Position numbers and translations under genes: made by a program. This document shows, piece by piece, positions 1 to 64,000 of a stretch of 64,000 nucleotides of DNA. Source of the stretch: Sedimentibacter hydroxybenzoicus DSM 7310 (GTDB lineage: Bacteria > Bacillota > Clostridia > Tissierellales > Sedimentibacteraceae). The stretch's first letter is position 1. Every line of letters begins with the position of its first letter. The notes beneath the pieces were generated by a model. The model had not been told where the DNA came from. It saw only the letters and a program-made list of their open reading frames with translations, and did no database searches. The DNA is taken from the NCBI RefSeq assembly GCF_013403245.1, contig NZ_JACBNQ010000004.1, positions 1 through 64,000 on the forward strand. The letters are read 5' to 3'.

Positions 1-167
1 TGATGATATCCCACAATGTGAATGACGCAATAAAGTTTTCAGACAGGATTATAATGCTGGACAGAGGAAGTGTAGTGTTGGATGTGAGAAACGGTCAGAT
101 AACGGAGAAGGAATTGATGGAGATATATAATTCGCGTAACTACAGCCCCTTTGCTGAAGCGGTATAA
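1..167 (+). CDS. ABC transporter ATPase, C-terminal fragment
   Basis: Only the last 54 codons are inside the window; the first whole codon is at base 3 and the 5' part lies outside. The fragment begins with MISHNVNDAIKFSDRII, which matches the H-loop region that follows Walker B in ABC ATPases (switch histidine in SHN), followed by a short 'MLDRG' turn and a C-terminal tail containing ITEKELMEIY. The next gene encodes a substrate-binding lipoprotein of the ABC class that often travels with such ATPases, so this is probably the energising subunit of the same or a sister uptake system. Substrate cannot be told from this piece. Confidence 0.75.
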   Translation, partial: MISHNVNDAIKFSDRIIMLDRGSVVLDVRNGQITEKELMEIYNSRNYSPFAEAV

Positions 168-294
168 CAGCAATGGATAGGCGATAGATTGACAATAGAA
201 TTGCAATAGAAAATAAAGGAGAGATTCTTCACTGACGTTAAGAATGACAAGGTTGGTGCTCTCAATATAGGGTTATTTATAGAAGGAGGTTATT

Positions 295-1275
295 ATGAAA
301 TTAAAAAAATTAGCAGCGTCATTATTGTTGATACCAATTATTTTATCCGGATGTACACAAGGTGCATCGGGTACACCAGATACAGAAAAATTTACTATAG
401 GTATTTCACAGTTGATAGAGCATCCTGCTTTGGATGCGTCAAGGCAGGGTTTTATAGATGAACTTAAAACTCAAGGTATAAATGCGGAATTCATTGATCA
501 AAATGCACAAGGTGATCCAAACAATGCACTTATGATTGCACAGAAGTTTGTCAGAGATGATGTGGATTTAATATTTACAATTGCAACTTCAACTTCACAG
601 GCAGCAAAGCAGGCAATTAGCGGAACAGATATACCATTGGTTTTTACGGCAGTAACCGATCCGGTATTTTCTCAGCTAGTCACTGATTTAAATGTTACGG
701 ATGAGAATATTACCGGGGTTGTAGATGCCGCACCTATAAAAGAAAATCTGGAGTTGTTTAAAGAATTAAAAGAGGACATAAAAACTATCGGTATAATTTA
801 CAACATAGGGGAATCAAATTCCGAAGTCCAGGTTGACCAGACAAAGGAAATAGCCGAGAGTATGGATCTGCAGATAGAAACGATAGGTATTGCATCTGCC
901 AACGATATACCGCAGGCAATAGATACGATTTCTAAAAAGGTTGATGGACTGTATATAATTACCGACAATATGGTTGCTACATCCATGCCGCTTGTAGCTA
1001 AGCTTTCACAGGAAAAAGGGCTGCTGACGGTTTCGGCTGACGGTACTCATGTTACGGAAGGTATACTGATTTCAAAGGGTATCAGCTACTATGAAATAGG
1101 AAAGCAATCAGCCGTTATTGCGAAGCAAATATTGGCAGATAAAAAAAACATAGCAGAAATTCCCGTTCAATCATCACAAAACCTTGAGAAGAAGGTAAAC
1201 GTAAAGGCTATGGAAAGCCTAGGCTTCACAAAGGATAATAAAGCATTTGAAGGAGCGGAGTTCATTGAACAATAG
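295..1275 (+). CDS. ABC transporter substrate-binding lipoprotein (TrpX/COG2984-like)
   Basis: A 326-residue protein with a lipoprotein signal: basic start MKLKKLAAS, hydrophobic stretch LLLIPIILSG and lipobox cysteine at about residue 20. The mature part has the two-lobed periplasmic-binding-protein look of the ABC_sub_bind family (FTIGISQLIEHPALDASRQG; later TIGIIYNIGESNS at the lobe crossover and GLYIITDNMVATSMP). Family members bind amino acids such as tryptophan or other small ligands at the outer face of the membrane; the ligand here is not predictable. A strong ribosome binding site (AGAAGGAGG, about 281-289) supports the ATG at 295. It lies 127 bp after an ABC ATPase gene and ends at a terminator. 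Confidence 0.85.
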   Translation: MKLKKLAASLLLIPIILSGCTQGASGTPDTEKFTIGISQLIEHPALDASRQGFIDELKTQGINAEFIDQNAQGDPNNALMIAQKFVRDDVDLIFTIATSTSQAAKQAISGTDIPLVFTAVTDPVFSQLVTDLNVTDENITGVVDAAPIKENLELFKELKEDIKTIGIIYNIGESNSEVQVDQTKEIAESMDLQIETIGIASANDIPQAIDTISKKVDGLYIITDNMVATSMPLVAKLSQEKGLLTVSADGTHVTEGILISKGISYYEIGKQSAVIAKQILADKKNIAEIPVQSSQNLEKKVNVKAMESLGFTKDNKAFEGAEFIEQ

Positions 1276-1322
1276 ATAGGCGATGGATTGGATATTGATT
1301 AGCGATAGAATAGCAACGGATA

Positions 1323-1355
1323 AACAAGGTAAGAGATAATCTCCCCTTGTTTTTT
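1323..1355 (+). terminator. Rho-independent terminator after the substrate-binding protein gene
   Basis: AACAAGG (1323-1329) pairs with CCTTGTT (1345-1351), an inner GAGA/TCTC pairing closes the loop, and a run of T follows. It separates the ABC genes from truA. Confidence 0.75.
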
Positions 1356-1432
1356 GCTATAAGCATATATATAATTGATTTATAAATTAAAAAGGGAGTA
1401 AGCATTTATTTAGATTGCTAATCGATAGTATC

Positions 1433-2170
1433 ATGAGAAACATAAAAATGATAATTCAATATGACGGTACCCGGTACAAGGGATGGCAGAAACAGAATGA
1501 AAATGTTAATACCATACAGGGAAGATTAGAGAATATTTTAAGCGGCATGACAGGCGGGGAAGTAACACTTATTGGATGCGGCAGAACTGATGCAGGCGTC
1601 CATGCGTTAAATTATACCGCTAATTTTCATACAAATTCAAAGATGAATGTTGAGGATATGTCAAAATATATAAATGATAAACTGCCTGAAGATATTGCTT
1701 TATTGTCATTGAAAAATGCAAGCGAAAGATTTCATGCAAGATATAATATATTATCAAAAACATATCTGTTCAGAATTAATAACAGTCAGGTGAAAAATGT
1801 ATTTGACAGGAAATATGTACATAGAGTAAATGAAAAAATAGATCTGGATAAAATGAGGCAATGTGCACAGCAGCTGATAGGAACACATGATTTTCAAAGC
1901 TTTACCACATTAAAATCCAAAACTAAATCAACCGTCAGGACTATTAATTATATTGATATCGAAGAAAAGGGCAATATAATAGAAGTGGAAGTAAACGGGA
2001 ATGGATTTCTATGGAACATGGTTAGAATTATAATAGGTACATTAATTGAAGCAGGTACGGGTAAGCTTGATATAGCTGATATAGAAAATATTATGGCAGC
2101 AAAAAAAAGAGCTGAAGCCGGTCCCATGGTACCGCCAAAAGCGCTGTTTTTAAAAGAGGTTGAATATTAG
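1433..2170 (+). CDS. truA: tRNA pseudouridine(38-40) synthase TruA
   Basis: TruA converts uridines 38-40 in the tRNA anticodon arm to pseudouridine. The protein has the family N-terminus MIIQYDGTRYKGWQ, the catalytic-aspartate motif GCGRTDAGVHAL, and the C-terminal GNGFLWNMVRIIIGTL motif. From ATG 1433 (MRNIKMIIQYDGT) the length is 245 residues, normal for the family. A TTG at 1415 would add six residues, but the family usually starts close to the YDGT motif; neither start has an ideal Shine-Dalgarno (AAAGGGAG lies at about 1391-1398). The sensor kinase gene starts 1 bp after its stop, so the two are probably co-transcribed, although there is no functional link. Confidence 0.93.
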   Translation: MRNIKMIIQYDGTRYKGWQKQNENVNTIQGRLENILSGMTGGEVTLIGCGRTDAGVHALNYTANFHTNSKMNVEDMSKYINDKLPEDIALLSLKNASERFHARYNILSKTYLFRINNSQVKNVFDRKYVHRVNEKIDLDKMRQCAQQLIGTHDFQSFTTLKSKTKSTVRTINYIDIEEKGNIIEVEVNGNGFLWNMVRIIIGTLIEAGTGKLDIADIENIMAAKKRAEAGPMVPPKALFLKEVEY

Positions 2171-2171
2171 C

Positions 2172-3764
2172 ATGAAAAGAAATGTTTTTATGAAGCTAAG
2201 TACAAGAATTAATATTTATATTATTTTGATTTTAGTGTTTTCATTGGGCAGCATGACAATACTGTCTTATTATCAAATGAAAGATATTCTTACCGCTCAG
2301 TTAAAAGACAAGCTGATGACTATTGCAACATATGCTTCGGAGGATTATAAGGTAAAGGAAGCATTTAAGCATAGCAGTAAGATACCTGAATTAAATGAAC
2401 ATATAGAAAAAATCAGAGAAGAAACAAAAGTAGATTTTATAGTTGTATTTGACATGGACAGCATTCGTCTCACTCATCCTGTGAAAGAAAACATCGGTCG
2501 GAAATTTGAAGGGGGAGATGAAACAAGAGCCCTCAAAGAAGCAGACAAATATATATCCCAGGCAAAGGGAACCTTAGGTATATCGTTAAGAGCCTTCGTA
2601 CCGATTATTTATGAAGGCAGACAGTTAGGTGCAGTCTGTGTGGGAAGCACGGTAGTAGAAATAAGCAAGGAAATATTAATAAAAGCTCAACAATTTATAC
2701 CGTTTATATTTATAGGTTTGTTTTTGGGCAGCTACTGTGCTGTTGTACTGGCAGCAAGCATAAAGGATGAATTGTTAGGGTTAGAACCAAGGGAAATCAC
2801 CTTGCTCTTAAAAGAAAAAGAAGCTATACTTGATAATGTTAAGGAAGGAATAATAACCTTAAACGAAAACGGAGAGCTCATACAATACAACCGGGAGGCA
2901 TCAAGAATTCTAGGCTTAACAGGCAATGATATTAACATTAATATTGATGAATTAGCTAAAATAAATAAAATAATACCGGATTTAAAAGATCTTGAAATAA
3001 ACAATGATTTTGAGGTTAATGTCAGACCCGGTGTAACTATTTTATGTAAATATAATATTTTGAAAAATGATAAAAAGCAGACAATAGGACACGTAATTAA
3101 TTTCAGGGATTTATCCGAAGTAAAAAAGATGTCCGAGGAATTAACCGGAATAAAAAAAATGGCATGGTCATTGAGGGCACAAAATCATGAGTTTATGAAC
3201 AAATTGCACACAATATCCGGGTTGATACAGTTAGAAGAATATGATGAAGCAATAAAGTATATTTCTAAAACAGCAAAAAGCGGAAACGATATAACAAGTT
3301 TAATAACAGGCAGAATTAAAAATTTGAATATTGCTGCTTTGATTTTGGCAAAGTATTATAAAGCGGAAGAATTAAGGATTAAATTTGAAATAGATAAAAA
3401 TTCCGGTTTAACTATACTTCCTGATTTAATAAGCAGTGATGATGTAGGTTCTGTCATCGGTAATTTAATTGAGAATGCCTTAGAGGCTGTTAATGTTGAT
3501 GGCACAGGAAAAGTATATTTTAAAATATTTCAGAATGAAAAGGTCCTTATCATTGAGGTAAAAGACAATGGACCCGGAATTTCGGAGGATATAAAGTCCA
3601 AAATATTTGACCGGAATTTCAGTACTAAATCAGAACATCACGGGTACGGTATGTATATTGTAAAGAATATAATAGAAGATGCCAACGGAAAAATTACCTT
3701 GTCTTTAGATAATGAAACGGCATGGCATATAGAAATTCCTATGAAAAGTGGTGATAATATATGA
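2172..3764 (+). CDS. Sensor histidine kinase, CitA/DcuS family
   Basis: Membrane sensor of a carboxylate-responsive two-component system. Order of parts: short cytoplasmic N-terminus, TM1 (about residues 12-32, IYIILILVFSLGSMTIL), extracytoplasmic Cache/PDC-type sensor domain (about 35-172), TM2 (about 176-198), PAS domain (about 210-325), and a SpoB-like dimerisation helix with phosphoacceptor His339 in LRAQNHEFMNKLHTI. The HATPase domain shows the N box NLIENALEAV, DNGPGI and GYGMYIVKN. LRAQNHEF with a nearby PAS is characteristic of CitA/DcuS/DctS kinases, which bind citrate or C4-dicarboxylates outside the cell. ATG 2172 is chosen because TTG 2160 leaves no room for the AGAGGT site; ATG 2190 is an alternative. 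It overlaps the response regulator by 4 nt. Neighbouring genes suggest a citrate-like ligand. Confidence 0.9.
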   Translation: MKRNVFMKLSTRINIYIILILVFSLGSMTILSYYQMKDILTAQLKDKLMTIATYASEDYKVKEAFKHSSKIPELNEHIEKIREETKVDFIVVFDMDSIRLTHPVKENIGRKFEGGDETRALKEADKYISQAKGTLGISLRAFVPIIYEGRQLGAVCVGSTVVEISKEILIKAQQFIPFIFIGLFLGSYCAVVLAASIKDELLGLEPREITLLLKEKEAILDNVKEGIITLNENGELIQYNREASRILGLTGNDININIDELAKINKIIPDLKDLEINNDFEVNVRPGVTILCKYNILKNDKKQTIGHVINFRDLSEVKKMSEELTGIKKMAWSLRAQNHEFMNKLHTISGLIQLEEYDEAIKYISKTAKSGNDITSLITGRIKNLNIAALILAKYYKAEELRIKFEIDKNSGLTILPDLISSDDVGSVIGNLIENALEAVNVDGTGKVYFKIFQNEKVLIIEVKDNGPGISEDIKSKIFDRNFSTKSEHHGYGMYIVKNIIEDANGKITLSLDNETAWHIEIPMKSGDNI

Positions 3765-4450
3765 TACATGTTATGATTTTAGAGGATGATCCCATGGTCA
3801 GAGAAATCAATTCAAGGTTTTTAGGAAAATTGTCGGATTTTAAGTTGGCTAAGGCGGTTCCAAGCATAAAGGAAGCACAAGAATTTTTGTTTAAGAGCAG
3901 GGTGGATTTGATTTTGTTAGATATATATCTGCCTAAGGAAAACGGAATAGATTTCTTGAAGTGGTTAAGAAAAGAAGAATTTGAAACAGACGTTATTTTA
4001 ATCACTGCAGATAAAACGAGCAACATGATACAGGAAGCTTTTCGCTACGGAGCAGTTGATTATCTTATTAAACCGTTCACATTCAATAGATTTAAAGAGG
4101 CATTGGATAATTATAAGGAAAGATATTACGGTATAAAAAAGCTTGACACAATTGAGCAAAATGAGTTGGACAAATATATAATAAAAAATACTTTGAATAA
4201 TGAATACGACAATTCTGATAATGATTTGGAAAAAGGAATAAATAAGTATACCTATAAGATAATATGGAAGGAAGTCGAAAAATTAGTCGATGAATATAAA
4301 ACAGCAGAAGAAATTTCTGAAAAATCGGGAGTAGCCAGAGTTACAGTACGCAAATATCTTGAATTCATGCTTAAGGAAGGTAAGGTTGATAAGATAATTG
4401 AATATGGTAAGGTTGGGAGACCTCAACACAAATATAAAAACCTAACATAG
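3761..4450 (+). CDS. Response regulator, CitB/DcuR family
   Basis: 229-residue partner of the upstream kinase. Receiver domain: acidic pocket near residues 8-9 (MILEDDPMV), phosphorylation site Asp54 (DLILLDIYLP) and Lys104 (LIKPF). The C-terminal part carries a helix-turn-helix (TAEEISEKSGVARVTVRKYL) and ends in the CitB/DcuR-like tail EYGKVGRPQHKYK. Proteins of this family activate transport and fermentation genes for citrate, malate or fumarate. The likely target is the operon starting with the malic-enzyme gene about 190 bp downstream, where a perfect 10+10 bp inverted repeat sits. The start overlaps the kinase stop (ATGA). The stop codon lies inside a duplicated terminator sequence. Confidence 0.9.
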   Translation: MIHVMILEDDPMVREINSRFLGKLSDFKLAKAVPSIKEAQEFLFKSRVDLILLDIYLPKENGIDFLKWLRKEEFETDVILITADKTSNMIQEAFRYGAVDYLIKPFTFNRFKEALDNYKERYYGIKKLDTIEQNELDKYIIKNTLNNEYDNSDNDLEKGINKYTYKIIWKEVEKLVDEYKTAEEISEKSGVARVTVRKYLEFMLKEGKVDKIIEYGKVGRPQHKYKNLT

Positions 4451-4504
4451 CTATCAGATTGATGACTTTGTCATCAATCTGACCTAACATAGTTAGGTTT
4501 TTTT
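4440..4504 (+). terminator. Terminator interrupted by a 31-bp palindrome, with flanking duplication
   Basis: The functional terminator is ACCTAAC (4482-4488), loop ATA, GTTAGGT (4492-4498), then T6. The 11-bp sequence ACCTAACATAG occurs twice, at 4440-4450 (including the TAG stop of the response regulator) and 4482-4492, flanking a 31-bp insert (4451-4481). The insert is a perfect hairpin: 12-bp arms 4455-4466 and 4470-4481 around TTT. The same 31-mer, with two substitutions, recurs at 7359-7389. Confidence 0.8.
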
Positions 4505-4563
4505 GTTGCATACTTTGATAAAAATACGACAAACTATTCTTAATGACCAAAACTATTTTAAAC

Positions 4564-4593
4564 TTACATAATATTTACATTAATATTATGTAA
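4564..4593. promoter_or_regulatory. Inverted repeat, candidate operator of the citrate-type response regulator
   Basis: Perfect 10-bp arms TTACATAATA (4564-4573) and TATTATGTAA (4584-4593) are separated by 10 bp, so arm centres lie 20 bp (two helical turns) apart, as expected for a dimeric regulator. A possible promoter TTACAT-16 bp-TAATAT (4575-4602) overlaps it. It sits 53 bp upstream of the malic-enzyme start, right after the response-regulator gene. Confidence 0.55.
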
Positions 4594-4645
4594 TGCTAAT
4601 ATGCAGTTATACACGAAAAAATATTATAGAAGGAAGGAAAACGAT

Positions 4646-5818
4646 TTGAATTATTTTGAAGAAAGTTTAAAATTGCATGAAAAAAGCAAGGGTAAAATTG
4701 AAGTAATTTCTAAAATTAAGGTAGAAACAAGGGAAGATTTAAGCTTGGCATATACGCCCGGAGTTGCTGAGCCATGCAGAAAGATTCATCAGAATGAAGA
4801 CGACGTATACAAGTATACATCAAAAGGCAATATTGTTGCTGTAGTAACGGACGGAACGGCAGTTCTCGGTTTGGGGGATATCGGTCCAAAAGCCGCATTG
4901 CCGGTTATGGAGGGAAAATCCATACTGTTCAAGGAATTCGCCGATGTTGATGCATTTCCGATATGCATAGATTCAAAAAACGTTGATGACATAGTTAAGA
5001 CCGTAAAGCTGATTGCTCCGGGGCTTGGAGGAATAAATCTGGAGGACATAGGAGCTCCCAGATGTTTTGAGATAGAAGAAAGGCTGAAGAAAGAGCTTGA
5101 TATTCCGGTATTCCATGACGATCAGCATGGGACTGCCATTGTAGTATTGGCGGGATTAATAAATGCGTTAAAAATAGTAAACAAAAAAATAGAAGATATA
5201 AAGATAATTATTAACGGAGCAGGTGCTGCAGGAACAGCAATTGCTAATTTATTAACTGCTGCAGGGGCTAAAAATATAATAGCTTGTGACAGGTCAGGTG
5301 CTTTATATGCAGGTATGTCAAGTGCGAATGAAGCAAAGAGCGAATTGGCTAGGGTAACAAATCCTAATGGAGAAAAAGGCTCTTTAGCAGACGTTATGAA
5401 TAATGCTGATGTATTTATCGGAGTATCTTCTGCCGATGTTGTTAAGGCTGAAATGGTTAAATCAATGGCTAAGGATGCTATTATTTTAGCAATGGCTAAT
5501 CCTACTCCTGAAATTATGCCTGACATTGCAATATCTGCGGGAGCAAGAGTTGTAGGAACAGGGCGTTCGGATTTTCCAAATCAAATAAATAATGTATTGG
5601 TTTTCCCGGGAGTATTCAGAGGAGCGCTGAATGTAAGGGCTAAAGAAATCAACCTTGATATGAAGATAGCAGCTGCTTATGCTATAGCAAACTACATTGA
5701 TGATGATGAATTAAATGAAAACAACATAATTCCGAGTGCTTTGGATAAGGGTGTAGCAAGTGCGGTTGCCCAAGCAATAGAAGCAGCAGCCAGAAAATCA
5801 GGTGTGGCAAGATTATAA
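4646..5818 (+). CDS. Malic-enzyme family oxidoreductase / oxaloacetate decarboxylase
   Basis: NAD(P)-dependent malic enzyme family: malate to pyruvate plus CO2, or, for CitM-type members, decarboxylation of oxaloacetate formed by citrate lyase. Signatures: LAYTPGVAEPC near the N-terminus, the metal-binding and catalytic region GPKAALPVMEGKSILFK with FADVDAFPI, HDDQHGTAIV, and a Rossmann motif INGAGAAGTAIANLL. The first plausible start is TTG 4646, five bases after AGGAAGGAAA, giving MNYFEESLKLHEKSKGK as in other short bacterial malic enzymes (390 residues). An upstream in-frame ATG at 4601 lacks a ribosome binding site and adds an unusual basic stretch. First gene of the acid-fermentation operon. 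Which reaction dominates in vivo is inferred from context only. Confidence 0.88.
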   Translation: MNYFEESLKLHEKSKGKIEVISKIKVETREDLSLAYTPGVAEPCRKIHQNEDDVYKYTSKGNIVAVVTDGTAVLGLGDIGPKAALPVMEGKSILFKEFADVDAFPICIDSKNVDDIVKTVKLIAPGLGGINLEDIGAPRCFEIEERLKKELDIPVFHDDQHGTAIVVLAGLINALKIVNKKIEDIKIIINGAGAAGTAIANLLTAAGAKNIIACDRSGALYAGMSSANEAKSELARVTNPNGEKGSLADVMNNADVFIGVSSADVVKAEMVKSMAKDAIILAMANPTPEIMPDIAISAGARVVGTGRSDFPNQINNVLVFPGVFRGALNVRAKEINLDMKIAAAYAIANYIDDDELNENNIIPSALDKGVASAVAQAIEAAARKSGVARL

Positions 5819-5874
5819 TATTAATTTTTTATTAAATAATATAATTAAATTATAAATAACTTGGAGGATAGAAA

Positions 5875-7164
5875 ATGAAAGAATTAAAAATAATGGGATT
5901 AACCTTACCGGTTTATTTCGCATTACTTGCAGTAATAATTGTTGCAATTTTTTTAAATGTTTTGCCCGGAGGTATGATTGGTGCCTTTGCTTTCATGATG
6001 ATAGTTGGTGCATTGCTTGATGTAGTAGGTAATAATACACCAATTGTAAAAACTTTCTTTGGCGGCGGACCGATAGTTATTATATTTGGTTCAGCAGCAC
6101 TTGTATATTTTAATATATTGCCTGAAGTAGTTACAAAGAACGTAGATACCTTTATGAAAGGAGGAGGCTTCCTTGACTTTTATATAGCAGCGCTTATTAC
6201 GGGTTCTATACTAGGTATGAACAAGAAGCTTCTTATTAAGGCAGCCATAAGATATTTCCCGTGTATACTGGGAGGTCTTTTAGTAGCTATGGGTTTGGTA
6301 TCTATAGGAGGATTAGCGTTTGGCTATACACCGGCAGAAGCAATCGCATATATAGGTATTCCTATAATGGGAGGCGGAATGGGAGCAGGTGCTGTTCCGA
6401 TAGCTGATGTGTTTTCTAAAGGGTTAGGACTTCCGACAGAACAAATTCTATCAAGATTGGTTCCGGCAGTTGCTTTAGGAAATGCTATTGCAATTGTATT
6501 CGGAGGAATTTTAGACAGGGTAGGTAAAAAGTACCCTAAGTTAAGCGGAAACGGCAAGCTGATGGAAATAGGTCAGGATGAACTTAAAGAAAAAGTTGAT
6601 AATGAACCTTTTGCATTGAGTGATTTTGGTATAGGCATAGCAATTGCTACAACATTCTTTACATTTGGAAATATTGTGGCATTCGTTATGAAAAATTATG
6701 TAGGTATAGATATTCACTCATATGCATGGATGATAATATCTGTTGCTATTGCAAAAGCTATCAATATTTTACCGACTAAATATGAAAAATCATGTGCTAA
6801 ATGGTACCAATTTGTTGCATCAAATTGGACACCTGCATTATTGATGGGTATAGGTATTGCATATACCGATTTAGGTCAAGTAATTTCTGCATTTACACCT
6901 TCATACTTGATACTGTGCTTCCTGGTTGTTTTAGGAGCAGTTCTAGGTACTGCTTTAGTAGGAAAATTAGTTGGTTTTTATCCTATAGAAGCGGCTATAA
7001 CTGCGGGCCTTTGCATGGCTAACATGGGTGGTACAGGTGATGTTGCAGTTTTGACCGCAGCAAACAGAATGGAATTAATGCCGTTTGCTCAAATTTCTTC
7101 AAGGCTGGGAGGAGCATTTATTATCTTCTTCGCTTCGATCATCGTACCTATATTTTTCGGTTAG
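5875..7164 (+). CDS. 2-hydroxycarboxylate transporter (CitS/CimH/MaeN family)
   Basis: A 429-residue integral membrane carrier of the 2HCT family, which moves citrate, malate or related 2-hydroxy acids with Na+ or H+, or exchanges substrate for product. Many hydrophobic segments are visible; the two re-entrant-loop GGxG-type motifs that mark the family are present as GGGMGAGAVPIA (about residues 165-176) and NMGGTGDVAVL (about 383-393). The start has a good site (TTGGAGGATAG) 56 bp after the malic-enzyme stop, so the two genes form a unit. Substrate within the family cannot be read directly; citrate, malate and citramalate are all compatible with the neighbours. Confidence 0.9.
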   Translation: MKELKIMGLTLPVYFALLAVIIVAIFLNVLPGGMIGAFAFMMIVGALLDVVGNNTPIVKTFFGGGPIVIIFGSAALVYFNILPEVVTKNVDTFMKGGGFLDFYIAALITGSILGMNKKLLIKAAIRYFPCILGGLLVAMGLVSIGGLAFGYTPAEAIAYIGIPIMGGGMGAGAVPIADVFSKGLGLPTEQILSRLVPAVALGNAIAIVFGGILDRVGKKYPKLSGNGKLMEIGQDELKEKVDNEPFALSDFGIGIAIATTFFTFGNIVAFVMKNYVGIDIHSYAWMIISVAIAKAINILPTKYEKSCAKWYQFVASNWTPALLMGIGIAYTDLGQVISAFTPSYLILCFLVVLGAVLGTALVGKLVGFYPIEAAITAGLCMANMGGTGDVAVLTAANRMELMPFAQISSRLGGAFIIFFASIIVPIFFG

Positions 7165-7212
7165 CGTCGTATATAAGTCGTATATAAGTCGCTTATGCTG
7201 GAAGTGAAAATA

Positions 7213-7244
7213 AGTCTTAGCTCACCCTAAAGGTGAGCTAAGAC
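7213..7244 (+). terminator. Long perfect stem-loop after the transporter gene
   Basis: AGTCTTAGCTCACC pairs with GGTGAGCTAAGACT around a short loop, a 14-bp perfect stem 49 bp after the transporter stop. There is no T-run, because repeat DNA follows immediately. Its central 21 bp (7219-7239) recurs exactly at 7390-7410. Confidence 0.6.
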
Positions 7245-7359
7245 TGCTGAAAAAGTCCCCCTGCATCGTTGCCGTTCATCCGGTCAATCCTCACGTATGT
7301 CTAATACGCTGCGGTTGCCCGTCTTCCGGCGCCTTGCAGGATGAACTTTTTCAACAGCC
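7243..7359. repeat. About 118-bp MITE-like repeat, copy 1
   Basis: It begins CTGCTGAAAAAGT and ends ACTTTTTCAACAGCC, so its ends are inverted repeats; inside lie CGTATGTCTAATACG and a GC-rich hairpin. A near-identical copy lies at 38444-38561. No coding capacity. It sits between the transporter and LeuC-type genes. Confidence 0.85.
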
Positions 7360-7410
7360 TATCATCTTGATGACTTTGTCATCAATCTGAGCTCACCCTA
7401 AAGGTGAGCT
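7359..7410. repeat. 31-bp palindrome plus duplicated terminator stem
   Basis: The 31-mer at 7359-7389 (hairpin TTGATGAC-TTT-GTCATCAA) matches the insert at 4451-4481. It is directly followed by an exact second copy (7390-7410) of the 21-bp stem-loop found at 7219-7239. Together with the MITE, this fills the 270-bp gap between transporter and hydro-lyase genes. Confidence 0.75.
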
Positions 7411-7434
7411 TTGCTATAAGTAAAGGAGAAAATT

Positions 7435-8682
7435 ATGCATGCTATTGAGAAAATACTTGCTAAAAACAGTGGTAAAAAATCAGTGAGAACCGGCGAAATA
7501 GTAATGGCAAAGGTTGATTTTGCACAGGTTAATGATTTGTACCTTCAGACAATATATTCGTTCAGAGAAATGAACGGCAAAAAGGTTTGGGATAAGGACA
7601 GGGCGGCATTTGTCTTTGACCATTACGCACCTGCTCCTACAATAAAGTCCGCACAAATTCATAAGGAAATGAGGGAATTTGCCGGAGAAAATGAATTAAC
7701 GTATCACTTTGATGTCAATGCCGGAGTGTGTCACCAGGTATTGACTGAAGCCGGATTAATTTACCCGGGAGCAATTATAGTTGCCACCGACTCTCATACA
7801 ACAACCCACGGAGCCCTTGGCGCAATGGGAACCGGTGTCGGTGCCACTGATATGGCGACAATATTGATATCCGGAGAATTATGGTTCAGGGTTCCTGAAA
7901 TAATTGAAATACGTATAGAAGGTACTCCTCATCCGGGTATTATGCCAAAGGATGTAATTCTGTATATAATGGGACAGATGAGAGCAGACGGTGCGGTATA
8001 TAAAGCTATTGACTTTACAGGAAGCTATATCGATAATTTAGGAGTTTCGGAAAGAATGGTATTGTGTAACATGGCTGTTGAAATGGGAGCCAAGACCGCA
8101 TATATGCAGCCGAACGAAAAAGTTCTGAAATATGCTGAACAAAGAGCTGTGAGGCCGTTTGAGGTGCAATATACGGATGAGGATTTCCAATATAGTGAAA
8201 GCTATCATTTCGATGTAACAAATCTGTCGGTACAGGTTGCGGTGCCCCACAGCGTCGATAATGTATTTCCTTTAAATGATACCGAGAAGGTAAAAATAGA
8301 CCAGGGTTTTATCGGAACCTGTACAGGCGGAAGGTTAGATGATCTAAAAGCCGGAGCAGATATTATAAGAGGCAAGAAGATAAATAAGGATGTAAGGCTG
8401 CTTATTATACCTGCTTCAGCAGAGGTTATGCAGGAAGCAATCGTTAAGGGATATATACAGGATTTTATCAATGCGGGCGCAACAATCTCAACTCCGGGAT
8501 GTGGACCGTGCTTAAGTGCTCATGAGGGAGTTCTGGCACCGGGAGAGGTGTGTGTAACAGCTTCGAATCGTAATTTCCCGGGACGTATGGGAAGCAACAA
8601 ATCAAAGATATACCTGGCATCGCCTGCTACAGTGGCAGCTTCGGCACTGACAGGGTATTTGACAAATCCATGTGATTTATAA
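7435..8682 (+). CDS. Aconitase-family hydro-lyase, large subunit (LeuC-like)
   Basis: Large subunit of a two-part [4Fe-4S] hydro-lyase of the isopropylmalate isomerase/homoaconitase/mesaconase/dimethylmalate dehydratase group. The three cluster cysteines are visible: Cys296 (GTCTGGR), Cys356 and Cys359 (GCGPCLS); ATDSHTTTHGALGAMGTGVG is the conserved active-site segment. Length 415 is typical for LeuC-type subunits and far shorter than one-chain aconitase. It pairs with the small-subunit gene 31 bp downstream and lies in a citrate-lyase operon rather than with leuA/leuB, so leucine synthesis is unlikely. Candidate roles are mesaconate to citramalate hydration or citrate/isocitrate interconversion. 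The start is backed by TAAAGGAG. Confidence 0.85.
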   Translation: MHAIEKILAKNSGKKSVRTGEIVMAKVDFAQVNDLYLQTIYSFREMNGKKVWDKDRAAFVFDHYAPAPTIKSAQIHKEMREFAGENELTYHFDVNAGVCHQVLTEAGLIYPGAIIVATDSHTTTHGALGAMGTGVGATDMATILISGELWFRVPEIIEIRIEGTPHPGIMPKDVILYIMGQMRADGAVYKAIDFTGSYIDNLGVSERMVLCNMAVEMGAKTAYMQPNEKVLKYAEQRAVRPFEVQYTDEDFQYSESYHFDVTNLSVQVAVPHSVDNVFPLNDTEKVKIDQGFIGTCTGGRLDDLKAGADIIRGKKINKDVRLLIIPASAEVMQEAIVKGYIQDFINAGATISTPGCGPCLSAHEGVLAPGEVCVTASNRNFPGRMGSNKSKIYLASPATVAASALTGYLTNPCDL

Positions 8683-8713
8683 TAGTTGAGTGATGGTATT
8701 GAAGGAGATGTAT

Positions 8714-9214
8714 ATGGAAACAATTATAAAAGGAAAAGTTATAGTATTAGATAACAACATTGATACGGACCAAATTTATCCCGGCAGATTTTTAGAGATT
8801 GTTAATCCGCAGGAAATAGGGACTCATTGTTTGTCCGGCGTAGATGAAAATATAGCTAAGAATTTCAAGAAAGGCGACATAGTTGTGGCAGGAACAAATT
8901 TCGGCTGCGGTTCAAGCAGGGAGCACGCACCGATTGCACTTCTCAATATGGGAGCGAGCCTGGTGCTTGCAGATTCATTTGCCCGTATCTTTTTCCGCAA
9001 TTCTATTAACTTAGGGTTGCCTTTATTGGTATGCAAGGGTATAAGCAGGGTTTTGTCCGACGGTGATGAAATAGAGGTCGATATTGTTGAAGGAACCGTA
9101 AAAATTCTAAAAACAGGGGAAATATTGCAGGCAGATAAAATAGGTGAATATGCAATGAGCATTCTTGAAGCAGGTGGTATAAAACCATTATTTAGAGAAA
9201 GAATGAAAGGATAA
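8714..9214 (+). CDS. Aconitase-family hydro-lyase, small subunit (LeuD-like)
   Basis: The swivel-domain small subunit, 166 residues. Family motifs: NNIDTDQIYPGRFLEI (residues 14-29) and GTNFGCGSSREHAPIAL (about 56-72), the latter binding substrate carboxylates. In LeuD proteins the loop following DTDxI sets substrate specificity; here it reads YPGRFL rather than the isopropylmalate-isomerase type, which fits a different substrate, but I cannot assign it. ATG 8714 is preferred over GTG 8690 because GAAGGAGATG ends a few bases upstream. It follows the large-subunit gene and precedes citD by 15 bp, implying one operon. Confidence 0.85.
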   Translation: METIIKGKVIVLDNNIDTDQIYPGRFLEIVNPQEIGTHCLSGVDENIAKNFKKGDIVVAGTNFGCGSSREHAPIALLNMGASLVLADSFARIFFRNSINLGLPLLVCKGISRVLSDGDEIEVDIVEGTVKILKTGEILQADKIGEYAMSILEAGGIKPLFRERMKG

Positions 9215-9229
9215 AAGGAGTGATGCTAA

Positions 9230-9502
9230 ATGGAAATTAAAAATAAGGCTGCAGCAGGAACCTTGGAATCAAGCGATATTTATGTCGTTGTGGAGCCTAA
9301 CGAAAATGGCATTGATTTGCATCTTGAATCAATAGTTTACAATCAATTTAACGAAGAAATTGAAAAAGCCGTAAGAGATGTATTAAATGATTTTAACGTT
9401 GAAAATATAAAAATACAATTGAAGGACAGAGGGGCTGTTGAATGCGCAATACGAGCAAGAGTTGAAACAGCCTTAAAAAGAGCAGGAGGGGTGAATAGTT
9501 AA
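9230..9502 (+). CDS. citD: Citrate lyase acyl carrier protein (gamma subunit)
   Basis: A 90-residue acyl carrier subunit that holds the acetyl group on a phosphoribosyl-dephospho-CoA arm. The attachment site is the serine in AGTLESSDIYV (Ser14 by position), the hallmark of CitD. The C-terminal half, with KDRGAVECAIRARVETAL, is also family-typical. Good site AAAAGGAGTG. Its stop overlaps the citE start by one base, so alpha, beta and gamma subunits are translated as a block. The same protein type serves citramalate lyase, so the substrate of the complex is open. Confidence 0.93.
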   Translation: MEIKNKAAAGTLESSDIYVVVEPNENGIDLHLESIVYNQFNEEIEKAVRDVLNDFNVENIKIQLKDRGAVECAIRARVETALKRAGGVNS

Positions 9503-10377
9503 TGAGAAGAAGTATGCTTTTTATGCCCGGAAACTCGGCAGGAATGCTGTTAAACGCTGATGCACTGGGAGCCGACAGTATAATTTTGGATTTGGAAGAT
9601 GCCGTTTCGCCGGCAGAAAAGGATTCAGCCCGAATTTTAGTAAGAAATGCACTAAAGCACCTTAATTACAGCAATTGTGAGATAATTGTCAGAATTAATT
9701 CAATTGATTCTGAATTCTGGAAAAGCGACCTGCAGGAGATTATTCCATTGAGACCTCACATGATTATGCCTCCGAAAATTAATTCTGCAGGAGATGTTCA
9801 AATCATTGCTGAGTACATGAAAGAGATAGAAGAAAAACATAACATCGATAAACCTACATATATCATTCCTTTGATTGAAACGGCTCTTGGAGTTGAAAAT
9901 GCATTTGAAATAGCAAAGTCCTCTGACAGAGTGAAAGCAATTTTTTTAGGGGCAGAAGATTTAACAGCAGATTTAAGATGCAAGAGAACAAAAAATGGTG
10001 ATGAAATTTTCTACAGCAGAGGAAGAATGGTGACAGCTGCAAGAGCTGCAGGCATAGACGTTTATGACACGCCTTTTACGGATGTAGAGGATGAAGAAGG
10101 CTTAAGAGAGGATGCTTTATTTGCCAAATCTCTCGGCTTCACAGGTAAAGCTTGTATATCACCAAGGCACGTTATGACTATAAATGAAGTATTCAGTCCT
10201 ACAATCGAAGAAGTAGAATATGCAAGAGAGGTTATGGACATAATCAGAGTTGCCGAAGAACAGGGCAAGGGTGCAATTTCCCTTCATGGAAAAATGATTG
10301 ACGCACCGATTGTTGCAAGAGCAAGACAGACGTTGGAAATGGCTGAAGCTTTAGGAGGAGGTGTGTATAATGAGTAA
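9502..10377 (+). CDS. citE: Citrate lyase beta subunit (citryl-ACP lyase)
   Basis: CitE cleaves the acyl-ACP intermediate (citryl-ACP to acetyl-ACP plus oxaloacetate; in citramalate lyase, to acetyl-ACP plus pyruvate). The 291-residue HpcH/HpaI-type barrel shows RRSMLFMPGNSAGML at the N-terminus, DSIILDLEDAVSP (Mg-binding and substrate region), PLIETALGVENA and IFLGAEDLTADL. It overlaps citD by 1 nt and citF by 8 nt. Cytoplasmic, in the citDEF complex. Confidence 0.92.
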   Translation: MRRSMLFMPGNSAGMLLNADALGADSIILDLEDAVSPAEKDSARILVRNALKHLNYSNCEIIVRINSIDSEFWKSDLQEIIPLRPHMIMPPKINSAGDVQIIAEYMKEIEEKHNIDKPTYIIPLIETALGVENAFEIAKSSDRVKAIFLGAEDLTADLRCKRTKNGDEIFYSRGRMVTAARAAGIDVYDTPFTDVEDEEGLREDALFAKSLGFTGKACISPRHVMTINEVFSPTIEEVEYAREVMDIIRVAEEQGKGAISLHGKMIDAPIVARARQTLEMAEALGGGVYNE

Positions 10378-11776
10378 GGTTGTAAATACCTTAAAGGAAG
10401 TAATTAAGCTTTGCGGTTTAAAGGAAGGAATGAGGGTATCATTTCATCATCACTTAAGAAATGGGGACCATGTAATCAACATGGTTTTAGATGAAATTGC
10501 CGATATGGGATACAAGGATATTACGGTTAACGCAAGCTCTGTTTTTGACATCCATGCTCCCATAGTAAATCATATCAGAAACAATGTTGTTACAGCACTC
10601 GAGGTTAATTATATGGGTGCGGTTGTAGGAAGGGAAATTTCGAAAGGAATAATGAATAAGCCGGTTGATTTCAGGAGTCACGGAGGAAGACCCAGCGATA
10701 TAGAATCAGGAAAAACCCCCATAGACATTGCTTTCATAGCTGCACCTACTTCGGATAACATGGGTAATTGCACAGGAAAGTACGGAGCATCCGCATGCGG
10801 TTCATTAGGTTATGCATTTGCCGATGCTATGTATGCTAAAAAAGTGGTTGTAATAACCGATAACTTAGTTGACTATCCTTTGTACGATTTTTCTATATCT
10901 GAAACGTATGTGGATTATGTAGTATCTGTTGATAAAATAGGAGACCCCACAGGAATTGTTTCGGGAACAACAAAAATTACGAGAGACCCCGTTGGCTTGA
11001 TGATGGCATCTTATGCCACAAAAGTCATACAGCATTCAGGTCTGTTACAAAATGGTTTTTCATTTCAGACGGGTGCAGGAGGTGCTTCCTTAGCAGTTGC
11101 AAAATACTTGAAAGAATTAATGCTTAAGGAAAATATTAGAGGAAGCTTTGGCATGGGAGGTATAACAGGATACCTGGTTGATATGCTTGAAGCCGGATGT
11201 TTTGAAACACTTATGGATGTTCAATGCTTTGATTTGAAAGCTGTGGAATCTATAAGGGAAAACAAAAGACACAGAGAGGTGACGGCATCTCACTATGCAA
11301 GCCCCACAGTCAAAAGTGCCATAGTTAATAATTTAGACGTTGTTATTTTAGGTGCTACCCAAATAGATACAAATTTCAATGTAAATGTGCATACGGATTC
11401 TAACGGATACATTATGGGCGGTTCCGGAGGACATAGTGATACAGCGGCAGGAGCTAAGCTTACAATGATTGTTGCACCTCTGACACGGGCAAGATTATCA
11501 TTAATAACAGACAGAGTTCTTTGCATTTCTACTCCAGGAAAAACAGTGGATGTATTGGTTACACAAAGAGGTATCGCAGTTAATCCGCTCCGTGACGATT
11601 TAATTGCACGATTAAAGGAAGCAAAACTTCCTATAATAGATATTAATGAATTAAAAAATATAGCCGAAAAAATTACCGGAATACCAAATGATGTTAAATT
11701 AGGCGATAAGGTAGTGGGTAATGTTATATATCGTGACGGTACCGTAATAGATAAAATAAGAAGTGTGGTTGTTTAG
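10370..11776 (+). CDS. citF: Citrate lyase alpha subunit (acetyl-ACP:citrate ACP transferase)
   Basis: The CoA-transferase-like alpha subunit swaps the acetyl group on the ACP for the substrate acid. Motifs include VSFHHHLRNGD, RSHGGRPSDIESG, GFSFQTGAGGASLAVAKYL, FGMGGITGYLVDMLEAG, FNVNVHTDSNG and GGSGGHSDTAAGAKLT, all in family order. ATG 10370 follows GGAGGAGGTG and overlaps the citE stop; the upstream GTG 10361 lies inside that site. At 468 residues it is shorter than the enterobacterial CitF I know of, which has about 40 extra N-terminal residues; the protein here begins directly at the conserved helix before SFHHH. That may mark a sub-family. Confidence 0.92.
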   Translation: MSKVVNTLKEVIKLCGLKEGMRVSFHHHLRNGDHVINMVLDEIADMGYKDITVNASSVFDIHAPIVNHIRNNVVTALEVNYMGAVVGREISKGIMNKPVDFRSHGGRPSDIESGKTPIDIAFIAAPTSDNMGNCTGKYGASACGSLGYAFADAMYAKKVVVITDNLVDYPLYDFSISETYVDYVVSVDKIGDPTGIVSGTTKITRDPVGLMMASYATKVIQHSGLLQNGFSFQTGAGGASLAVAKYLKELMLKENIRGSFGMGGITGYLVDMLEAGCFETLMDVQCFDLKAVESIRENKRHREVTASHYASPTVKSAIVNNLDVVILGATQIDTNFNVNVHTDSNGYIMGGSGGHSDTAAGAKLTMIVAPLTRARLSLITDRVLCISTPGKTVDVLVTQRGIAVNPLRDDLIARLKEAKLPIIDINELKNIAEKITGIPNDVKLGDKVVGNVIYRDGTVIDKIRSVVV

Positions 11777-11801
11777 ATGTAAGGGGAACCTTTAAAGGAA
11801 A

Positions 11802-11857
11802 GGGGACACACCTCTGAGAAGAGAAAGCCTTTGGAGCGGGCTCAGAGGAATGTCCCC
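11802..11857. repeat. Palindromic repeat, GGGGACA/TGTCCCC family, copy 1
   Basis: GGGGACA (11802-11808) and TGTCCCC (11851-11857) bracket a second pair, CCTCTGAG/CTCAGAGG. It lies between citF and citC and would form a strong RNA hairpin. Related sequences lie at 49977-50027 and 60965-61017. Confidence 0.75.
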
Positions 11858-11892
11858 GGAGTATTTCAGAATTGAAGTTAAAGGGTGATTAA

Positions 11893-12921
11893 ATGAGCTA
11901 TGAAGTTTTTTATGAAGAATACGGCTACCCGATGAAAGGAAAAAAACTGGAGAAATTAATTGAATTTCTTAATGAGGAACAGTTGACATATGATGAAGGC
12001 ATAGAATTTACCGTTAATCTTGTTGATTCAAGGGGAAAAATTGCTGCAACCGGGTCATTAGAAGGAAAGATATTGAAATGTATAGCCGTATCGTGTTCCT
12101 TTCAAGGCGAAGGCTTAGCCGCAAAAATAGTAACGATATTGATTTCTCATGCAATATCAAAGGGACACAGCCATTTGTTTTTATTTACAAAGCCGGACAA
12201 TATAAATATTTTCATTGATTTAGGTTTTTATGTTATTGCAGAAACTGAAGATGCTGTCTTAATGGAAAATGTAAAGAACGGTATTTTAGATTATGCTAAT
12301 TCTCTGAAACCCCAATGTGCGTATGAAGATACAGGAGCAATAGTCTTAAATTGCAACCCCTTTACCAACGGACATCTTTATTTGATAGAAACGGCGTCAA
12401 AGCAATGCGAATTTCTGCATTTGTTCGTAGTATCTGAGGATAAGAGCATATTTCCTTCAGATATAAGGTATGAGCTGGTTAATAAGGGAGTCAGTCACTT
12501 AAATAATGTGGTCGTGCATCCAACTTCGGATTATCTGATTTCAACAGCCACATTTCCGACATATTTTATAAAGGACAAGTTCAAGGCAGGCAATATAAAT
12601 TGTTTATTGGATTTAAAAATATTTTGCGAATATTTTGCGGGGATTTTAAATATTAAGAAGCGTTTTGTAGGAACAGAGCCTTTCGACAAAGTGACAGCAG
12701 AATATAATCTGGAAATGAAGAAAGTTTTGAATGAATACGATATAGATGTTATTGAAATTAACCGACTTGAAGCAAATGATGCGGCAATCAGCGCATCATT
12801 GGTGAGAAAACTTTTAGTTGAAGGTGACTATGAAAAAATTAAAAGCATGGTGCCTGAGATAACCTATGATTTTTTAATATCAGATGAAGGAAATAAGATT
12901 AAAGAAAAGCTAAGGAGTTAA
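11893..12921 (+). CDS. citC: [Citrate (pro-3S)-lyase] ligase
   Basis: CitC acetylates the prosthetic thiol of the lyase ACP using acetate and ATP, switching the enzyme on. The 342-residue protein has an N-terminal GNAT-like domain (about 1-125, with CSFQGEGLAAKIVTI) and a nucleotidyltransferase domain with NCNPFTNGHLYLIE (HxGH-type motif) and NDAAISASLVRKLL (ISxSxVR-type motif). ATG 11893 follows AAAGGGTGAT. Four bases separate its stop from the next gene. The presence of the ligase confirms that the complex next door is a ligase-activated lyase, either citrate or citramalate type. Confidence 0.9.
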   Translation: MSYEVFYEEYGYPMKGKKLEKLIEFLNEEQLTYDEGIEFTVNLVDSRGKIAATGSLEGKILKCIAVSCSFQGEGLAAKIVTILISHAISKGHSHLFLFTKPDNINIFIDLGFYVIAETEDAVLMENVKNGILDYANSLKPQCAYEDTGAIVLNCNPFTNGHLYLIETASKQCEFLHLFVVSEDKSIFPSDIRYELVNKGVSHLNNVVVHPTSDYLISTATFPTYFIKDKFKAGNINCLLDLKIFCEYFAGILNIKKRFVGTEPFDKVTAEYNLEMKKVLNEYDIDVIEINRLEANDAAISASLVRKLLVEGDYEKIKSMVPEITYDFLISDEGNKIKEKLRS

Positions 12922-12925
12922 CAAT

Positions 12926-14290
12926 TTGAATGATTTAAATGTGGAAGTCACTTTAAGTGATATGCTTGATGCAAGAGAAAAAAGAGTTGCTGTGCAAAGA
13001 GAAATAATTGAGAGATATAAGGTAACTCTTATATCATTTACGCTCAATATTCCGGGAAATATAAAGGTATTTCCATTAAGCCTGAAAGCACATGATGAAG
13101 CGGTTAAACTGATTACAAAGGCTTTGAACAGACAGGGCATATCTATTATTTATCAGACTTCCAATAGCGCAAAGACGGGATGCGAAAGCTATTTTGTCGT
13201 TAAAGAGCAGCCGATAACAGTTAAAAGATTGATGATGGACATAGAAAATTCATGCGCATTAGGAAGAATTTTTGATATTGATGTAATAGACGGTGAAGGA
13301 AATAAAATTTCAAGAAGTGATTTAAATATTACTGAAAGAAGCTGCTTATTATGTGATGATATCGGACATGTGTGTTCAAGAAGCAGAAAGCATTCCCTGG
13401 AGGAACTGCAAAAAAAGGTTATTGAAATAATGGAGAATTATTTTGAAAAACAATTTGCCGATAATTGTGCTGCATGTGCCGGTCGTGCTCTTTTATATGA
13501 GGTGTGCATCACACCCAAGCCGGGTCTTGTGGACAGAAATAATAACGGCTCTCACAAGGATATGGATATTTACACCTTTATTGACAGTGCAACCGCTTTA
13601 ATTCCATACTTCAGGGATATAGTATTATCGGGAATTAAGTTCCACAGTGAAAAGCCTAAAGCAGTATTTGAAAGAATCAGATACCTGGGAATTCTGGCTG
13701 AGGATCGTATGTTTACGGCAACAAACAATATTAATACTCATAAAGGTCTGATTTTTTCATTAGGAATTATATGTGCTTCGGCAGGGTATTTATATAAAAA
13801 TGAAGAAGCTGTTAATACTGATAATATTCTTAAAACTTCAAGAGAAATGACATTGGAAATAAATAATGACTTTAACGGAAAGACGAAAGAAAGTGCCAGA
13901 ACATTCGGTGAAAAGCTGTATGCGACCTACGGTATAACAGGCATCAGAGGTGAAGCAGCAAGCGGATTTGCATCGGTTAAAAATTATGGTCTTCCCATAT
14001 TAAAGGAATTAATTGAAAAAGGTTATTCCTTAAACCATGCATGCTCATTGACTTTGCTGAATTTAATTGCAAATGTAAAGGACACAAATATAATTGCACG
14101 CTCAAGCATAGAAATACTAAGGGAAGTGCAGCTTCAGACAAATAATTTAATCAATGAAAGAGGAATTGAAAATATAAGCATCGGTGAAATAATGGATTTA
14201 GACAATCAGTTTATTGGAAAGAATTTAAGTCCCGGAGGATGCGCTGATTTATTGGCAATAACCTTAATGCTGTATTTTCTGGAAAATTAA
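12926..14290 (+). CDS. citXG: CitX-CitG fusion: prosthetic group synthesis and attachment
   Basis: A 454-residue bifunctional protein. The N-terminal part (about 1-170) is CitX, which transfers the phosphoribosyl-dephospho-CoA group to the ACP (motifs VAVQREIIERY, GRIFDIDVIDGEGNKISRSD, RSCLLCDDIGHVCSRSRKH). The C-terminal part (about 185-454) is CitG, which makes the triphosphoribosyl-dephospho-CoA precursor (ITPKPGLVDRNNNGSHKDM, INTHKGLIFSLG). Separate citX and citG genes are common, and fusions are also known. TTG 12926 is used as start, eight bases after AAGGAGT. Last gene of the operon, followed by a stem-loop. Confidence 0.88.
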   Translation: MNDLNVEVTLSDMLDAREKRVAVQREIIERYKVTLISFTLNIPGNIKVFPLSLKAHDEAVKLITKALNRQGISIIYQTSNSAKTGCESYFVVKEQPITVKRLMMDIENSCALGRIFDIDVIDGEGNKISRSDLNITERSCLLCDDIGHVCSRSRKHSLEELQKKVIEIMENYFEKQFADNCAACAGRALLYEVCITPKPGLVDRNNNGSHKDMDIYTFIDSATALIPYFRDIVLSGIKFHSEKPKAVFERIRYLGILAEDRMFTATNNINTHKGLIFSLGIICASAGYLYKNEEAVNTDNILKTSREMTLEINNDFNGKTKESARTFGEKLYATYGITGIRGEAASGFASVKNYGLPILKELIEKGYSLNHACSLTLLNLIANVKDTNIIARSSIEILREVQLQTNNLINERGIENISIGEIMDLDNQFIGKNLSPGGCADLLAITLMLYFLEN

Positions 14291-14327
14291 AAGAGATGAT
14301 CCTGTATGTTTGGAGAATCATCTCTTT
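14290..14327. terminator. Bidirectional stem-loop between convergent genes
   Basis: AAAGAGATGAT (14290-14300) pairs with ATCATCTCTTT (14317-14327), 11 bp. It lies between the ends of the convergent citXG and ferredoxin genes; its arms supply short A/T runs on either strand. Confidence 0.65.
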
Positions 14328-14346
14328 ATATAAGAATAATACTCTG

Positions 14347-15051
14347 CTATGAGTCTAACAAGCTGCCATCTGTTGAGATAACCTTGTATCCCCATGGTAT
14401 TAGCTTACCCGAATTAATAATTGCTTTTTTTACGGCATTTACTATGCCTGAACAGCAAGGAACTTCCATTCTTAATACTGTTAAGCTTTTAACATCGTTA
14501 TGCTTCAATATTTCCGTTAATTTTTCGGAATAATCCGCATCATCCAGCTTAGGACATCCGATTAAGGTTATTTTACCCCTCATGAAATCATTATGAATAT
14601 TCGCATATGCATATGCTGTGCAATCAGCGGCAACAAGTATGTGTGATCCATTGAAATACTGAGCCATAGGAGAAACCAATTTAAGTTGTACCGGCCATTG
14701 TCTTAATTCGCTGTTCAATACGATTTCTTCCTTTACTTCGACTTTTTTGTGCACAATTTCCTTCGCACGTTGTCCCGGACAGCCAAAGCTATGAGCTTCT
14801 TTATTCTGCTTTCTTTCTTCCATTCTTCTTTCTACCAATTCCTTGTCAAATTCCTCTGCTTCTCTTTCGATTATCTCTATTGCATCAACGGGACAATTCG
14901 GGAGGCAATCTCCAAGTCCGTCGCAATATACATCAGAAAGAAGAACCGCTTTTCCGTTTATAATTTCCAATGCACCTTCATGACAGGCATTAACGCACAG
15001 CCCGCATCCGTTACATCTATCTTCGTGTATCTTAACGATTTTTCTTTTCAT
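14347..15051 (-). CDS. Ferredoxin-domain iron-sulfur protein, function unknown
   Basis: A 234-residue protein with an N-terminal two-cluster ferredoxin domain: CNGCGLCVNACHEGA, then a variant second motif CDGLGDCLPNCPVDA (one cysteine spaced CX5C). A Glu/Lys-rich linker (about 68-95) follows, then a C-terminal domain with GCPGQRA, LVAADCTAYAY, LIGCPKLDD and VPCCSGI, whose extra cysteines could bind metal. Such proteins occur in anaerobes, often beside Crp/Fnr regulators; their role is not settled, and electron transfer is an inference. ATG 15051 follows AAAGGGGAAAAA; the in-frame TTG at 15066 overlaps that site. Divergent from the Crp/Fnr gene, with a likely regulator site in between. Confidence 0.8.
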   Translation of the reverse strand: MKRKIVKIHEDRCNGCGLCVNACHEGALEIINGKAVLLSDVYCDGLGDCLPNCPVDAIEIIEREAEEFDKELVERRMEERKQNKEAHSFGCPGQRAKEIVHKKVEVKEEIVLNSELRQWPVQLKLVSPMAQYFNGSHILVAADCTAYAYANIHNDFMRGKITLIGCPKLDDADYSEKLTEILKHNDVKSLTVLRMEVPCCSGIVNAVKKAIINSGKLIPWGYKVISTDGSLLDS

Positions 15052-15083
15052 TTTTTCCCCTTTCAAAATAGCACTTTACTTTT

Positions 15084-15132
15084 GAAAAAAATTATAATAA
15101 AATTAAAACAGATTGTATGTAACAAATGTTAC
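15084..15132 (-). promoter_or_regulatory. Ferredoxin-gene promoter with Crp/Fnr-type operator
   Basis: On the minus strand a -10 TATAAT (15096-15091) has no recognisable -35. The palindrome GTAAC-AAAT-GTTAC (15119-15132) is centred at 15125.5. With the predicted start at 15084 this is position -41.5, the classic class II activator position of Crp/Fnr proteins. A second inverted repeat, ATGTAC-N7-GTACAT, lies at 15151-15169, nearer the regulator gene. Confidence 0.6.
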
Positions 15133-15231
15133 GCAGTATCATTGATATGAATGTACCGATAATGTACATTTCTTGTCATTCCGAGTAGTATGCACAGAAA
15201 ACATATCGATAATTTTTGTTATGAGGTAGGT

Positions 15232-15921
15232 ATGGGAAATATAATAGATTTAATAAAAGAAAATATGCTGTTTGCAAATATGACTATTGATGAAATAAAA
15301 ATGGTTCTGAATTGCAGTAAAGCAGTAGTTTTGGATTTTCATGACAACCAGGTGATTTTTGAAAAAGATGATAAAATAAAAAAGATGGGGATAGTTATAG
15401 AAGGTCAGCTTAATTTAGTATCTCAAAAGTATAACGGTACGAGGGTTATAGTAACAACCTTGGAGAAAAATGATTTATTCGGTGAAGCATTAGCATTTTC
15501 CACTCTTCAGGAGTCACCCTATGACTTGGTGAGCTCAGGTAACAGCAAGGCGTTAATTATTCCCCACAGTATATTTTTTACAATGTGCAGGGAAAACTGT
15601 GATTTTCATAAAACACTTATAGGCAACATGCTTGCGATATTGTCGGATAAAATTGTAATGCTTAACAATAAAATGAATATTTTAAATGCTGAAACCCTAA
15701 AGGGCCGAATTTCGGTGTACTTGTTATCACTTCACAAAAAAACAAATTCAATTATTTTTGACATGCCCATGAAAAGACAAGAATTAGCCGAATTTTTAAA
15801 CGTTAAAAGACCTTCCCTTTCAAGAGAATTGTCAAACATGCAGCAAGAAGGAATTATAGATGTATACCGCTCCACTGTAAAAATAAAAAATATTGAAAGA
15901 CTGAAAGAATTGGCTGATTAA
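15232..15921 (+). CDS. Crp/Fnr-family transcription regulator
   Basis: About 229 residues from ATG 15232 (MGNIIDLIKENMLF), preceded by TGAGGTAGG; an in-frame ATG at 15190 lacks a ribosome binding site. Cyclic-nucleotide-binding-type beta-roll (VIFEKDDKIKKMGIVIEGQLNLVS, with LFGEALAF), a dimerisation helix (about 125-150) and a C-terminal winged helix, KRQELAEFLNVKRPSLSRELSNM. No Fnr-type N-terminal cysteine cluster; one Cys lies near residue 31 and CRENCDF is in the roll, so an Fe-S or redox sensor is not evident. Similar clostridial regulators control nitrosative or redox stress genes. It probably controls the divergent ferredoxin gene. Confidence 0.85.
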   Translation: MGNIIDLIKENMLFANMTIDEIKMVLNCSKAVVLDFHDNQVIFEKDDKIKKMGIVIEGQLNLVSQKYNGTRVIVTTLEKNDLFGEALAFSTLQESPYDLVSSGNSKALIIPHSIFFTMCRENCDFHKTLIGNMLAILSDKIVMLNNKMNILNAETLKGRISVYLLSLHKKTNSIIFDMPMKRQELAEFLNVKRPSLSRELSNMQQEGIIDVYRSTVKIKNIERLKELAD

Positions 15922-15942
15922 TGGTACAATAATTTAAAGAAG

Positions 15943-15965
15943 TATGTTACAATTTTAATAACATA
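15943..15965. promoter_or_regulatory. Inverted repeat upstream of the HAD gene
   Basis: TATGTTA (15943-15949) and TAACATA (15959-15965) with a 9-bp spacer, about 80 bp upstream of the phosphatase gene and just after the Crp/Fnr gene. It could be an operator or a weak hairpin; there is no clear promoter beside it. Confidence 0.3.
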
Positions 15966-16045
15966 TTTTTGAAATTATGTACAAGCTATGCAAGATGTAA
16001 ATTTCATGCGATACATGCTTGATTTAATAAGAAAGAGAGACAAAA

Positions 16046-16753
16046 ATGAAAGAAAAGATAAATACGATATTATTTGACTTAGACGGTACACTGCTTCCGA
16101 TTTATCAGGATGAATTTATTAAGAGCTACTTCAGCCGTCTTGCGGCAAGGATTCTTCCCATGGGCTTTGAGAAGGATGCCTTTGTTAAGGCAATTATGGC
16201 AGGGATGGAGGCTATGATCGACAATGATGGGACGAGAACAAATGCTGAGGCTTTTTGGGAAATATTCGAAAGATTGCTTAATGTAGACAGAGAGCAATTG
16301 ATGGATATGTTTTTAGATTTTTATAAAAATGAATTCGACGAAGTGAAAGAAATTGTGACTGAAAGAATAAGTCGAAGAGAGATGATAGACAATCTGAGGG
16401 AGAGAGGATACACTCTGGTTCTGGCCACAAATCCCATGTTTCCCATAGAAGCTGTTGCCACAAGACTTGCATGGATTCAACTGTCACCGGAGGACTTTTC
16501 TCTTGTTACGACATTTGATAACTGTAGATATTGTAAGCCAAGTGTGGAATATTTTCAGGATATTTTATCAAAGCTTAACAAGAAGGCCGAGGAGTGCATC
16601 ATGATTGGGAACAATACACTTGAGGACATGATTTGCGAAAAAATAGGTATAAAAGCCGGATTGGTGACTAACAATCTTGAAAATAAAAACAATTACGATA
16701 TAAACCAATTCGCTCACGGAACCATCGAAGAAGTGCTGAAAGCACTCCTATAA
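16046..16753 (+). CDS. HAD-family hydrolase
   Basis: A 235-residue haloacid-dehalogenase superfamily hydrolase, probably a small-molecule phosphatase. Motif I ILFDLDGTLLP (nucleophile Asp at about 11), motif II LVLATNPMFP, motif III lysine in CKPSVEYF, and motif IV IMIGNNTLEDM with its acidic residues are all present. A helical cap sits between motifs I and II (about 20-95). Start supported by AAAGAGAG. Substrate unknown. A terminator-like hairpin follows. Confidence 0.85.
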   Translation: MKEKINTILFDLDGTLLPIYQDEFIKSYFSRLAARILPMGFEKDAFVKAIMAGMEAMIDNDGTRTNAEAFWEIFERLLNVDREQLMDMFLDFYKNEFDEVKEIVTERISRREMIDNLRERGYTLVLATNPMFPIEAVATRLAWIQLSPEDFSLVTTFDNCRYCKPSVEYFQDILSKLNKKAEECIMIGNNTLEDMICEKIGIKAGLVTNNLENKNNYDINQFAHGTIEEVLKALL

Positions 16754-16762
16754 AAGACAAAG

Positions 16763-16804
16763 AGGACGGTTCTTGCTGACTGCGCTGACCGGTCCTCTCT
16801 CTGT
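16763..16804 (+). terminator. Stem-loop after the HAD gene
   Basis: AGAGGACGGT pairs with ACCGGTCCTCT with one bulge, and a loop of about 20 bases lies between. It carries the GGACGGT core of the local REP family and may be a REP relic used as a terminator. Confidence 0.5.
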
Positions 16805-16845
16805 ACTGTTCACGCTGATTTTGCTATAAAATGGACGTGTGCTTT

Positions 16846-17295
16846 TTAGAATTTTGTATTCCAAATTTGTGCAAAGATATCTTTTAATACCAAAAAGGAT
16901 TCTTCGTCACTATACCCATACTCCTGTTTCAAATGAGCAAGCATTCCTTGTAGTTTTGTGACATATGCATCAATCTTTACTTCCTGCTGATATGTTGTCA
17001 AAATCGGGTATTTTTTGCCCCACATTTTTATCCAATCAACTTTCTTTCGAGTTTCTTCGCTTGTCTTTTCGATAGCTTCTTCAATTTCTTTTACTTCAAT
17101 GTCGAAGTTAACTAACTCGTCCAAAGTAATATGATACAGCGTAGACAATTCCTTTGACTGGCGTATATCCGGAAGCGTTTCATCAAGCTCCCATTTAGAA
17201 ATAGTTTGTCTGCTTACACCAAGTTTTTCCGCAACTTCTTCCTGCGATAAGCTGCTTTTTTTACGGGCACTAAATAAACTGTTTCCTAAACTCAT
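16846..17295 (-). CDS. XRE-family transcription regulator
   Basis: 149 residues. N-terminal HTH_3 domain (about 5-60: SLSQEEVAEKLGVSRQTISKWEL) followed by an all-helical acidic/basic region with EEAIEKTSEETRKKVDW and a C-terminal helix with no recognised domain. The start has GGAGGAGG just upstream on the minus strand. It is not in an operon with any recognised target; the gene remnant and REP beyond its promoter suggest the locus lost neighbours. Targets unknown. Confidence 0.8.
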   Translation of the reverse strand: MSLGNSLFSARKKSSLSQEEVAEKLGVSRQTISKWELDETLPDIRQSKELSTLYHITLDELVNFDIEVKEIEEAIEKTSEETRKKVDWIKMWGKKYPILTTYQQEVKIDAYVTKLQGMLAHLKQEYGYSDEESFLVLKDIFAQIWNTKF

Positions 17296-17410
17296 AGTTA
17301 CTGCCTCCTCCGCTTATTTGAATGTAAATCAAGTATAAGTGTTATATGGGCAAAAATCTACCAACGTAATTTTACATTTATGCCCGTTTTCTTAACACCG
17401 CAGTCGTTTT

Positions 17411-17428
17411 GGGGACGGTCCTTTTTGG
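17411..17428 (+). repeat. Solo REP sequence
   Basis: GGGGACGGTCCTTTTTGG, identical to the core of the REP ends around the RAYT gene near 28.1-28.9 kb. It lies in a 480-bp gap (17296-17773) that otherwise holds only a gene remnant and a promoter. Confidence 0.8.
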
Positions 17429-17443
17429 ATTATTTCCACCTTG

Positions 17444-17569
17444 TTATATCGCATTTACAATTTCATTGAAGGCAGCCAGTATTACATTGCCCATCTCGTT
17501 TGCTTTATTTATGCATCCTTTCGCAAATCCTGTTTTTGCGAAAAGATAGAATTCTTTCGCGTGGAGCTA
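17444..17569 (-). pseudogene. C-terminal remnant of an AAA/DUF234-type ATPase
   Basis: Read on the minus strand, the stretch gives HAKEFYLFAKTGFAKGCINK and then ANEMGNVILAAFNEIVNAI before a TAA (complement of 17444-17446). This resembles the extreme C-terminus of the AAA ATPase/DUF234 nuclease-fold family (yyLFSkSGF...A.e.gNV.L). An in-frame TAG lies two codons upstream of the readable part, and no start or ATPase motifs remain, so it is a decayed fragment. Confidence 0.5.
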
Positions 17570-17703
17570 TCTCCAAAAGGGGTTTCTTTTTTATTATAAC
17601 CAAAGATATTAAATACTTTAAAAATATGTCAAGGATTAAATTATGTCGATTGTTGTCTTTGTCAAAAAAATTTTAAAGATGCAAATTGTGATATCATTTA
17701 ATA

Positions 17704-17732
17704 TTGAAGGAAAACCCATTATATGATACAAT
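17704..17732 (+). promoter_or_regulatory. Promoter of the SbcD/SbcC-like operon
   Basis: TTGAAG (17704-17709), 17-bp spacer, TACAAT (17727-17732), 41 bp before the ATG. Confidence 0.6.
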
Positions 17733-17773
17733 AAAAAATAAAAATCATTGTTTTTTAGCTTAGGGGAGCGTTT

Positions 17774-18865
17774 ATGAGTATAAAGTTTATACATACATCG
17801 GATATACATTTGGATAAGAAATTTGATATAAAAAATTTCAGCTTGAAAGAGAGTGAAAAAAGAAGACAAGAAATATGGGATACCTTCGATGAAATAATTA
17901 AGACGGCAAAAAAAGAAGAAATCCGATACCTTTTTATTGCAGGTGATTTAACTGAAATTGAATATATTAATTTTAATACATTGATTAAAGTGGCTCAGAA
18001 ATTTAAAGCCATACCCGATACGAGAGTAGTAATAGCGTGCGGTAAAAGCGACCCTTACAATATAAACAGCCTTTATGAATATATAGAATGGCCGCAAAAT
18101 GTATATGTTGTTAAGAATACGGATTATGTTGAAAAATTGAATTTTCCTGATGACAACCTATGCGTACATGCAATGAGCTGGGATAATGGAATTGGAAACA
18201 ATAAAGCACAGGCAATTTATGATATTTCTGTTGATGACAGCAAAATAAATGTATTGCTTTTATACTGCGATATTAATTCAGAATCAGACAAGCTGCCTGT
18301 TAATGTAGATTTAATAAAAAATAAATTTGATTATTGCGCCTTAGGCAGCAGGCATAATTTTGAAAAAATACAAAGACATATAGTATATTCAGGTACTCCC
18401 GAGCCGCTTGATTTTAAAGAAGGCAATGAACATGGTATCATTATCGGAGCATTGGGTAAAAAATACGTGGAATATACGTTTTTGAATTTGGCAAAAAGAA
18501 AATTCATAACCCGCAATATAGATTTAGAAATAAGCTACAGCTTTAATAAAATTCTTGACCTTATCAAATTCTCAGGAGATACCTTCTCCAATATCAAGGA
18601 TTATGTAAGGATTAATTTAAACGGTAAAGTAAATACGGATGTGTCCATGGAAGAAATTGAAAATGAAGCAAAGCAATTTTTTTACTATATTGAATTTGAA
18701 GAAAATTATTCGTATATGAATTCAGAGGATAAAGTTTACGACCACAATGATTTCAACATAATTGAAAGCTACAAGCTCCAATTTGAAAACAATCAGGACA
18801 AACTTGAACAACAGGCATTTAAACTAGGTCTTGAAGTTCTCCGTAAAGAAAAGGTGGTAAAATAA
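17774..18865 (+). CDS. SbcD/YhaO-like metallophosphoesterase (DNA repair exonuclease)
   Basis: A 363-residue calcineurin-like phosphoesterase of the Mre11/SbcD/YhaO type. Metal-ligand motifs: TSDIHLDKKFD (D-x-H, about residues 9-11), IAGDLTE (GD) and further histidines in VCVHAMSWD-like and ALGSRHNF segments; the usual GNHD is changed to ACGKSDPYN, so the catalytic histidine of motif III seems to be missing. It is translated just before the SMC-like ATPase gene (1-bp gap), as in SbcDC and YhaON pairs, which process DNA ends. The altered motif may mean reduced nuclease activity; this is inferred from the sequence alone. Confidence 0.8.
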   Translation: MSIKFIHTSDIHLDKKFDIKNFSLKESEKRRQEIWDTFDEIIKTAKKEEIRYLFIAGDLTEIEYINFNTLIKVAQKFKAIPDTRVVIACGKSDPYNINSLYEYIEWPQNVYVVKNTDYVEKLNFPDDNLCVHAMSWDNGIGNNKAQAIYDISVDDSKINVLLLYCDINSESDKLPVNVDLIKNKFDYCALGSRHNFEKIQRHIVYSGTPEPLDFKEGNEHGIIIGALGKKYVEYTFLNLAKRKFITRNIDLEISYSFNKILDLIKFSGDTFSNIKDYVRINLNGKVNTDVSMEEIENEAKQFFYYIEFEENYSYMNSEDKVYDHNDFNIIESYKLQFENNQDKLEQQAFKLGLEVLRKEKVVK

Positions 18866-18866
18866 T

Positions 18867-21581
18867 ATGTATATCAGCAAATTACATTTGAGAAGCTTCG
18901 GCAAATTCATACATAAAAAAATATACTTTGACAATAAACTCAATATAGTTTACGGAGAAAACGAAGCCGGAAAAAGTACCGTGCATAATTTTATGGAAGC
19001 AATGCTTTACGGATTTGATGACACGGAAGACGGAGAGCTTAGGTTTAATAAATATAAGCCATGGAACAGTAATCTGTACAAAGGTACTCTAAGCTTAAAA
19101 GACGCAAATGATGAAAGATATCTGATATCAAAGGATTTCTTGCTGGGAACATCTCAGGCTTTCTTCAATTTATCTCAAGAACATGAGGCAAGAGAAGAGG
19201 AAATATTAAATCCGGGCGAGCACTTTTTTAATATGAACAAAATTTCTTTCAGCAATACGGTAAGCGTTAAGCAGCTTGGAAATAAAACCGAAAAAGAGCT
19301 TGCGAAGGAGCTTAAAAATAAAATTGTAAACCTTAGCAGGACTCGCGATGAATCAATTTCAATAGACAGAATATTTCAAAGATTAAACAGCATAAAGGAA
19401 GAAGCCGGAAACGAAAATGACGGCAAATCCCTTTTAGGGCAATATTCCTTACGCCTTAAAGAGTTGAATGAGACAAGGGAAAATTCTGTAAATGCAAAAA
19501 GACAAGTAATGTTTTTAGCAATGGAAAAGAAAAAAGTTAAGAATAAAATACATGAAATAAACGTAAGAATAGATGAGTTGAAAAAAGAGCTGTCGGATTA
19601 CGAATATTCTAAAGAAAAAGAAATATTATTGAAAGCAGAACCGATTAAAAAGGAATTAGAGGAGCTTAACAATAAACTCTTAAATTATAAGAAAGAAGTT
19701 ATTATTGAATATTCAGAGAGTGATTTTAAAGGGGCCGTAGATATCGAAAATACTCTAAAATCGATGTATAAGCAAATCAGAATACTTTCTGATGAAGCAG
19801 AAGAAAAAGAGGATGACCTTTTCGGTTCAACAAATGATATAAGCAACAAAATAGGCAGCGAATTTGATATTGACAGGATAAATTCCGATTACAGCATATA
19901 TAAAGAAAACAATGCAAAAATTAATGAACTGAAAGATAAAATAGCTGCAGGGCAAGAAAATATCAAGAATACAGACATAATTGAAATAAATAAATTTATT
20001 GACAGCTATACCGATGTAGAAGATATAAACAGAAAGACGGAAGCGGTAAATATTTTCTTGGATGATAAAAATTATAATAAAATGAAGAGCTTCAAAAGAA
20101 CTCAAGTTTTAAGTGCTTTTTTATGGGTAATGATAGGTGGCGTAGCAACCCTTGGAGCATGGTGGTATAAATTATTGATTACTGATTATATAAACAGATA
20201 TTATCAGGGTCCTTGGACAGAAAATATAATAGCCGGCTCCATAACCGCTTTAACAAGCATTGTGATTTTAGCAATAATAAAGCCTCTTTTAACAAAAGCA
20301 AAGAGTGCGAAAAATGAAATTGAAAGTATGGAGTGCGAGTTTGCGGACCACACAATCAATTTAAGAAACCTGAACAATTCAAAGGATGAAATAATAAAAG
20401 AATCAGGTTGTGAAAGCTTTGATGAAATGGCGGAAAAGTTCAACAAAATGATGAATGAAAAAAAGATGTATGAAGAAAAATCAAAGCTTATTCATTATGA
20501 TGAAAGTTCCCTGGATGCTTTAATAAATGAAAACGATAAAATAATAAATAATTTGCGCAATAGTATGCTATCTCTGAATTTGGACAGAATTAGCGATGAA
20601 AATATCAATGCGGCAAACGAAGCATACATGAGAAAAGATGCGGTTAAGGAGCAGATTTACAAATTAAATAAGGACATTGAGCTGTTAAAAAATGAAATCT
20701 CTAAATTAGACAAGGAAATAAGCTTTGAAGAAAAAAGATTAAATATGATCCTGAAGAGCAACGGTTTCGATGATCTGGACAGCTTTAAGAGGTCGGTTGA
20801 AATAAATAAAGAATACACAGAGCTTACCAATAACATAAATTACAAAAAAAATATGCTTCAAAATATTTTAGGAGAATATAATTTTGACGAATTGACTCAA
20901 AGATTAAGCAAATTCAAGCTTTATGATGTTAAGCCTGTGGATAAGCAGGAATACAGCTTAAAAATTTATAAGTTGAACGAAGAAAAAGCAAGGTTGACGG
21001 AAAACATAAATAATATTTTAAAAGAAATCCAGGAAATAGAAGACAGTACAAGAACATTGGCTGAAATAGAAGAAGAAATAGATTTTTATGAAAATAAAAC
21101 TTTTGCATTCAAAAATAAAATAAAGGTTGCTGAAATTACATCAGAGAAAATCAGAAAAATATCTGATTCTATAAAAGGTGATTTTATGCCGCTTCTGAAA
21201 AAATCAATAAGCGACAATTTTTCATATCTTACAAGCGGAAGGTACAGCGACGTTATAATAGATGAGGACATGAATATTACGGTTGCGGAAGAAGCCAACA
21301 AGCAACGAAATATTGAATTGGAAAGCTTAAGCGGAGGTACGTTAGATCAGCTTTATTTGTCTTTAAGGATAGGGCTTGGCAGCATACTGAGCGGAAATCA
21401 AAATATACCGTTAATTTTCGATGACAGCTTTGTACAGTATGATGGTAAAAGGTTAAGAAATTCATTGGAAATGCTGTCAAAGGAAAGTGAAAGAAGGCAG
21501 ATTATATTATTTACCTGCCAGGAAAGGGAAGCGGAGCTTGCTAAAAGCTTAAACATTAAATTTAATTACATCAAATTATAA
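18867..21581 (+). CDS. SbcC/YhaN-like ATPase with central membrane hairpin
   Basis: A 904-residue SMC/Rad50-type ATPase. The N-terminal half-site has Walker A GENEAGKST (about 31-39). Long coiled coils follow (about 195-400 and 480-800), and the C-terminal half-site has the signature LSGGTLDQLYLSLRIGLG and Walker B IPLIFDDSF. Between the coils there is no CxxC zinc hook; instead two hydrophobic segments (about 412-432, SAFLWVMIGGVATLGAWWY, and 452-474, IIAGSITALTSIVILAII) look like a transmembrane hairpin. Proteins of the YhaN type are known with this layout. Forms a pair with the upstream nuclease-like protein, presumably at the membrane. Confidence 0.83.
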   Translation: MYISKLHLRSFGKFIHKKIYFDNKLNIVYGENEAGKSTVHNFMEAMLYGFDDTEDGELRFNKYKPWNSNLYKGTLSLKDANDERYLISKDFLLGTSQAFFNLSQEHEAREEEILNPGEHFFNMNKISFSNTVSVKQLGNKTEKELAKELKNKIVNLSRTRDESISIDRIFQRLNSIKEEAGNENDGKSLLGQYSLRLKELNETRENSVNAKRQVMFLAMEKKKVKNKIHEINVRIDELKKELSDYEYSKEKEILLKAEPIKKELEELNNKLLNYKKEVIIEYSESDFKGAVDIENTLKSMYKQIRILSDEAEEKEDDLFGSTNDISNKIGSEFDIDRINSDYSIYKENNAKINELKDKIAAGQENIKNTDIIEINKFIDSYTDVEDINRKTEAVNIFLDDKNYNKMKSFKRTQVLSAFLWVMIGGVATLGAWWYKLLITDYINRYYQGPWTENIIAGSITALTSIVILAIIKPLLTKAKSAKNEIESMECEFADHTINLRNLNNSKDEIIKESGCESFDEMAEKFNKMMNEKKMYEEKSKLIHYDESSLDALINENDKIINNLRNSMLSLNLDRISDENINAANEAYMRKDAVKEQIYKLNKDIELLKNEISKLDKEISFEEKRLNMILKSNGFDDLDSFKRSVEINKEYTELTNNINYKKNMLQNILGEYNFDELTQRLSKFKLYDVKPVDKQEYSLKIYKLNEEKARLTENINNILKEIQEIEDSTRTLAEIEEEIDFYENKTFAFKNKIKVAEITSEKIRKISDSIKGDFMPLLKKSISDNFSYLTSGRYSDVIIDEDMNITVAEEANKQRNIELESLSGGTLDQLYLSLRIGLGSILSGNQNIPLIFDDSFVQYDGKRLRNSLEMLSKESERRQIILFTCQEREAELAKSLNIKFNYIKL

Positions 21582-21627
21582 GCTGTTTTCAACAGCCCAT
21601 TGGATTAACATATAAGAAGGAAGACTT

Positions 21628-22317
21628 ATGAAAATATTTGCTATAGCCGATTTGCATTTTGACAGTCAAAAAGAGAAACCTATGAATGTATTCGGAGACA
21701 ATTGGATAAACCATGAAGAAAAAATAATAGAAAATTGGAAAAAAGTCGTAGGTGAGGACGACCTGGTTTTAATTCCCGGAGATATTTCATGGGCTGTTAA
21801 GCTTAATGAGGCGATTGAGGATTTGCTTAGAATCGACGAACTTCCCGGTATTAAAATTATAGGAAAGGGAAATCATGACTATTGGTGGTCAACATCCAGC
21901 AAATTAGATAAGCTTAATCTGAAGACAATCAAGTTCTTGAAAAATAACAGCTATGAGTTTGATGGCGTATCTGTGTGCGGAACAAGAGGATGGGATACCA
22001 TGGAGGAGCATGCGGATGCTAAATCAAATGAAAAAATTTATTTGAGAGAATTGAACAGGCTGAAAATTTCTCTTGAATGTGCCGGGAAAAAAGGCGGCAA
22101 AATAATAGTGATGCTTCACTATCCTCCCTTTAACTCTATAGGATTACCTAATGAATTTTTTCAGATGTTGAAGGAGTTTCAAGCGGACATTTGTATATAC
22201 GGACACCTTCATGGTGAAGACGGACATAAAAATGTTAAAGAAGGCTTGATTGACCAGGTACAGGTTCATTGTGTTTCAAGCGATTATATGGATTTTAAGC
22301 CGAAGAGGATACAGTGA
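21628..22317 (+). CDS. Predicted metallophosphoesterase
   Basis: 229-residue calcineurin-like phosphoesterase of the COG1768 type. All motifs are present: IADLHFD (D-x-H), PGDISWA (GD), IGKGNHDYWW (GNHD), MLHYPPFN (H) and YGHLHGED (GHxH). Unlike the SbcD-like protein two genes upstream, its catalytic residues look complete. Start backed by AGAAGGAAG, 46 bp after the ATPase stop. Substrate unknown; it may belong to the same transcription unit. Confidence 0.85.
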   Translation: MKIFAIADLHFDSQKEKPMNVFGDNWINHEEKIIENWKKVVGEDDLVLIPGDISWAVKLNEAIEDLLRIDELPGIKIIGKGNHDYWWSTSSKLDKLNLKTIKFLKNNSYEFDGVSVCGTRGWDTMEEHADAKSNEKIYLRELNRLKISLECAGKKGGKIIVMLHYPPFNSIGLPNEFFQMLKEFQADICIYGHLHGEDGHKNVKEGLIDQVQVHCVSSDYMDFKPKRIQ

Positions 22318-22359
22318 GAAAATTGTATATGAAATATGAACATTATGTGCAGTTGGCTC

Positions 22360-22388
22360 TTGACACAGAAACAGTAATAAAGTATCAT
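22360..22388 (+). promoter_or_regulatory. Promoter of tdh-kbl
   Basis: TTGACA (22360-22365), 17-bp spacer, TATCAT (22383-22388), about 44 bp before the tdh start. Confidence 0.65.
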
Positions 22389-22431
22389 ATTTTTAAGGGA
22401 AACGTTTTTCATACTAAGGATGGTGATATTA

Positions 22432-23475
22432 TTGGCTAAAATGGATGCATTAGTAAAGAAATACAAGGAGCCCGGATTGTGGCTTGAACAAGTGGATGTA
22501 CCCGTTCCCCAGGAGGGAGAAGTTTTAATCAAAATTCGAAAAACCTCCATATGCGGTACCGATGTACATATTTACGACTGGAATAAATGGGCTCAAGAAA
22601 CCATTCCTGTTCCTATGACCATCGGACACGAATTTGTGGGGGAGATTGTGGAGTTGGGAAAAGGCGTTAAGGATTTGCATATAGGAGACTTAGTATCGGG
22701 TGAAGGACACATAGTATGCGGAAAATGCAGAAATTGTCTTGCCGGAAGAAGACATCTATGCAAAGACACTAAAGGTGTCGGTGTAAACAGAACAGGTATA
22801 TTTTCCGAATATGTGGCACTTCCTGTTTCAAACATCTGGCTTTGCGACAAGTCATTGCCGGAAGAGCTATACAGTATTTTTGACCCGTATGGAAATGCAG
22901 CGCACACAGCACTGTCTTTTGATGTTCTGGGAGAAGATGTCCTTATAACGGGAGCAGGCCCCATAGGTATTATGGCAGCGGCAATTGCCGAATTTTCAGG
23001 AGCAAGGTATGTAGTTATTACCGATATTAATGATTACAGATTAGAGCTTGCAAAAAAAATAGGTAATTTTAGAACAGTAAACACAAAACGGGAATCCTTA
23101 AAGGAAGTAATGAATGAATTAGGAATGAAAGAAGGCTTTGACGTAGGCATGGAAATGTCCGGCAATGGTATTGCTTTTAACGACATGATTAATCACATGT
23201 CTCACGGCGGCAAAATTGCAATGTTGGGTATACAGGATCCAGATACCCGAATCGATTGGAACAAGGTGGTTTTTAACGGTCTGTTTATCAAAGGAATATA
23301 CGGAAGAGAAATGTTTGAAACATGGTATAAAATGCAGGCGATGATACAAGCAGGTCTCGATATCACACCGGTTATAACCCACAGATATCACTATACTGAA
23401 TTTGAAAATGGATTTGAGGCAATGATAAGCGGAAAATCCGGGAAAGTAATATTGGATTGGACTACCAGGAAATAG
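22432..23475 (+). CDS. tdh: L-threonine 3-dehydrogenase
   Basis: Zinc-dependent medium-chain dehydrogenase that oxidises threonine to 2-amino-3-ketobutyrate with NAD+. Catalytic-zinc motif [17 protein letters not shown] with GHEFVGEI, structural-zinc motif [15 protein letters not shown], nucleotide-binding [18 protein letters not shown]. The N-terminus [18 protein letters not shown] from TTG 22432 matches the usual Tdh start and follows a GGTGAT site; ATG 22420 or 22441 are alternatives. kbl follows after 9 bp, completing the threonine-to-glycine plus acetyl-CoA route. Confidence 0.95.
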
Positions 23476-23484
23476 GAGGTTAAA

Positions 23485-24675
23485 ATGTACGAAAATTCTA
23501 AACATATTTATGAAGATATATTAGAGGAAATCAAGGAAAGCGGCCTTTGGAAAAATGAGAGAATAATTACTACTCCCCAAGGAAGCAGGATTAATACAAC
23601 CATGGTTAACGGTGTACTGAATATGTGCGCTAATAACTACTTAGGCTTATCAGATAATGCAGATGTTATAGAAGCTGCTAAAAAAGCTTATAACATGTGG
23701 GGATACGGTCTTTCATCCGTTAGATTTATCTGCGGAACCCAAGAAATTCATAAGCAGCTTGAACAAAAGCTGAGTGAATTTTTGCATACGGAGGATACTA
23801 TTTTATATTCATCGGCATTTGATGCAAATGGCGGCTTGTTTGAGACTATTACAACCGAAAATGATGCAATCATAAGCGATGAATTAAATCATGCAAGCAT
23901 CATCGACGGTGTAAGATTGGCCAAGGCAAAAAAATACAGATATAAAAATAATGATATGGACGCATTGGAGGAACAGTTAATTTTAGCTGATAAAGAAGGC
24001 GCAAGAATTAAAATAATCGCAACAGACGGCGTATTTTCCATGGATGGTATAATTGCAAATTTAGAAGGTATCTGTGATCTGGCTGATAAATATAATGCGC
24101 TTGTTATGGTTGATGACAGTCATGCTGTTGGTTTTGTCGGAAAGACGGGCAGAGGAACACACGAATACAGAAACGTAATGGACAGAGTCGATATAATCAC
24201 AGGAACATTAGGCAAGGCGTTAGGCGGTGCAAGCGGCGGCTATACAAGCGGAAGAAAAGAAATAATAGATTTATTGAGACAGCGTTCAAGGCCTTATCTG
24301 TTCTCAAACACATTGGCTCCGGCTATAGCGGGTGCTTCAATTAAGGTACTTGAAATGCTTGAAGGAAGTACAAAATACAGAGACAAATTAGAAGAAAATA
24401 CAAAATACTTCAGAGAAGAAATTAAGAAAATAGGTCTTACCATTATAGAAAGCGAGCATCCTATAGTACCTATTATGCTTGGTGATGCTGTATTATCGCA
24501 AAAAATGGCAGAAAAGCTTTTGGAAAAAGGTGTATACGTAATCGGATTCTATTTCCCTGTAGTTCCAAAGGGAAAAGCCAGAATAAGAACCCAGATATCA
24601 GCGGCTCATTCAAGAGAAGATTTAGAGTTTGCAATTAATGCCTTCAAAGAAGTGAAAGAGGAATTAGGGCTATAA
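23485..24675 (+). CDS. kbl: 2-amino-3-ketobutyrate CoA ligase (glycine C-acetyltransferase)
   Basis: PLP enzyme of the alpha-oxoamine synthase family that splits 2-amino-3-ketobutyrate with CoA into glycine and acetyl-CoA. 396 residues, the family length. Motifs: [55 protein letters not shown], and the PLP-lysine region [18 protein letters not shown]. Start backed by AGGAGG at 23473-23478. Operon partner of tdh. Confidence 0.95.
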
Positions 24676-24719
24676 TTGCCCGGGCAATATTTTGTAGAAA
24701 AATGTTTTTTGTTTTTTTC

Positions 24720-24748
24720 TTGCAATAAATTGTTACAAGGGTTATACT
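24720..24748 (+). promoter_or_regulatory. Promoter of the LysN-like aminotransferase gene
   Basis: TTGCAA (24720-24725), 17-bp spacer, TATACT (24743-24748). The ilvE promoter at 26117 shares both hexamers, the same spacing, and flanking bases (AAGG before, AT after the -10). Confidence 0.65.
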
Positions 24749-24780
24749 ATCTGAAACAATTTAGTTGATAGGAGGACAAC

Positions 24781-25971
24781 ATGGATATAAAATTTTCTGA
24801 CAGAGCAAACGGATTGAAAGCATCAGCAATTAGAGAGCTTTTAAAGCTTACTGAAATGCCGGAGGTTATATCTTTTGCAGGCGGACTCCCGGCACCGGAA
24901 TTATTTCCTGTTGAGAAGGTTAAGGAAATTTTTTCGGAGGTTATGGAGAAGGAAGGAACATCTGCATTGCAGTATGGTCCTACAGAAGGATACAGACCCC
25001 TTAGAGAGATAGTGGCTAAACAAAGAATGTCAACCGCACAAATGGATTTAACTGCCGATGATATTCTTATAACTACAGGATCACAACAAGGTCTTGAGTT
25101 TTCCGCTAAATTATTCCTGAATAAGGGTGATGTAGTAATATGTGAAAGTCCCAGTTATCTCGGCGCAATCAATGCATTTGCTGCATATGAGCCGAAATTT
25201 ATTGAAGTAGAAATGGATGACGAAGGAATAATTATTTCTGAATTAGAGAAGGCGTTAAAGGAAAATCCCAATGCTAAAATGATTTATACCATTCCTGATT
25301 TTCAGAATCCGACAGGAAAAACAATGCCTGACGACAGAAGAAAAAGGATAGCTGAACTGGCGGCAGAATATAAAATACCTGTAATTGAGGATAATCCGTA
25401 CGGTGAATTGATTTTCGAAGGTACTGTACACCCGGCAATAAAAAGCTACGATAAAGAAGGATGGGTTGTATTTTTAGGTACTTTTTCTAAGATTTTTGCA
25501 CCCGGAATGAGACTTGGATGGGTTTGTGCATCACCTAAAATACTGGATAAGTACATAATTATCAAGCAAGGTGCGGATCTTCAGTCAAGTTCTTTAGATC
25601 AAAGGATTGCAGCAGCATTTATGCAGAAATATGATCTTAATGATCATATATTGAAAATAAGAGAAGTATACGGTAAGCGCAGAAATTTAATGCTTGAATG
25701 CATGGATAAATATTTCCCTGCCGAAGTGAAACATACAAATCCGTATGGAGGACTTTTTGCTTGGGTTGAATTGAGAGATGATTTGGATGCAGCTAAAATA
25801 ATGGAAGAATGTATAAAAGAAAATGTTGCTTATGTACCCGGCGAACCTTTCTTTCCAACAAGCGGCAGAAAAAATTTCTTCAGAGTAAACTATTCTTGTA
25901 TGCCTGATGATAAGATAATTGAAGGTGTAAAGAGAATCGGAAAAGTCTTGAATAAGTATTACGAAAAATAA
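24781..25971 (+). CDS. PLP-dependent aminotransferase, class I/II (LysN/2-aminoadipate type)
   Basis: 396 residues, fold-type I aminotransferase. VISFAGGLPAPELFPVE near the N-terminus, LQYGPTEGYRPLRE, TTGSQQGLEF, PDFQNPTGKTM, EDNPYGEL, the PLP lysine in LGTFSKIFAPGMRLGW and the C-terminal FFRVNYS arginine. This set fits the 2-aminoadipate/aromatic/branched amino-acid aminotransferase group; exact substrate is not decidable. GGAGGACAAC precedes the ATG. Its neighbours ilvE and tdh-kbl suggest amino-acid fermentation. Confidence 0.88.
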   Translation: MDIKFSDRANGLKASAIRELLKLTEMPEVISFAGGLPAPELFPVEKVKEIFSEVMEKEGTSALQYGPTEGYRPLREIVAKQRMSTAQMDLTADDILITTGSQQGLEFSAKLFLNKGDVVICESPSYLGAINAFAAYEPKFIEVEMDDEGIIISELEKALKENPNAKMIYTIPDFQNPTGKTMPDDRRKRIAELAAEYKIPVIEDNPYGELIFEGTVHPAIKSYDKEGWVVFLGTFSKIFAPGMRLGWVCASPKILDKYIIIKQGADLQSSSLDQRIAAAFMQKYDLNDHILKIREVYGKRRNLMLECMDKYFPAEVKHTNPYGGLFAWVELRDDLDAAKIMEECIKENVAYVPGEPFFPTSGRKNFFRVNYSCMPDDKIIEGVKRIGKVLNKYYEK

Positions 25972-25981
25972 TCTCGGATTA

Positions 25982-26021
25982 GTCATCCTGCCTGAGATTC
26001 CTCGCTGACGCTCGGAATGAC
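25982..26021. repeat. Palindromic repeat, GTCAT...ATGAC family, copy 1
   Basis: GTCATCCTG at the left and CGGAATGAC at the right, with GAGATTCCTCGCTGACGCTC between. Related copies are at 39277-39350 and 49935-50065. It sits directly after the aminotransferase gene. Confidence 0.7.
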
Positions 26022-26048
26022 AGTACCTGAAATATATTTTTATCAGAA

Positions 26049-26080
26049 AAGAGGTCTTAATCAATCGATGAGACCTTTCA
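26049..26080 (+). terminator. Stem-loop before ilvE
   Basis: AGAGGTCT pairs with AGACCTTT (six strong base pairs AGGTCT/AGACCT) around a 13-base loop, followed by AT-rich DNA. It probably ends the aminotransferase transcript. Confidence 0.45.
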
Positions 26081-26116
26081 ATTATTATTTAAAAAAATTT
26101 CGCAATACAGTATCAC

Positions 26117-26145
26117 TTGCAAAAAAAATATAAAAAGGTTATACT
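26117..26145 (+). promoter_or_regulatory. Promoter of ilvE
   Basis: TTGCAA (26117-26122), 17-bp spacer, TATACT (26140-26145), 35 bp before the ATG. Confidence 0.65.
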
Positions 26146-26180
26146 ATTATTGTGAAAAATATATTATTTAGGAGGTTCAA

Positions 26181-27203
26181 ATGCAAAAGAAAGACATTAA
26201 ATGGTCTGAATTAGGATTTAGCTACATTAAAACCGACAAAAGATACATATCACGCTGGAAAGACGGTAAGTGGGATGATGGTCAGCTTGTAGAAGATAAT
26301 ATGATTCCTATTAATGAAGGTTCAACTTGTTTACATTACGGACAAGAATGTTTTGAAGGTTTAAAAGCGTACAGTACTAAAGATGGAGGAATCCAGTTAT
26401 TCAGACCCGATGAAAATGCTAAGCGTATGCAAAAAAGCTGTGCAAAAGTATTGATGCCTGAAGTACCCGTAGAAAAATTCATAGATGCTTGTATGCAGGT
26501 AGTAAAAGCTAACGAAGCTTGGGTACCGCCATATGGCTCTGGTGCAACATTATATTTAAGACCATTCGTTATAGGCGTAGGGGAAAACATTGGAGTTAGA
26601 CCTGCTCCTGAATATATATTTGGAGTATTCTGTATGCCTGTAGGACCATATTTTAAAGGAGGTATGACTCCTGTTAACTTTATTACGACTGATGCTGACA
26701 GAGCTGCACCCAACGGCACAGGTAAGGCAAAAGTTGGCGGTAACTACGCTGCAAGCTTATTGTCACATAAGGAAGCAGTAGACAAAGGATTTGCTGATTG
26801 TATATATCTTGACCCTTCAACTCATACGAAGATAGATGAAGTTGGTGCTGCAAACTTCTTTGGTGTTACTAAAGATAATAAGTTTATAACACCTCATTCA
26901 TCTTCAATTCTTCCAAGTATAACAAGAATTTCTTTAATGCAGGTAGCTAAAGATTATTTAGGAATGGAAGCAATTGAAACTGACGTTTATGTTGATAAAT
27001 TAGATATGTTTGCTGAAGCAGGCGCTTGCGGAACAGCAGCTGTTATTACTCCAATCGGAGGAATTGAGCATAAAGGCAAATTCCATGTGTTCCACAGTGA
27101 AACTGAAGTGGGACCTGTTACAAAGAAATTGTACGATACATTGTACGGCATCCAGATGGGAGACGTTAAAGCTCCTGAAGGATGGATTTACAAAGTCAAA
27201 TAA
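26181..27203 (+). CDS. ilvE: Branched-chain amino acid aminotransferase
   Basis: Fold-type IV PLP aminotransferase, 340 residues, of the longer type seen in BCAT2-like proteins. Motifs: [30 protein letters not shown], the PLP lysine in [31 protein letters not shown], and [15 protein letters not shown]. It interconverts leucine, isoleucine and valine with their 2-oxo acids; in an amino-acid fermenter it can start degradation as well as finish synthesis. AGGAGG precedes the ATG. The 2-hydroxyisocaproate-dehydrogenase-like protein 2 kb downstream would accept such oxo acids (inference). Confidence 0.93.
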
Positions 27204-27214
27204 ACCCACCTTCA

Positions 27215-27319
27215 GGGGACGGTCCTTTTTGAGACTTTAGCAGTTAAAAATCAAAAACTCTTGAATCTAAAAATGATTCAGGAGTTTTATTTTATGTTAG
27301 CCCAAAAAGGACCGTCCCC
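27215..27319. mobile_element. REPIN-like miniature element derived from the RAYT transposon
   Basis: GGGGACGGTCCTTTTTG at the left and its inverse CAAAAAGGACCGTCCCC at the right, 105 bp in all. The right 40 bases (hairpin arm, then TTTTATTTTATGTTAGCCC) closely match the sequence between the RAYT stop and its right REP (28894-28935). It is therefore probably an internally deleted, non-autonomous derivative. Confidence 0.75.
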
Positions 27320-27342
27320 AAGCGGACCACAACACACCATTC

Positions 27343-27789
27343 CTATTTATATTTTTTGAGCAGACGATTAAAGATTACAATACCTATGATATACTGAAGT
27401 ATTAAATATCCGCCCAAATAAAAAATTATTATGCGAGAATTATCAATGATTTCCAATTGTCCCAATACAGAAAATGCTACTATTGAAATACTGACAGCCA
27501 CAAGACCAAATATATACGCATAACGACCTGACTTATCTCTCAATTTTACTTTCAGCTCGTCATGCTGCTCAATTTTTTCATTTTCCATTCTCTCAGCATA
27601 GCGTTCTTTGTTACCCGGCTTATTCCAATAAAAATACCTGTAAATCATCATAATGCCAGGAGCTATTCCCGCACCGGCAAAACCGAAAAGCAAACTGCTT
27701 AACTTGCTGTCAGTTAGTGTTGCTGCAAGAAAAAATAGTACACCGACGATTACATACATAATACCTATTAACAAATTATTTTTTTTCAT
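27343..27789 (-). CDS. Small membrane protein with cytoplasmic linker
   Basis: 148 residues from ATG at 27789 (MKKNNLLIGIMYVIVGVLF), preceded on the minus strand by AAAGGAGTATGG. Four hydrophobic segments: about 6-22, 29-46, a central charged linker (RYAERMENEKIEQHDELKVK), then about 91-110 and 118-140. No domain I can name with certainty; it resembles DUF2178-like proteins that are encoded with small XRE regulators. It overlaps the XRE gene by 14 nt, so the regulator and membrane protein are translationally coupled. Confidence 0.7.
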   Translation of the reverse strand: MKKNNLLIGIMYVIVGVLFFLAATLTDSKLSSLLFGFAGAGIAPGIMMIYRYFYWNKPGNKERYAERMENEKIEQHDELKVKLRDKSGRYAYIFGLVAVSISIVAFSVLGQLEIIDNSRIIIFYLGGYLILQYIIGIVIFNRLLKKYK

Positions 27790-27994
27790 TTTCCATACTC
27801 CTTTCATGGATAAAAATTTCCTCAATACTCTTTCCAAAAAAATCTGATATCACAAAAGCCAGCTCCAAAGATGGATTGTATTTTCCTGTTTCGATTGAGC
27901 TGATCGTTTGTCTTGATACTTTAATTGCTTTCGCGAAATCTTCTTGATTCATGCCTAAATTTTTTCTTAGTTCCTCAACTTTGTTTTTCAACAA
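27776..27994 (-). CDS. Small XRE-type transcription regulator
   Basis: About 72 residues, essentially one HTH_3 domain (LRKNLGMNQEDFAKAIKVSR, then QTISSIETGKYNPSLELAF). TTG at 27994 (or 27991) is preferred because AAAAGGAGG ends five to eight bases before it; the longer in-frame ATG at 28045 lies inside the promoter -10 region. It is coupled to a small membrane protein, an arrangement seen in two-gene regulatory modules of Bacillota where the membrane protein may modulate the regulator. Likely autoregulated: a palindrome sits between its -10 and -35. Confidence 0.82.
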   Translation of the reverse strand: MLKNKVEELRKNLGMNQEDFAKAIKVSRQTISSIETGKYNPSLELAFVISDFFGKSIEEIFIHERSMENEKK

Positions 27995-28030
27995 TGCTTC
28001 CTCCTTTTGACAAGGTTGCTTTACATTTTT

Positions 28031-28059
28031 ATTATAACGATACATCGCACTTATGTCAA
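28031..28059 (-). promoter_or_regulatory. Promoter of the XRE/membrane-protein pair with internal palindrome
   Basis: Minus strand: TTGACA (28059-28054), 17-bp spacer, TATAAT (28036-28031), both consensus. The spacer contains CGATACATCG (28038-28047, CGAT-AC-ATCG), a likely operator for the encoded XRE protein. Confidence 0.75.
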
Positions 28060-28103
28060 GCTTCCTTTACAAGAAATACAAAAACCTGTAAACTCAACAG
28101 TCT

Positions 28104-28123
28104 GGGGACGGTCCTTTTTGGGA
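28104..28123 (+). repeat. Left REP of the RAYT element
   Basis: GGGGACGGTCCTTTTTGGGA. Its inverse copy (28916-28935) lies on the other side of the RAYT gene. Confidence 0.85.
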
Positions 28124-28169
28124 CTTTTCGAATTTAATGTAAAATTTTGGTGGATAATATTGACAATTA

Positions 28170-28248
28170 TGATATAATGCATATATCATACCATCGCCTC
28201 GGCAATGCAAGCGAGCTTGCGCTGCACTCGGCTCAGATATGATATAAT
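28170..28248. repeat. 79-bp palindromic element, copy A
   Basis: It is bounded by direct repeats TGATATAAT at both ends (28170-28178, 28240-28248) and inner inverted ends ATATCATA/TATGATAT, with a GC-rich core hairpin GCAAGC-GA-GCTTGC. It differs at one position from copy B at 58819-58897. Here it sits in front of, and appears to replace the 5' part of, the RAYT gene. Confidence 0.85.
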
Positions 28249-28263
28249 AAAAATAATACAATT

Positions 28264-28884
28264 ATGGATAATCATTTACATTTAATCATAAAAGATAATG
28301 ATGACAATCTTGCGGTAATAATGAAAAAGATATGTGTAAAATATGCCATGTTCTACAATAAGGTTCAGGAAAGATACGGATATGTTTTTCAAAACAGATT
28401 TAGAAGTGAAGCAATTGAAAATGAAAAATATTTGTATGGTGCTTTGAGATATGTTCATAATAATCCCGTTAATGCTTATATAACAAATGATTTTTTAACT
28501 TATAAATGGAGCAGCATAAATGAATATATGAATGAAAAGCCTGAAATTATATGCTGTAAATATAAAAATGACATATTAAATTCTTTTGGAAATATTGACG
28601 AATTTATTAAATTTCATAGTTTGTATGATAATAATATATATATTGATACTATAGAAGAAGAATCAGTTAATATTGAAAAAGTTATTCAAAATACAATAGA
28701 GCAATATGCGGTTAAAAATAATCTATTAGATGCTAAAGATTTTACCCATGCACATAAAGAGCGTCTTGCACGAATAGTAATTAATTTAAACTTAATTACT
28801 ATAAATAGAATTGCTGAACTTTGTAACTTATCATCTAATAGGGTTAAAATGCTTAGTAAGGAAAACGCAAAAACTTCTGAATAA
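28264..28884 (+). pseudogene. REP-associated tyrosine transposase (RAYT), 5'-truncated
   Basis: Y1 transposase family. The readable frame starts exactly at MDNHLHLIIK, whose HLH is the metal-binding HUH motif; complete family members carry about 60-80 residues before this point. Other conserved parts remain: FYNKVQERYGYVFQNRFRSE and the ALRYVHNNPVNAY segment. The C-terminal 70 residues hold a helix-turn-helix (ITINRIAELCNLSSNRVKML). Upstream, a 79-bp palindromic element lies where the N-terminus should be, and no family-like N-terminus is readable. REP sequences in inverted orientation flank it, as for RAYT genes that mobilise REPs. Probably inactive as it stands. Confidence 0.82.
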
Positions 28885-28915
28885 TAAGGTAGTTCAGAAG
28901 TTTTATTCTATGTTA

Positions 28916-28935
28916 GCCCAAAAAGGACCGTCCCC
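28916..28935 (-). repeat. Right REP of the RAYT element
   Basis: GCCCAAAAAGGACCGTCCCC, the inverse of the left REP at 28104; preceded by TTTTATTCTATGTTA as in the miniature element at 27215-27319. Confidence 0.85.
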
Positions 28936-29014
28936 AAGCGGTTGGGAATTAAATATTGCCATAGAAATGGAGATATGATATTATTGTTTCAATTTAAATT
29001 AATGGGAGGTAATT

Positions 29015-30004
29015 ATGCACAAAAATAAATTGGTTATTGTCGGAGTGGGGCATGTAGGCTCGTGCGTTCTGGCAGATGCGATGAAGATGGGATTGTTTGC
29101 TGAAATAGGCTTGATTGATATTTTGAAAAATGTTTCGTTTGGGGAGGCTCTTGATCAGGCTCAGTCTACGGCATTGACATATATGAACAATGTGGAGGTA
29201 AAAAGCGGAGGGTATGAACAGTGCGCCGATGCAGATGTGATAATTGTGGCTGCGGGACCAAGCATTATACCTGATCCGGATAATCCCAATGCAAAGCCGG
29301 ACCGCACATTGCTTACAAGGACAAATTGCGAAGTAATCCGTGAGGTGATGGTGGGAATTACAAGCTATACCAAGGATGCAATAGTAATTCTTATTACGAA
29401 TCCATTGGATACGATGGTTTATGTTGCGGAAAATGAATTCGGGTATCCGACAGGACGTATTTTCGGAACGGGAACAATGCTTGATTCCGCCCGTCTTCGT
29501 AAAATAGTAGCAGATGTATGCGGCATCGATCCGAAATCTGTTACGGGATTTATGATGGGAGAGCACGGTGCTACCGCATTTCCTGTGTTAAGTCACCTGA
29601 ATGTTGCGGGCATACCTCATGATCGTCTTGGACAATACTTCGAAAATACTGAGGAAATCAGTGACCCTGAAAATGTTAAGACACTTGTTGTGAACTCGGC
29701 ATACAATGTACTCAACAACAAGGGTTGGACGAATGCAGGTGTTGCCCAGGCAGCTGTTACTATGGCAAGGGCAGTGCTGCTGGATGAAAAAAGTGCTTAC
29801 CCTACGTGTATTACTTTGAGAGGACAGTACGGGCATGACGGCGATGTGGCTTTGAGTATGCCATGTATTATCGGACGTGAGGGTGTATTGAAGAAGCTCC
29901 CTGTGGAACTAAATGAATGGGAAACAAGAAAGTTGGAGGAATCCATTGCATATATCAAGACAACAATGCGTGATGCAAGGACAGGTCCGGAATTTATGAA
30001 ATAA
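29015..30004 (+). CDS. L-2-hydroxyacid dehydrogenase of the lactate/malate dehydrogenase family
   Basis: 329 residues. NAD-binding GVGHVGSCVL, NPLDTMVY, GTGTMLDSARLRKI and the catalytic histidine in MMGEHGATAF identify the family. The substrate-specificity loop is unusual: after VVAAGPS comes IIPDPDNPNAKPDRTLLTRT, longer than in lactate dehydrogenase, which normally has a short QKPGE(S/T)R loop. Long loops occur in 2-hydroxyisocaproate dehydrogenases, which reduce bulky 2-oxo acids. It could reduce oxo acids made by the nearby aminotransferases. GGGAGG precedes the ATG; the LysR gene follows after 14 bp. Confidence 0.8.
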   Translation: MHKNKLVIVGVGHVGSCVLADAMKMGLFAEIGLIDILKNVSFGEALDQAQSTALTYMNNVEVKSGGYEQCADADVIIVAAGPSIIPDPDNPNAKPDRTLLTRTNCEVIREVMVGITSYTKDAIVILITNPLDTMVYVAENEFGYPTGRIFGTGTMLDSARLRKIVADVCGIDPKSVTGFMMGEHGATAFPVLSHLNVAGIPHDRLGQYFENTEEISDPENVKTLVVNSAYNVLNNKGWTNAGVAQAAVTMARAVLLDEKSAYPTCITLRGQYGHDGDVALSMPCIIGREGVLKKLPVELNEWETRKLEESIAYIKTTMRDARTGPEFMK

Positions 30005-30018
30005 ACAGGAGGCTTAAA

Positions 30019-30927
30019 GTGACATTACAGCAATTAAGATATGCTATTGCAATAGCTGACTGCAATTCCATGAACAAGGCCGCTCAGTCATTGTTTATTT
30101 CTCAGCCCAGCCTGTCTGCTTCAATCAGAGAGCTGGAAAATGAAATTGGTATCGCCATATATAAAAGAACTAACCGAGGTATTACAATAACACCTGAGGG
30201 TGAGGAGTTTTTAGGTTATGCAAGACAGGTGACAGAGCAGTATGAGCTTATTAATAATAAGTATGTTGAAAAACGTAACATAAAAAAGAAATTCAGCGTT
30301 TCAACACAGCATTATTCATTTGCTGTGAAGGCTTTTGTTGAGACTGTAAAAGAGTTTGGTATGGATGAATATGAGTTTGCGGTTCATGAAACAAAGACGT
30401 ACGAGGTAATAGAAAATGTCAAGAATTTCAAGAGCGAGCTTGGAATCTTGTACCTGAATGATTTTAACGGCAAGGTTATTTCAAAAATACTTGACGAAAA
30501 CAACCTTGAATTTACGAAGCTGTTTGACTGCAAGACATATGTGTATCTATGGGAGGGAAACCCTTTGGCAAAAAAAGAGGTTATATCTATGGAGGATTTG
30601 CAGGAATATACATGTCTTTCGTTTGACCAAGGTGCAAACAATTCGTTTTATTTTGCCGAAGAAGTTCTCAGCGCGAACGTATACAAAAAAATAATTAAGG
30701 CAAATGACAGGGCAACCATGCTTAATCTCATGAGGGGTCTCAACGGATATACGCTGTGTTCGGGAATTATCAGTGAAGAGCTGAATGGTTATGATTATAA
30801 GGCGGTTCCGCTGGCTACCGAAGAATTGATGACAATCGGCTATGTATCAAGAAAGAACTCCACCTTAAGCCATATAGGTAAAAAATATGTTGTAGAATTG
30901 ATGAAATTTAAGGACAGTGCGTTATAG
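30019..30927 (+). CDS. LysR-family transcription regulator
   Basis: 302 residues from GTG 30019 (MTLQQLRYAIAIADCNSMNK), preceded by AGGAGG. N-terminal winged HTH (about 1-60: NKAAQSLFISQPSLSASIRELENEIG, TPEGEEFL) and a C-terminal periplasmic-binding-like effector domain (about 90-295). It sits directly after the 2-hydroxyacid dehydrogenase on the same strand; its targets may be that gene or the methionine-transport operon downstream, neither shown. Confidence 0.9.
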   Translation: MTLQQLRYAIAIADCNSMNKAAQSLFISQPSLSASIRELENEIGIAIYKRTNRGITITPEGEEFLGYARQVTEQYELINNKYVEKRNIKKKFSVSTQHYSFAVKAFVETVKEFGMDEYEFAVHETKTYEVIENVKNFKSELGILYLNDFNGKVISKILDENNLEFTKLFDCKTYVYLWEGNPLAKKEVISMEDLQEYTCLSFDQGANNSFYFAEEVLSANVYKKIIKANDRATMLNLMRGLNGYTLCSGIISEELNGYDYKAVPLATEELMTIGYVSRKNSTLSHIGKKYVVELMKFKDSAL

Positions 30928-30960
30928 GAAAAACCTATAACAGGTTGTTGGTTTTGTGTA

Positions 30961-30990
30961 TTAACACTGTTTAAAAAAAGTATGTATAAT
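30961..30990 (+). promoter_or_regulatory. Promoter of the metNIQ leader
   Basis: TTAACA (30961-30966), 18-bp spacer, TATAAT (30985-30990), predicting a start near 30997 and an untranslated leader of about 280 nt before metN. Confidence 0.65.
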
Positions 30991-31047
30991 ACTAACATGA
31001 GATATACAAGCAAAAAGAATTAAACGAATTCAGAAGGGAGAAATAAA

Positions 31048-31173
31048 ATGCGTACTAATACAAACATAACTACAATGTGTATGATGAATACGATGATGTG
31101 TAATGCCATGTATATGCAGATGACTATGATGCAAAGAAAAATGGCTGTATTTAGTATGCTTTATGTAACCTAG
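31048..31173 (+). CDS. Methionine-rich 41-residue leader peptide of metNIQ
   Basis: ATG 31048 follows AAGGGAG (31034-31040 region) at good spacing. The frame encodes 41 residues, 13 of them Met (12 besides the start): MRTNTNITTMCMMNTMM, then CNAMYMQMTMMQRKM, then AVFSMLYVT and TAG at 31171-31173. Ten of the Met codons fall within 31075-31143. A perfect intrinsic terminator starts 38 nt after the stop and the methionine ABC transporter genes follow. This is the layout of ribosome-mediated attenuation (compare trp, his and leu leaders). Alternative: a small Met/Cys-rich metal-binding peptide. I know of no named family. Too short for usual ORF cut-offs. Confidence 0.72.
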   Translation: MRTNTNITTMCMMNTMMCNAMYMQMTMMQRKMAVFSMLYVT

Positions 31174-31177
31174 TACA

Positions 31178-31209
31178 ATATTCACTGTTTTAAAAATAAG
31201 TGAAGATAT
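31178..31209 (+). promoter_or_regulatory. Hairpin between leader stop codon and terminator
   Basis: ATATTCACT (31178-31186) pairs with AGTGAA-g-ATAT (31199-31209) around a loop GTTTTAAAAATA. It starts five bases after the leader stop codon, so a terminating ribosome would cover its left arm. Possible pause or switch hairpin. Confidence 0.4.
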
Positions 31210-31211
31210 AT

Positions 31212-31240
31212 GCAGGTGCATGAGCACCTGCTATTTTTTT
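31212..31240 (+). terminator. Attenuator terminator upstream of metNIQ
   Basis: GCAGGTGC (31212-31219), loop ATGA, GCACCTGC (31224-31231), then TATTTTTTT. Perfect 8-bp GC-rich stem with a T-run, lying between the leader ORF and metN with no other gene to terminate. Confidence 0.85.
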
Positions 31241-31280
31241 GACCTAATAAGGCTTATAACAGGAAAAGGAGGAAGAGATA

Positions 31281-32327
31281 TTGATATTACTTGAAAATGT
31301 CAGCAAGACCTTTCAGGCGGACGGCAAGGTTGTGGAAGCAGTAAAAAACGTAAATTTGAGTCTGCGTGAAGGTAAAATACATGGAATTATAGGCTTCTCA
31401 GGAGCAGGAAAATCAACACTTGTAAGATGCATAAATCTTCTTGAAAGACCTACTGAAGGAAAGGTAATCCTTGGTGATGTAGAAATAACAGCCCTTGACG
31501 AGAAGGAATTGAGGGAGGAAAGAAAGAAAATCGGAATGATTTTTCAGCAATTTAATTTATTTGCATCAAGGACAGTATTTCAAAATATTGCATATCCCCT
31601 TAAAAACAGCGGGTTGAGCAGGAATGAAGTAGAAAACAAGGTTAATTATCTGCTTGAGCTGGTGGAGCTCAAAGAAAAATCAGGAGCATACCCGTCGCAG
31701 CTCAGCGGCGGTCAGAAGCAGAGGGTTGCAATAGCACGTGCGCTGGCAAATGACCCTAAGATATTGCTCAGTGACGAGGCAACAAGTGCATTGGATCCAC
31801 AGACGACGAAGTCAATATTGAAATTATTGAAACAGTTGAACGAAAAGCTTGGGATTACCGTAATTGTCATAACTCATGAAATGCAGGTGGTAAAGGAAAT
31901 TTGTGACAATGTGGTGGTTATGGAAAACGGAAGGGTTGTTGAGCAGGGAGACGTATTCAGTATATTTGCAAATCCTGTTGAAAAAATAACCAAGGATTTT
32001 GTTGACAGCACATCCAATTTAACCAAGGTGCATGAGCTGATTAATGAAAATGCAGAAATAGTACGGCTTAAAGAAGGCGAATGTATATTGAAGTTCACAT
32101 ATCTTAAGCGGGATGCATCAGAAGCATTGGTATCACATATTTCAAGAAGCTTTGAGCTTGATGTAAATATAATATTCGGAAACATCGAGCTCATAGGAAG
32201 TTACCCCATCGGAGGACTTATATCTGTTGTAAGCGGCAGAGAAAGCAGCATAAATGATGCAATTAATTATTTGAGAGAAAAAAATGTGGGAGTGGAGGTG
32301 ATTTTAGATGCAAGAGTTTCTAAGTAG
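31281..32327 (+). CDS. metN: Methionine ABC transporter ATPase
   Basis: 348 residues. ABC domain with Walker A GFSGAGKST, Q-loop IFQQFNLFA, signature LSGGQKQRVAIARALA, Walker B ILLSDEATSALDP and H-loop VITHEM; a C-terminal NIL/ACT-like domain (about 270-348) typical of MetN, which in known members binds methionine and inhibits transport. TTG start 31281, eight bases after AAAAGGAGG. Overlaps metI by 20 nt. Expression is probably controlled by the Met-rich leader and terminator upstream. Confidence 0.94.
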   Translation: MILLENVSKTFQADGKVVEAVKNVNLSLREGKIHGIIGFSGAGKSTLVRCINLLERPTEGKVILGDVEITALDEKELREERKKIGMIFQQFNLFASRTVFQNIAYPLKNSGLSRNEVENKVNYLLELVELKEKSGAYPSQLSGGQKQRVAIARALANDPKILLSDEATSALDPQTTKSILKLLKQLNEKLGITVIVITHEMQVVKEICDNVVVMENGRVVEQGDVFSIFANPVEKITKDFVDSTSNLTKVHELINENAEIVRLKEGECILKFTYLKRDASEALVSHISRSFELDVNIIFGNIELIGSYPIGGLISVVSGRESSINDAINYLREKNVGVEVILDARVSK

Positions 32328-32988
32328 TGTTTTTCCAAATGTATTTTCAAAATTGCCGGATTTTTTTGAAAGTATTGTAGAGACATTCATAATGTTAGGC
32401 TGGTCAGGTTCAATTTCATTTGTTATAGGGATTATTTTAGGAATAATACTTACGGTTACAAAAAAGGGAGGAATTATTCAGAATATAGCAGTTTTTCAAG
32501 TGCTTGACAAGATTATAAATTTTTTCAGATCAATACCGTTCATCATATTGCTGGCAGGTGTAATGCCACTTACCAGACTAATTTCAGGAACTGCAATAGG
32601 TGTTGAGGGTGCTATAGTGCCCCTTGTGTTTGGGACAGTGCCGTTCTTTGCAAGGCAGATAGAGACGGCGCTTGCAGAAATGAACCCGGGACTTATAGAG
32701 GCGGCACAGTCAATGGGCTCAGGACCGCTGGAAATTATATTTCGCGTGTACCTGAGAGAGTGCATTCCGGGTATTGTAAGAGGAACAACCATTACCGCAA
32801 TCAGTCTCATTGGGCTTACGGCAATGGCAGGTGCAGTTGGAGCAGGAGGGCTTGGAGATTTTGCCATACGTTTCGGCTACCAAAGAAATCAAATTGATGT
32901 CACCTATGCTTCGGTTATAGTGTTGGTTGCTTTAGTAAGCATAATACAGATGATTGGAAGCGCTATAGTAAGGAAGAACAGCCATTGA
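32308..32988 (+). CDS. metI: Methionine ABC transporter permease
   Basis: 226-residue inner-membrane permease with five or so hydrophobic segments and the EAA-type coupling loop EAAQSMGSGPLEIIFRVYL. FFRSIPFIILLAGVMPLTR is characteristic of MetI. ATG 32308 follows GTGGAGGTGAT inside the metN 3' end. metQ follows after 33 bp. Confidence 0.94.
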   Translation: MQEFLSSVFPNVFSKLPDFFESIVETFIMLGWSGSISFVIGIILGIILTVTKKGGIIQNIAVFQVLDKIINFFRSIPFIILLAGVMPLTRLISGTAIGVEGAIVPLVFGTVPFFARQIETALAEMNPGLIEAAQSMGSGPLEIIFRVYLRECIPGIVRGTTITAISLIGLTAMAGAVGAGGLGDFAIRFGYQRNQIDVTYASVIVLVALVSIIQMIGSAIVRKNSH

Positions 32989-33021
32989 TACAAAAATTAT
33001 TAAAATTAAAGGAGAACAATT

Positions 33022-33849
33022 ATGAAAGCAAAGAAAATAATATCAATTTTAACAGCAATAGCTTTATTAGCATCATTTACAGCATGCTCAAAACCGAGTG
33101 ATGCCGAGAAAAAAGATACGACAACCGTAAAGGTGGGAGTTGTAGGAGAATCCAATGAAATGTGGGAGCCCGTAATTGAGAAACTGGCTAAGGAAGGAAT
33201 AGATATTAAGTTGGTGAGCTTTACAGATTATGGAACACCAAATAAGGCGTTAAACAATGGAGATACTGATTTGAATGCGTTCCAGCACTATGCATATCTT
33301 AATGGCGAAATTAAGAATAATGGATATGAAATTCAGTCAATAGGGGATACATTTATTTCGGCTATGAACATCTATTCTAACAAGGTTAAAAGTGTTGATG
33401 ATATAGGTGAAAAAGCAAAAATTGCAGTGCCTAATGACGCAACCAATGAAGGAAGAGCACTTAAAATTGTTGAAGCTGCAGGTCTTATTGAACTGAACAA
33501 GGAAGCGGGAGATGCACCTGAGTTATCTGATATAGTTTCAAACCCACTGAATCTTGAATTTGTTGAGGTTGATGCAGCAAATGTGTATGCTGTACTTCCG
33601 GATGTTACTGCGGCTGTTATAAATTGCAACTACGCATTGGATAATGGTTTAAATCCGGGAGAGGATTCAATATTCCAGGATGATGTGAGCTATTATGCGG
33701 GAAAAAGTTATGTAAATCTTATAGCTGCAAGAATAAAGGATGCCGATAATGAAATTTTCAAAAAAATCGTAGCAGAATATCAGTCTGAGGCTGTGGAAGG
33801 AATATACAATACAACTTTCAAAGGCGCATATAAACCGGCTTGGAAATAA
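33022..33849 (+). CDS. metQ: Methionine-binding lipoprotein
   Basis: 275-residue NlpA/MetQ-family lipoprotein. Signal peptide MKAKKIISILTAIALLASF with lipobox TAC (Cys at about 23). The mature part shows the family features VKVGVVGESNEMW, LNAFQHYAYLNGEI, IAVPNDATNEGRALKI, and VNLIAARIKDADNEIFKKIV. Binds methionine (some members D-Met or Met-containing peptides) and delivers it to MetNI. AAAGGAG precedes the ATG. Confidence 0.94.
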   Translation: MKAKKIISILTAIALLASFTACSKPSDAEKKDTTTVKVGVVGESNEMWEPVIEKLAKEGIDIKLVSFTDYGTPNKALNNGDTDLNAFQHYAYLNGEIKNNGYEIQSIGDTFISAMNIYSNKVKSVDDIGEKAKIAVPNDATNEGRALKIVEAAGLIELNKEAGDAPELSDIVSNPLNLEFVEVDAANVYAVLPDVTAAVINCNYALDNGLNPGEDSIFQDDVSYYAGKSYVNLIAARIKDADNEIFKKIVAEYQSEAVEGIYNTTFKGAYKPAWK

Positions 33850-33956
33850 GGTGAGGGTTACTGCAGAATTCAGAGCATAACAAATAAAAATCCGGGAAAT
33901 ATATACCTTAATTATGTGCGCGGAGGAATGAGGATAGAATCACATTCATAAAAGAC

Positions 33957-33984
33957 TTGAAATTATAATTTTTTAAGATATAAT
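33957..33984 (+). promoter_or_regulatory. Promoter of greA
   Basis: TTGAAA (33957-33962), 16-bp spacer, TATAAT (33979-33984). The region 33850-33956 shows nothing else I can name. Confidence 0.65.
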
Positions 33985-34036
33985 ATAATGACGGGTAATA
34001 ATGTTATTGAATAAGCACATGATAGTGGGTGAAAAG

Positions 34037-34510
34037 ATGGAAGCTAAAGAAATTCTGGTAACCGAAGCAGGTTATAAAGAACTTGTCGACGAATTAGAAT
34101 ATAGGAAAACTAAACTAAGAAAAGAAATTTCCGAAAGAATTAAAGGGGCGCTACAAGAAGGCGATTTAAGCGAAAATGCTGAGTATCACGAATCCAAGGA
34201 AGAGCAAAATAAAAACGAATCAAGAATAATTGTTCTTGAACATACTTTAAAATATACGAAAATAGTTAAGCATAATGAAAAGAAAAAAGACACAGTTCAA
34301 ATAGGCAGTCGGGTGAAAATCGAGGATTTGGAATTTGATGAAATTCTTGAACTTTCTATTGTTGGCGCTACGGAAGCGGATCCTGTTACGGGGAAAATTT
34401 CAAATGTGTCACCGCTTGGTTCAGCGCTTTTAGGAAAGAAAAAAGGTGTTACTGTAAGCGTCGATTCACCGGGTGGTGTCGTTAAATACGAAATTCTTGA
34501 AGTCAATTAA
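34037..34510 (+). CDS. greA: Transcription elongation factor GreA
   Basis: GreA rescues backtracked RNA polymerase by stimulating transcript cleavage. 157 residues from ATG 34037 (MEAKEILVTEAGYKEL), the normal length; in-frame ATGs at 34001 and 34019 would add up to 12 residues and lack a good site, while GTGGGTG precedes 34037. The N-terminal coiled coil carries the tip acidic residues in EGDLSENAEYHESKEEQ; the C-terminal FKBP-like domain has VTGKISNVSPLGSALLGKK. Followed by a strong terminator, so monocistronic. Confidence 0.94.
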   Translation: MEAKEILVTEAGYKELVDELEYRKTKLRKEISERIKGALQEGDLSENAEYHESKEEQNKNESRIIVLEHTLKYTKIVKHNEKKKDTVQIGSRVKIEDLEFDEILELSIVGATEADPVTGKISNVSPLGSALLGKKKGVTVSVDSPGGVVKYEILEVN

Positions 34511-34524
34511 CCAAAGGTTTGATT

Positions 34525-34567
34525 AAGCTTTGCGATTTAAAATAATTGCAAAGCTTTATTTTTTTAA
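34525..34567 (+). terminator. Terminator of greA
   Basis: AAGCTTTGC (34525-34533) pairs with GCAAAGCTT (34548-34556), 9 bp perfect, then TATTTTTTT. Confidence 0.85.
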
Positions 34568-34586
34568 TGCGAAACAGTATTAACAC

Positions 34587-34615
34587 TTGAAGATTTTATG
34601 TTATAATTGTATAAT
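34587..34615 (+). promoter_or_regulatory. Promoter of the DUF1385-prmC-prfA unit
   Basis: TTGAAG (34587-34592), 17-bp spacer, TATAAT (34610-34615). Confidence 0.65.
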
Positions 34616-34676
34616 AATTTGAAGTGTGTTCATTTTACGGTAATATCGGTAAAATGACAATAAAAAAGGGGACGAA

Positions 34677-35621
34677 ATGAGTAATACAGAAAAAAAAGAA
34701 GTTAAAAGAACCAGTATAGGCGGTCAGGCACTCATTGAAGGAATTATGATGAAAGGACCTGAAAGAATTGCGACAGCAGTCAGAAAGCCGGATGGGGAAA
34801 TAGTTGTTAAAGAAAGTGAAATCAATCAAAAATTTAAACATAAATTTTTTAAGCTACCGGTCATAAGAGGGAGTTTTGTGCTGATAGACTCCTTGGTTAC
34901 AGGTGTAAAAGAGCTTATGTATTCTGCTGAATTTTATGGAGAAGATTATGAAGAGGATGCTTTAGATAAATTTCTTAAAAAGGTTTTTAAGGATAAAGCA
35001 GATACAGCAATTGTTTACGTTTCCGTAATAATTGCACTACTGTTTTCAGTAGGAATATTCATATTAGGGCCGACGCTTTTGACAAATGTAATAAAAGGTA
35101 TGGTTGATAACAATTTGATATTAAATTTTGTTGAAGGCATAATAAGAGTGGGATTGTTTGTTTTATATGTATATTTTATTGCCAAATTAAATGATATAAA
35201 AAGAGTGTTCATGTATCACGGAGCAGAGCATAAAACCATATACTGCTATGAAAACAATGAAGAGCTTACGGTTGAAAATGTCAGAAAATACACTACGCTT
35301 CACCCAAGGTGCGGAACCAGCTTCATGATTAATGTAATGATTATAAGCATATTGGTCTTTTCATTTTTTGGATGGCCTAATCCGCTGATGAGGTTAGCTA
35401 TAAGGTTGGCAATGCTGCCTGTTATAGCGGGCTTATCATATGAGTTGAACAAATATGTAGGGAAATGTAATGAAGAAAATATTTTTACGAAAATAATTAC
35501 CTATCCGGGTTTTCAAATACAAAAGATAACTACAGCTGAGCCGGACGATTCTATGATTGAGGTAGCGATTAAGGCGATGGAAAGAGTTATTCCGCGAGAT
35601 GGAGCAGATGATACATGGTAA
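34677..35621 (+). CDS. DUF1385 (YqhQ-like) membrane protein
   Basis: 314 residues. Family hallmarks: GGQALIEGIMMKGPERIATAVR near the N-terminus in two blocks, YHGAEHKTIYCYE, TLHPRCGTSFM. Hydrophobic helices at about 115-140, 155-175 and 220-255. Conserved in Bacillota just before prmC-prfA, as here (7-nt overlap with prmC). Its function is unknown; the HGAEHKT and HPRCGT segments suggest metal or cofactor binding, which is speculation. Confidence 0.88.
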   Translation: MSNTEKKEVKRTSIGGQALIEGIMMKGPERIATAVRKPDGEIVVKESEINQKFKHKFFKLPVIRGSFVLIDSLVTGVKELMYSAEFYGEDYEEDALDKFLKKVFKDKADTAIVYVSVIIALLFSVGIFILGPTLLTNVIKGMVDNNLILNFVEGIIRVGLFVLYVYFIAKLNDIKRVFMYHGAEHKTIYCYENNEELTVENVRKYTTLHPRCGTSFMINVMIISILVFSFFGWPNPLMRLAIRLAMLPVIAGLSYELNKYVGKCNEENIFTKIITYPGFQIQKITTAEPDDSMIEVAIKAMERVIPRDGADDTW

Positions 35622-36469
35622 CAATTGAAAAATTGTTAAAGGACGGTATTGATATTATAAAAAAAAGGGATTATAACAATCCCAATCTTGATGTGCAGCT
35701 AATCTTATCTCATTTGCTTTCAAAGGATAAGATATATTTGCATGTGCACAGAAAAAATGAAGTCAGCAATGATATTGCGGCGAAATTCTATGAAATGTCG
35801 AGAAAAAGAAATGAGGGATATCCTCTTCAATATATGACCAATTCCCAGGAGTTCATGGGTTTGGATTTTTATGTTCAGGAAGGCGTTCTTGTGCCGAGGC
35901 CTGATACGGAAATTTTAGTTGAGAAAATTATAAAGATAGCAGGTAAATATGAGAGAAAAATTAATATTTTGGATATCGGCACCGGCAGCGGAGCCATAGC
36001 TGTTTCACTGGGATATTATTTAAAAAATTCAGCAGTTACAGCTATGGATATAAGTGATATTGCCTTGAAAACAACAGAAATAAATATCAATAAACATAAC
36101 TTAACCAACATAGGATTAATAAAAGCTGATATTTTCAATTATGATTTTAATAATGAAAAATACGATATAGTAGTTTCAAATCCGCCCTATATTGAAAGTG
36201 ATGTAATAAAGGAGCTTCCGATAGAGGTGTCAGCCTATGAACCGAAGCTTGCTCTTGACGGTGGAGATGACGGATTAAATTATTACAGGCATATAGTAAA
36301 AGTGTTTAAGGATATTTGCAAGGAAGATTCAATTCTTGCGGTAGAAATAGGTTATAACCAAAGAGAAGCTGTTACTGAAATGTTTAATAGTGCAAATTTG
36401 TTTAACAGAGTAGAATATGATAAGGATTATGGCGGCAATGACCGCGTAATTACCGGCTATATACGATAG
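35615..36469 (+). CDS. prmC: Peptide chain release factor N(5)-glutamine methyltransferase
   Basis: SAM-dependent enzyme that methylates the GGQ glutamine of release factors. 284 residues with an N-terminal helical domain, SAM-binding [19 protein letters not shown], and the catalytic NPPY in [24 protein letters not shown] before the SAM motif is also typical. It overlaps the DUF1385 gene and precedes its substrate gene prfA by 11 bp. Confidence 0.95.
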
Positions 36470-36480
36470 AGAGGTATAAA

Positions 36481-37551
36481 ATGTTAGAAAAATTAGAGGA
36501 TTTAAAAAATAAATATATAGAATTAAGCGAAAAAATTTCAGACCCTGAAATATTGAGCGATTCACAAAAATTACAAAAATTTATGAAGGAACAAGCTCAG
36601 CTTGAGCCCATAGTAACTAAATACAATGAGTACATGGAAATATTTGCGCAGTTAAATGATTCCAAAGAAATGCTTAAAGAAAAGTTAGACGAAGATTTTA
36701 AAGAAATGGTAAAGGAAGAAGTTAAGGAACTTACTGAAAGGGAAGAAGAATTAATGCAGGAAATCAAAATACTGCTTTTACCAAAAGACCCTAATGATGA
36801 TAAGGATGTAATCGTCGAAATAAGGGCAGGTGTTGGAGGAGATGAGGCAGGCTTATTTGCAGGAAATCTTTTAAGGATGTATTTAAGATATGCGGAAAGA
36901 AAAGGCTGGAAGACTGAATTCATTTCTGTTAATGAGCAAGGCGTAGGCGGATATAAGGAAGTAATATTTTCTATAAAAGGAAAGGGAGCATATTCTAAAT
37001 TAAAATATGAAAGCGGTGTTCACAGAGTTCAGCGTGTTCCCGACACAGAATCCAGCGGACGTATACACACATCATCAGCTACTGTTGCGGTACTTCCCGA
37101 GGCAGATGACATTGATATTGAAATCAATCCGAATGATGTAAGAGTGGATGTTTTCCGATCGTCAGGAAACGGCGGACAGAGCGTTAATACTACGGACTCC
37201 GCGGTTCGACTTACACACATACCAACAGGTATAGTAATTTCGAGCCAGGATGAGAAATCACAGCTGAAAAATAAAGATAAGGCATTTAAGGTACTTAAAG
37301 CAAAGCTGTATGACAAATACATGCAGGAGCAAAATGATGAGCTTGCCCAGGAAAGAAAAAGTCAGGTTGGTTCGGGAGACAGAAGTGAAAGAATCAGGAC
37401 ATATAACTTCCCTCAGGGGAGAGTGACAGATCATAGAATCGGACTTACTCTTTATAAGTTAGATTCATTTATAGATGGGGACATAACGGAAATGATTGAA
37501 GCTTTACTGACCTCCGATCAGGCGGAAAAGCTGAATAATATTTCGGAGTAA
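36481..37551 (+). CDS. prfA: Peptide chain release factor 1
   Basis: RF1 recognises UAA and UAG and releases the finished protein. 356 residues. The GGQ motif is in [18 protein letters not shown], and the stop-recognition domain has the [20 protein letters not shown] region before it. C-terminal [20 protein letters not shown] is conserved. Normal length; AGAGGTA precedes the ATG. Confidence 0.96.
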
Positions 37552-37563
37552 TAAGAGGTAATT

Positions 37564-37809
37564 ATGAGAATAGATAAATATTTAAAGAATGCGCGTATAA
37601 TTAAAAGAAGAACTGTTGCTAAGGAAGCCTGTGAACAGGGAAGGGTATTGGTTAACGGCAAGACTGCAAAGCCGGGAACAGAAGTGGATGCGGGAGATGA
37701 AATAGAAATTATTTTTGGCACAAAACCTATGAAAATAAAGGTGGAACAGGTTCTGGAACATGTGGTTAAGGATGCGTATAAAGAAATGTACAGTATAATA
37801 AATGATTAA
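37564..37809 (+). CDS. S4-domain RNA-binding protein (RqcP/YabO-like)
   Basis: 81-residue basic protein consisting of one S4 domain: MRIDKYLKNARIIKRRTVAK, ACEQGRVLVNGKTAKPGTEV, GDEIEIIFG. This is the size and pattern of RqcP/YabO/Hsp15-type proteins; RqcP stabilises P-site tRNA during C-terminal tailing of stalled nascent chains. In many Bacillota the gene lies in the yabO-divIC or mazG region; here it is 12 bp after prfA, keeping it with translation-termination genes. Confidence 0.85.
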   Translation: MRIDKYLKNARIIKRRTVAKEACEQGRVLVNGKTAKPGTEVDAGDEIEIIFGTKPMKIKVEQVLEHVVKDAYKEMYSIIND

Positions 37810-37860
37810 AGATAATATTTTGGGGTATATATAAAATGTTGAGATAAAGTAAGTCAGTAA

Positions 37861-37873
37861 ATGGCAATGCCAT
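37861..37873. promoter_or_regulatory. Palindrome upstream of rubrerythrin
   Basis: ATGGCA-A-TGCCAT, a perfect 13-bp palindrome 27 bp before the rubrerythrin start. Possible operator or 5' hairpin; no classic PerR box is visible. Confidence 0.35.
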
Positions 37874-37899
37874 TAAAATATTATTTATGAGGTGGAAAG

Positions 37900-38436
37900 A
37901 TGAATTTAAAAGGAACAAAGACAGAACAAAATCTATTGACTGCATTTGCAGGTGAATCACAGGCACACGTAAAGTACACATATTATCAGAACAAGGCTAA
38001 AAAAGATGGTTACGTGCAAATAAGCAAATATTTTGAAGAAACTGCAAGAAATGAAAGAGAACACGCAAAAATCTGGTTCAAGCTATTACATGACGGAATT
38101 CAGGGTACAGAATTCAATTTAGCAGATGCAGCTGCAGGTGAAAATTATGAATGGACTGATATGTATGCTAACTTCGCAAAGGATGCAAAAGAAGAAGGCT
38201 TTAATAAAATAGCGTATTTATTTGAAGCAGTAGGAAAAATAGAAAAAGGCCACGAAGAAAGATATTTGGCATTACTTGACAACTTGAAAACAGGAAAAGT
38301 ATTTAAAAGAGAAACTGAAACAGTTTGGATTTGCGATAACTGCGGTCACGTTCATCGTGGCAGCGAAGCTCCAAAGGTATGTCCTGTATGTGATCATCCG
38401 CAAGCTCACTTCGAACTATACACAAAAGCATATTAA
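37900..38436 (+). CDS. rbr: Rubrerythrin
   Basis: 178-residue peroxide-detoxifying protein of anaerobes. N-terminal ferritin-like di-iron domain: [33 protein letters not shown], and the second pair in [15 protein letters not shown]-terminal rubredoxin domain with [10 protein letters not shown] and [11 protein letters not shown] (two CxxC). Start backed by GAGGTGG. It receives electrons from NADH via rubredoxin-type partners to reduce hydrogen peroxide (family knowledge). A MITE and terminator follow. Confidence 0.95.
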
Positions 38437-38443
38437 TATTTAA

Positions 38444-38561
38444 GGCTGCTGAAAAAGCCCCCCTGCGTCGTTGCCGCTGCGCCGGTCAATCCTCACGTAT
38501 GTCTAATACGCTGCGGTTGCCCGCCTTCCGGCGCCTTGCAGGATGAACTTTTTCAACAGCC
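38444..38561. repeat. About 118-bp MITE-like repeat, copy 2
   Basis: GGCTGCTGAAAAAG at the left and CTTTTTCAACAGCC at the right. The interior matches copy 1 (7243-7359) over most of its length, including CGTATGTCTAATACG. It lies between rbr and its terminator. Confidence 0.85.
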
Positions 38562-38576
38562 TTTTGTTGTTTATTT

Positions 38577-38613
38577 AAGGCAGAATTCGTCGGAATTCTG
38601 CCTTTGCTTTTTT
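38577..38613 (+). terminator. Terminator after rubrerythrin
   Basis: AAGGCAGAATTC pairs with GAATTCTGCCTT around a 3-base loop, then TGCTTTTTTT. The MITE copy lies between rbr and this terminator. Confidence 0.85.
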
Positions 38614-38674
38614 TATTAACACTTCACTATATTGAGAATAAAATGATTATTATTGATATAGAGGAAGTGATATT

Positions 38675-39250
38675 ATGGCTATAAGAATATTTATAGATCA
38701 GGGACATAACCCTACGGGATTTCATAATACGGGCGCAAGGGGACACGGCTTGATAGAGGAGGATATTACGTATCAGGTAGGACAATATTTAGCCGGCATG
38801 CTTGGAAATGATCCGAGATTTGAGGTTATGCTGTCCAGACCTACACCTACAACTGTGTTAGGTACAAACAATACGACGAGCTTAGCGGAGAGGGTACGCA
38901 TGGCAAATGAATGGCCTGCAAATTATTTTATAAGTATACATGCCAATGCTAATGTAAATCCTAATATCAGAGGAGCGGAAATGTATATTTACAGTTACAA
39001 TACACAAGCTGACTGGCTCGCTCAGCATATAATGAACGGATTAGTGGATTTCACGGATCTTACCGATAACGGCATAAGATTAAATCCAACCTTGTACGTG
39101 CTTCGAAATACTAATATGCCTGCAGTACTTGTAGAAATGGGATATTTGACAAATCCCCAGGATGCGGCGATTATAAGAGACCAGCAATGGAATATCGCAT
39201 ACGGTATTTACAGGGGTATATTAAATTATTTTGGTTTCATGCCTATGTAG
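38675..39250 (+). CDS. N-acetylmuramoyl-L-alanine amidase (Amidase_3)
   Basis: 191-residue zinc amidase that cuts the MurNAc-L-Ala bond of peptidoglycan. Zinc ligands in IFIDQGHNP (His10), the Glu of GLIEEDITY and ISIHANANVN (His); the catalytic glutamate is in VLVEMGYLTNPQD. No signal peptide or cell-wall-binding domain: the protein starts straight at the first beta strand (MAIRIFIDQGH). Export route is therefore unclear; some spore-related or phage-type amidases are also unadorned. GAGGAAGTGA precedes the ATG. Confidence 0.88.
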   Translation: MAIRIFIDQGHNPTGFHNTGARGHGLIEEDITYQVGQYLAGMLGNDPRFEVMLSRPTPTTVLGTNNTTSLAERVRMANEWPANYFISIHANANVNPNIRGAEMYIYSYNTQADWLAQHIMNGLVDFTDLTDNGIRLNPTLYVLRNTNMPAVLVEMGYLTNPQDAAIIRDQQWNIAYGIYRGILNYFGFMPM

Positions 39251-39276
39251 TTACTACTAACGATAACTGTTAATTT

Positions 39277-39350
39277 GTCATCCTGAGAACTTTAGCTCGA
39301 AGGATCTCAGAATTTAAAAGCTGAGATTCCTCGCTAACGCTCAGAATGAC
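39277..39350. repeat. Palindromic repeat, GTCAT...ATGAC family, copy 2
   Basis: GTCATCCTGAG at the left and CTCAGAATGAC at the right; an inner pair GGATCTCAG/CTGAGATTCC makes a long hairpin. It shares GAGATTCCTCGCT with copy 1 at 25982. Confidence 0.8.
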
Positions 39351-39392
39351 AGGAAAGTACGGTAGATGTATGTTCATATTTCGTATTTTTGC

Positions 39393-39420
39393 TTGCAATA
39401 TCGCTTAAGTATGCTATAAT
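39393..39420 (+). promoter_or_regulatory. Promoter of argH
   Basis: TTGCAA (39393-39398), 16-bp spacer, TATAAT (39415-39420), 42 bp before the ATG. Confidence 0.6.
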
Positions 39421-39462
39421 AAATAAACAAATTATTGCATATTTAATTAAAGAGGTAGATAG

Positions 39463-40848
39463 ATGGCTAATTTATGGAGTGGAAGATTTGAAAAAGGTAT
39501 GGACAAAATTGTTGAAGACTTCAACGCTTCAATTTTTTTTGATAAAAGGCTGTATGAATGTGATATTGAGGGAAGTATAGCTCACATAACGATGCTTTGC
39601 GAACAAGGAATTGTTACGGCAGATGAAAAAAGTAAAATAATCTCAGAATTAAACAACATTAAAGAGGAAGTTAAAAGAGGCGAAATAGAATTCAGTGTCC
39701 ATGATGAGGATATACACATGGCTATTGAAGGAATATTGATTAAGCGCCTTGGAGATACGGGTAAAAAGCTTCACACTGCGAGAAGCAGAAATGATCAGGT
39801 TGCAGTTGATACCAGGTTATATGTCAAAAAGGAAATAAAAAATATATTAGATGTATTAAATTATTTAGAAAATGTTCTTTTGGAAAAATCAGAAAAATAT
39901 TACGATAAAATAATGGTCGGTTTTACACATATGCAGCATGCGCAGCCTGTAACCATTGGATTTCATTTAATGGCATATTTTCAGATGTTTAAAAGGGACA
40001 TGGAAAGGTTCATTCAATGCTTTGACAGAACAGATTACAATCCTCTCGGTTCATGTGCCCTTGCAGGAACAACAATTCCTATTGACAGGTACAGAACAGC
40101 GGAATTGTTAGGATTTAAGAATGTAACCGAAAATGCAATGGACTCTGTCAGTGACAGAGATTATATACTGGAGCTTATGAGTGTCGGATCCATTTGCATG
40201 ATGCATATCAGCAGAATGGCAGAGGAGTTTGTATATTGGAATTCACAGGAATTTAGTTATATATCCATCGATGACGGATTTTGCACGGGCAGCAGTATTA
40301 TGCCTCAAAAGAAAAATCCGGATATGGCAGAACTGCTAAGAGGTAAGGTCGGCAGAATATACGGTAATTTAATACAGCTATTGACAGTTATGAAAGCCAC
40401 GCCTCTTGCCTACAATAAGGATTTTCAGGAAGACAAGGAGAGCTTGTTTGATACTATTGACACATTAAAAAACAGTATTTTAATATTGGCTAAAATGCTT
40501 GAGAAAACCGAGTTTATTGTTGAAAATATTCAAAAACATTTAAACAGCGGATTTTTAAACGCTACGGATATAGCGGAAAATTTCGTAAAAATAAACATCC
40601 CTTTCAGGGAAGCTCATGAACTGGTGGGAAAAATGGTTAAATACTCCGAGAATAATCATAAGCAACTTGAAGAGCTGACAGACGAGGATTTACAGAAAAT
40701 CGACATGAGATTGAATAAAGCAATGCTGCCGGATTTAAGCATGGAGGGTTGTGTAAACGGAAGGGTGTCTTATGGAGGAACAGCTCCTTCTGAGGTGCAG
40801 AGACAAATAAACAAAGGGAAGGAATGGATAGAGAAAATAGTATATTAA
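39463..40848 (+). CDS. argH: Argininosuccinate lyase
   Basis: Last step of arginine synthesis: argininosuccinate to arginine and fumarate. 461 residues. MANLWSGRFEKGMDKIVEDF, VHDEDIHMAIE, KLHTARSRNDQVAVDTRLY, THMQHAQPVTIGFH (catalytic His), and the superfamily signature GSSIMPQKKNPD. AGAGGTAG precedes the ATG. argG is not next to it, which is somewhat unusual, so arginine genes are split. A GC-rich stem-loop ends the transcript. Confidence 0.96.
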   Translation: MANLWSGRFEKGMDKIVEDFNASIFFDKRLYECDIEGSIAHITMLCEQGIVTADEKSKIISELNNIKEEVKRGEIEFSVHDEDIHMAIEGILIKRLGDTGKKLHTARSRNDQVAVDTRLYVKKEIKNILDVLNYLENVLLEKSEKYYDKIMVGFTHMQHAQPVTIGFHLMAYFQMFKRDMERFIQCFDRTDYNPLGSCALAGTTIPIDRYRTAELLGFKNVTENAMDSVSDRDYILELMSVGSICMMHISRMAEEFVYWNSQEFSYISIDDGFCTGSSIMPQKKNPDMAELLRGKVGRIYGNLIQLLTVMKATPLAYNKDFQEDKESLFDTIDTLKNSILILAKMLEKTEFIVENIQKHLNSGFLNATDIAENFVKINIPFREAHELVGKMVKYSENNHKQLEELTDEDLQKIDMRLNKAMLPDLSMEGCVNGRVSYGGTAPSEVQRQINKGKEWIEKIVY

Positions 40849-40872
40849 GAGGGAACGGCTTGCCGTTCCCTC
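40849..40872. terminator. Stem-loop between convergent argH and M20 gene
   Basis: GAGGGAACGGC (40849-40859) pairs with GCCGTTCCCTC (40862-40872) around TT; 11-bp perfect stem. No long T-run follows, so it acts as a terminator only probably. Confidence 0.6.
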
Positions 40873-40893
40873 AGATATTATTTTGCAGCATTA

Positions 40894-42060
40894 TTATTTT
40901 ACAGCATTATCAAATTCGTGCTTTATTTCTTCCAGTAACTTTGGATTTTCAATTATATCAACAGCCGTTAATACTAAAGCCGCAATAGTGTTTTTCGTTT
41001 GCTCCTTGGCATAATCGGTAATTGTACTGTCTGCCATTTCTCTTGTGTGTGCCGCAATATTAGTATCCTTTGTTATATCAAAATAAGGATGAATGGTTGG
41101 GCATACCTGACTTACCTGTCCGGCATCAAGGGAGCCGGCGCCCTTATTCGGCGGACTCATTACTATGCCCGTTAATTCAAGAATTTTATCACTGAATACG
41201 TTGGACAATGTCTGATTGGTTACTAAATTATCATAATTGAATTCGTACTTAGATATTTTTAATTCACATCCCGTTGCAAGGGCTGCACCTCTTGCACAGT
41301 TTTTAATCTTTTCCAATAACTCTAAATTATATGTTTTTGATGTTGAACGAACATAAAATTGTGATTTTGTGTAATCAGGTACTACATTAGCTGCTTTTCC
41401 ACCGTCTAAAATAACACCGTGAACCCTTGAATCGCTGTTAATATGTTCTCGTAACGCATTAACGCTGTTAAATGTTTGTATAGCAGCATCTAAAGCGTTG
41501 ATTCCTTTTTGGGGAGCCGATGCGGCATGAGCCGCTTTGCCGAAAAATTCAAATTGTATCGGCTCTAGTGCAAGTGATGTTCCGCTTTTTATATACTCAT
41601 TAAACGGATGAGCCATCATTGCTATATCAACACCATCAAATTCATGGTTTTCCACATATGTAACCTTTGCTCCGCTTGTTTCTTCTGCAGGAGTGCCGAA
41701 AACTATAACAGTTCCGCCGATTTCATCTATTATTTGTTTTAGTATTATTCCGGCGCCTGTACTTACAGTCCCCAAAAGATTGTGACCGCATCCGTGACCG
41801 ATTCCCGGAAGTGCATCATACTCTGCCATGTATGAGATAACAGGTCCAGGCTTTTCACTTTTATAAACCGCTTTAAATCCTGTTTCGACACCGGAAAAAT
41901 TCTTTTCAACGCTAAACCCGTATTTTGACAAAAGATTAGTATGAAGCTTACATGCAATAAATTCTTCGTATCCTAATTCGGGATTTTTGTAAATTTCCAA
42001 GCTCAATTCATTAAGCTCAGGAGTAAGTTGGTCAATAAAATTTAATACTTTTTCTTTCAT
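40894..42060 (-). CDS. M20-family amidohydrolase (AbgB-like)
   Basis: 388 residues from the ATG at 42060, which has AGCGGAGGAC just upstream on the minus strand; a longer frame from 42096 lacks a site. Metallopeptidase M20D family: YMAEYDALPGIGHGCGHN (metal ligands), GTPAEETSGAKVTY (catalytic Glu and metal Glu), HAASAPQKGINALDA (dimerisation-domain His). Similar to p-aminobenzoyl-glutamate or N-acyl amino acid hydrolases; substrate unknown. Not related by operon to argH, with which it converges. Confidence 0.87.
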   Translation of the reverse strand: MKEKVLNFIDQLTPELNELSLEIYKNPELGYEEFIACKLHTNLLSKYGFSVEKNFSGVETGFKAVYKSEKPGPVISYMAEYDALPGIGHGCGHNLLGTVSTGAGIILKQIIDEIGGTVIVFGTPAEETSGAKVTYVENHEFDGVDIAMMAHPFNEYIKSGTSLALEPIQFEFFGKAAHAASAPQKGINALDAAIQTFNSVNALREHINSDSRVHGVILDGGKAANVVPDYTKSQFYVRSTSKTYNLELLEKIKNCARGAALATGCELKISKYEFNYDNLVTNQTLSNVFSDKILELTGIVMSPPNKGAGSLDAGQVSQVCPTIHPYFDITKDTNIAAHTREMADSTITDYAKEQTKNTIAALVLTAVDIIENPKLLEEIKHEFDNAVK

Positions 42061-42138
42061 ATGTCCTCCGCTATTTACTTTTTTTAATACTAACATTGCA
42101 TATCAGCATTGTCAACAGACAGACTGCCGATAAAGCTA

Positions 42139-42160
42139 AATTGACAATAAACTGTCAATT
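42139..42160. promoter_or_regulatory. Inverted repeat between M20 gene and murB
   Basis: AATTGACA-ATAAAC-TGTCAATT, 8-bp perfect arms, in the 190-bp divergent intergenic region. Candidate operator; it contains a TTGACA on each strand. Confidence 0.45.
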
Positions 42161-42252
42161 CGGATTATTTAGCAGCTATTTACAAAATAAATCTTTCAAA
42201 AATATATAAGAAATGTTAAAATATATATAGATGATTCGGAAAGGGTGAAATA

Positions 42253-43179
42253 ATGGAATACCAATTAAAATTGAATGAGCTATATGAAAATTTAACTTCT
42301 TGTACACGTGGAAATATTCTTAAAGATGAACCTTTAAAAAATCACACATATTTTAAAATAGGCGGTCCTGCAGCAATATTTGCAGAGCCTGAAGATACAG
42401 AAGATTTGAAAACAGCATTAAGCTTAATAAAAAAACATGAAGTAAACTGCTTTATCATGGGAAACGGTACTAATTTACTTGTTTCAGATTGCGGCTATAA
42501 TGGCATTGTAATAAAAATAGGAGAAAAGTTTAATTACTTTCACAGAGAAAACAATATAGTTACAGCCGGAGCAGGTGTCTTGCTTTCAGTACTTGCTAAA
42601 TATGCAGCCAGAGAAGGACTTGCAGGATTTGAATTTGCCGGAGGTATTCCCGGATATTTAGGCGGTGCCGTATATATGAATGCAGGCGCCTATGGCGGAG
42701 AAATGAAACAAATTGTTAAAAGCGTCAAATGTATGGATTCAGACGGCAATATAAATATCTTTTCAAATGAGGATATGGAGTTTGCTTACAGGCACAGTAA
42801 GGTCAGCGATTCGGAATATATTGTTCTTGAAGCCGAATTAGAGCTTGCTCCCGGAGATAAGGATGAAATTGCTAACCTTATTAAAGATTTGAACGAAAGA
42901 AGAATTTCTAAACAACCGCTTCATCTGCCAAGCGCCGGAAGCACATTTAAAAGACCTGAAAACGGATATGCATCAAAGCTTATCGAAGATGCCGGTTTAA
43001 AGGGGTTAATTCATAAAGGAGCGATGGTTTCAGATAAGCATTGCGGATTTATAGTTAACATAGACAATGCAAGCTGTGAAGATGTGCTGGAACTGATGAG
43101 GATTGTTGTGAGCACCGTAAATGATAAATTCGGCGTAAAGCTTGAGCCGGAAGTTAAAATAGTAGGAACTAAATTATGA
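42253..43179 (+). CDS. murB: UDP-N-acetylenolpyruvoylglucosamine reductase
   Basis: FAD enzyme reducing UDP-GlcNAc-enolpyruvate to UDP-MurNAc. 308 residues, type IIa-like. FAD-binding motifs HTYFKIGGPAAIF, IMGNGTNLLVSDCGY and GFEFAGGIPGYLGGAVYMNAG, then the catalytic serine region LPSAGSTFKRPE. GAAAGGGTG precedes the ATG. It overlaps the PHP gene by 4 nt. Known clostridial order is murB-(PHP)-rapZ-yvcK. Confidence 0.95.
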   Translation: MEYQLKLNELYENLTSCTRGNILKDEPLKNHTYFKIGGPAAIFAEPEDTEDLKTALSLIKKHEVNCFIMGNGTNLLVSDCGYNGIVIKIGEKFNYFHRENNIVTAGAGVLLSVLAKYAAREGLAGFEFAGGIPGYLGGAVYMNAGAYGGEMKQIVKSVKCMDSDGNINIFSNEDMEFAYRHSKVSDSEYIVLEAELELAPGDKDEIANLIKDLNERRISKQPLHLPSAGSTFKRPENGYASKLIEDAGLKGLIHKGAMVSDKHCGFIVNIDNASCEDVLELMRIVVSTVNDKFGVKLEPEVKIVGTKL

Positions 43180-43892
43180 AAACAATAGCAGACTATCATA
43201 TACATTCAACATATTCAAGACGAAATCACGGAAAATCAACAATTGAAGAAATTGTCGAGAGAGCTGTAGAACTTAACCTTAAGGAAATCGCCATAACAGA
43301 CCATGGTCCTAAGCATTATCTGTACGGAATAGAAGAAGAAAGAATACCCGAAGCAAAAGAAAAAGTATTGCAAATGCGTAAAAAATATCCCCAAATCAAG
43401 ATATTGTTAGGTGTAGAAGCAAACATACTGAGTTATGACGGAGCGACGGATATTTCAGCAAATGTAATAAAACATTGCGATATAATTTTGTGCGGTTATC
43501 ATATGGGTGCATTGTTTTCTTCCGCTAAGGATGCTCTGAAATTCCTCGTAAAAAATAAATTAAGCACAAATATGGCAGACGCAAATGCAATGGCTCTGGC
43601 AAATGCAATGAAAAAATATAATATAAATATTTTGACGCATCCGGGTGATAAAATCCCATGCAATATTGATATTGTAGCTAAGACCGCAGAGGAAACCGAA
43701 ACAATTTTAGAAATAAATAACAGTCACGGTCATTTAAACGTGGAAGAAATTAAAATTGCTTCTAAATATAACGTTAAGTTCGTTATAAACAGCGATTCTC
43801 ATATAAAAGACACTATAGGCAGCTATGAGAACGGTCTGAAAGCAGCCATGGATGCAAAATTGGATTTGGACAGAATAATTAATTTGAAATAG
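43176..43892 (+). CDS. PHP-domain phosphoesterase
   Basis: 238-residue PHP-fold protein (YcdX/HisK-like). Metal ligands: ADYHIHSTYS (HxH), ITDHGPKHYL (DH), GVEANIL (E), CGYHMG (H), LTHPGD (H), and NSDSHIKD (DxH). Function within the family ranges from histidinol phosphatase to nuclease; there are no his genes nearby, so it is annotated by fold only. Conserved position between murB and rapZ. Confidence 0.87.
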   Translation: MKTIADYHIHSTYSRRNHGKSTIEEIVERAVELNLKEIAITDHGPKHYLYGIEEERIPEAKEKVLQMRKKYPQIKILLGVEANILSYDGATDISANVIKHCDIILCGYHMGALFSSAKDALKFLVKNKLSTNMADANAMALANAMKKYNINILTHPGDKIPCNIDIVAKTAEETETILEINNSHGHLNVEEIKIASKYNVKFVINSDSHIKDTIGSYENGLKAAMDAKLDLDRIINLK

Positions 43893-43906
43893 AAAGGCAG
43901 GAGAAT

Positions 43907-44770
43907 ATGGAATTTGTAATCATAACAGGAATGTCCGGTGCCGGTAAAAGCCAGGCAATTAAAATATTGGAAGACTTAAATTATTATTGTATGGATAACA
44001 TGCCTCCTGCTCTTTTACCCAACTTCGCAGAGCTTTGTGTCAGTTCATCCAAGGACGTAAACAAGGTTGCGGTAGTTGCGGATATCAGAAGCGGTATTTT
44101 TTTCAAGGATTTATTTAACAGTCTGGAAATCTTAAGAAGTAAGGGTATTTTATACAGGATTCTTTACCTTGATGCATCTGATGATGAGCTTGTTAAACGT
44201 TATAAGGAGCAAAGAAGACCTCATCCGTTAAGTGCGACAGGAACGATTATCGATGGAATTCAGGAAGAAAGATATAAATTGGAGGAAGTTAAAAAACGTT
44301 CGGATTATATTATAGACACTACAAATATGAAGCTTGGACAATTAAAAGAAGAGCTTCACAATATTTTTGTGCAGGGTAATATTTTATACAATTTAAATAT
44401 AACCCTGATGTCCTTTGGTTATAAATACGGGATTCCTCAGGATTCAGATTTGGTTTTTGACGTAAGATTTTTACCGAATCCATTTTACATTGAAGAATTG
44501 AAGGATTTCACCGGTAACGATAAGAATGTTCAGGATTATGTCATGAGCTTTGATTCATCGGAAGTATTTATTGATAAGCTTGTTGACATGCTTTTATTTT
44601 TACTGCCTCATTATGTAATTGAGGGGAAAACTAATCTTGTTATATCCATTGGGTGCACGGGAGGAAAGCATCGGTCGGTAACTATCACCAACCGTATTGC
44701 ATCAATCCTTAGCGGACAAAATTACAGAATTATCGTAAATCACAGGGATATAACAAAGCAGAAGAGGTAG
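43907..44770 (+). CDS. rapZ: RNase adapter / nucleotide-binding protein RapZ (YvcJ)
   Basis: 287 residues. Walker A GMSGAGKSQ (about 8-16), DMGDN-type MDNMPPALLP, VADIRSG, and the C-terminal half with SFGYKYGIPQDSDLVFDVRFLPNPFY and SIGCTGGKHRSVTITNRI. In E. coli RapZ controls glmS sRNA decay; in Bacillota YvcJ has nucleotide-dependent roles in competence and cell wall precursor supply. Four bases before yvcK. Confidence 0.94.
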   Translation: MEFVIITGMSGAGKSQAIKILEDLNYYCMDNMPPALLPNFAELCVSSSKDVNKVAVVADIRSGIFFKDLFNSLEILRSKGILYRILYLDASDDELVKRYKEQRRPHPLSATGTIIDGIQEERYKLEEVKKRSDYIIDTTNMKLGQLKEELHNIFVQGNILYNLNITLMSFGYKYGIPQDSDLVFDVRFLPNPFYIEELKDFTGNDKNVQDYVMSFDSSEVFIDKLVDMLLFLLPHYVIEGKTNLVISIGCTGGKHRSVTITNRIASILSGQNYRIIVNHRDITKQKR

Positions 44771-44773
44771 AAT

Positions 44774-45754
44774 ATGAAAATAGTTGTTTTTGGAGGGGGT
44801 ACGGGTTTATCCGTACTGCTCAGAGGACTTAAGCACTATACAAAGGATATATCAGCTATAGTTACCGTGGCGGATAACGGCGGCGGCTCGGGAGTATTAA
44901 GGGAAGATCTTGGAATGCTGCCTCCCGGTGATATGAGAAACTGCATTATTGCTTTGGCAGATATAGAACCGATAATGCTTAAATTAATGCAGCACCGATT
45001 TAAAGACGGTTATTTAAACGGACAAAGCTTCGGTAATTTATTTATTGCGGCAATGTATGAAATTTTCGGAGATTATGAGCACGCATTGAAGGAGATAGGC
45101 AGTATTTTCAGATTGTCCGGCAAGGTACTTCCGATGACATTACAGGATACGCAGCTCAAGGCATACTTAAGCAACGGAGAGTGTATAGTAGGAGAAAAGG
45201 ACATACCCGAATTTGCTACTAAGACAGACAGCAAAATAGACAAGGTCTCTTTAGTACCTGATATTTGTATGCCTTTGGATGAAACGGTAAGGGATATACA
45301 GGAAGCCGATGTTATTATTATAGGGCCCGGAAGTTTGTATACCAGCGTAATGCCTAATCTGTTGGTCAAAAGTATACCCGATATGATAACAAATTCGAAG
45401 GCAACGGTTTTTTACGTATGCAATCTTATGACACAGCCCGGTGAAACAGATAACTACAATGTTCTCGACCACGTAAATGCAATAATTAAGCATAGCAACA
45501 GACATATAATTGATTATGTTATTGCCAATGATGAGCTCATACCTGAAGAACAAATAGAGAACTACAAATACAAGGGCTCTGCTCAGGTCATAATTGATAA
45601 GGAACAGATAAAAACTCTTGAAGAAATGAATATCAGGGTTATAAGCAGCAATTTTATCGAAATCAGAAAAAACTACATTAGACATAATTCGGGAAAAATA
45701 GGACAATTGTTGTTAAATTACATTAATGAAAAAAATAATCAACAAAGGAAGTAA
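44774..45754 (+). CDS. yvcK: YvcK/CofD-like UDP-sugar-binding protein
   Basis: 326 residues, CofD-like fold. FGGGTGLSVLLRGLK at the N-terminus, TVADNGGGSGVLREDLGMLP, GDMRNCIIALAD, and IIGPGSLYTSVMPNLLV. YvcK binds UDP-GlcNAc and is needed for growth on gluconeogenic substrates and for normal wall synthesis. In most Bacillota the next gene is whiA; here a PAS-phosphatase gene follows instead. AGAGGTAG precedes the ATG. Confidence 0.94.
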   Translation: MKIVVFGGGTGLSVLLRGLKHYTKDISAIVTVADNGGGSGVLREDLGMLPPGDMRNCIIALADIEPIMLKLMQHRFKDGYLNGQSFGNLFIAAMYEIFGDYEHALKEIGSIFRLSGKVLPMTLQDTQLKAYLSNGECIVGEKDIPEFATKTDSKIDKVSLVPDICMPLDETVRDIQEADVIIIGPGSLYTSVMPNLLVKSIPDMITNSKATVFYVCNLMTQPGETDNYNVLDHVNAIIKHSNRHIIDYVIANDELIPEEQIENYKYKGSAQVIIDKEQIKTLEEMNIRVISSNFIEIRKNYIRHNSGKIGQLLLNYINEKNNQQRK

Positions 45755-45758
45755 TCTA

Positions 45759-46841
45759 ATGTATAAATCAAAAGTAGATGAATCTCAGTTAAATATAATT
45801 GACGGAATGATAGACTGGGTAAGGGTTGTAGATAAAAACAATGTAGTTCTTTATGCAAACAAAAAGATGAAAGAGGATTTAGGAGATATAACAGGCAAAT
45901 TATGTTATGAAGTCTTTTGCTCGGAAGGCAGGTGCGACTATTGTATATCAAAGTCTACGCTCCATGACGGTTCAATCCTGCACAAGGAAGCAAATATCAA
46001 CGACAGGACGTACATGGTTATTTCATCGCCCATAAAGGACAAATCTGACGAAATAATATGTTCGGTTGAAGTTTTCAGAGATATTACAAATGAAAAGGAA
46101 TTAACAAGAAAAGTCAGGGAAAAAAATGAAAAAATGAGTGAGGACATAAATTTTGCAAGAAATATGCAAATAAGGATGCTTCCTCCAAAGGGCATGTACA
46201 ATGGTTTGAAACTTAATTATTTATATGAATCCTCCGAGCAGCTGAGCGGTGATTTTTTTGACGTGTTTAAAATTGATGAGGAGAATACAGGGGTTTATAT
46301 TTGTGATGTTGTGGGGCATGGTGTTACCGCCTCTCTTTTGACTGTCTTTGTCAGACAATCCTTAAGAACCATAGCAAAGGGTAACATGGAGCTTAATAAA
46401 ATAATGAAGGAGCTGCACAAAACATTTCTTTCATTAAACCTTGATTATGACAGATATTTTTCTGTTTTTTTAGGAATCTATAATAAAACAACTCATGAGT
46501 TTAAGTACATAAACGCAGGTCATAATTCGGAGCCGATACTGCTGAGGAGCAAGGGTGAAATCACCCTGTTAAATGCTAAGGGTTATCCGATAGCCAATAT
46601 ATTTGATAATGTAAAGTATGAAGTTAAATCAATAGACTTGCATGTAGGCGATAAATTGTTTCTTTATACTGACGGTATAACAGAAGCTGCCAACAGCGAG
46701 GGTATACAGTACGGTATTGACAGATTAATTGATATAATTAAAAAAAAGGGAAATATTCTCGATAATTTAAAAATTTCATTGGACGATTATTGTAAGGCTC
46801 ACAAGGATGATTATGCCATATTGATGGCAGAGATTATTTAA
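45759..46841 (+). CDS. PAS domain-PP2C (SpoIIE/RsbU-type) protein phosphatase
   Basis: 361 residues from ATG 45759, preceded by AAAGGAAG; the in-frame ATG at 45726 lies in the yvcK tail. PAS domain (about 12-115, VVDKNNVVLYANKKM and a YCEVFCSEGRCDYC-like cysteine-rich segment), short coiled coil (about 120-145) and SpoIIE domain: SSEQLSGDFFDVFKI, CDVVGHGVTASLLTV (metal-binding Asp), YINAGHNSEPILL, LFLYTDGITEAAN. Such phosphatases dephosphorylate anti-anti-sigma factors; the PAS cysteines (C-x5-C-x2-C) may hold a cofactor or metal. It occupies the slot usual for whiA. Confidence 0.86.
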   Translation: MYKSKVDESQLNIIDGMIDWVRVVDKNNVVLYANKKMKEDLGDITGKLCYEVFCSEGRCDYCISKSTLHDGSILHKEANINDRTYMVISSPIKDKSDEIICSVEVFRDITNEKELTRKVREKNEKMSEDINFARNMQIRMLPPKGMYNGLKLNYLYESSEQLSGDFFDVFKIDEENTGVYICDVVGHGVTASLLTVFVRQSLRTIAKGNMELNKIMKELHKTFLSLNLDYDRYFSVFLGIYNKTTHEFKYINAGHNSEPILLRSKGEITLLNAKGYPIANIFDNVKYEVKSIDLHVGDKLFLYTDGITEAANSEGIQYGIDRLIDIIKKKGNILDNLKISLDDYCKAHKDDYAILMAEII

Positions 46842-46892
46842 AAAATTACAGCTCTTATTTGCGAATTACACTAATAAAGAAGGGGAATTAAT

Positions 46893-48173
46893 ATGGAAAA
46901 TATTACACTAAATTTAGATGGAAGCTTTATAAGCAAGCAGGAAATGGAAAATATAAAGTCAGAAATTATTGCCGCCCACGAGCTGTTATTAAACAGAGAA
47001 GGTGTCAGCAGTGATATGACAGGCTGGATTGATTATGTTGATAGAATAGGCGATGAGTACGAAGAAATCATGAGTGCCAAGGAATATATAAAGGATAAAT
47101 GTGAAGCTTTTATAGTTCTTGGTATAGGAGGATCGTACTTGGGGGCAAAGGCTGCCATAGAAGCAATAAGAGGAGACTTTCACAACGAAATAGAAAAACC
47201 TGCAGTGTATTTTGCAGGACAAAACTTAAGCGGCTCTTACTTAAAGAAATTAAAAGAAGTAGTAAGCAATAAGGAAATATGCTTAATTGTAATTTCGAAA
47301 TCAGGGACAACCATCGAAACTGCTTTATCATTCAGAGTATTAAAGGAATTAATGGAAGAAAAGTATATGGATGAATCAAAAAAACGTATATTTGTAGTAA
47401 CCGATAAAAACAGAGGTGCACTTAAAAAGATATCGGATTTAAATGGCTACAAAACATTTGTTATACCTGATGACATAGGAGGAAGGTATTCGGTTATAAC
47501 TCCTGTGGGATTATTACCGATGGCTTTTGCAAATCTTAATGTGCAAGAATTTCTTAATGGGTTGAAATCAGGCGCTGAAGAGTATAAAAACAGCTGCTTT
47601 GATGAGAATATATGCTGTCAGTATGCCGCAGCAAGAAATATATTAAACAGAAGGGGCAAGGAAGTAGAAATTTTGGTAAATTATGAGCCTTCCTGCATAT
47701 CTATTGCGGAATGGTGGAAACAGCTGTTCGGTGAAAGTGAAGGGAAGGAAGGAAAGGGACTTTTCCCTGCTTCATTAAACTTTACTACTGATTTGCATTC
47801 AATGGGTCAGTTCGTCCAGGAAGGACGAAAAATTATATTTGAAACAACTCTCAACATAGAAAACAGAAGGGATGATATGGTTGTTCCTTTTGATGATAGG
47901 GATTTTGATGGATTAAATTATATTTCAGGTAAGCCATTCAGCTACATAAACCAGAAGGCGTTTGAAGGTACATTCATGGCACACAGTGAAGGAGAAGTTC
48001 CCGGCATAATAATAAATGTTCCGGAAATGAACGAATATTACTTAGGTAAGATTTTTTACTTTTTTATGATGTCCTGTGCCATCAGTGGGTATACTAATAA
48101 CATTGATCCGTTTACACAGCCCGGAGTTGAGCATTATAAAAAAAATATGTTTAGCTTATTGGGAAAAAGGTAA
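46893..48173 (+). CDS. pgi: Glucose-6-phosphate isomerase
   Basis: Interconverts glucose-6-phosphate and fructose-6-phosphate. 426 residues, the shorter Bacillota type. FIVLGIGGSYLGAKAAIEAI (substrate phosphate site), VISKSGTTIETALSFR, TDKNRGALKKIS, EWWKQLFGESEGKEGKGLFP and DLHSMGQFVQEG. The C-terminal EHYKKNMFSLLG holds the active-site lysine. GAAGGGG precedes the ATG. Confidence 0.95.
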   Translation: MENITLNLDGSFISKQEMENIKSEIIAAHELLLNREGVSSDMTGWIDYVDRIGDEYEEIMSAKEYIKDKCEAFIVLGIGGSYLGAKAAIEAIRGDFHNEIEKPAVYFAGQNLSGSYLKKLKEVVSNKEICLIVISKSGTTIETALSFRVLKELMEEKYMDESKKRIFVVTDKNRGALKKISDLNGYKTFVIPDDIGGRYSVITPVGLLPMAFANLNVQEFLNGLKSGAEEYKNSCFDENICCQYAAARNILNRRGKEVEILVNYEPSCISIAEWWKQLFGESEGKEGKGLFPASLNFTTDLHSMGQFVQEGRKIIFETTLNIENRRDDMVVPFDDRDFDGLNYISGKPFSYINQKAFEGTFMAHSEGEVPGIIINVPEMNEYYLGKIFYFFMMSCAISGYTNNIDPFTQPGVEHYKKNMFSLLGKR

Positions 48174-48237
48174 GTATAATAATAGCAGGGCGTGACTCGA
48201 ATCGGGTTTAAGGCGCCACAGAGGAGAACGAAGACGT

Positions 48238-49125
48238 ATGATAAAATTAGGAGAAATGCAGGAACTGACGGTAACTCAGAAAAAAGATTTTGGAGTTTAT
48301 CTGAAGAGTACGGACAGCGAAAAATCAGAGGACAAAGTACTGCTTCCCATAAAGCAGGTACCGGCAGACACCGAGATAGGTGACAAAATAAATGTTTTTG
48401 TTTACAGGGATTCAGATGACAAAATAATTGCAACAGTAAAGAGACCAAAGTTAGTAATGGGTGAAATAGCTTACTTAAAGGTTGTGCAAATAACAAGAAT
48501 AGGTGCTTTTATGAATTGGGGATTGGAAAAGGATTTATTTCTGCCCTTCAAGGAGCAAATAGGTGAAATTAAATTAAACGGTGAATACTTAGTGGGACTT
48601 TACATCGACAAGTCGGACAGATTATGCGCCACGATGAATTTATTCAAGGTTTTAAGAACGGACTCCCCATACAAGGTGAATGATAATGTAAAGGGAACTG
48701 TTTTTAGCTTAAAAAGAGGTTTAGGTGCCACTGTTGCCGTAGACGGCAAGTATTTAGGCTTAATACATGAAGGTGAAATCCTGAAGCCGTTAAGACCGGG
48801 AGATGTTGTTGAGGTAAGAGTAAGTCACATAAAAGAAGATGGTAAGCTTGATTTAAGCCTGAAGGATGCTCCGAAGCTGCAAATAGATAAGGATGGAGAA
48901 AAAATATTAAGCATACTAATTAAAAATAAGGGATTTTTATCAATTAATGATGATACAGACCCGGAAACTATTAACAAAGTACTGGGCTTAAGCAAAAGCT
49001 CCTTTAAAAAAGCGGCAGGACGTCTTATGAAACGGAAAGTTATCGAAATGAGCCGAAATGGTATAAAGTTATTAAAATCAAATAATTTACCCCAAAGGGA
49101 AAAATATGCAAGAGGCAAAAAGTAA
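48238..49125 (+). CDS. cvfB: CvfB-family S1 RNA-binding protein
   Basis: 295 residues with tandem S1-like beta-barrels: an N-terminal one (about 1-65), a canonical S1 (about 75-140, VVQITRIGAFMNWGLEKDLFLP, split QIGEIKLNGEYL), a third (about 150-215, with VAVDGKYLGLIHEGEIL and GDVVEVRVSHIKEDGKLDLS), and a C-terminal winged helix (about 225-290, LGLSKSSFKKAAGRLMKRKVI). This is the CvfB layout. It binds RNA; in staphylococci it affects virulence gene expression. AGAGGAGAACG precedes the ATG. Confidence 0.9.
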   Translation: MIKLGEMQELTVTQKKDFGVYLKSTDSEKSEDKVLLPIKQVPADTEIGDKINVFVYRDSDDKIIATVKRPKLVMGEIAYLKVVQITRIGAFMNWGLEKDLFLPFKEQIGEIKLNGEYLVGLYIDKSDRLCATMNLFKVLRTDSPYKVNDNVKGTVFSLKRGLGATVAVDGKYLGLIHEGEILKPLRPGDVVEVRVSHIKEDGKLDLSLKDAPKLQIDKDGEKILSILIKNKGFLSINDDTDPETINKVLGLSKSSFKKAAGRLMKRKVIEMSRNGIKLLKSNNLPQREKYARGKK

Positions 49126-49132
49126 GCTTAGC

Positions 49133-49161
49133 TTGACAAAATCAACATTTGGAAGTACTAT
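49133..49161 (+). promoter_or_regulatory. Promoter of the nucleoside operon
   Basis: TTGACA (49133-49138), 17-bp spacer, TACTAT (49156-49161), overlapping a TATAAT at 49159-49164; 51 bp before deoD. Confidence 0.6.
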
Positions 49162-49211
49162 AATAAGTGCTTTATGAGTAAAACACATAAATATACATAG
49201 AGGAGGAAATT

Positions 49212-49913
49212 ATGTCTACACCACACAATAGCGCCGCCAAAGGTCAAATAGCGGAAACGGTTTTATTGCCGGGAGATCCTTTAAGAGCAAAGTTTATTGC
49301 GGAAAATTTTTTGACTGATGTAGAACAATTCAATACAGTCAGAAATATGTTTGGATATACAGGCACATATAATGGCAAAAAGGTATCTGTAATGGGAACA
49401 GGAATGGGATGTCCTTCCATAGGAATTTATTCTTATGAATTAATACATATGTATGGAGTGAAAAATTTAATCAGAGTGGGTTCATGCGGAGCATTTGACC
49501 CGAAATTGAATTTGTATGATATTGTATTGGCAATCGGTGCGAGTACCGATTCAAATTATGGATCACAATATAAGCTGCCGGGTATTTATTCCGCAACTGC
49601 TTCATGGGAGCTTCTATCAAAGGCAAAAAAGGTTGCAGATGAAAACAATATAACGGCTACGGTTGGAAATGTATTGACTTCGGATGTTTTTTACGGAGAT
49701 GATATGGACAGTTGGAAGAGCTGGGCGAAAATGGGATTACTGGCTGCCGAGATGGAAAGCTACGCACTATACTGCAATGCAAACAGAGCGGGGGTAAATG
49801 CACTGACGATACTTACGGTATCAGATTCCATTGTAAATCAAACAGAAACAACTCCTGAACAAAGAGAAAAGGGATTCAAGGACATGATGAAAATTGCACT
49901 TGAACTGGCATAA
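49212..49913 (+). CDS. deoD: Purine-nucleoside phosphorylase (DeoD type)
   Basis: Phosphorolyses purine nucleosides to base and (deoxy)ribose-1-phosphate. 233 residues, hexameric type. STPHNSAAKGQIAETVLLPGDPLRAK, GTGMGCPSIGIYSYELI, LIRVGSCGAF, AAEMESYALYCNA (ribose-binding Met/Glu) and TVSDSIVNQTETTPE with the catalytic Asp. AGAGGAGG precedes the ATG. First gene of a nucleoside uptake and salvage operon. Confidence 0.96.
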   Translation: MSTPHNSAAKGQIAETVLLPGDPLRAKFIAENFLTDVEQFNTVRNMFGYTGTYNGKKVSVMGTGMGCPSIGIYSYELIHMYGVKNLIRVGSCGAFDPKLNLYDIVLAIGASTDSNYGSQYKLPGIYSATASWELLSKAKKVADENNITATVGNVLTSDVFYGDDMDSWKSWAKMGLLAAEMESYALYCNANRAGVNALTILTVSDSIVNQTETTPEQREKGFKDMMKIALELA

Positions 49914-49934
49914 ATTATCGTCCTGAACAGACTT

Positions 49935-50065
49935 GTCATTCTGAGCGATAGGGAAGGATTTCATGTAATAGGAAGAGAGGCACACCTTTAGTTTAGGGAT
50001 AGTCTTTGGAGTATAAGGAATGTCCCCGTCAAACATAAGATTCTTCGGACTTGTCTCTGAATGAC
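49935..50065. repeat. Nested repeats: GTCAT...ATGAC element interrupted by GGGGACA-type element
   Basis: Outer element: GTCATTCTGAGCG (49935 on) and TCTGAATGAC (to 50065), with AAGGATT/GATTCTTCGG inner parts. Inside lies a second family (about 49977-50027: CACACCTTTAG ... AAGGAATGTCCCC), also seen at 60965-61017. It fills the gap between deoD and the glycohydrolase gene. Confidence 0.65.
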
Positions 50066-50086
50066 AAAAAAAGAAAGAGGTTATTG

Positions 50087-51490
50087 ATGAAGAAAAAAGC
50101 ATGGGAAATGGCATACGATTTATTTTCTAACGCGAAGCCTACCGTTTTAGAGGAAGGTGAACAGGGTTGGAGTGCTTTAAAAAGTGTTGCTGACTTTTAT
50201 GACAACATATTAAGCTTAGACTGGAAAAGCAACGTTCCGGGTTCCGGAGCACCTGAGGTAGTGATGATTGCAGCAGTGCAGGCTCTTGAAAACAGAGGAT
50301 ATACCATTGATAATGCGTATACGCTATTAGAGAAAGGCATTAAGGCACATGAAAACAATGATAAGGTTCTGCTTCAAAAAATATCCGCAGAGCTTAGAAA
50401 TGAATTTTTGAATGCCAGAAAAAATGAAGAATCAGACTATTGGAAATATAAATATTATAATAGTTATGAAGAATATAAAAAAGCCGTAAGCTTCCCTGAA
50501 GCCGTAAAGGTAGATATAAATTCGGAAAAATTCAAGGATCAGATAAAAGCTGCATGGATGTCGCAATTAATCGGTGCGGCAATGGGTACAATGGTTGAGG
50601 GATATACTTCTAAAAATCTGTTTGAAGCATTTGGAAATGTAACGGAGTATATAAGAGAGCCAAATACATACAACGATGATATAACATTTGAAATTGCATT
50701 TCTTGATGCATTCAAGGATAAAGGATACGACGTTACGAGCAAGGATATTGCACTTTCCTGGATAGGTCTTATACCTGTGGGATGGTCTGCGGAGGAATTG
50801 GCTTTAAGAAATATACGAGCAGGAATGATGCCTCCTGAAAGCGCAAAGTGGAACAATCCTTTCAATGAATGGATTGGCGCACAAATGAGAGGTGCAATAT
50901 GCGGTATGGTTGCTCCGGGAAACCCTGAGCTTGCTGCGAAGCTTGCGTGGATTGACGGCGAGGTATCACATATTAACAACGGAATATTGGGTGAAGTGTT
51001 TAATGCAGTCATGATATCGATGTCATTCATAAATGATGATGTTAAGGATATAGTTAAAAAAGCTGTTTCATTAATACCTTCCGACAGTGAATATTATTCT
51101 GTAGTGAGCTTTGCCTATGACTGCTGTATCAAATATGATAATTGGCAGGATGCACTTAAAAAATGCGAAGAAAAATATATAAAATACAACTGGATACATG
51201 CTTATCCCAACGCATGCTGTGAAATAATCGCACTTATGTATGGTGAAGGTGATTATGACAAGACCTTAAACATCATAACCATGTGCGGAATAGATGCAGA
51301 CTGCAATGCAGGTATGATTATGCCTGTACTGGGAATTCAAAAGGGAATGCGTATCATTCCAAAGCGACTGATTTCTCCGGCATTTAACAAACTTACAACT
51401 TATATGAGATATTATGAGGAAATTGAGCTTGAGACATTGGTTGATGATACTTTAAGATACATAAAAAAAAGCACTTTAGGAGGAATTTAA
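50087..51490 (+). CDS. ADP-ribosylglycohydrolase family protein
   Basis: 467 residues from ATG 50087, four bases after AAAGAGGTTA; the longer frame to 50051 runs through repeat DNA. DraG/ARH fold: substrate and Mg motifs AAWMSQLIGAAMGTMVEG, NTYNDDITFEIAFLDAF (variant of the TDDT motif), HINNGILGEVFNA and CGIDADCNAGMIMP (second metal site). An extra N-terminal helical domain (about 1-150) precedes the fold. Family members cleave ADP-ribose-protein bonds or other N-/O-ribosyl bonds; placed between PNP and a nucleoside transporter, a role on ribosylated metabolites is likely. Confidence 0.85.
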   Translation: MKKKAWEMAYDLFSNAKPTVLEEGEQGWSALKSVADFYDNILSLDWKSNVPGSGAPEVVMIAAVQALENRGYTIDNAYTLLEKGIKAHENNDKVLLQKISAELRNEFLNARKNEESDYWKYKYYNSYEEYKKAVSFPEAVKVDINSEKFKDQIKAAWMSQLIGAAMGTMVEGYTSKNLFEAFGNVTEYIREPNTYNDDITFEIAFLDAFKDKGYDVTSKDIALSWIGLIPVGWSAEELALRNIRAGMMPPESAKWNNPFNEWIGAQMRGAICGMVAPGNPELAAKLAWIDGEVSHINNGILGEVFNAVMISMSFINDDVKDIVKKAVSLIPSDSEYYSVVSFAYDCCIKYDNWQDALKKCEEKYIKYNWIHAYPNACCEIIALMYGEGDYDKTLNIITMCGIDADCNAGMIMPVLGIQKGMRIIPKRLISPAFNKLTTYMRYYEEIELETLVDDTLRYIKKSTLGGI

Positions 51491-51494
51491 GAAA

Positions 51495-52601
51495 ATGAAA
51501 AAGATATTTGCGTTATTGCTTGTAGTTGTTATGATTTTTTCAATGACTGCGTGCGGACAAAGCGGAGAAACAAAGGCAGAATATAATGCAGCATTATTAT
51601 TAAACGGAAATTTAGGAGACAAATCATTCTTTGATTCAGCCAACCAAGGATTGGAAAAATTAAAAGCTGAATTGGGAGCTGATAAATTTGATTTCAAGGT
51701 TGAACAAATGGGAGCTAAGCCCGAAGATGAACCGAAGTGGGAACCTACATTGCTTGAATACTGTGACAAAAAAGAATATGACGTAATAATAGTAGGAACA
51801 TGGCAGATGTATGACGCATTAGCAAAAGCTTCAAAAGAATTCCCGGATCAGAAATTTATATTCTTTGATGAAACATTTGATTTTTCATCGGGAGAACACA
51901 AAAACATTTACAACGTACTTTACAAACAAAATGAAGTATCATTCCTGGTAGGTGCGGCTGCTGCATTGATGACAACTGACGGATCACTTCCGATGATCGA
52001 TCCTTCAGACAGTAACATTGGATTCCTTGGCGGTATGGAAAATCCTATAATCAATGACTTCTTAGTTGGATATATTCAAGGAGCAAAAGAAGTTAATCCT
52101 GATGTAAAAGTTAAAATTGCTTACGTAGGCGATTTCTGGGATTCAGCTAAAGGAAAAGATTTAGCTTTGACTCAGTACCAAAGCGGTGGAGTAGATATCG
52201 GCTATAACGTAGCAGGTGCTGCCGGCTTAGGACAAATAGAAGCGGCGGCAGATGCAAATAAATATGCATTCGGTGTTGACTCCGACCAGGCTGCATTATT
52301 GCCTGAAATGGCTGAATTCATTCCAACTTCAGCACTTAAGAATGTAGGAAACTCTATAATAAGAGCTATTAAGCTTGATTTGGAAGGTAAGCTTGAATAT
52401 GGTGTAGCTGAATCCTTAGGATTTTCAGAAGGCGGAGTTGAAATAGTGAAGGATGCACACTATGAAAAAATGGTACCTGAAGCTATCAGAACACAATTAG
52501 ATGAATTAGAGCAAAAGATAATCAGCGGAGAAATAGTTGTTGATACAGCATTGGGAAAATCAACTGAAGAAATTCAAGCTATAAAGGATTCTGTACAATA
52601 A
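51495..52601 (+). CDS. bmpA: BMP-family nucleoside-binding lipoprotein
   Basis: 368 residues. Signal peptide MKKIFALLLVVVMIFSMTAC with lipobox Cys20, then a BMP (basic membrane protein/PnrA-type) domain: LLLNGNLGDKSFFDSANQGL, IVGTWQMYDALAKAS, VSFLVGAAAALMT, and IGFLGGMENPIINDFLVGYIQGA. In known systems these bind purine or pyrimidine nucleosides for import. AGGAGG (51479-51484) precedes the ATG, overlapping the end of the previous gene. A strong stem-loop lies between it and the transporter genes. Confidence 0.92.
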   Translation: MKKIFALLLVVVMIFSMTACGQSGETKAEYNAALLLNGNLGDKSFFDSANQGLEKLKAELGADKFDFKVEQMGAKPEDEPKWEPTLLEYCDKKEYDVIIVGTWQMYDALAKASKEFPDQKFIFFDETFDFSSGEHKNIYNVLYKQNEVSFLVGAAAALMTTDGSLPMIDPSDSNIGFLGGMENPIINDFLVGYIQGAKEVNPDVKVKIAYVGDFWDSAKGKDLALTQYQSGGVDIGYNVAGAAGLGQIEAAADANKYAFGVDSDQAALLPEMAEFIPTSALKNVGNSIIRAIKLDLEGKLEYGVAESLGFSEGGVEIVKDAHYEKMVPEAIRTQLDELEQKIISGEIVVDTALGKSTEEIQAIKDSVQ

Positions 52602-52612
52602 TATACAGAATG

Positions 52613-52638
52613 ACAGTCAGGGGGTAACCCCTGACTGT
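52613..52638 (+). promoter_or_regulatory. Intercistronic stem-loop after bmpA
   Basis: ACAGTCAGGGG (52613-52623) pairs with CCCCTGACTGT (52628-52638) around GTAA; 11-bp perfect stem without a T-run. Suited to stabilise the upstream mRNA or partly terminate, giving more binding protein than transporter. Confidence 0.6.
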
Positions 52639-52645
52639 TACTTAA

Positions 52646-52712
52646 TAATTAATGATTAAAAATTGCCTGCTTGAGCCTGCTACAGTCGTCAATTTTTAAT
52701 TATTAATAATAA
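52646..52712. repeat. AT-rich inverted repeat before nupO
   Basis: ATTAAAAATTG at the left pairs with CAATTTTTAAT at the right, extended by TAATTAAT/ATTATTAAT, around about 24 bases with tandem GCCTGCT. Small palindromic element in the bmpA-nupO gap. Confidence 0.55.
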
Positions 52713-52737
52713 CCAACTAACGGAGGAAACGAAAACT

Positions 52738-54285
52738 ATGAGCCATAACGTGCTTGAGATGAAGAATATAATGAAAATTTATCCCAATGGGATAGTTGCC
52801 GTCGAAGATGTTACCTTGGAACTTCAAAAGGGAGAGATACACGCTTTGTTGGGGGAGAACGGAGCAGGTAAAAGTACCCTGATGAAGGTTTTATTCGGAC
52901 TTGAATCACCTGAACAAGGGCAGATTTTTTTAAATGGCGAAGAAATACAACTAAAGTCTCCCTTAGAAGCAATCAAAAAAGGAATTGGTATGGTTCATCA
53001 GCATTTTATGCTTGTTTCTTCATTGACGGTTGCTGAAAATATAGTTCTTGGTATCGAACCAAAGAAAAGCATTTTTGTTGATATGAACAAAGCTATTGAT
53101 ATCTCTAAAGAATTAGCAAAGAAATATAATTTTGATATAGACGTTACACAAAGAGTTGAAGAGCTCCCTGTTGGAATAAAGCAAAAGGTTGAAATATTGA
53201 AGGCACTTTACAGAGGTGCCGATATTTTAATATTAGATGAGCCTACTGCGGTTCTCACTCCTCAGGAAACGGAAGAATTGTTTGTACAGCTTAAAAAATT
53301 AAAAGAATTGGGACACACATTAATATTTATATCCCATAAGCTTGATGAAATAAAAAGCATATGCGACAGAGCGACCATAATGAAGAGCGGTAAAAGCAAG
53401 GGAACATACAAGGTAAGTGAAATATCCACAAATGAAATGTCTAAGCTCATGGTTGGAAGAGACGTTGTGATGACCTTTGATAAAAAGCCGTTAAGTTTAA
53501 AGGAAACTGCATTGAAGGTTCGGAACTTGATAGTTGAAGGAACCACAGGTGTGGTAAGGGTTGACGATCTATCCTTCGATGTAAAGCAAGGTGAGATTTT
53601 CGGCATAGCCGGTGTTGAAGGAAACGGTCAGGGACACCTTGTAGAGGCGTTGACAGGACTTACAAAGAAATATTGCGGCGATATATTAATATTTGACCAG
53701 AATATCAGCAATAAGAATATAAACGAAATCCGAAAATTAAAGGTATCACATATACCCGAAGACAGAATGACCTTGGGATGTGCGGCTAACATGAATATTA
53801 TGGATAATTTGCTTTCAAACCAATATCAAAGCTCCGAATATTCCGGTCGTTTTATGCTTAAATTAAAGAAAATCGAAGAAAGAGTAAATAAATTAATAAA
53901 GGAATATTTGATTAAATGCAAATCATATAAGCAAAACGTCGGAATGCTGTCCGGAGGAAATATACAAAAAGTGGTTGTTGCCAGGGAATTTTCAACAGAA
54001 CCGAAAATTATAATTGCAAACCAGCCTACGAGAGGTATAGATGTGGGAGCGGCATCATTTATAAGGCAAAGAATTATCGAATTCAGAGATGCAGGGTGCG
54101 CTATAGTACTTATTTCGGCAGACCTGAATGAAGTGTTTGAACTCAGCGACAGGCTTGCTGTAATGTATAAGGGTAAATTTTCCGGTGTCTTTACGGACGT
54201 AAAAAAACTTACGGAAGAAGAATTGGGTAAATACATGCTGGGAATTAAAAAAGATGAAGTTTTGGAGGGCATAATATATGAATAG
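52738..54285 (+). CDS. nupO: Nucleoside ABC transporter ATPase (double domain)
   Basis: 515 residues with two fused ABC domains. First: Walker A GENGAGKSTLMKVL, HQHFMLV Q-loop, ILILDEPTAVLTPQE. Second: degenerate Walker A GVEGNGQGHLVEAL, signature LSGGNIQKVVVAREF and IIANQPTRGIDVGA. This asymmetric layout is typical of sugar/nucleoside (NupO, YufO, RbsA-like) ATPases. GGAGG precedes the ATG. It overlaps the permease gene by 8 nt. Confidence 0.93.
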   Translation: MSHNVLEMKNIMKIYPNGIVAVEDVTLELQKGEIHALLGENGAGKSTLMKVLFGLESPEQGQIFLNGEEIQLKSPLEAIKKGIGMVHQHFMLVSSLTVAENIVLGIEPKKSIFVDMNKAIDISKELAKKYNFDIDVTQRVEELPVGIKQKVEILKALYRGADILILDEPTAVLTPQETEELFVQLKKLKELGHTLIFISHKLDEIKSICDRATIMKSGKSKGTYKVSEISTNEMSKLMVGRDVVMTFDKKPLSLKETALKVRNLIVEGTTGVVRVDDLSFDVKQGEIFGIAGVEGNGQGHLVEALTGLTKKYCGDILIFDQNISNKNINEIRKLKVSHIPEDRMTLGCAANMNIMDNLLSNQYQSSEYSGRFMLKLKKIEERVNKLIKEYLIKCKSYKQNVGMLSGGNIQKVVVAREFSTEPKIIIANQPTRGIDVGAASFIRQRIIEFRDAGCAIVLISADLNEVFELSDRLAVMYKGKFSGVFTDVKKLTEEELGKYMLGIKKDEVLEGIIYE

Positions 54286-55348
54286 CAGTAATAAATTTGA
54301 TATATTGCGTATGGTACTGGCTGTCGGTATCGCATTGTTAATTTCATTCTTAATAATTTTAATTGCCAGCGACGAGCCGTTAAGGGCTATATTGGAGTTA
54401 TTGACCGGACCTTTAAAGAGTACAAGAAGCTTCGGCAATGTTATTGAAAAAATGATTCCGTTAATATTTACGGGCGTAGGCATAAGCATTATGTTTTCCG
54501 CTAATCAGATAAACCTGGCAGGTGAAGGCTCTTTCCACTTGGGAGGCTTAGTCGCAACCTACATAGCACTTAATGCGGCTATCCCTATGGGATTAAGTCC
54601 GTGGGTATGCGTATTGGTGGCAGGATTTTTGGGTTCCTTGGTCACTGCGGTTCCGGCGGTAATGAAAATTAAGACGGATTCCGATGTATTAGTTTCATCT
54701 CTAATGATGAATTACATTATAGTTTTCTTTGCAAATTATGTGCTGAACTATATTTTAAGAGACCCGAAGGCAGGTGCGGTAGTATCATTTGCGATACCGG
54801 CTCATATTCAGCTTAATTCAATTATTCCCGGAACAAGAATACATCTGGGATTATTTATTGCATTGGCAGTGGCATTTTTCGGCTATGTATTATTATATAA
54901 AACTAAAATCGGTTATGAAATTCGTATAACCGGAGAAAATATGGATTTTGCAAAATATTCGGGAATAAACGTTTTAAAGGTTACCTTAATATCGCAGCTC
55001 ATAGGAGGATTTATATTCGGTGTTGGAGGCGGTGTCGAAATTCTCGGCATGTATAGTCGTTTTTCATGGACTTCATCCCTGGGATACGGTTGGGATGCCA
55101 TTATTATTACAACATTGGCGAAAAAGAATCCTCTGTATGTTCCTTTTGCGGCGTTTTTTCTTGCATATTTAAGAACGGGAGCTTCCAAAATGTCAATTGC
55201 CACAAACGTACCAACCGAAATTATTACGGTAGCTCAAGGCATTATAATACTGTTGGTTGTTGCGGAACAGTTTTTAAGCAAGTATAAACATAAAATGATT
55301 GCGAAAGAAGCAAGACTCTCTTTAAGCAACGCTAAGGAGGCAGAATAA
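54278..55348 (+). CDS. nupP: Nucleoside ABC transporter permease 1
   Basis: 356-residue BPD_transp_2 permease, with about ten hydrophobic segments and the family motifs IGISIMFSANQINLAGEGSF, DSDVLVSSLMMNYI, GENMDFAKYSGINVLK and GVGGGVEILGMY. It pairs with the second permease, whose ATG overlaps its stop by one base. Confidence 0.92.
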   Translation: MNSSNKFDILRMVLAVGIALLISFLIILIASDEPLRAILELLTGPLKSTRSFGNVIEKMIPLIFTGVGISIMFSANQINLAGEGSFHLGGLVATYIALNAAIPMGLSPWVCVLVAGFLGSLVTAVPAVMKIKTDSDVLVSSLMMNYIIVFFANYVLNYILRDPKAGAVVSFAIPAHIQLNSIIPGTRIHLGLFIALAVAFFGYVLLYKTKIGYEIRITGENMDFAKYSGINVLKVTLISQLIGGFIFGVGGGVEILGMYSRFSWTSSLGYGWDAIIITTLAKKNPLYVPFAAFFLAYLRTGASKMSIATNVPTEIITVAQGIIILLVVAEQFLSKYKHKMIAKEARLSLSNAKEAE

Positions 55349-56271
55349 TGATAGTAGATGCGATTTTATCACCGGAATTTCTGAATGCCACACTGAGGGC
55401 CACAACCCCCATACTTTTTGCAACATTGGCAGCTGCCGTAGCAGCAAAATGCGGAATTATTAATATGGCCCTTGAAGGAATTATGCTGTTTTCTGCATTG
55501 TTTGGTGTTTTGTTTTCTGCAATGTTCCAAAGCGGTATATTAGGGCTTCTCGCAACGATGGTTATGGGCGGTTTGATTGGTCTTTTATTGGCATTTTTCG
55601 TGCTTAAATTGAAAACAGATGAAATTTTAGCGGCAATAGCCATAAACTTAATTGCAAACGGAGCAACAATTTTAATACTTCTTATGCTATCAGGGGACAG
55701 AGGCGTTTCATCCTCGGTAAAGTCAGTTCCTTTACCAAGAATCAGTATACCTGTTATAGAAAACATACCGTACTTAGGTGCGGTTATATCTAATCAAAAT
55801 GTATTGACGTACGTATCATTGATAATGGTTGTAGTAGTCCACATATTTTTATATAAAATGCCTTTAGGACTCAGAATCAGAGCTGTGGGAGAAAATAAGA
55901 ATGCCGCGGAATCAGTAGGTATAAGCTCTAAGAAAATACAGTATATTGCTTTGGTTATAAGTGGTGTATTGGCGTCAATGGGGGGCTTCTTCCTGTCAGG
56001 GGGATATATGACATATTTCACAACCGGTATGACTGCGGGAAGAGGTTTCATTGCTTTGGCGGCAAGCTTCATGGGAGGCAATACCCCTGTCGGAGGTTTT
56101 TCAGTATCTCTTCTTTTTGGAGCATCTTCGGCATTGTCCAACATACTTCAGCTTGGAAACTGGCCGTATGAAATTATACAGATGCTTCCGTATATTACAA
56201 CGATTATCGGTTTGGCAATTTACAGCTACGTAAGAATGAAAAAGAGACAAAAATTAAGCGACAGAGGATGA
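55348..56271 (+). CDS. nupQ: Nucleoside ABC transporter permease 2
   Basis: 307-residue BPD_transp_2 permease: TPILFATLAAAVAAKCGIIN, MALEGIMLFSALFGV, LKTDEILAAIAINLIANGA, GENKNAAESVGISSKKIQY, FIALAASFMGGNTPVGG. TAAGGAGG precedes the ATG. The NupOPQ system plus BmpA lipoprotein is a complete uptake system. Confidence 0.92.
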   Translation: MIVDAILSPEFLNATLRATTPILFATLAAAVAAKCGIINMALEGIMLFSALFGVLFSAMFQSGILGLLATMVMGGLIGLLLAFFVLKLKTDEILAAIAINLIANGATILILLMLSGDRGVSSSVKSVPLPRISIPVIENIPYLGAVISNQNVLTYVSLIMVVVVHIFLYKMPLGLRIRAVGENKNAAESVGISSKKIQYIALVISGVLASMGGFFLSGGYMTYFTTGMTAGRGFIALAASFMGGNTPVGGFSVSLLFGASSALSNILQLGNWPYEIIQMLPYITTIIGLAIYSYVRMKKRQKLSDRG

Positions 56272-56298
56272 CAATAAGTTATTTAAGGAGAAACTGCT

Positions 56299-57231
56299 AT
56301 GAACAAACGTAACATAATAATTGACTGTGATCCGGGTATAGATGATGTGGTTGCACTCTGCTTTGCATTTGCAAATGAAGATAAATTTAATATATTGGGG
56401 ATTACTACGGTTGCAGGCAATCAAACGATAGAAAAAGTAACAAAAAATACAATCGGATTAATGTCATTTCTTAATAAAGATATAAAAATAGCACAAGGAG
56501 CAAAGTGCCCTTTAATAAGGGAAAAGCGTCCTGCAATCAATGTTCACGGAGAAAACGGAGTTGGAGATTATGAATTTCCCCACACGAAGAAATTATATTC
56601 AAACAATGCGGTACTCTTTTTAAGAGATACAATAATGTCTTCCGGGGAAAAGGTAACGCTGGTTCCCATCGGTCCATTGACTAATATTGCACTGCTCATC
56701 AAAACATTCCCGGAAGTTGTAGAAAATATAGAGCTCTTATCTATTATGGGCGGTTCGACAACAGTAGGCAATACTACGCCTGTTGCGGAATTTAACGTAT
56801 GGGCTGACCCTGAAGCGGCAAGAATAGTTTTTGATTCAAAGCTTCCCATCGTTATGAGCGGATTAAATGTTACTCATTCAACGGGGCTTTTCAGAGAAGA
56901 TGTTAATGAGCTTTTAAAAAGCAACGGCAGAGTTACTAAAATGTGCGGAGACATATTGAATTTTTATTTCCGAGGCGACCATGTTAATAACGGAACATTC
57001 ACTCCGATACATGATGCCAGTGCTTTTATGTATTTAATTCATCCCGAATTATATACCTACAGACACATGGATGTAAAGGTTGACTGCTCAGAGGAATTAA
57101 GCAGAGGAAACACCGTATGTGACGTAAGAGAATGGATTAATTACGATGAGTCGTATCCGAAGGTTTTAACAGGTGTAGACCTTAACAAATTCAGGGAAAT
57201 ACTGCTGGAAGACCTGAAAAAATTAGACTAA
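56299..57231 (+). CDS. Inosine-uridine preferring nucleoside hydrolase
   Basis: 310 residues. The DxDPGxDD calcium-site motif is IDCDPGIDDVVAL; also NVHGENGVGDYEFP, LVPIGPLTNIALL, IMGGSTTVGNTTPVAEFNVWADPEAA in two blocks, and the active-site His in TPIHDASAFMY. It hydrolyses imported ribonucleosides to base and ribose, complementing the phosphorolytic PNP at the start of the operon. Ribose is then used by the ribokinase. AAGGAG precedes the ATG. Confidence 0.93.
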   Translation: MNKRNIIIDCDPGIDDVVALCFAFANEDKFNILGITTVAGNQTIEKVTKNTIGLMSFLNKDIKIAQGAKCPLIREKRPAINVHGENGVGDYEFPHTKKLYSNNAVLFLRDTIMSSGEKVTLVPIGPLTNIALLIKTFPEVVENIELLSIMGGSTTVGNTTPVAEFNVWADPEAARIVFDSKLPIVMSGLNVTHSTGLFREDVNELLKSNGRVTKMCGDILNFYFRGDHVNNGTFTPIHDASAFMYLIHPELYTYRHMDVKVDCSEELSRGNTVCDVREWINYDESYPKVLTGVDLNKFREILLEDLKKLD

Positions 57232-57235
57232 AAGA

Positions 57236-57286
57236 CCCAATGACCCAAAGGGGACTGACCCAAAGGGGACGGTTCTCTCTGGGTTA
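57236..57286 (+). repeat. REP-related repeat before ribokinase
   Basis: Two tandem GACCCAAAGGGGAC-like units, then GGTTCTCTCTGGGTT. GGGGACGGT matches the REP core near the RAYT. It sits 70 bp upstream of the ribokinase gene within the operon. Confidence 0.6.
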
Positions 57287-57302
57287 AAACAAGGAGATTA
57301 TT

Positions 57303-58172
57303 ATGGGAAAAATTGTTGTTGTAGGTTCAATTAATGCAGATATGGTTTTTACTTCCGATATCAGACCAAAAGCAGGCGAAACCGTACTTGGAAATACTTT
57401 TTCGCTGATACCGGGCGGTAAGGGTGCCAATCAGGCGGTAGCAGCAGCCAAATTAGGTGCTGAAAGTTTCATGGTTGGTTGTGTAGGTAACGATCCAAAT
57501 GGAGAATTTTCGATAAACAACCTTAAATCCATGGGAGTAAACACGGATTGTGTTGAGATATTAAATGATGTCAGTACCGGTGTAGCCAATATAGTTGTTG
57601 CGGAAAATGACAACAGCATTATAGTGATAGCGGGGGCTAATACTTATCTTACAGAGGATATTATAGATAAATACAAGGATGTAATAAAATCAGCAGATAT
57701 GGTTTTAATGCAGCTTGAGGTACCTTTAAGCACCGTTGAATATACATTAAGTCTGTGCAGTGAAAATAATGTCAAGGTTCTTTTGAATCCGGCACCTGCT
57801 GCAAAACTAAACGGCAATATTATCAGTAAAGCAACTTATATAACTCCGAATGAACACGAGCTTAAGCTGTTGTTTGGTGAAAATAGTACAGATGAAATAT
57901 TGGAGCAGTATCCCAATAAGCTTATAGTTACAATGGGTTCGAAGGGAGTAAAATATTTTGATGGACAAGAAATCAAACTTATACCTTCTTATGAGGTTGA
58001 AGTTGTTGATACGACAGGGGCAGGAGACACATTTTGCGGAAGCCTCGGGTCAGCTCTTGTAAGAGGTGAAAGCTTAGAAGAAGCAATCAGATTTGCAAAC
58101 AAGGCAGCCGGTCTCTCAATAACTAAATTGGGTGCGCAAAGCGGAATGCCTACCTTGGAACAATTGGGTTAG
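57303..58172 (+). CDS. rbsK: Ribokinase
   Basis: 289-residue PfkB-family kinase phosphorylating D-ribose at O5. VGSINADMVF, PGGKGANQAVAAAKLGA, LNPAPAAKL, and the anion-hole/catalytic-base motif DTTGAGDTFCGSLGSAL. Completes the nucleoside operon by trapping ribose released by the hydrolase. ACAAGGAG precedes the ATG. Confidence 0.93.
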   Translation: MGKIVVVGSINADMVFTSDIRPKAGETVLGNTFSLIPGGKGANQAVAAAKLGAESFMVGCVGNDPNGEFSINNLKSMGVNTDCVEILNDVSTGVANIVVAENDNSIIVIAGANTYLTEDIIDKYKDVIKSADMVLMQLEVPLSTVEYTLSLCSENNVKVLLNPAPAAKLNGNIISKATYITPNEHELKLLFGENSTDEILEQYPNKLIVTMGSKGVKYFDGQEIKLIPSYEVEVVDTTGAGDTFCGSLGSALVRGESLEEAIRFANKAAGLSITKLGAQSGMPTLEQLG

Positions 58173-58225
58173 GAAGGAAAAACTAAAAAGAAGTATTAAA
58201 AATAAAAAAGTACATATAAAATGAA

Positions 58226-58252
58226 AAAGAACTATGCGAATAGTTCTTTTTC
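58226..58252. terminator. Bidirectional terminator between rbsK and the cold-shock gene
   Basis: AAAGAACTAT (58226-58235), loop GCGA, ATAGTTCTTT (58240-58249) then TT; on the minus strand the same stem is followed by TTTTTCATTTT. Confidence 0.8.
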
Positions 58253-58320
58253 ATGTCTTTTGAAATATCTTAATATAATTATTGCAATATCTATATTAAA
58301 TATTATTTCGTAAACAAATA

Positions 58321-58521
58321 TTATGCTAAAGTAACATTGTTAGCTTGAGGTCCTTTTTGACCATCAACTATATCAAAGTTTACTTTTTGGCCTTCTTCAA
58401 GAGTTTTGAATCCATCTGAAGTTATTGCAGAGAAATGTACGAATACATCTTTGCCATCATCGCAAGATATAAAACCAAAACCTTTTTTTGAATCAAACCA
58501 TTTAACTGTGCCTGTTTTCAT
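58321..58521 (-). CDS. Cold-shock domain protein
   Basis: 66-residue CSD protein: [20 protein letters not shown] (RNP1 KGFGFI) and DVFVHFSAI (RNP2), C-terminal [10 protein letters not shown]. Binds single-stranded RNA/DNA and melts mRNA structure. TCGGAGGA precedes the ATG on the minus strand. Convergent with the nucleoside operon; a bidirectional terminator lies between. Confidence 0.95.
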
Positions 58522-58556
58522 TAAAAAAATCCTCCGATATTAAAAAAGATATCTGT

Positions 58557-58585
58557 ATTGTAACAGTTTTCCATTAAAAATGCAA
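58557..58585 (-). promoter_or_regulatory. Promoter of the cold-shock gene
   Basis: Minus strand TTGCAT (58585-58580), 17-bp spacer, TACAAT (58562-58557). The leader is short (about 30 nt). The rest of the gap 58586-58798 is AT-rich and shows nothing I can name. Confidence 0.6.
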
Positions 58586-58798
58586 TACATATTTATTAAA
58601 AAAATGATAAATAATTTTCATAATTAAGATATGCTTAGAATTTAAAGCATAGTTTAGACAATAAGAAAAAAAGAAAATGTTTTTCTGCAGAAAATTATGT
58701 GCATAAATATTAGTGTTTTGACATGATATGCGCAATTTATCACTAATGCCGATTATCTTCCGGGAATATATTTAGTTTGAATTAGTATTAATAAATAT

Positions 58799-58827
58799 TT
58801 GAAATTAATTTAATGCTTTGATATAAT
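58799..58827 (+). promoter_or_regulatory. Promoter of the LCP genes, with -10 inside the repeat's target sequence
   Basis: TTGAAA (58799-58804), 17-bp spacer, TATAAT (58822-58827). The -10 is part of the TGATATAAT that flanks the 79-bp element on both sides. Confidence 0.65.
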
Positions 58828-58897
58828 ACATATATCATACCATCGCCTCGGCAATGCAAGCGAGCTTGCGCTGCACTCGGCTCAGATATGATATAAT
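58819..58897. repeat. 79-bp palindromic element, copy B
   Basis: Differs from copy A (28170-28248) at one position. Bounded by TGATATAAT direct repeats (58819-58827 and 58889-58897); GC-rich core within AT-rich DNA. It lies between the LCP promoter and the first LCP gene. Confidence 0.85.
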
Positions 58898-58951
58898 GAA
58901 CTGAGTATAATTGAAACATTAATATGGCAAAATTAATATTTAGGGGAACAT

Positions 58952-59920
58952 ATGATAAAGCATTTTTTTAAGATATTTTTTGCATCGGTTATTTTTCTTA
59001 CGGTTGTATTGAGTGTGACTGCTTTAGGATATATTGTTTTTGTCGATAAGGACATGGTTATTGGAAAAATTCAAATAAGAGAAACAAATAAAACAATAAG
59101 CACGTCAAGTATATATGAGTCAAGTACGTTTGATTACAGCACGACCGTTGGCAAGCTTGCTAAAAACAGTAAACGATTTAATGTTCTCGTAGTTGGACTT
59201 GAACATATGAGAACAGATACTATAATGGTTGCAAGCTATGATACGGAAAGTAAAGATGCGGATTTAATATCTGTACCGAGAGATACATATTATCCGAGAA
59301 ATACAGATGATGAAGCAGAATTTAAAAAGATTAATGCTGTTTATTCTCAGGAAGGAATAGAAAGCTTGACCGCATCTGTTCAGAAATTGCTTGGAATACC
59401 TATCGACAAATATGTAATTATAGATTATGAAGCAGTAATTTCATGCGTAGATAAATTAGGCGGTGTTGAGGTGGATGTTCCGTTCCATATGGTATATTCA
59501 GACCCATATGATAAGCCACCGCTATATATAGATATACCTGAAGGCAGGCAGCTGCTTGATGGCGAGCAGTCTTTAAAATTCTTAAGATACAGGAAAGGAT
59601 ACAGCAATCAAGACTTGGGCAGAATTGAGGCACAGCAGCAGTTTATAAAATCAGCAGCCAAGAAAGCTCTGGGATTTGAGCTCCCATCTCTTATAAGAGA
59701 AGCATATTCGTATATAGATACTAATTTAAATGTAACTGATTTAGTCAGCTTAGCCGGCAGCTTAATAGGATTTTCAACAGATAATATAAGTATGCATACC
59801 CTGCCCGGAAAAGAAGCACCATTAGAAGGTTTGTCATTTTATTTACCGGATAATGAAGATATAGCCGAAATGGTATTAAATATGTACAGTACGACAGAAA
59901 ACAAACCACAAAACAATTGA
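58952..59920 (+). CDS. LCP (LytR-CpsA-Psr) family protein 1
   Basis: 322 residues. One N-terminal transmembrane helix (about 5-31, IFFASVIFLTVVLSVTALGY) and an extracellular LCP domain (about 75-240): FNVLVVGLEHMRTDTIMVAS, DLISVPRDTYYP, KINAVYSQEG, GGVEVDVPF, LDGEQSLKFLRYRKG, DLGRIEAQQQFIKS. The arginines and aspartates that bind the lipid pyrophosphate are in these motifs. LCP enzymes attach polymers such as teichoic acid to peptidoglycan. Tandem paralogue follows. Confidence 0.92.
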   Translation: MIKHFFKIFFASVIFLTVVLSVTALGYIVFVDKDMVIGKIQIRETNKTISTSSIYESSTFDYSTTVGKLAKNSKRFNVLVVGLEHMRTDTIMVASYDTESKDADLISVPRDTYYPRNTDDEAEFKKINAVYSQEGIESLTASVQKLLGIPIDKYVIIDYEAVISCVDKLGGVEVDVPFHMVYSDPYDKPPLYIDIPEGRQLLDGEQSLKFLRYRKGYSNQDLGRIEAQQQFIKSAAKKALGFELPSLIREAYSYIDTNLNVTDLVSLAGSLIGFSTDNISMHTLPGKEAPLEGLSFYLPDNEDIAEMVLNMYSTTENKPQNN

Positions 59921-59939
59921 TTAAAGGCGGAAACTAAAA

Positions 59940-60959
59940 ATGAAACAGTTTTTTAAAATATTTATATTTTCATTTATAATATTTTCCTTAGTGGCAACAA
60001 CAGGAATATATACTTATACTAAATATTTATCACCCATAGATCCCGATGACATCATAATCGGTGAAGAAGATAATTCAGAAGATGAGGATGATGATTCGGC
60101 TCAAACTCCTTTAGAAAAAGCAATGAAGGACAGTAAAAGAATAAATGTTCTGTTGGTTGGACTGGAAGGTCCGAGATCAGATACAATAATGCTGGCAAGC
60201 TATGACAGAAAAACGAAGGAAGCAAACGTCATATCGATTCCGAGAGATACATATTACTACAGAGAGGGATATGAAAAATATTCAGACGTGCAGAAAATTA
60301 ACGCTGTATACGGTATGGAAAAGGAAGGAATTCATGCTTTGATGAAAGCAGTTGAGGAATTGACGGGAATTCCTATCGACAATTATGTCACAATTGAATA
60401 TGATGGACTTAAGGCTGCCGTGAACGCAGTAGGAGGAGTTGAGTTTGAAGTTCCGTTTCATATGAGATATATTGACCCATACGATAACCCTCCACATGGA
60501 TTTGTTATTAATGTTCCTGCCGGCAAACAGCTTATTAAGGGTGATAAAGCATTGGAACTGTTAAGATTCAGAAAATCAAATATTGATGGATACAGGAGCT
60601 ATCCCAACGGTGACCTTGGCAGAGTTCAGACACAGCAGCAGTTCATAAAGGCTGCCGTAAAAAAATCATTGAGCTTAAAACTTCCGAGTGTAATAAGTGC
60701 AGTGTATCCCCATGTTAAGACAGACTTGACTTTAAGTGATATGCTGGGTTTGACCAAGGATGTAATAGGATTTTCAACAGAAAATTTAGAAACCATCACA
60801 CTTCCCGGTACTGACAGGATGCTTGGCAAATATTCCTTTTATTTAGCTGACGGTGAGAAAATAACAGAACTGGTTTATGATATGTATAATGTGAATTTGA
60901 CTGCAAATTCAGAGGATGCAAGTAATGAAGATGATAGTGTGGCACATGCCAACGAATAA
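59940..60959 (+). CDS. LCP (LytR-CpsA-Psr) family protein 2
   Basis: 339 residues, a tandem paralogue of the previous gene sharing its layout: TM helix (about 5-25), a very acidic linker (EEDNSEDEDDDSAQ), and the LCP domain (INVLLVGLEGPRSDTIMLAS, VISIPRDTYYYR, QKINAVYGMEKEG, LLRFRKSN, DLGRVQTQQQFIKA). The acidic linker is missing from copy 1, so the two proteins probably differ in environment or substrate. 19 bp after copy 1. Confidence 0.92.
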   Translation: MKQFFKIFIFSFIIFSLVATTGIYTYTKYLSPIDPDDIIIGEEDNSEDEDDDSAQTPLEKAMKDSKRINVLLVGLEGPRSDTIMLASYDRKTKEANVISIPRDTYYYREGYEKYSDVQKINAVYGMEKEGIHALMKAVEELTGIPIDNYVTIEYDGLKAAVNAVGGVEFEVPFHMRYIDPYDNPPHGFVINVPAGKQLIKGDKALELLRFRKSNIDGYRSYPNGDLGRVQTQQQFIKAAVKKSLSLKLPSVISAVYPHVKTDLTLSDMLGLTKDVIGFSTENLETITLPGTDRMLGKYSFYLADGEKITELVYDMYNVNLTANSEDASNEDDSVAHANE

Positions 60960-60964
60960 TAAAC

Positions 60965-61017
60965 GGGGACATTCCTTCAACCCGCAAAGGGTAACCATAA
61001 AGGGAAGGTGTGTCCCC
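60965..61017. repeat. Palindromic repeat, GGGGACA/TGTCCCC family, copy 3
   Basis: GGGGACATTCCTTC at the left and GAAGGTGTGTCCCC at the right, with AACCCGCAAAGGGTAACC between. It sits just after the second LCP gene and before the peptidase gene. Confidence 0.75.
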
Positions 61018-61038
61018 ATACCTATTAAGGGGGAAATT

Positions 61039-61998
61039 ATGAATAAACCAAAAAAATTAAATTTCGGAGATAAGGTTGCTGTAGTGGCACCCTCTTCGGC
61101 AACAGATTTAAAATCGGTAGAAAGCGGGGAACTGAAGCTAAGAAGCTTGGGGCTAAACCCCGTTATGTTTCCGACATGCTATACTAATTACGGTCATTTG
61201 TCCGCAAAAGATGAAGAGAGGGCAAAGGATATAAACGACAGCTTCAGGGATGACAGTATAAAAGGTATAATATGTCTTCGCGGAGGATACGGAACACCTC
61301 GCATATTAAATATGCTTGATTATGAAATGATTAAGAAAAACCCCAAGGTGTTTATGGGATTCAGTGATATAACATCACTGCACGTTGCCTTTAATCAGAT
61401 GTGCGACATGGTTACATTTCACGGACCCATGGCTACATCCAATTTTGCTAAGATTAAAAACGACAATGTAAGCTTTGAATCGTATACATACAACAGCTTG
61501 TCAAAAAATATTTTTACCAATGAACCTGTAGGACTTTATATAAATCCTCCCGGGGAAGAACTCATCAGTTACAATGACGGTACGGCTGAAGGGCTGATCA
61601 CAGGCGGAAACTTGACGCTTTTAGTATCAACCTTGGGCTCGGAATATGAGCTTGATGCAAGAGGTAAAATTATTTTTATAGAAGAAATCGGAGAGCCCAT
61701 ATATAAAATAGACAGAATGCTTACATCCTTAAGCTTGGCAGGAAAGTTTAAAGATTGCGAAGCCGTTATATTCGGGACATTTACTAACTGCAACAGAGAA
61801 GAAAAAGCGTATGAAGGCGGTCTGGATTTAACCTTAGAAGAGGTAATTAATAATACGGTAGTACCTTTCAATAAACCTATTATAGGTAACTTCAGGGCCG
61901 GACACAATTTCCCCCAGCCAACAATTCCGCTTGGCACTCACGTCAAGTTAGACGCTTATAATAATAAAATAATATTTATGGAAAGCGGAACATGTTAG
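61039..61998 (+). CDS. LD-carboxypeptidase (S66 family)
   Basis: 319 residues from ATG 61039, preceded by TAAGGGGGAAA; the frame extends upstream only through repeat DNA. Peptidase S66 family: AVVAPSSATD, ICLRGGYGTPRIL, FMGFSDITSLH (nucleophile Ser in GFSD), FHGPMATSNF, GLITGGNLTLLVSTLG, IFIEEIGEPIYKIDRML (catalytic Glu) and GNFRAGHNFPQ (His). Removes D-alanine from muropeptide tetrapeptides or cleaves similar LD-bonds. Alanine racemase follows after 52 bp, both being in peptidoglycan metabolism. Confidence 0.9.
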   Translation: MNKPKKLNFGDKVAVVAPSSATDLKSVESGELKLRSLGLNPVMFPTCYTNYGHLSAKDEERAKDINDSFRDDSIKGIICLRGGYGTPRILNMLDYEMIKKNPKVFMGFSDITSLHVAFNQMCDMVTFHGPMATSNFAKIKNDNVSFESYTYNSLSKNIFTNEPVGLYINPPGEELISYNDGTAEGLITGGNLTLLVSTLGSEYELDARGKIIFIEEIGEPIYKIDRMLTSLSLAGKFKDCEAVIFGTFTNCNREEKAYEGGLDLTLEEVINNTVVPFNKPIIGNFRAGHNFPQPTIPLGTHVKLDAYNNKIIFMESGTC

Positions 61999-62050
61999 TT
62001 CCCTTTTTGTTCCGGGACTTACAATTAATCTCATATAATGGAGGTAACAA

Positions 62051-63199
62051 ATGGAACCGTTATTGCGCGACACATACGCAGAAATAAACTTGGACAACAT
62101 TGGCTATAATGTCAGGAAGCTAAAAGAAATAGTAGGAAAGGATGTATCCATAGCAGCAGTGGTAAAGGCAAATGCGTATGGTCATGGGGCTGTAGCCATA
62201 GCTCCCACTATTATGGAAAACGGCGCGGACATGCTGGCAGTTGCTACATTAACAGAAGCATTAGAGTTAAGAAACTATTACAGCGATTATAAAATATTCA
62301 TCATGGGATACACTCCTGATGAATATTTGGAATATGTGGTAAAAAACAATATAACTCAGACGATATTTTCCTTAAGACAAGCTGTCCTAATCAATGATTT
62401 AAGCATTAAATACAATACAATTTCTAAAGTTCATATTAAATACGACACAGGTATGAATCGTATCGGATATAAGGATAGTCAGGAAAGCATAGATGAAATA
62501 GTTAAAATTTTCAACTTGAAAAACATAGATGTTGAGGGCATTTTCTCACATCTTGCATTAACAAACAGAGAAGAAGATGATAAGCAATACGAAAGATTTT
62601 TAAATGCTGTAGGTAAAATAGAGGAAAAAGAGAAGACCTTCAAATACAAACATATTTGCGACAGTATTTCAGCAATAGATTATCCCGAATACAGATTGAC
62701 TATGATAAGACCGGGTGCAATTATTTATGGTATGAAATCATATGAAGACGATTCGGTGATTATGAAGACTGCTTTAAAATTTAAAACAAAAATATACCAG
62801 ATTAAGGAGCTTCAACCGGGCGAAGGTGTCAGCTATGGCTACAGGTGGAAGGCAACTAAAAAAACATCGGTAGGAACTCTGCCTATGGGCTATGCCGACG
62901 GTTATCCTCGTATAAGAGACAGCTTCGTTACAATTCACGGCAAAAAAGCTCAGATTATAGGCGTAATAAATATGGATCAATGTATGGTGGATTTAACAGA
63001 CATACCTGAAGCGAAAGTTGGAGATGAAGTAATAATCTACGGTGATGGAACTGACAATACAATAGACATTCAGGGTATGGCGGATTTATTAAATACAAAT
63101 AAAAATGAAATACTTTGCAGGCTTTCAAGAAGGACGCCGAGAGTTTACATAAAGGGCGGCAAGGTTGTAAAAGTATTAAATTATTTATTACAGGAGTAG
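62051..63199 (+). CDS. alr: Alanine racemase
   Basis: PLP enzyme making D-alanine for the cell wall. 382 residues. PLP-lysine motif AAVVKANAYGHGA, catalytic tyrosine in GEGVSYGYRWKA, IKYDTGMNRIGY, and C-terminal barrel INMDQCMVDLTDIP. GGAGGTAAC precedes the ATG. The next gene starts 6 bp after its stop. Confidence 0.95.
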   Translation: MEPLLRDTYAEINLDNIGYNVRKLKEIVGKDVSIAAVVKANAYGHGAVAIAPTIMENGADMLAVATLTEALELRNYYSDYKIFIMGYTPDEYLEYVVKNNITQTIFSLRQAVLINDLSIKYNTISKVHIKYDTGMNRIGYKDSQESIDEIVKIFNLKNIDVEGIFSHLALTNREEDDKQYERFLNAVGKIEEKEKTFKYKHICDSISAIDYPEYRLTMIRPGAIIYGMKSYEDDSVIMKTALKFKTKIYQIKELQPGEGVSYGYRWKATKKTSVGTLPMGYADGYPRIRDSFVTIHGKKAQIIGVINMDQCMVDLTDIPEAKVGDEVIIYGDGTDNTIDIQGMADLLNTNKNEILCRLSRRTPRVYIKGGKVVKVLNYLLQE

Positions 63200-63205
63200 C
63201 TATCT

Positions 63206-64000
63206 ATGGATATAAATAAAAGAGTTACGGAAATATTCGATGAATTGGTACATATCAGAAGGGATTTTCACATGAACCCCGAGCTTAGTCAGCAGGAATT
63301 CAGAACTCAGAAAAAAATACAGGACTATTTAAATGAATGGGGAATTGAAAATTATGTGTGCGCAGAAACGGGTGTGGTAGGTCTGATAAATGGGAAAGGT
63401 TCGGGAAAGACAGTCGGTATCAGAGCCGACATAGATGCTTTACCTATAAATGAAGAGAACAACCATTCTTACTGTTCATTAAGGGTCGGAGCTATGCACG
63501 CCTGCGGTCACGACGCACACACAACCATACTCCTCGGGATAGCTAGAATAATGAAAGAAATGGCTGATTCAGAAGATTCAATAAACGGTAATGTAAAGCT
63601 ATTTTTTCAACCTGCTGAAGAAACCATAGGCGGAGCTAAAAGGATGGTTGAGGAAGGCTGCATGTTAAATCCCACCGTTGACTATGTTTTAGGATTACAT
63701 GTAATGCCATATATCGAGGCGGGAATGGTTGAACTGAAATACGGCAAGCTCAATGCATCAACGGATTCAATTAAAATTACATTAAATGGAGCGTCAGCGC
63801 ACGGAGCTTATCCCGACAAAGGCATAGATGCTATTGCCATGGCAGGAAGTGTTATAACTTCATTGCAGACTGTTGTAAGCAGAAATATTTCACCTCTTAA
63901 TTCTGTGGTAATATCGTTGGGAAGAATATCAGGCGGTGTAAAAGACAATGTTATAGCTGATGAAGTTAAAATTACAGGTACTTTAAGAGCTCTAGATGAT
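63206..64000 (+). CDS. M20-family amidohydrolase, 5' part
   Basis: 265 codons are in the window; the gene runs off the end. M20D family (hippurate/N-acyl amino acid hydrolase-like): RRDFHMNPELSQQEFRTQ, GIRADIDALPINEEN, GAMHACGHDAHTTILLG (metal ligands), FFQPAEETIGGAKRMVEEGC, GLHVMPYIEAGMVE, NGASAHGAYPDKGIDA. ATG at 63206 follows CAGGAGTAG. It is a different sub-group from the M20 gene at 40.9-42.1 kb (that one has GCGHN, this one ACGHDAH). Substrate unknown. Confidence 0.9.
   Translation, partial: MDINKRVTEIFDELVHIRRDFHMNPELSQQEFRTQKKIQDYLNEWGIENYVCAETGVVGLINGKGSGKTVGIRADIDALPINEENNHSYCSLRVGAMHACGHDAHTTILLGIARIMKEMADSEDSINGNVKLFFQPAEETIGGAKRMVEEGCMLNPTVDYVLGLHVMPYIEAGMVELKYGKLNASTDSIKITLNGASAHGAYPDKGIDAIAMAGSVITSLQTVVSRNISPLNSVVISLGRISGGVKDNVIADEVKITGTLRALDD

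Follow-up and report, generated by a model that had tools for sequence, protein, structure and literature searches.

How is the methionine transporter operon metNIQ of Sedimentibacter hydroxybenzoicus DSM 7310 controlled? For methionine, SAM riboswitches and T-boxes are the textbook control elements in Bacillota. The initial annotation of the 64,000-nt stretch analysed here (positions 1 to 64,000 of contig NZ_JACBNQ010000004.1, forward strand; hereafter the window) noted neither in front of metN and suggested attenuation by a Met-rich leader peptide. We propose, with a probability of about 0.85, that metNIQ is governed by a ribosome-mediated transcription attenuator sensing the charging of Met-tRNA. 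The earlier attenuation reading gained support on three points: an antiterminator was found, the leader recurs in other genomes and its Met codons are conserved.

All elements described before, i.e., a promoter, a 41-codon ORF with 13 Met codons, a terminator and metNIQ in this order, were recovered (Table 1). Of 19 promoter-like sites between 30500 and 34500 (13.3 expected by chance), this one was the joint best. The leader peptide, MRTNTNITTMCMMNTMMCNAMYMQMTMMQRKMAVFSMLYVT, contains 13 Met including the start and two Cys. The terminator hairpin (31212-31231) has 8 pairs, 6 of them G-C, and is followed by the tail TATTTTTTTG; it is one of three terminator-like sites in 30500-34500, against 2.1 expected. 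MetN, MetI and MetQ were the best NCBIfam matches of the downstream products, all under the curated cut-offs (ABC_MetN, 392.5 bits, cut-off 499.7; MetI, 198.9, cut-off 212; MetQ, 213.6, cut-off 374). Pfam cut-offs were exceeded by ABC_tran, NIL, BPD_transp_1 and Lipoprotein_9, with scores of 66.1 for PF09383 in the metN product (cut-off 24) and 253 for PF03180 in the metQ product (cut-off 27). No Pfam or NCBIfam model matched the leader peptide of the window; therefore, such leaders are likely overlooked by automatic annotation.

Table 1. Features of the metNIQ leader locus in window coordinates
Feature	Position	Strand	Description	Basis
Palindrome TTATAG-N7-CTATAA	30922..30940	.	overlaps end of LysR gene	
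Sigma-70-type promoter-like site TTAACA-18-TATAAT	30961..30990	+		11/12 consensus match only
Shine-Dalgarno AAGGGAG	31034..31040	+	leader ORF	read directly from sequence
Leader ORF	31048..31173	+	41 codons; proposed attenuator sensor	ORF call; orthologues L083-L086; Met conservation
Antiterminator 5' strand	31162..31175	+	codons 39-41, stop codon, two bases	computed folds
A+T-rich hairpin	31181..31204	+	inside antiterminator loop	computed fold; poorly conserved in A1
Antiterminator 3' strand	31211..31222	+	terminator left arm and loop start	computed fold
Intrinsic terminator with T tract	31212..31240	+	-14.5 kcal/mol	terminator search; 2 compensatory pairs, 8 relatives
metN	31281..32327	+	methionine ABC transporter ATPase	best NCBIfam match ABC_MetN; PF09383 NIL
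metI	32308..32988	+	permease	best NCBIfam match MetI; PF00528
metQ	33022..33849	+	substrate-binding lipoprotein	best NCBIfam match MetQ; PF03180

The initial annotation had found no clean antiterminator by eye. This was overturned when the RNA was folded up to, and without, the right arm of the terminator; the fold contained a 12-bp antiterminator against the left arm (31162-31175/31211-31222), formed in three blocks with UAUGUA, CCU and GUA on the 5' side. The hairpin previously seen five bases past the stop codon, at 31178-31209 by eye, reappeared in this fold slightly shorter and nested in the antiterminator loop. A protector or pause hairpin (1:2), as in trp, is not needed in every attenuator of the trp/his/leu type.

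The folds were then computed for different positions of the ribosome. Assuming a footprint of approximately 12 nt beyond the A-site codon, stalls at Met10-Met32 kept the antiterminator free with all 12 bp formed; the ribosome-free RNA in these states had energies of -26.5 to -16.1 kcal/mol, compared with -14.5 for the terminator hairpin. For the Met32 stall, the value was -14.0 when the RNA was cut two bases earlier, at 31222. Only 3 cross pairs persisted with a stall at Met37, and none once the ribosome sat on the stop codon and covered the antiterminator. With the right arm included, each of the four ribosome states tested had the terminator as its minimum-energy fold; therefore, the switch would need co-transcriptional kinetics, with the antiterminator forming first. 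In known attenuators, the antiterminator acts in this manner.

We propose that RNA polymerase would transcribe the leader with a ribosome trailing on the Met-rich ORF. If Met-tRNA is ample, the ribosome would reach the stop codon and cover 31162-31175, the terminator hairpin would form and transcription would stop. If Met-tRNA is scarce, the ribosome would stall at one of Met10-Met32, no closer than 18 nt to the start of that segment, which would then be free to pair with the left arm of the terminator as the arm emerges, and the polymerase would read into metNIQ. In the naked RNA of the window, codons 2-5 pair with codons 33-37 in the minimum-energy fold and the antiterminator is still formed; however, 5.9 pairs are expected with the left arm, as against 8.8 between 31153-31170 and upstream RNA. 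Naked leader RNA formed the antiterminator (at least 4 expected pairs) in 20 of 34 leaders and did not in 14.

We compared the interaction between the left arm and the upstream segment with dinucleotide shuffles. By whole-segment folding, the mean z was -1.24 over 34 leaders, with p<=0.05 in 15; in this and the other comparative counts, related genomes are not independent. The values were -1.39 and 12/25 for 25 hand-picked representatives, and RNAduplex gave a mean z of -1.04, with 7/34 below 0.05. For the window alone, the interaction was not beyond chance by whole-segment folding (z -1.07, p 0.155) or by RNAduplex (p 0.145), the best duplex site of which fell in the Met run; whole-segment folding served better for left-arm pairing in the window. 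Individual leaders were often without a significant left-arm interaction, z exceeding 0.5 in L050, L085, L132, L133 and L137, and L084 and L085 had only 6 to 9 cross pairs. Two small control sets of real terminators gave mean z values of -0.44 (n=3) and 0.73 (n=5).

Covariance-based folding, which had been suggested for this leader, supported the terminator. In alignment A1 (8 sequences), 98.4% of the terminator cells were paired and 2 pairs showed compensatory change; the covariation score and the paired cells were reached by 0 of 500 shuffles, whereas 183 of 500 had as many pairs with both partners changed. None of the 11 antiterminator pairs was changed on both sides, and the 5' strand hardly varies; therefore, covariation neither supports nor opposes the antiterminator. 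The antiterminator helix had 89.4% of its cells paired versus 18-47% when slid, a fit that arises by construction when the sequence is conserved. The window and L083 have one bulge shifted relative to the A1 antiterminator structure.

Short Met-rich ORFs were sought upstream of metN in related genomes, as the initial annotation had advised. The regions were taken from a scan of which the best 80 of 584 relatives were kept, and from further genome searches with differing cut-offs, which matched 8/61, 8/391, 31/396, 18/350 and 41/204 genomes, loci being built from only part of the 31/396 and 41/204 matches. This yielded 170 loci with at least 300 nt upstream, 160 of them distinct. A leader was called when an ORF of 12-60 aa with a Shine-Dalgarno-like site contained three or more internal Met and five or more Met plus Cys, the latter making up at least 16% of residues. 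Such an ORF was present in 39 of the 160 distinct regions versus 18 of 3215 ordinary windows (450 nt, same loci); together with a terminator called by the same rule, the counts were 34/160 and 3/3215. The filter passed 0/160 reverse complements and a mean of 0.5 (maximum 2) of 160 dinucleotide shuffles over 20 rounds. Two of the 39, L020 and L050, probably represent false ORFs. Within the window genus, the leader was found in 5 of 8 genomes with a close metN; 53 of 61 genomes had no metN at the cut-off used.

Two patterns that would speak against the attenuation reading were also looked for. Five of the 39 leaders had no called terminator; by eye, a hairpin followed by a T-rich tail is present in L066, L095 and L113, where the caller missed it or placed it outside its range, the hairpin of L107 lacks a T tract, and the fifth is L020. 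The ORF was absent from L087-L089, three same-genus genomes with a 57%-identical metN, where an open coding frame, by eye, extends up to metN. L021 and L071 look like leaders and fall outside the filter, and L060 lies on an Alistipes-titled contig that may be misbinned. At L048 (1377-1508), a Met/Cys-rich leader and terminator head an operon in which the first gene encodes a 449-aa protein and is followed by metN, metI and metQ; this leader, one of the 3 terminator-bearing control hits, looks like a real one. Compared with the window, L083-L085 have a longer spacer between terminator and metN, in which repeated motifs resembling GCGANAGNGAGC were seen by eye.

A DNA search of 25 same-genus genomes recovered the window and the genome of L083 (E 1e-62), the other short matches having E 0.003 or worse and the best further match in the window's own genome E 0.06. 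This search also missed the known leaders of L084-L086; therefore, it excludes only close copies. A peptide search of 27 family genomes likewise returned the window and the genome of L083 only, plus three matches at E 0.4-0.7. The leader peptide of one relative matched 7 of 300 genomes of the L034 family, 5 matches being metN leaders and 2 weak. The MxMxM pattern was tried as a search handle and was too common to be useful.

Conservation of the Met codons was assessed by counting residue identity over ordered pairs with the start codon left out. In this test, which the initial annotation had asked for, Met was better kept than other residues in four leader groups: 142/180 versus 250/536 in the window genus, 36/36 versus 56/142 in L003/L149/L151, 350/378 versus 490/858 in L137/L139-L144, and 10/11 versus 38/51 in L002/L103. 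Cys identity was 20/24 in the L003 group, 8/8 in L002/L103, 2/16 in the window genus and 8/36 in L137/L139-L144. Met12, 21, 23, 25, 27 and 32 are Met in 5/5 Sedimentibacter leaders; Met37, a position at which a stalled ribosome would cover the antiterminator, is kept in L083, whereas L084-L086 have Ala or Val there.

On the pattern of the sequences, what looks like a C-terminal peptide motif, YVT-stop, reflects an RNA element. TTATG-NN-ACCT occurs in 8 of the 39 leader regions, namely the five from Sedimentibacter and those of the L003 group, versus 1 of 121 leaderless regions, and in L003 it is located after the stop codon, outside the ORF. GTGCGC occurs in 11/39 leaders, 15-47 nt upstream of where the stop codon ends and in all three reading frames, and pairs with the terminator left arms in L086, L002 and L103; we read these as one element. 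Ten of the 39 leaders, including that of the window, begin MRT, across several groups, which may reflect the initiation region or RNA pairing. L137 and L139-L144, and also L107, L132 and L133, share GYGMMM..MDMAMMPMPT, or MDMAM then Pro/Thr, with non-Met residues conserved; this motif could stem from an effect of the nascent chain or from RNA pairing between CCCAC and GTGGG.

The view that the window has neither an S-box nor a T-box was upheld by Rfam, as RF00162 and RF00230 gave no match at the gathering threshold, nor at E<=5 in 30930-31290. No Rfam family reached its gathering score in the window or in 36 further leader loci; L20_leader, the best match in 30930-31290, scored 25.7 bits versus 58.7 required and was rejected as chance around the terminator. 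In related genomes, the S-box and T-box occupy the same place before metN. Either one was found in 0 of 37 leader loci (the 39 without L020 and L050) versus, just upstream of metN and on its strand, 20 of 44 leaderless loci drawn from the 121, with a Fisher p of 5e-7 that ignores the relatedness of the genomes. Because L159 duplicates L158, 19 of 43 distinct leaderless loci carry one; 24 of the 44 have neither. Given this distribution, the leader appears to fill the same slot before metN as the S-box and T-box. At ten loci (L097, L098, L160-L165, L168 and L169), SAM riboswitches lie on both strands upstream of metN, and one faces metN.

A LysR-type regulator gene (30019-30927; Pfam HTH_1 and LysR_substrate) lies directly upstream of the leader region. 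The palindrome overlapping its end, which we take to resemble the streptococcal MET-box, occurs at 8 of 39 leader loci versus 1 of 121 leaderless loci; it is probably the operator of the adjacent regulator, and its distribution suggests a second, DNA-level control. Could metNIQ be controlled solely by this regulator, the leader being an ordinary terminator next to a chance Met-rich ORF? The regulator gene and conserved palindrome just upstream would fit, as would the absence of a significant antiterminator for the window alone. However, the excess of leader ORFs (39/160 versus 18/3215), the conservation of their Met codons and the placement of the leader at the operon head in L048, although another gene precedes metN there, make this account scarcely credible. 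A functional Met/Cys-rich small protein, e.g., a copper-binding one, with a terminator that ends only its own short transcript, would explain the Met/Cys-rich sequence with its MxMxM spacing and the non-Met residues kept in one group (GYGMMM..MDMAMMPMPT). This is quite improbable, since the peptide drifts outside Met (56/142 and 250/536 identical), Cys is kept in 2/16 in the window genus, and the C-terminal block behaves as an RNA element, lying past the stop in L003 and, as GTGCGC, in three frames. In addition, 5 of the 7 matches of one leader peptide in 300 genomes were at metN, the other searches covering metN upstream regions only.

The signal might also be a small molecule (free methionine, SAM or a drug) and not uncharged tRNA; the nascent peptide would then arrest the ribosome and act through the same antiterminator. 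Macrolide leaders are peptides that work by nascent-chain arrest. TnaC is another (PMC8429421), and the non-Met residues conserved in L137/L139-L144 and the MRT start of 10/39 leaders are compatible with arrest. However, apart from their Met/Cys density and, in some cases, an MR/MRT start, the Sedimentibacter, L003 and L002 leaders have little in common, and the antiterminator stays free for stalls at many different Met codons; arrest is therefore improbable, and we retain an attenuator that senses Met-tRNA charging as the preferred reading.

The cysteine leader ORFs of mycobacteria were reportedly described by Canestrari in 2020. Like the present leader, they are short ORFs with sulfur-amino-acid codons upstream of sulfur genes; they differ in using Cys codons and, in the part of the actinobacterial survey considered here, no conserved terminator hairpin is reported for them (PMC1262725). 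The same part of that survey reports no methionine leader-peptide attenuator in Actinobacteria (PMC1262725). In Bacillota, leader-peptide attenuation is known for His (PMC2965389) and for Leu/Ile (PMC5794164). The His leaders of bacilli (hisZ/hisS*) likewise take the place of a T-box in Firmicutes, whereas they read histidine and precede hisZ and a hisS paralogue (PMC2965389). The ilv-leu leader of Staphylococcus aureus combines an amino-acid-rich peptide, a terminator and an alternative fold in a member of Bacillota, as here, and mutants support it; however, it concerns leucine/isoleucine and a biosynthesis operon, and its proposed antiterminator pairs with the poly-U tail rather than with the left arm of the terminator, according to the sections consulted (PMC5794164).

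One precedent for a Met leader and metNIQ attenuator was found among the open-licence PMC papers considered, namely metL of Streptomyces lividans. In strain TK24, the leader peptide MSTTSDRTPATEATTTPGARCMCRRMCAF precedes metNIQ and was proposed as an attenuator (PMC8079986); it shares Met and Cys codons and the same downstream operon with our leader. It differs in being actinobacterial, on a leaderless transcript, with two internal Met and three Cys, and the sections consulted report hairpins and no typical Rho-independent terminator (PMC8079986). In contrast, the Sedimentibacter leader has a Shine-Dalgarno sequence, 13 Met codons, a strong terminator and an explicit antiterminator, and belongs to Clostridia. 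The kind of attenuator is thus already known, and the Met codons, the occurrence in Clostridia and the complete switch are apparently new here. No Met leader peptide or metNIQ attenuator in Bacillota was found among the open-licence PMC papers considered, and an earlier description is possible.

The leaders might together constitute an undescribed family of sulfur-amino-acid attenuators across Clostridia that replaces the S-box and T-box before metNIQ and reads both Met-tRNA and Cys-tRNA, a generalization that we offer tentatively and lean against. Beyond Clostridia, a Met/Cys leader was seen in one record titled Brachyspira, and two sub-threshold look-alikes are titled Synergistales and Succinivibrio.

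The proposed attenuator would place a peptide-coding element with a base-paired switch in the riboswitch slot of several clostridial groups. Because translation itself starts with methionine, the question arises of how attenuation operates if the amino acid being sensed is limiting for initiation as well. In trp-type leaders, untranslated RNA terminates. The naked metN leader often forms the antiterminator; therefore, failure of initiation for want of formyl-Met-tRNA would also give read-through. If this is true, starvation for initiator and elongator tRNA would act in the same direction, unlike in trp-type leaders.
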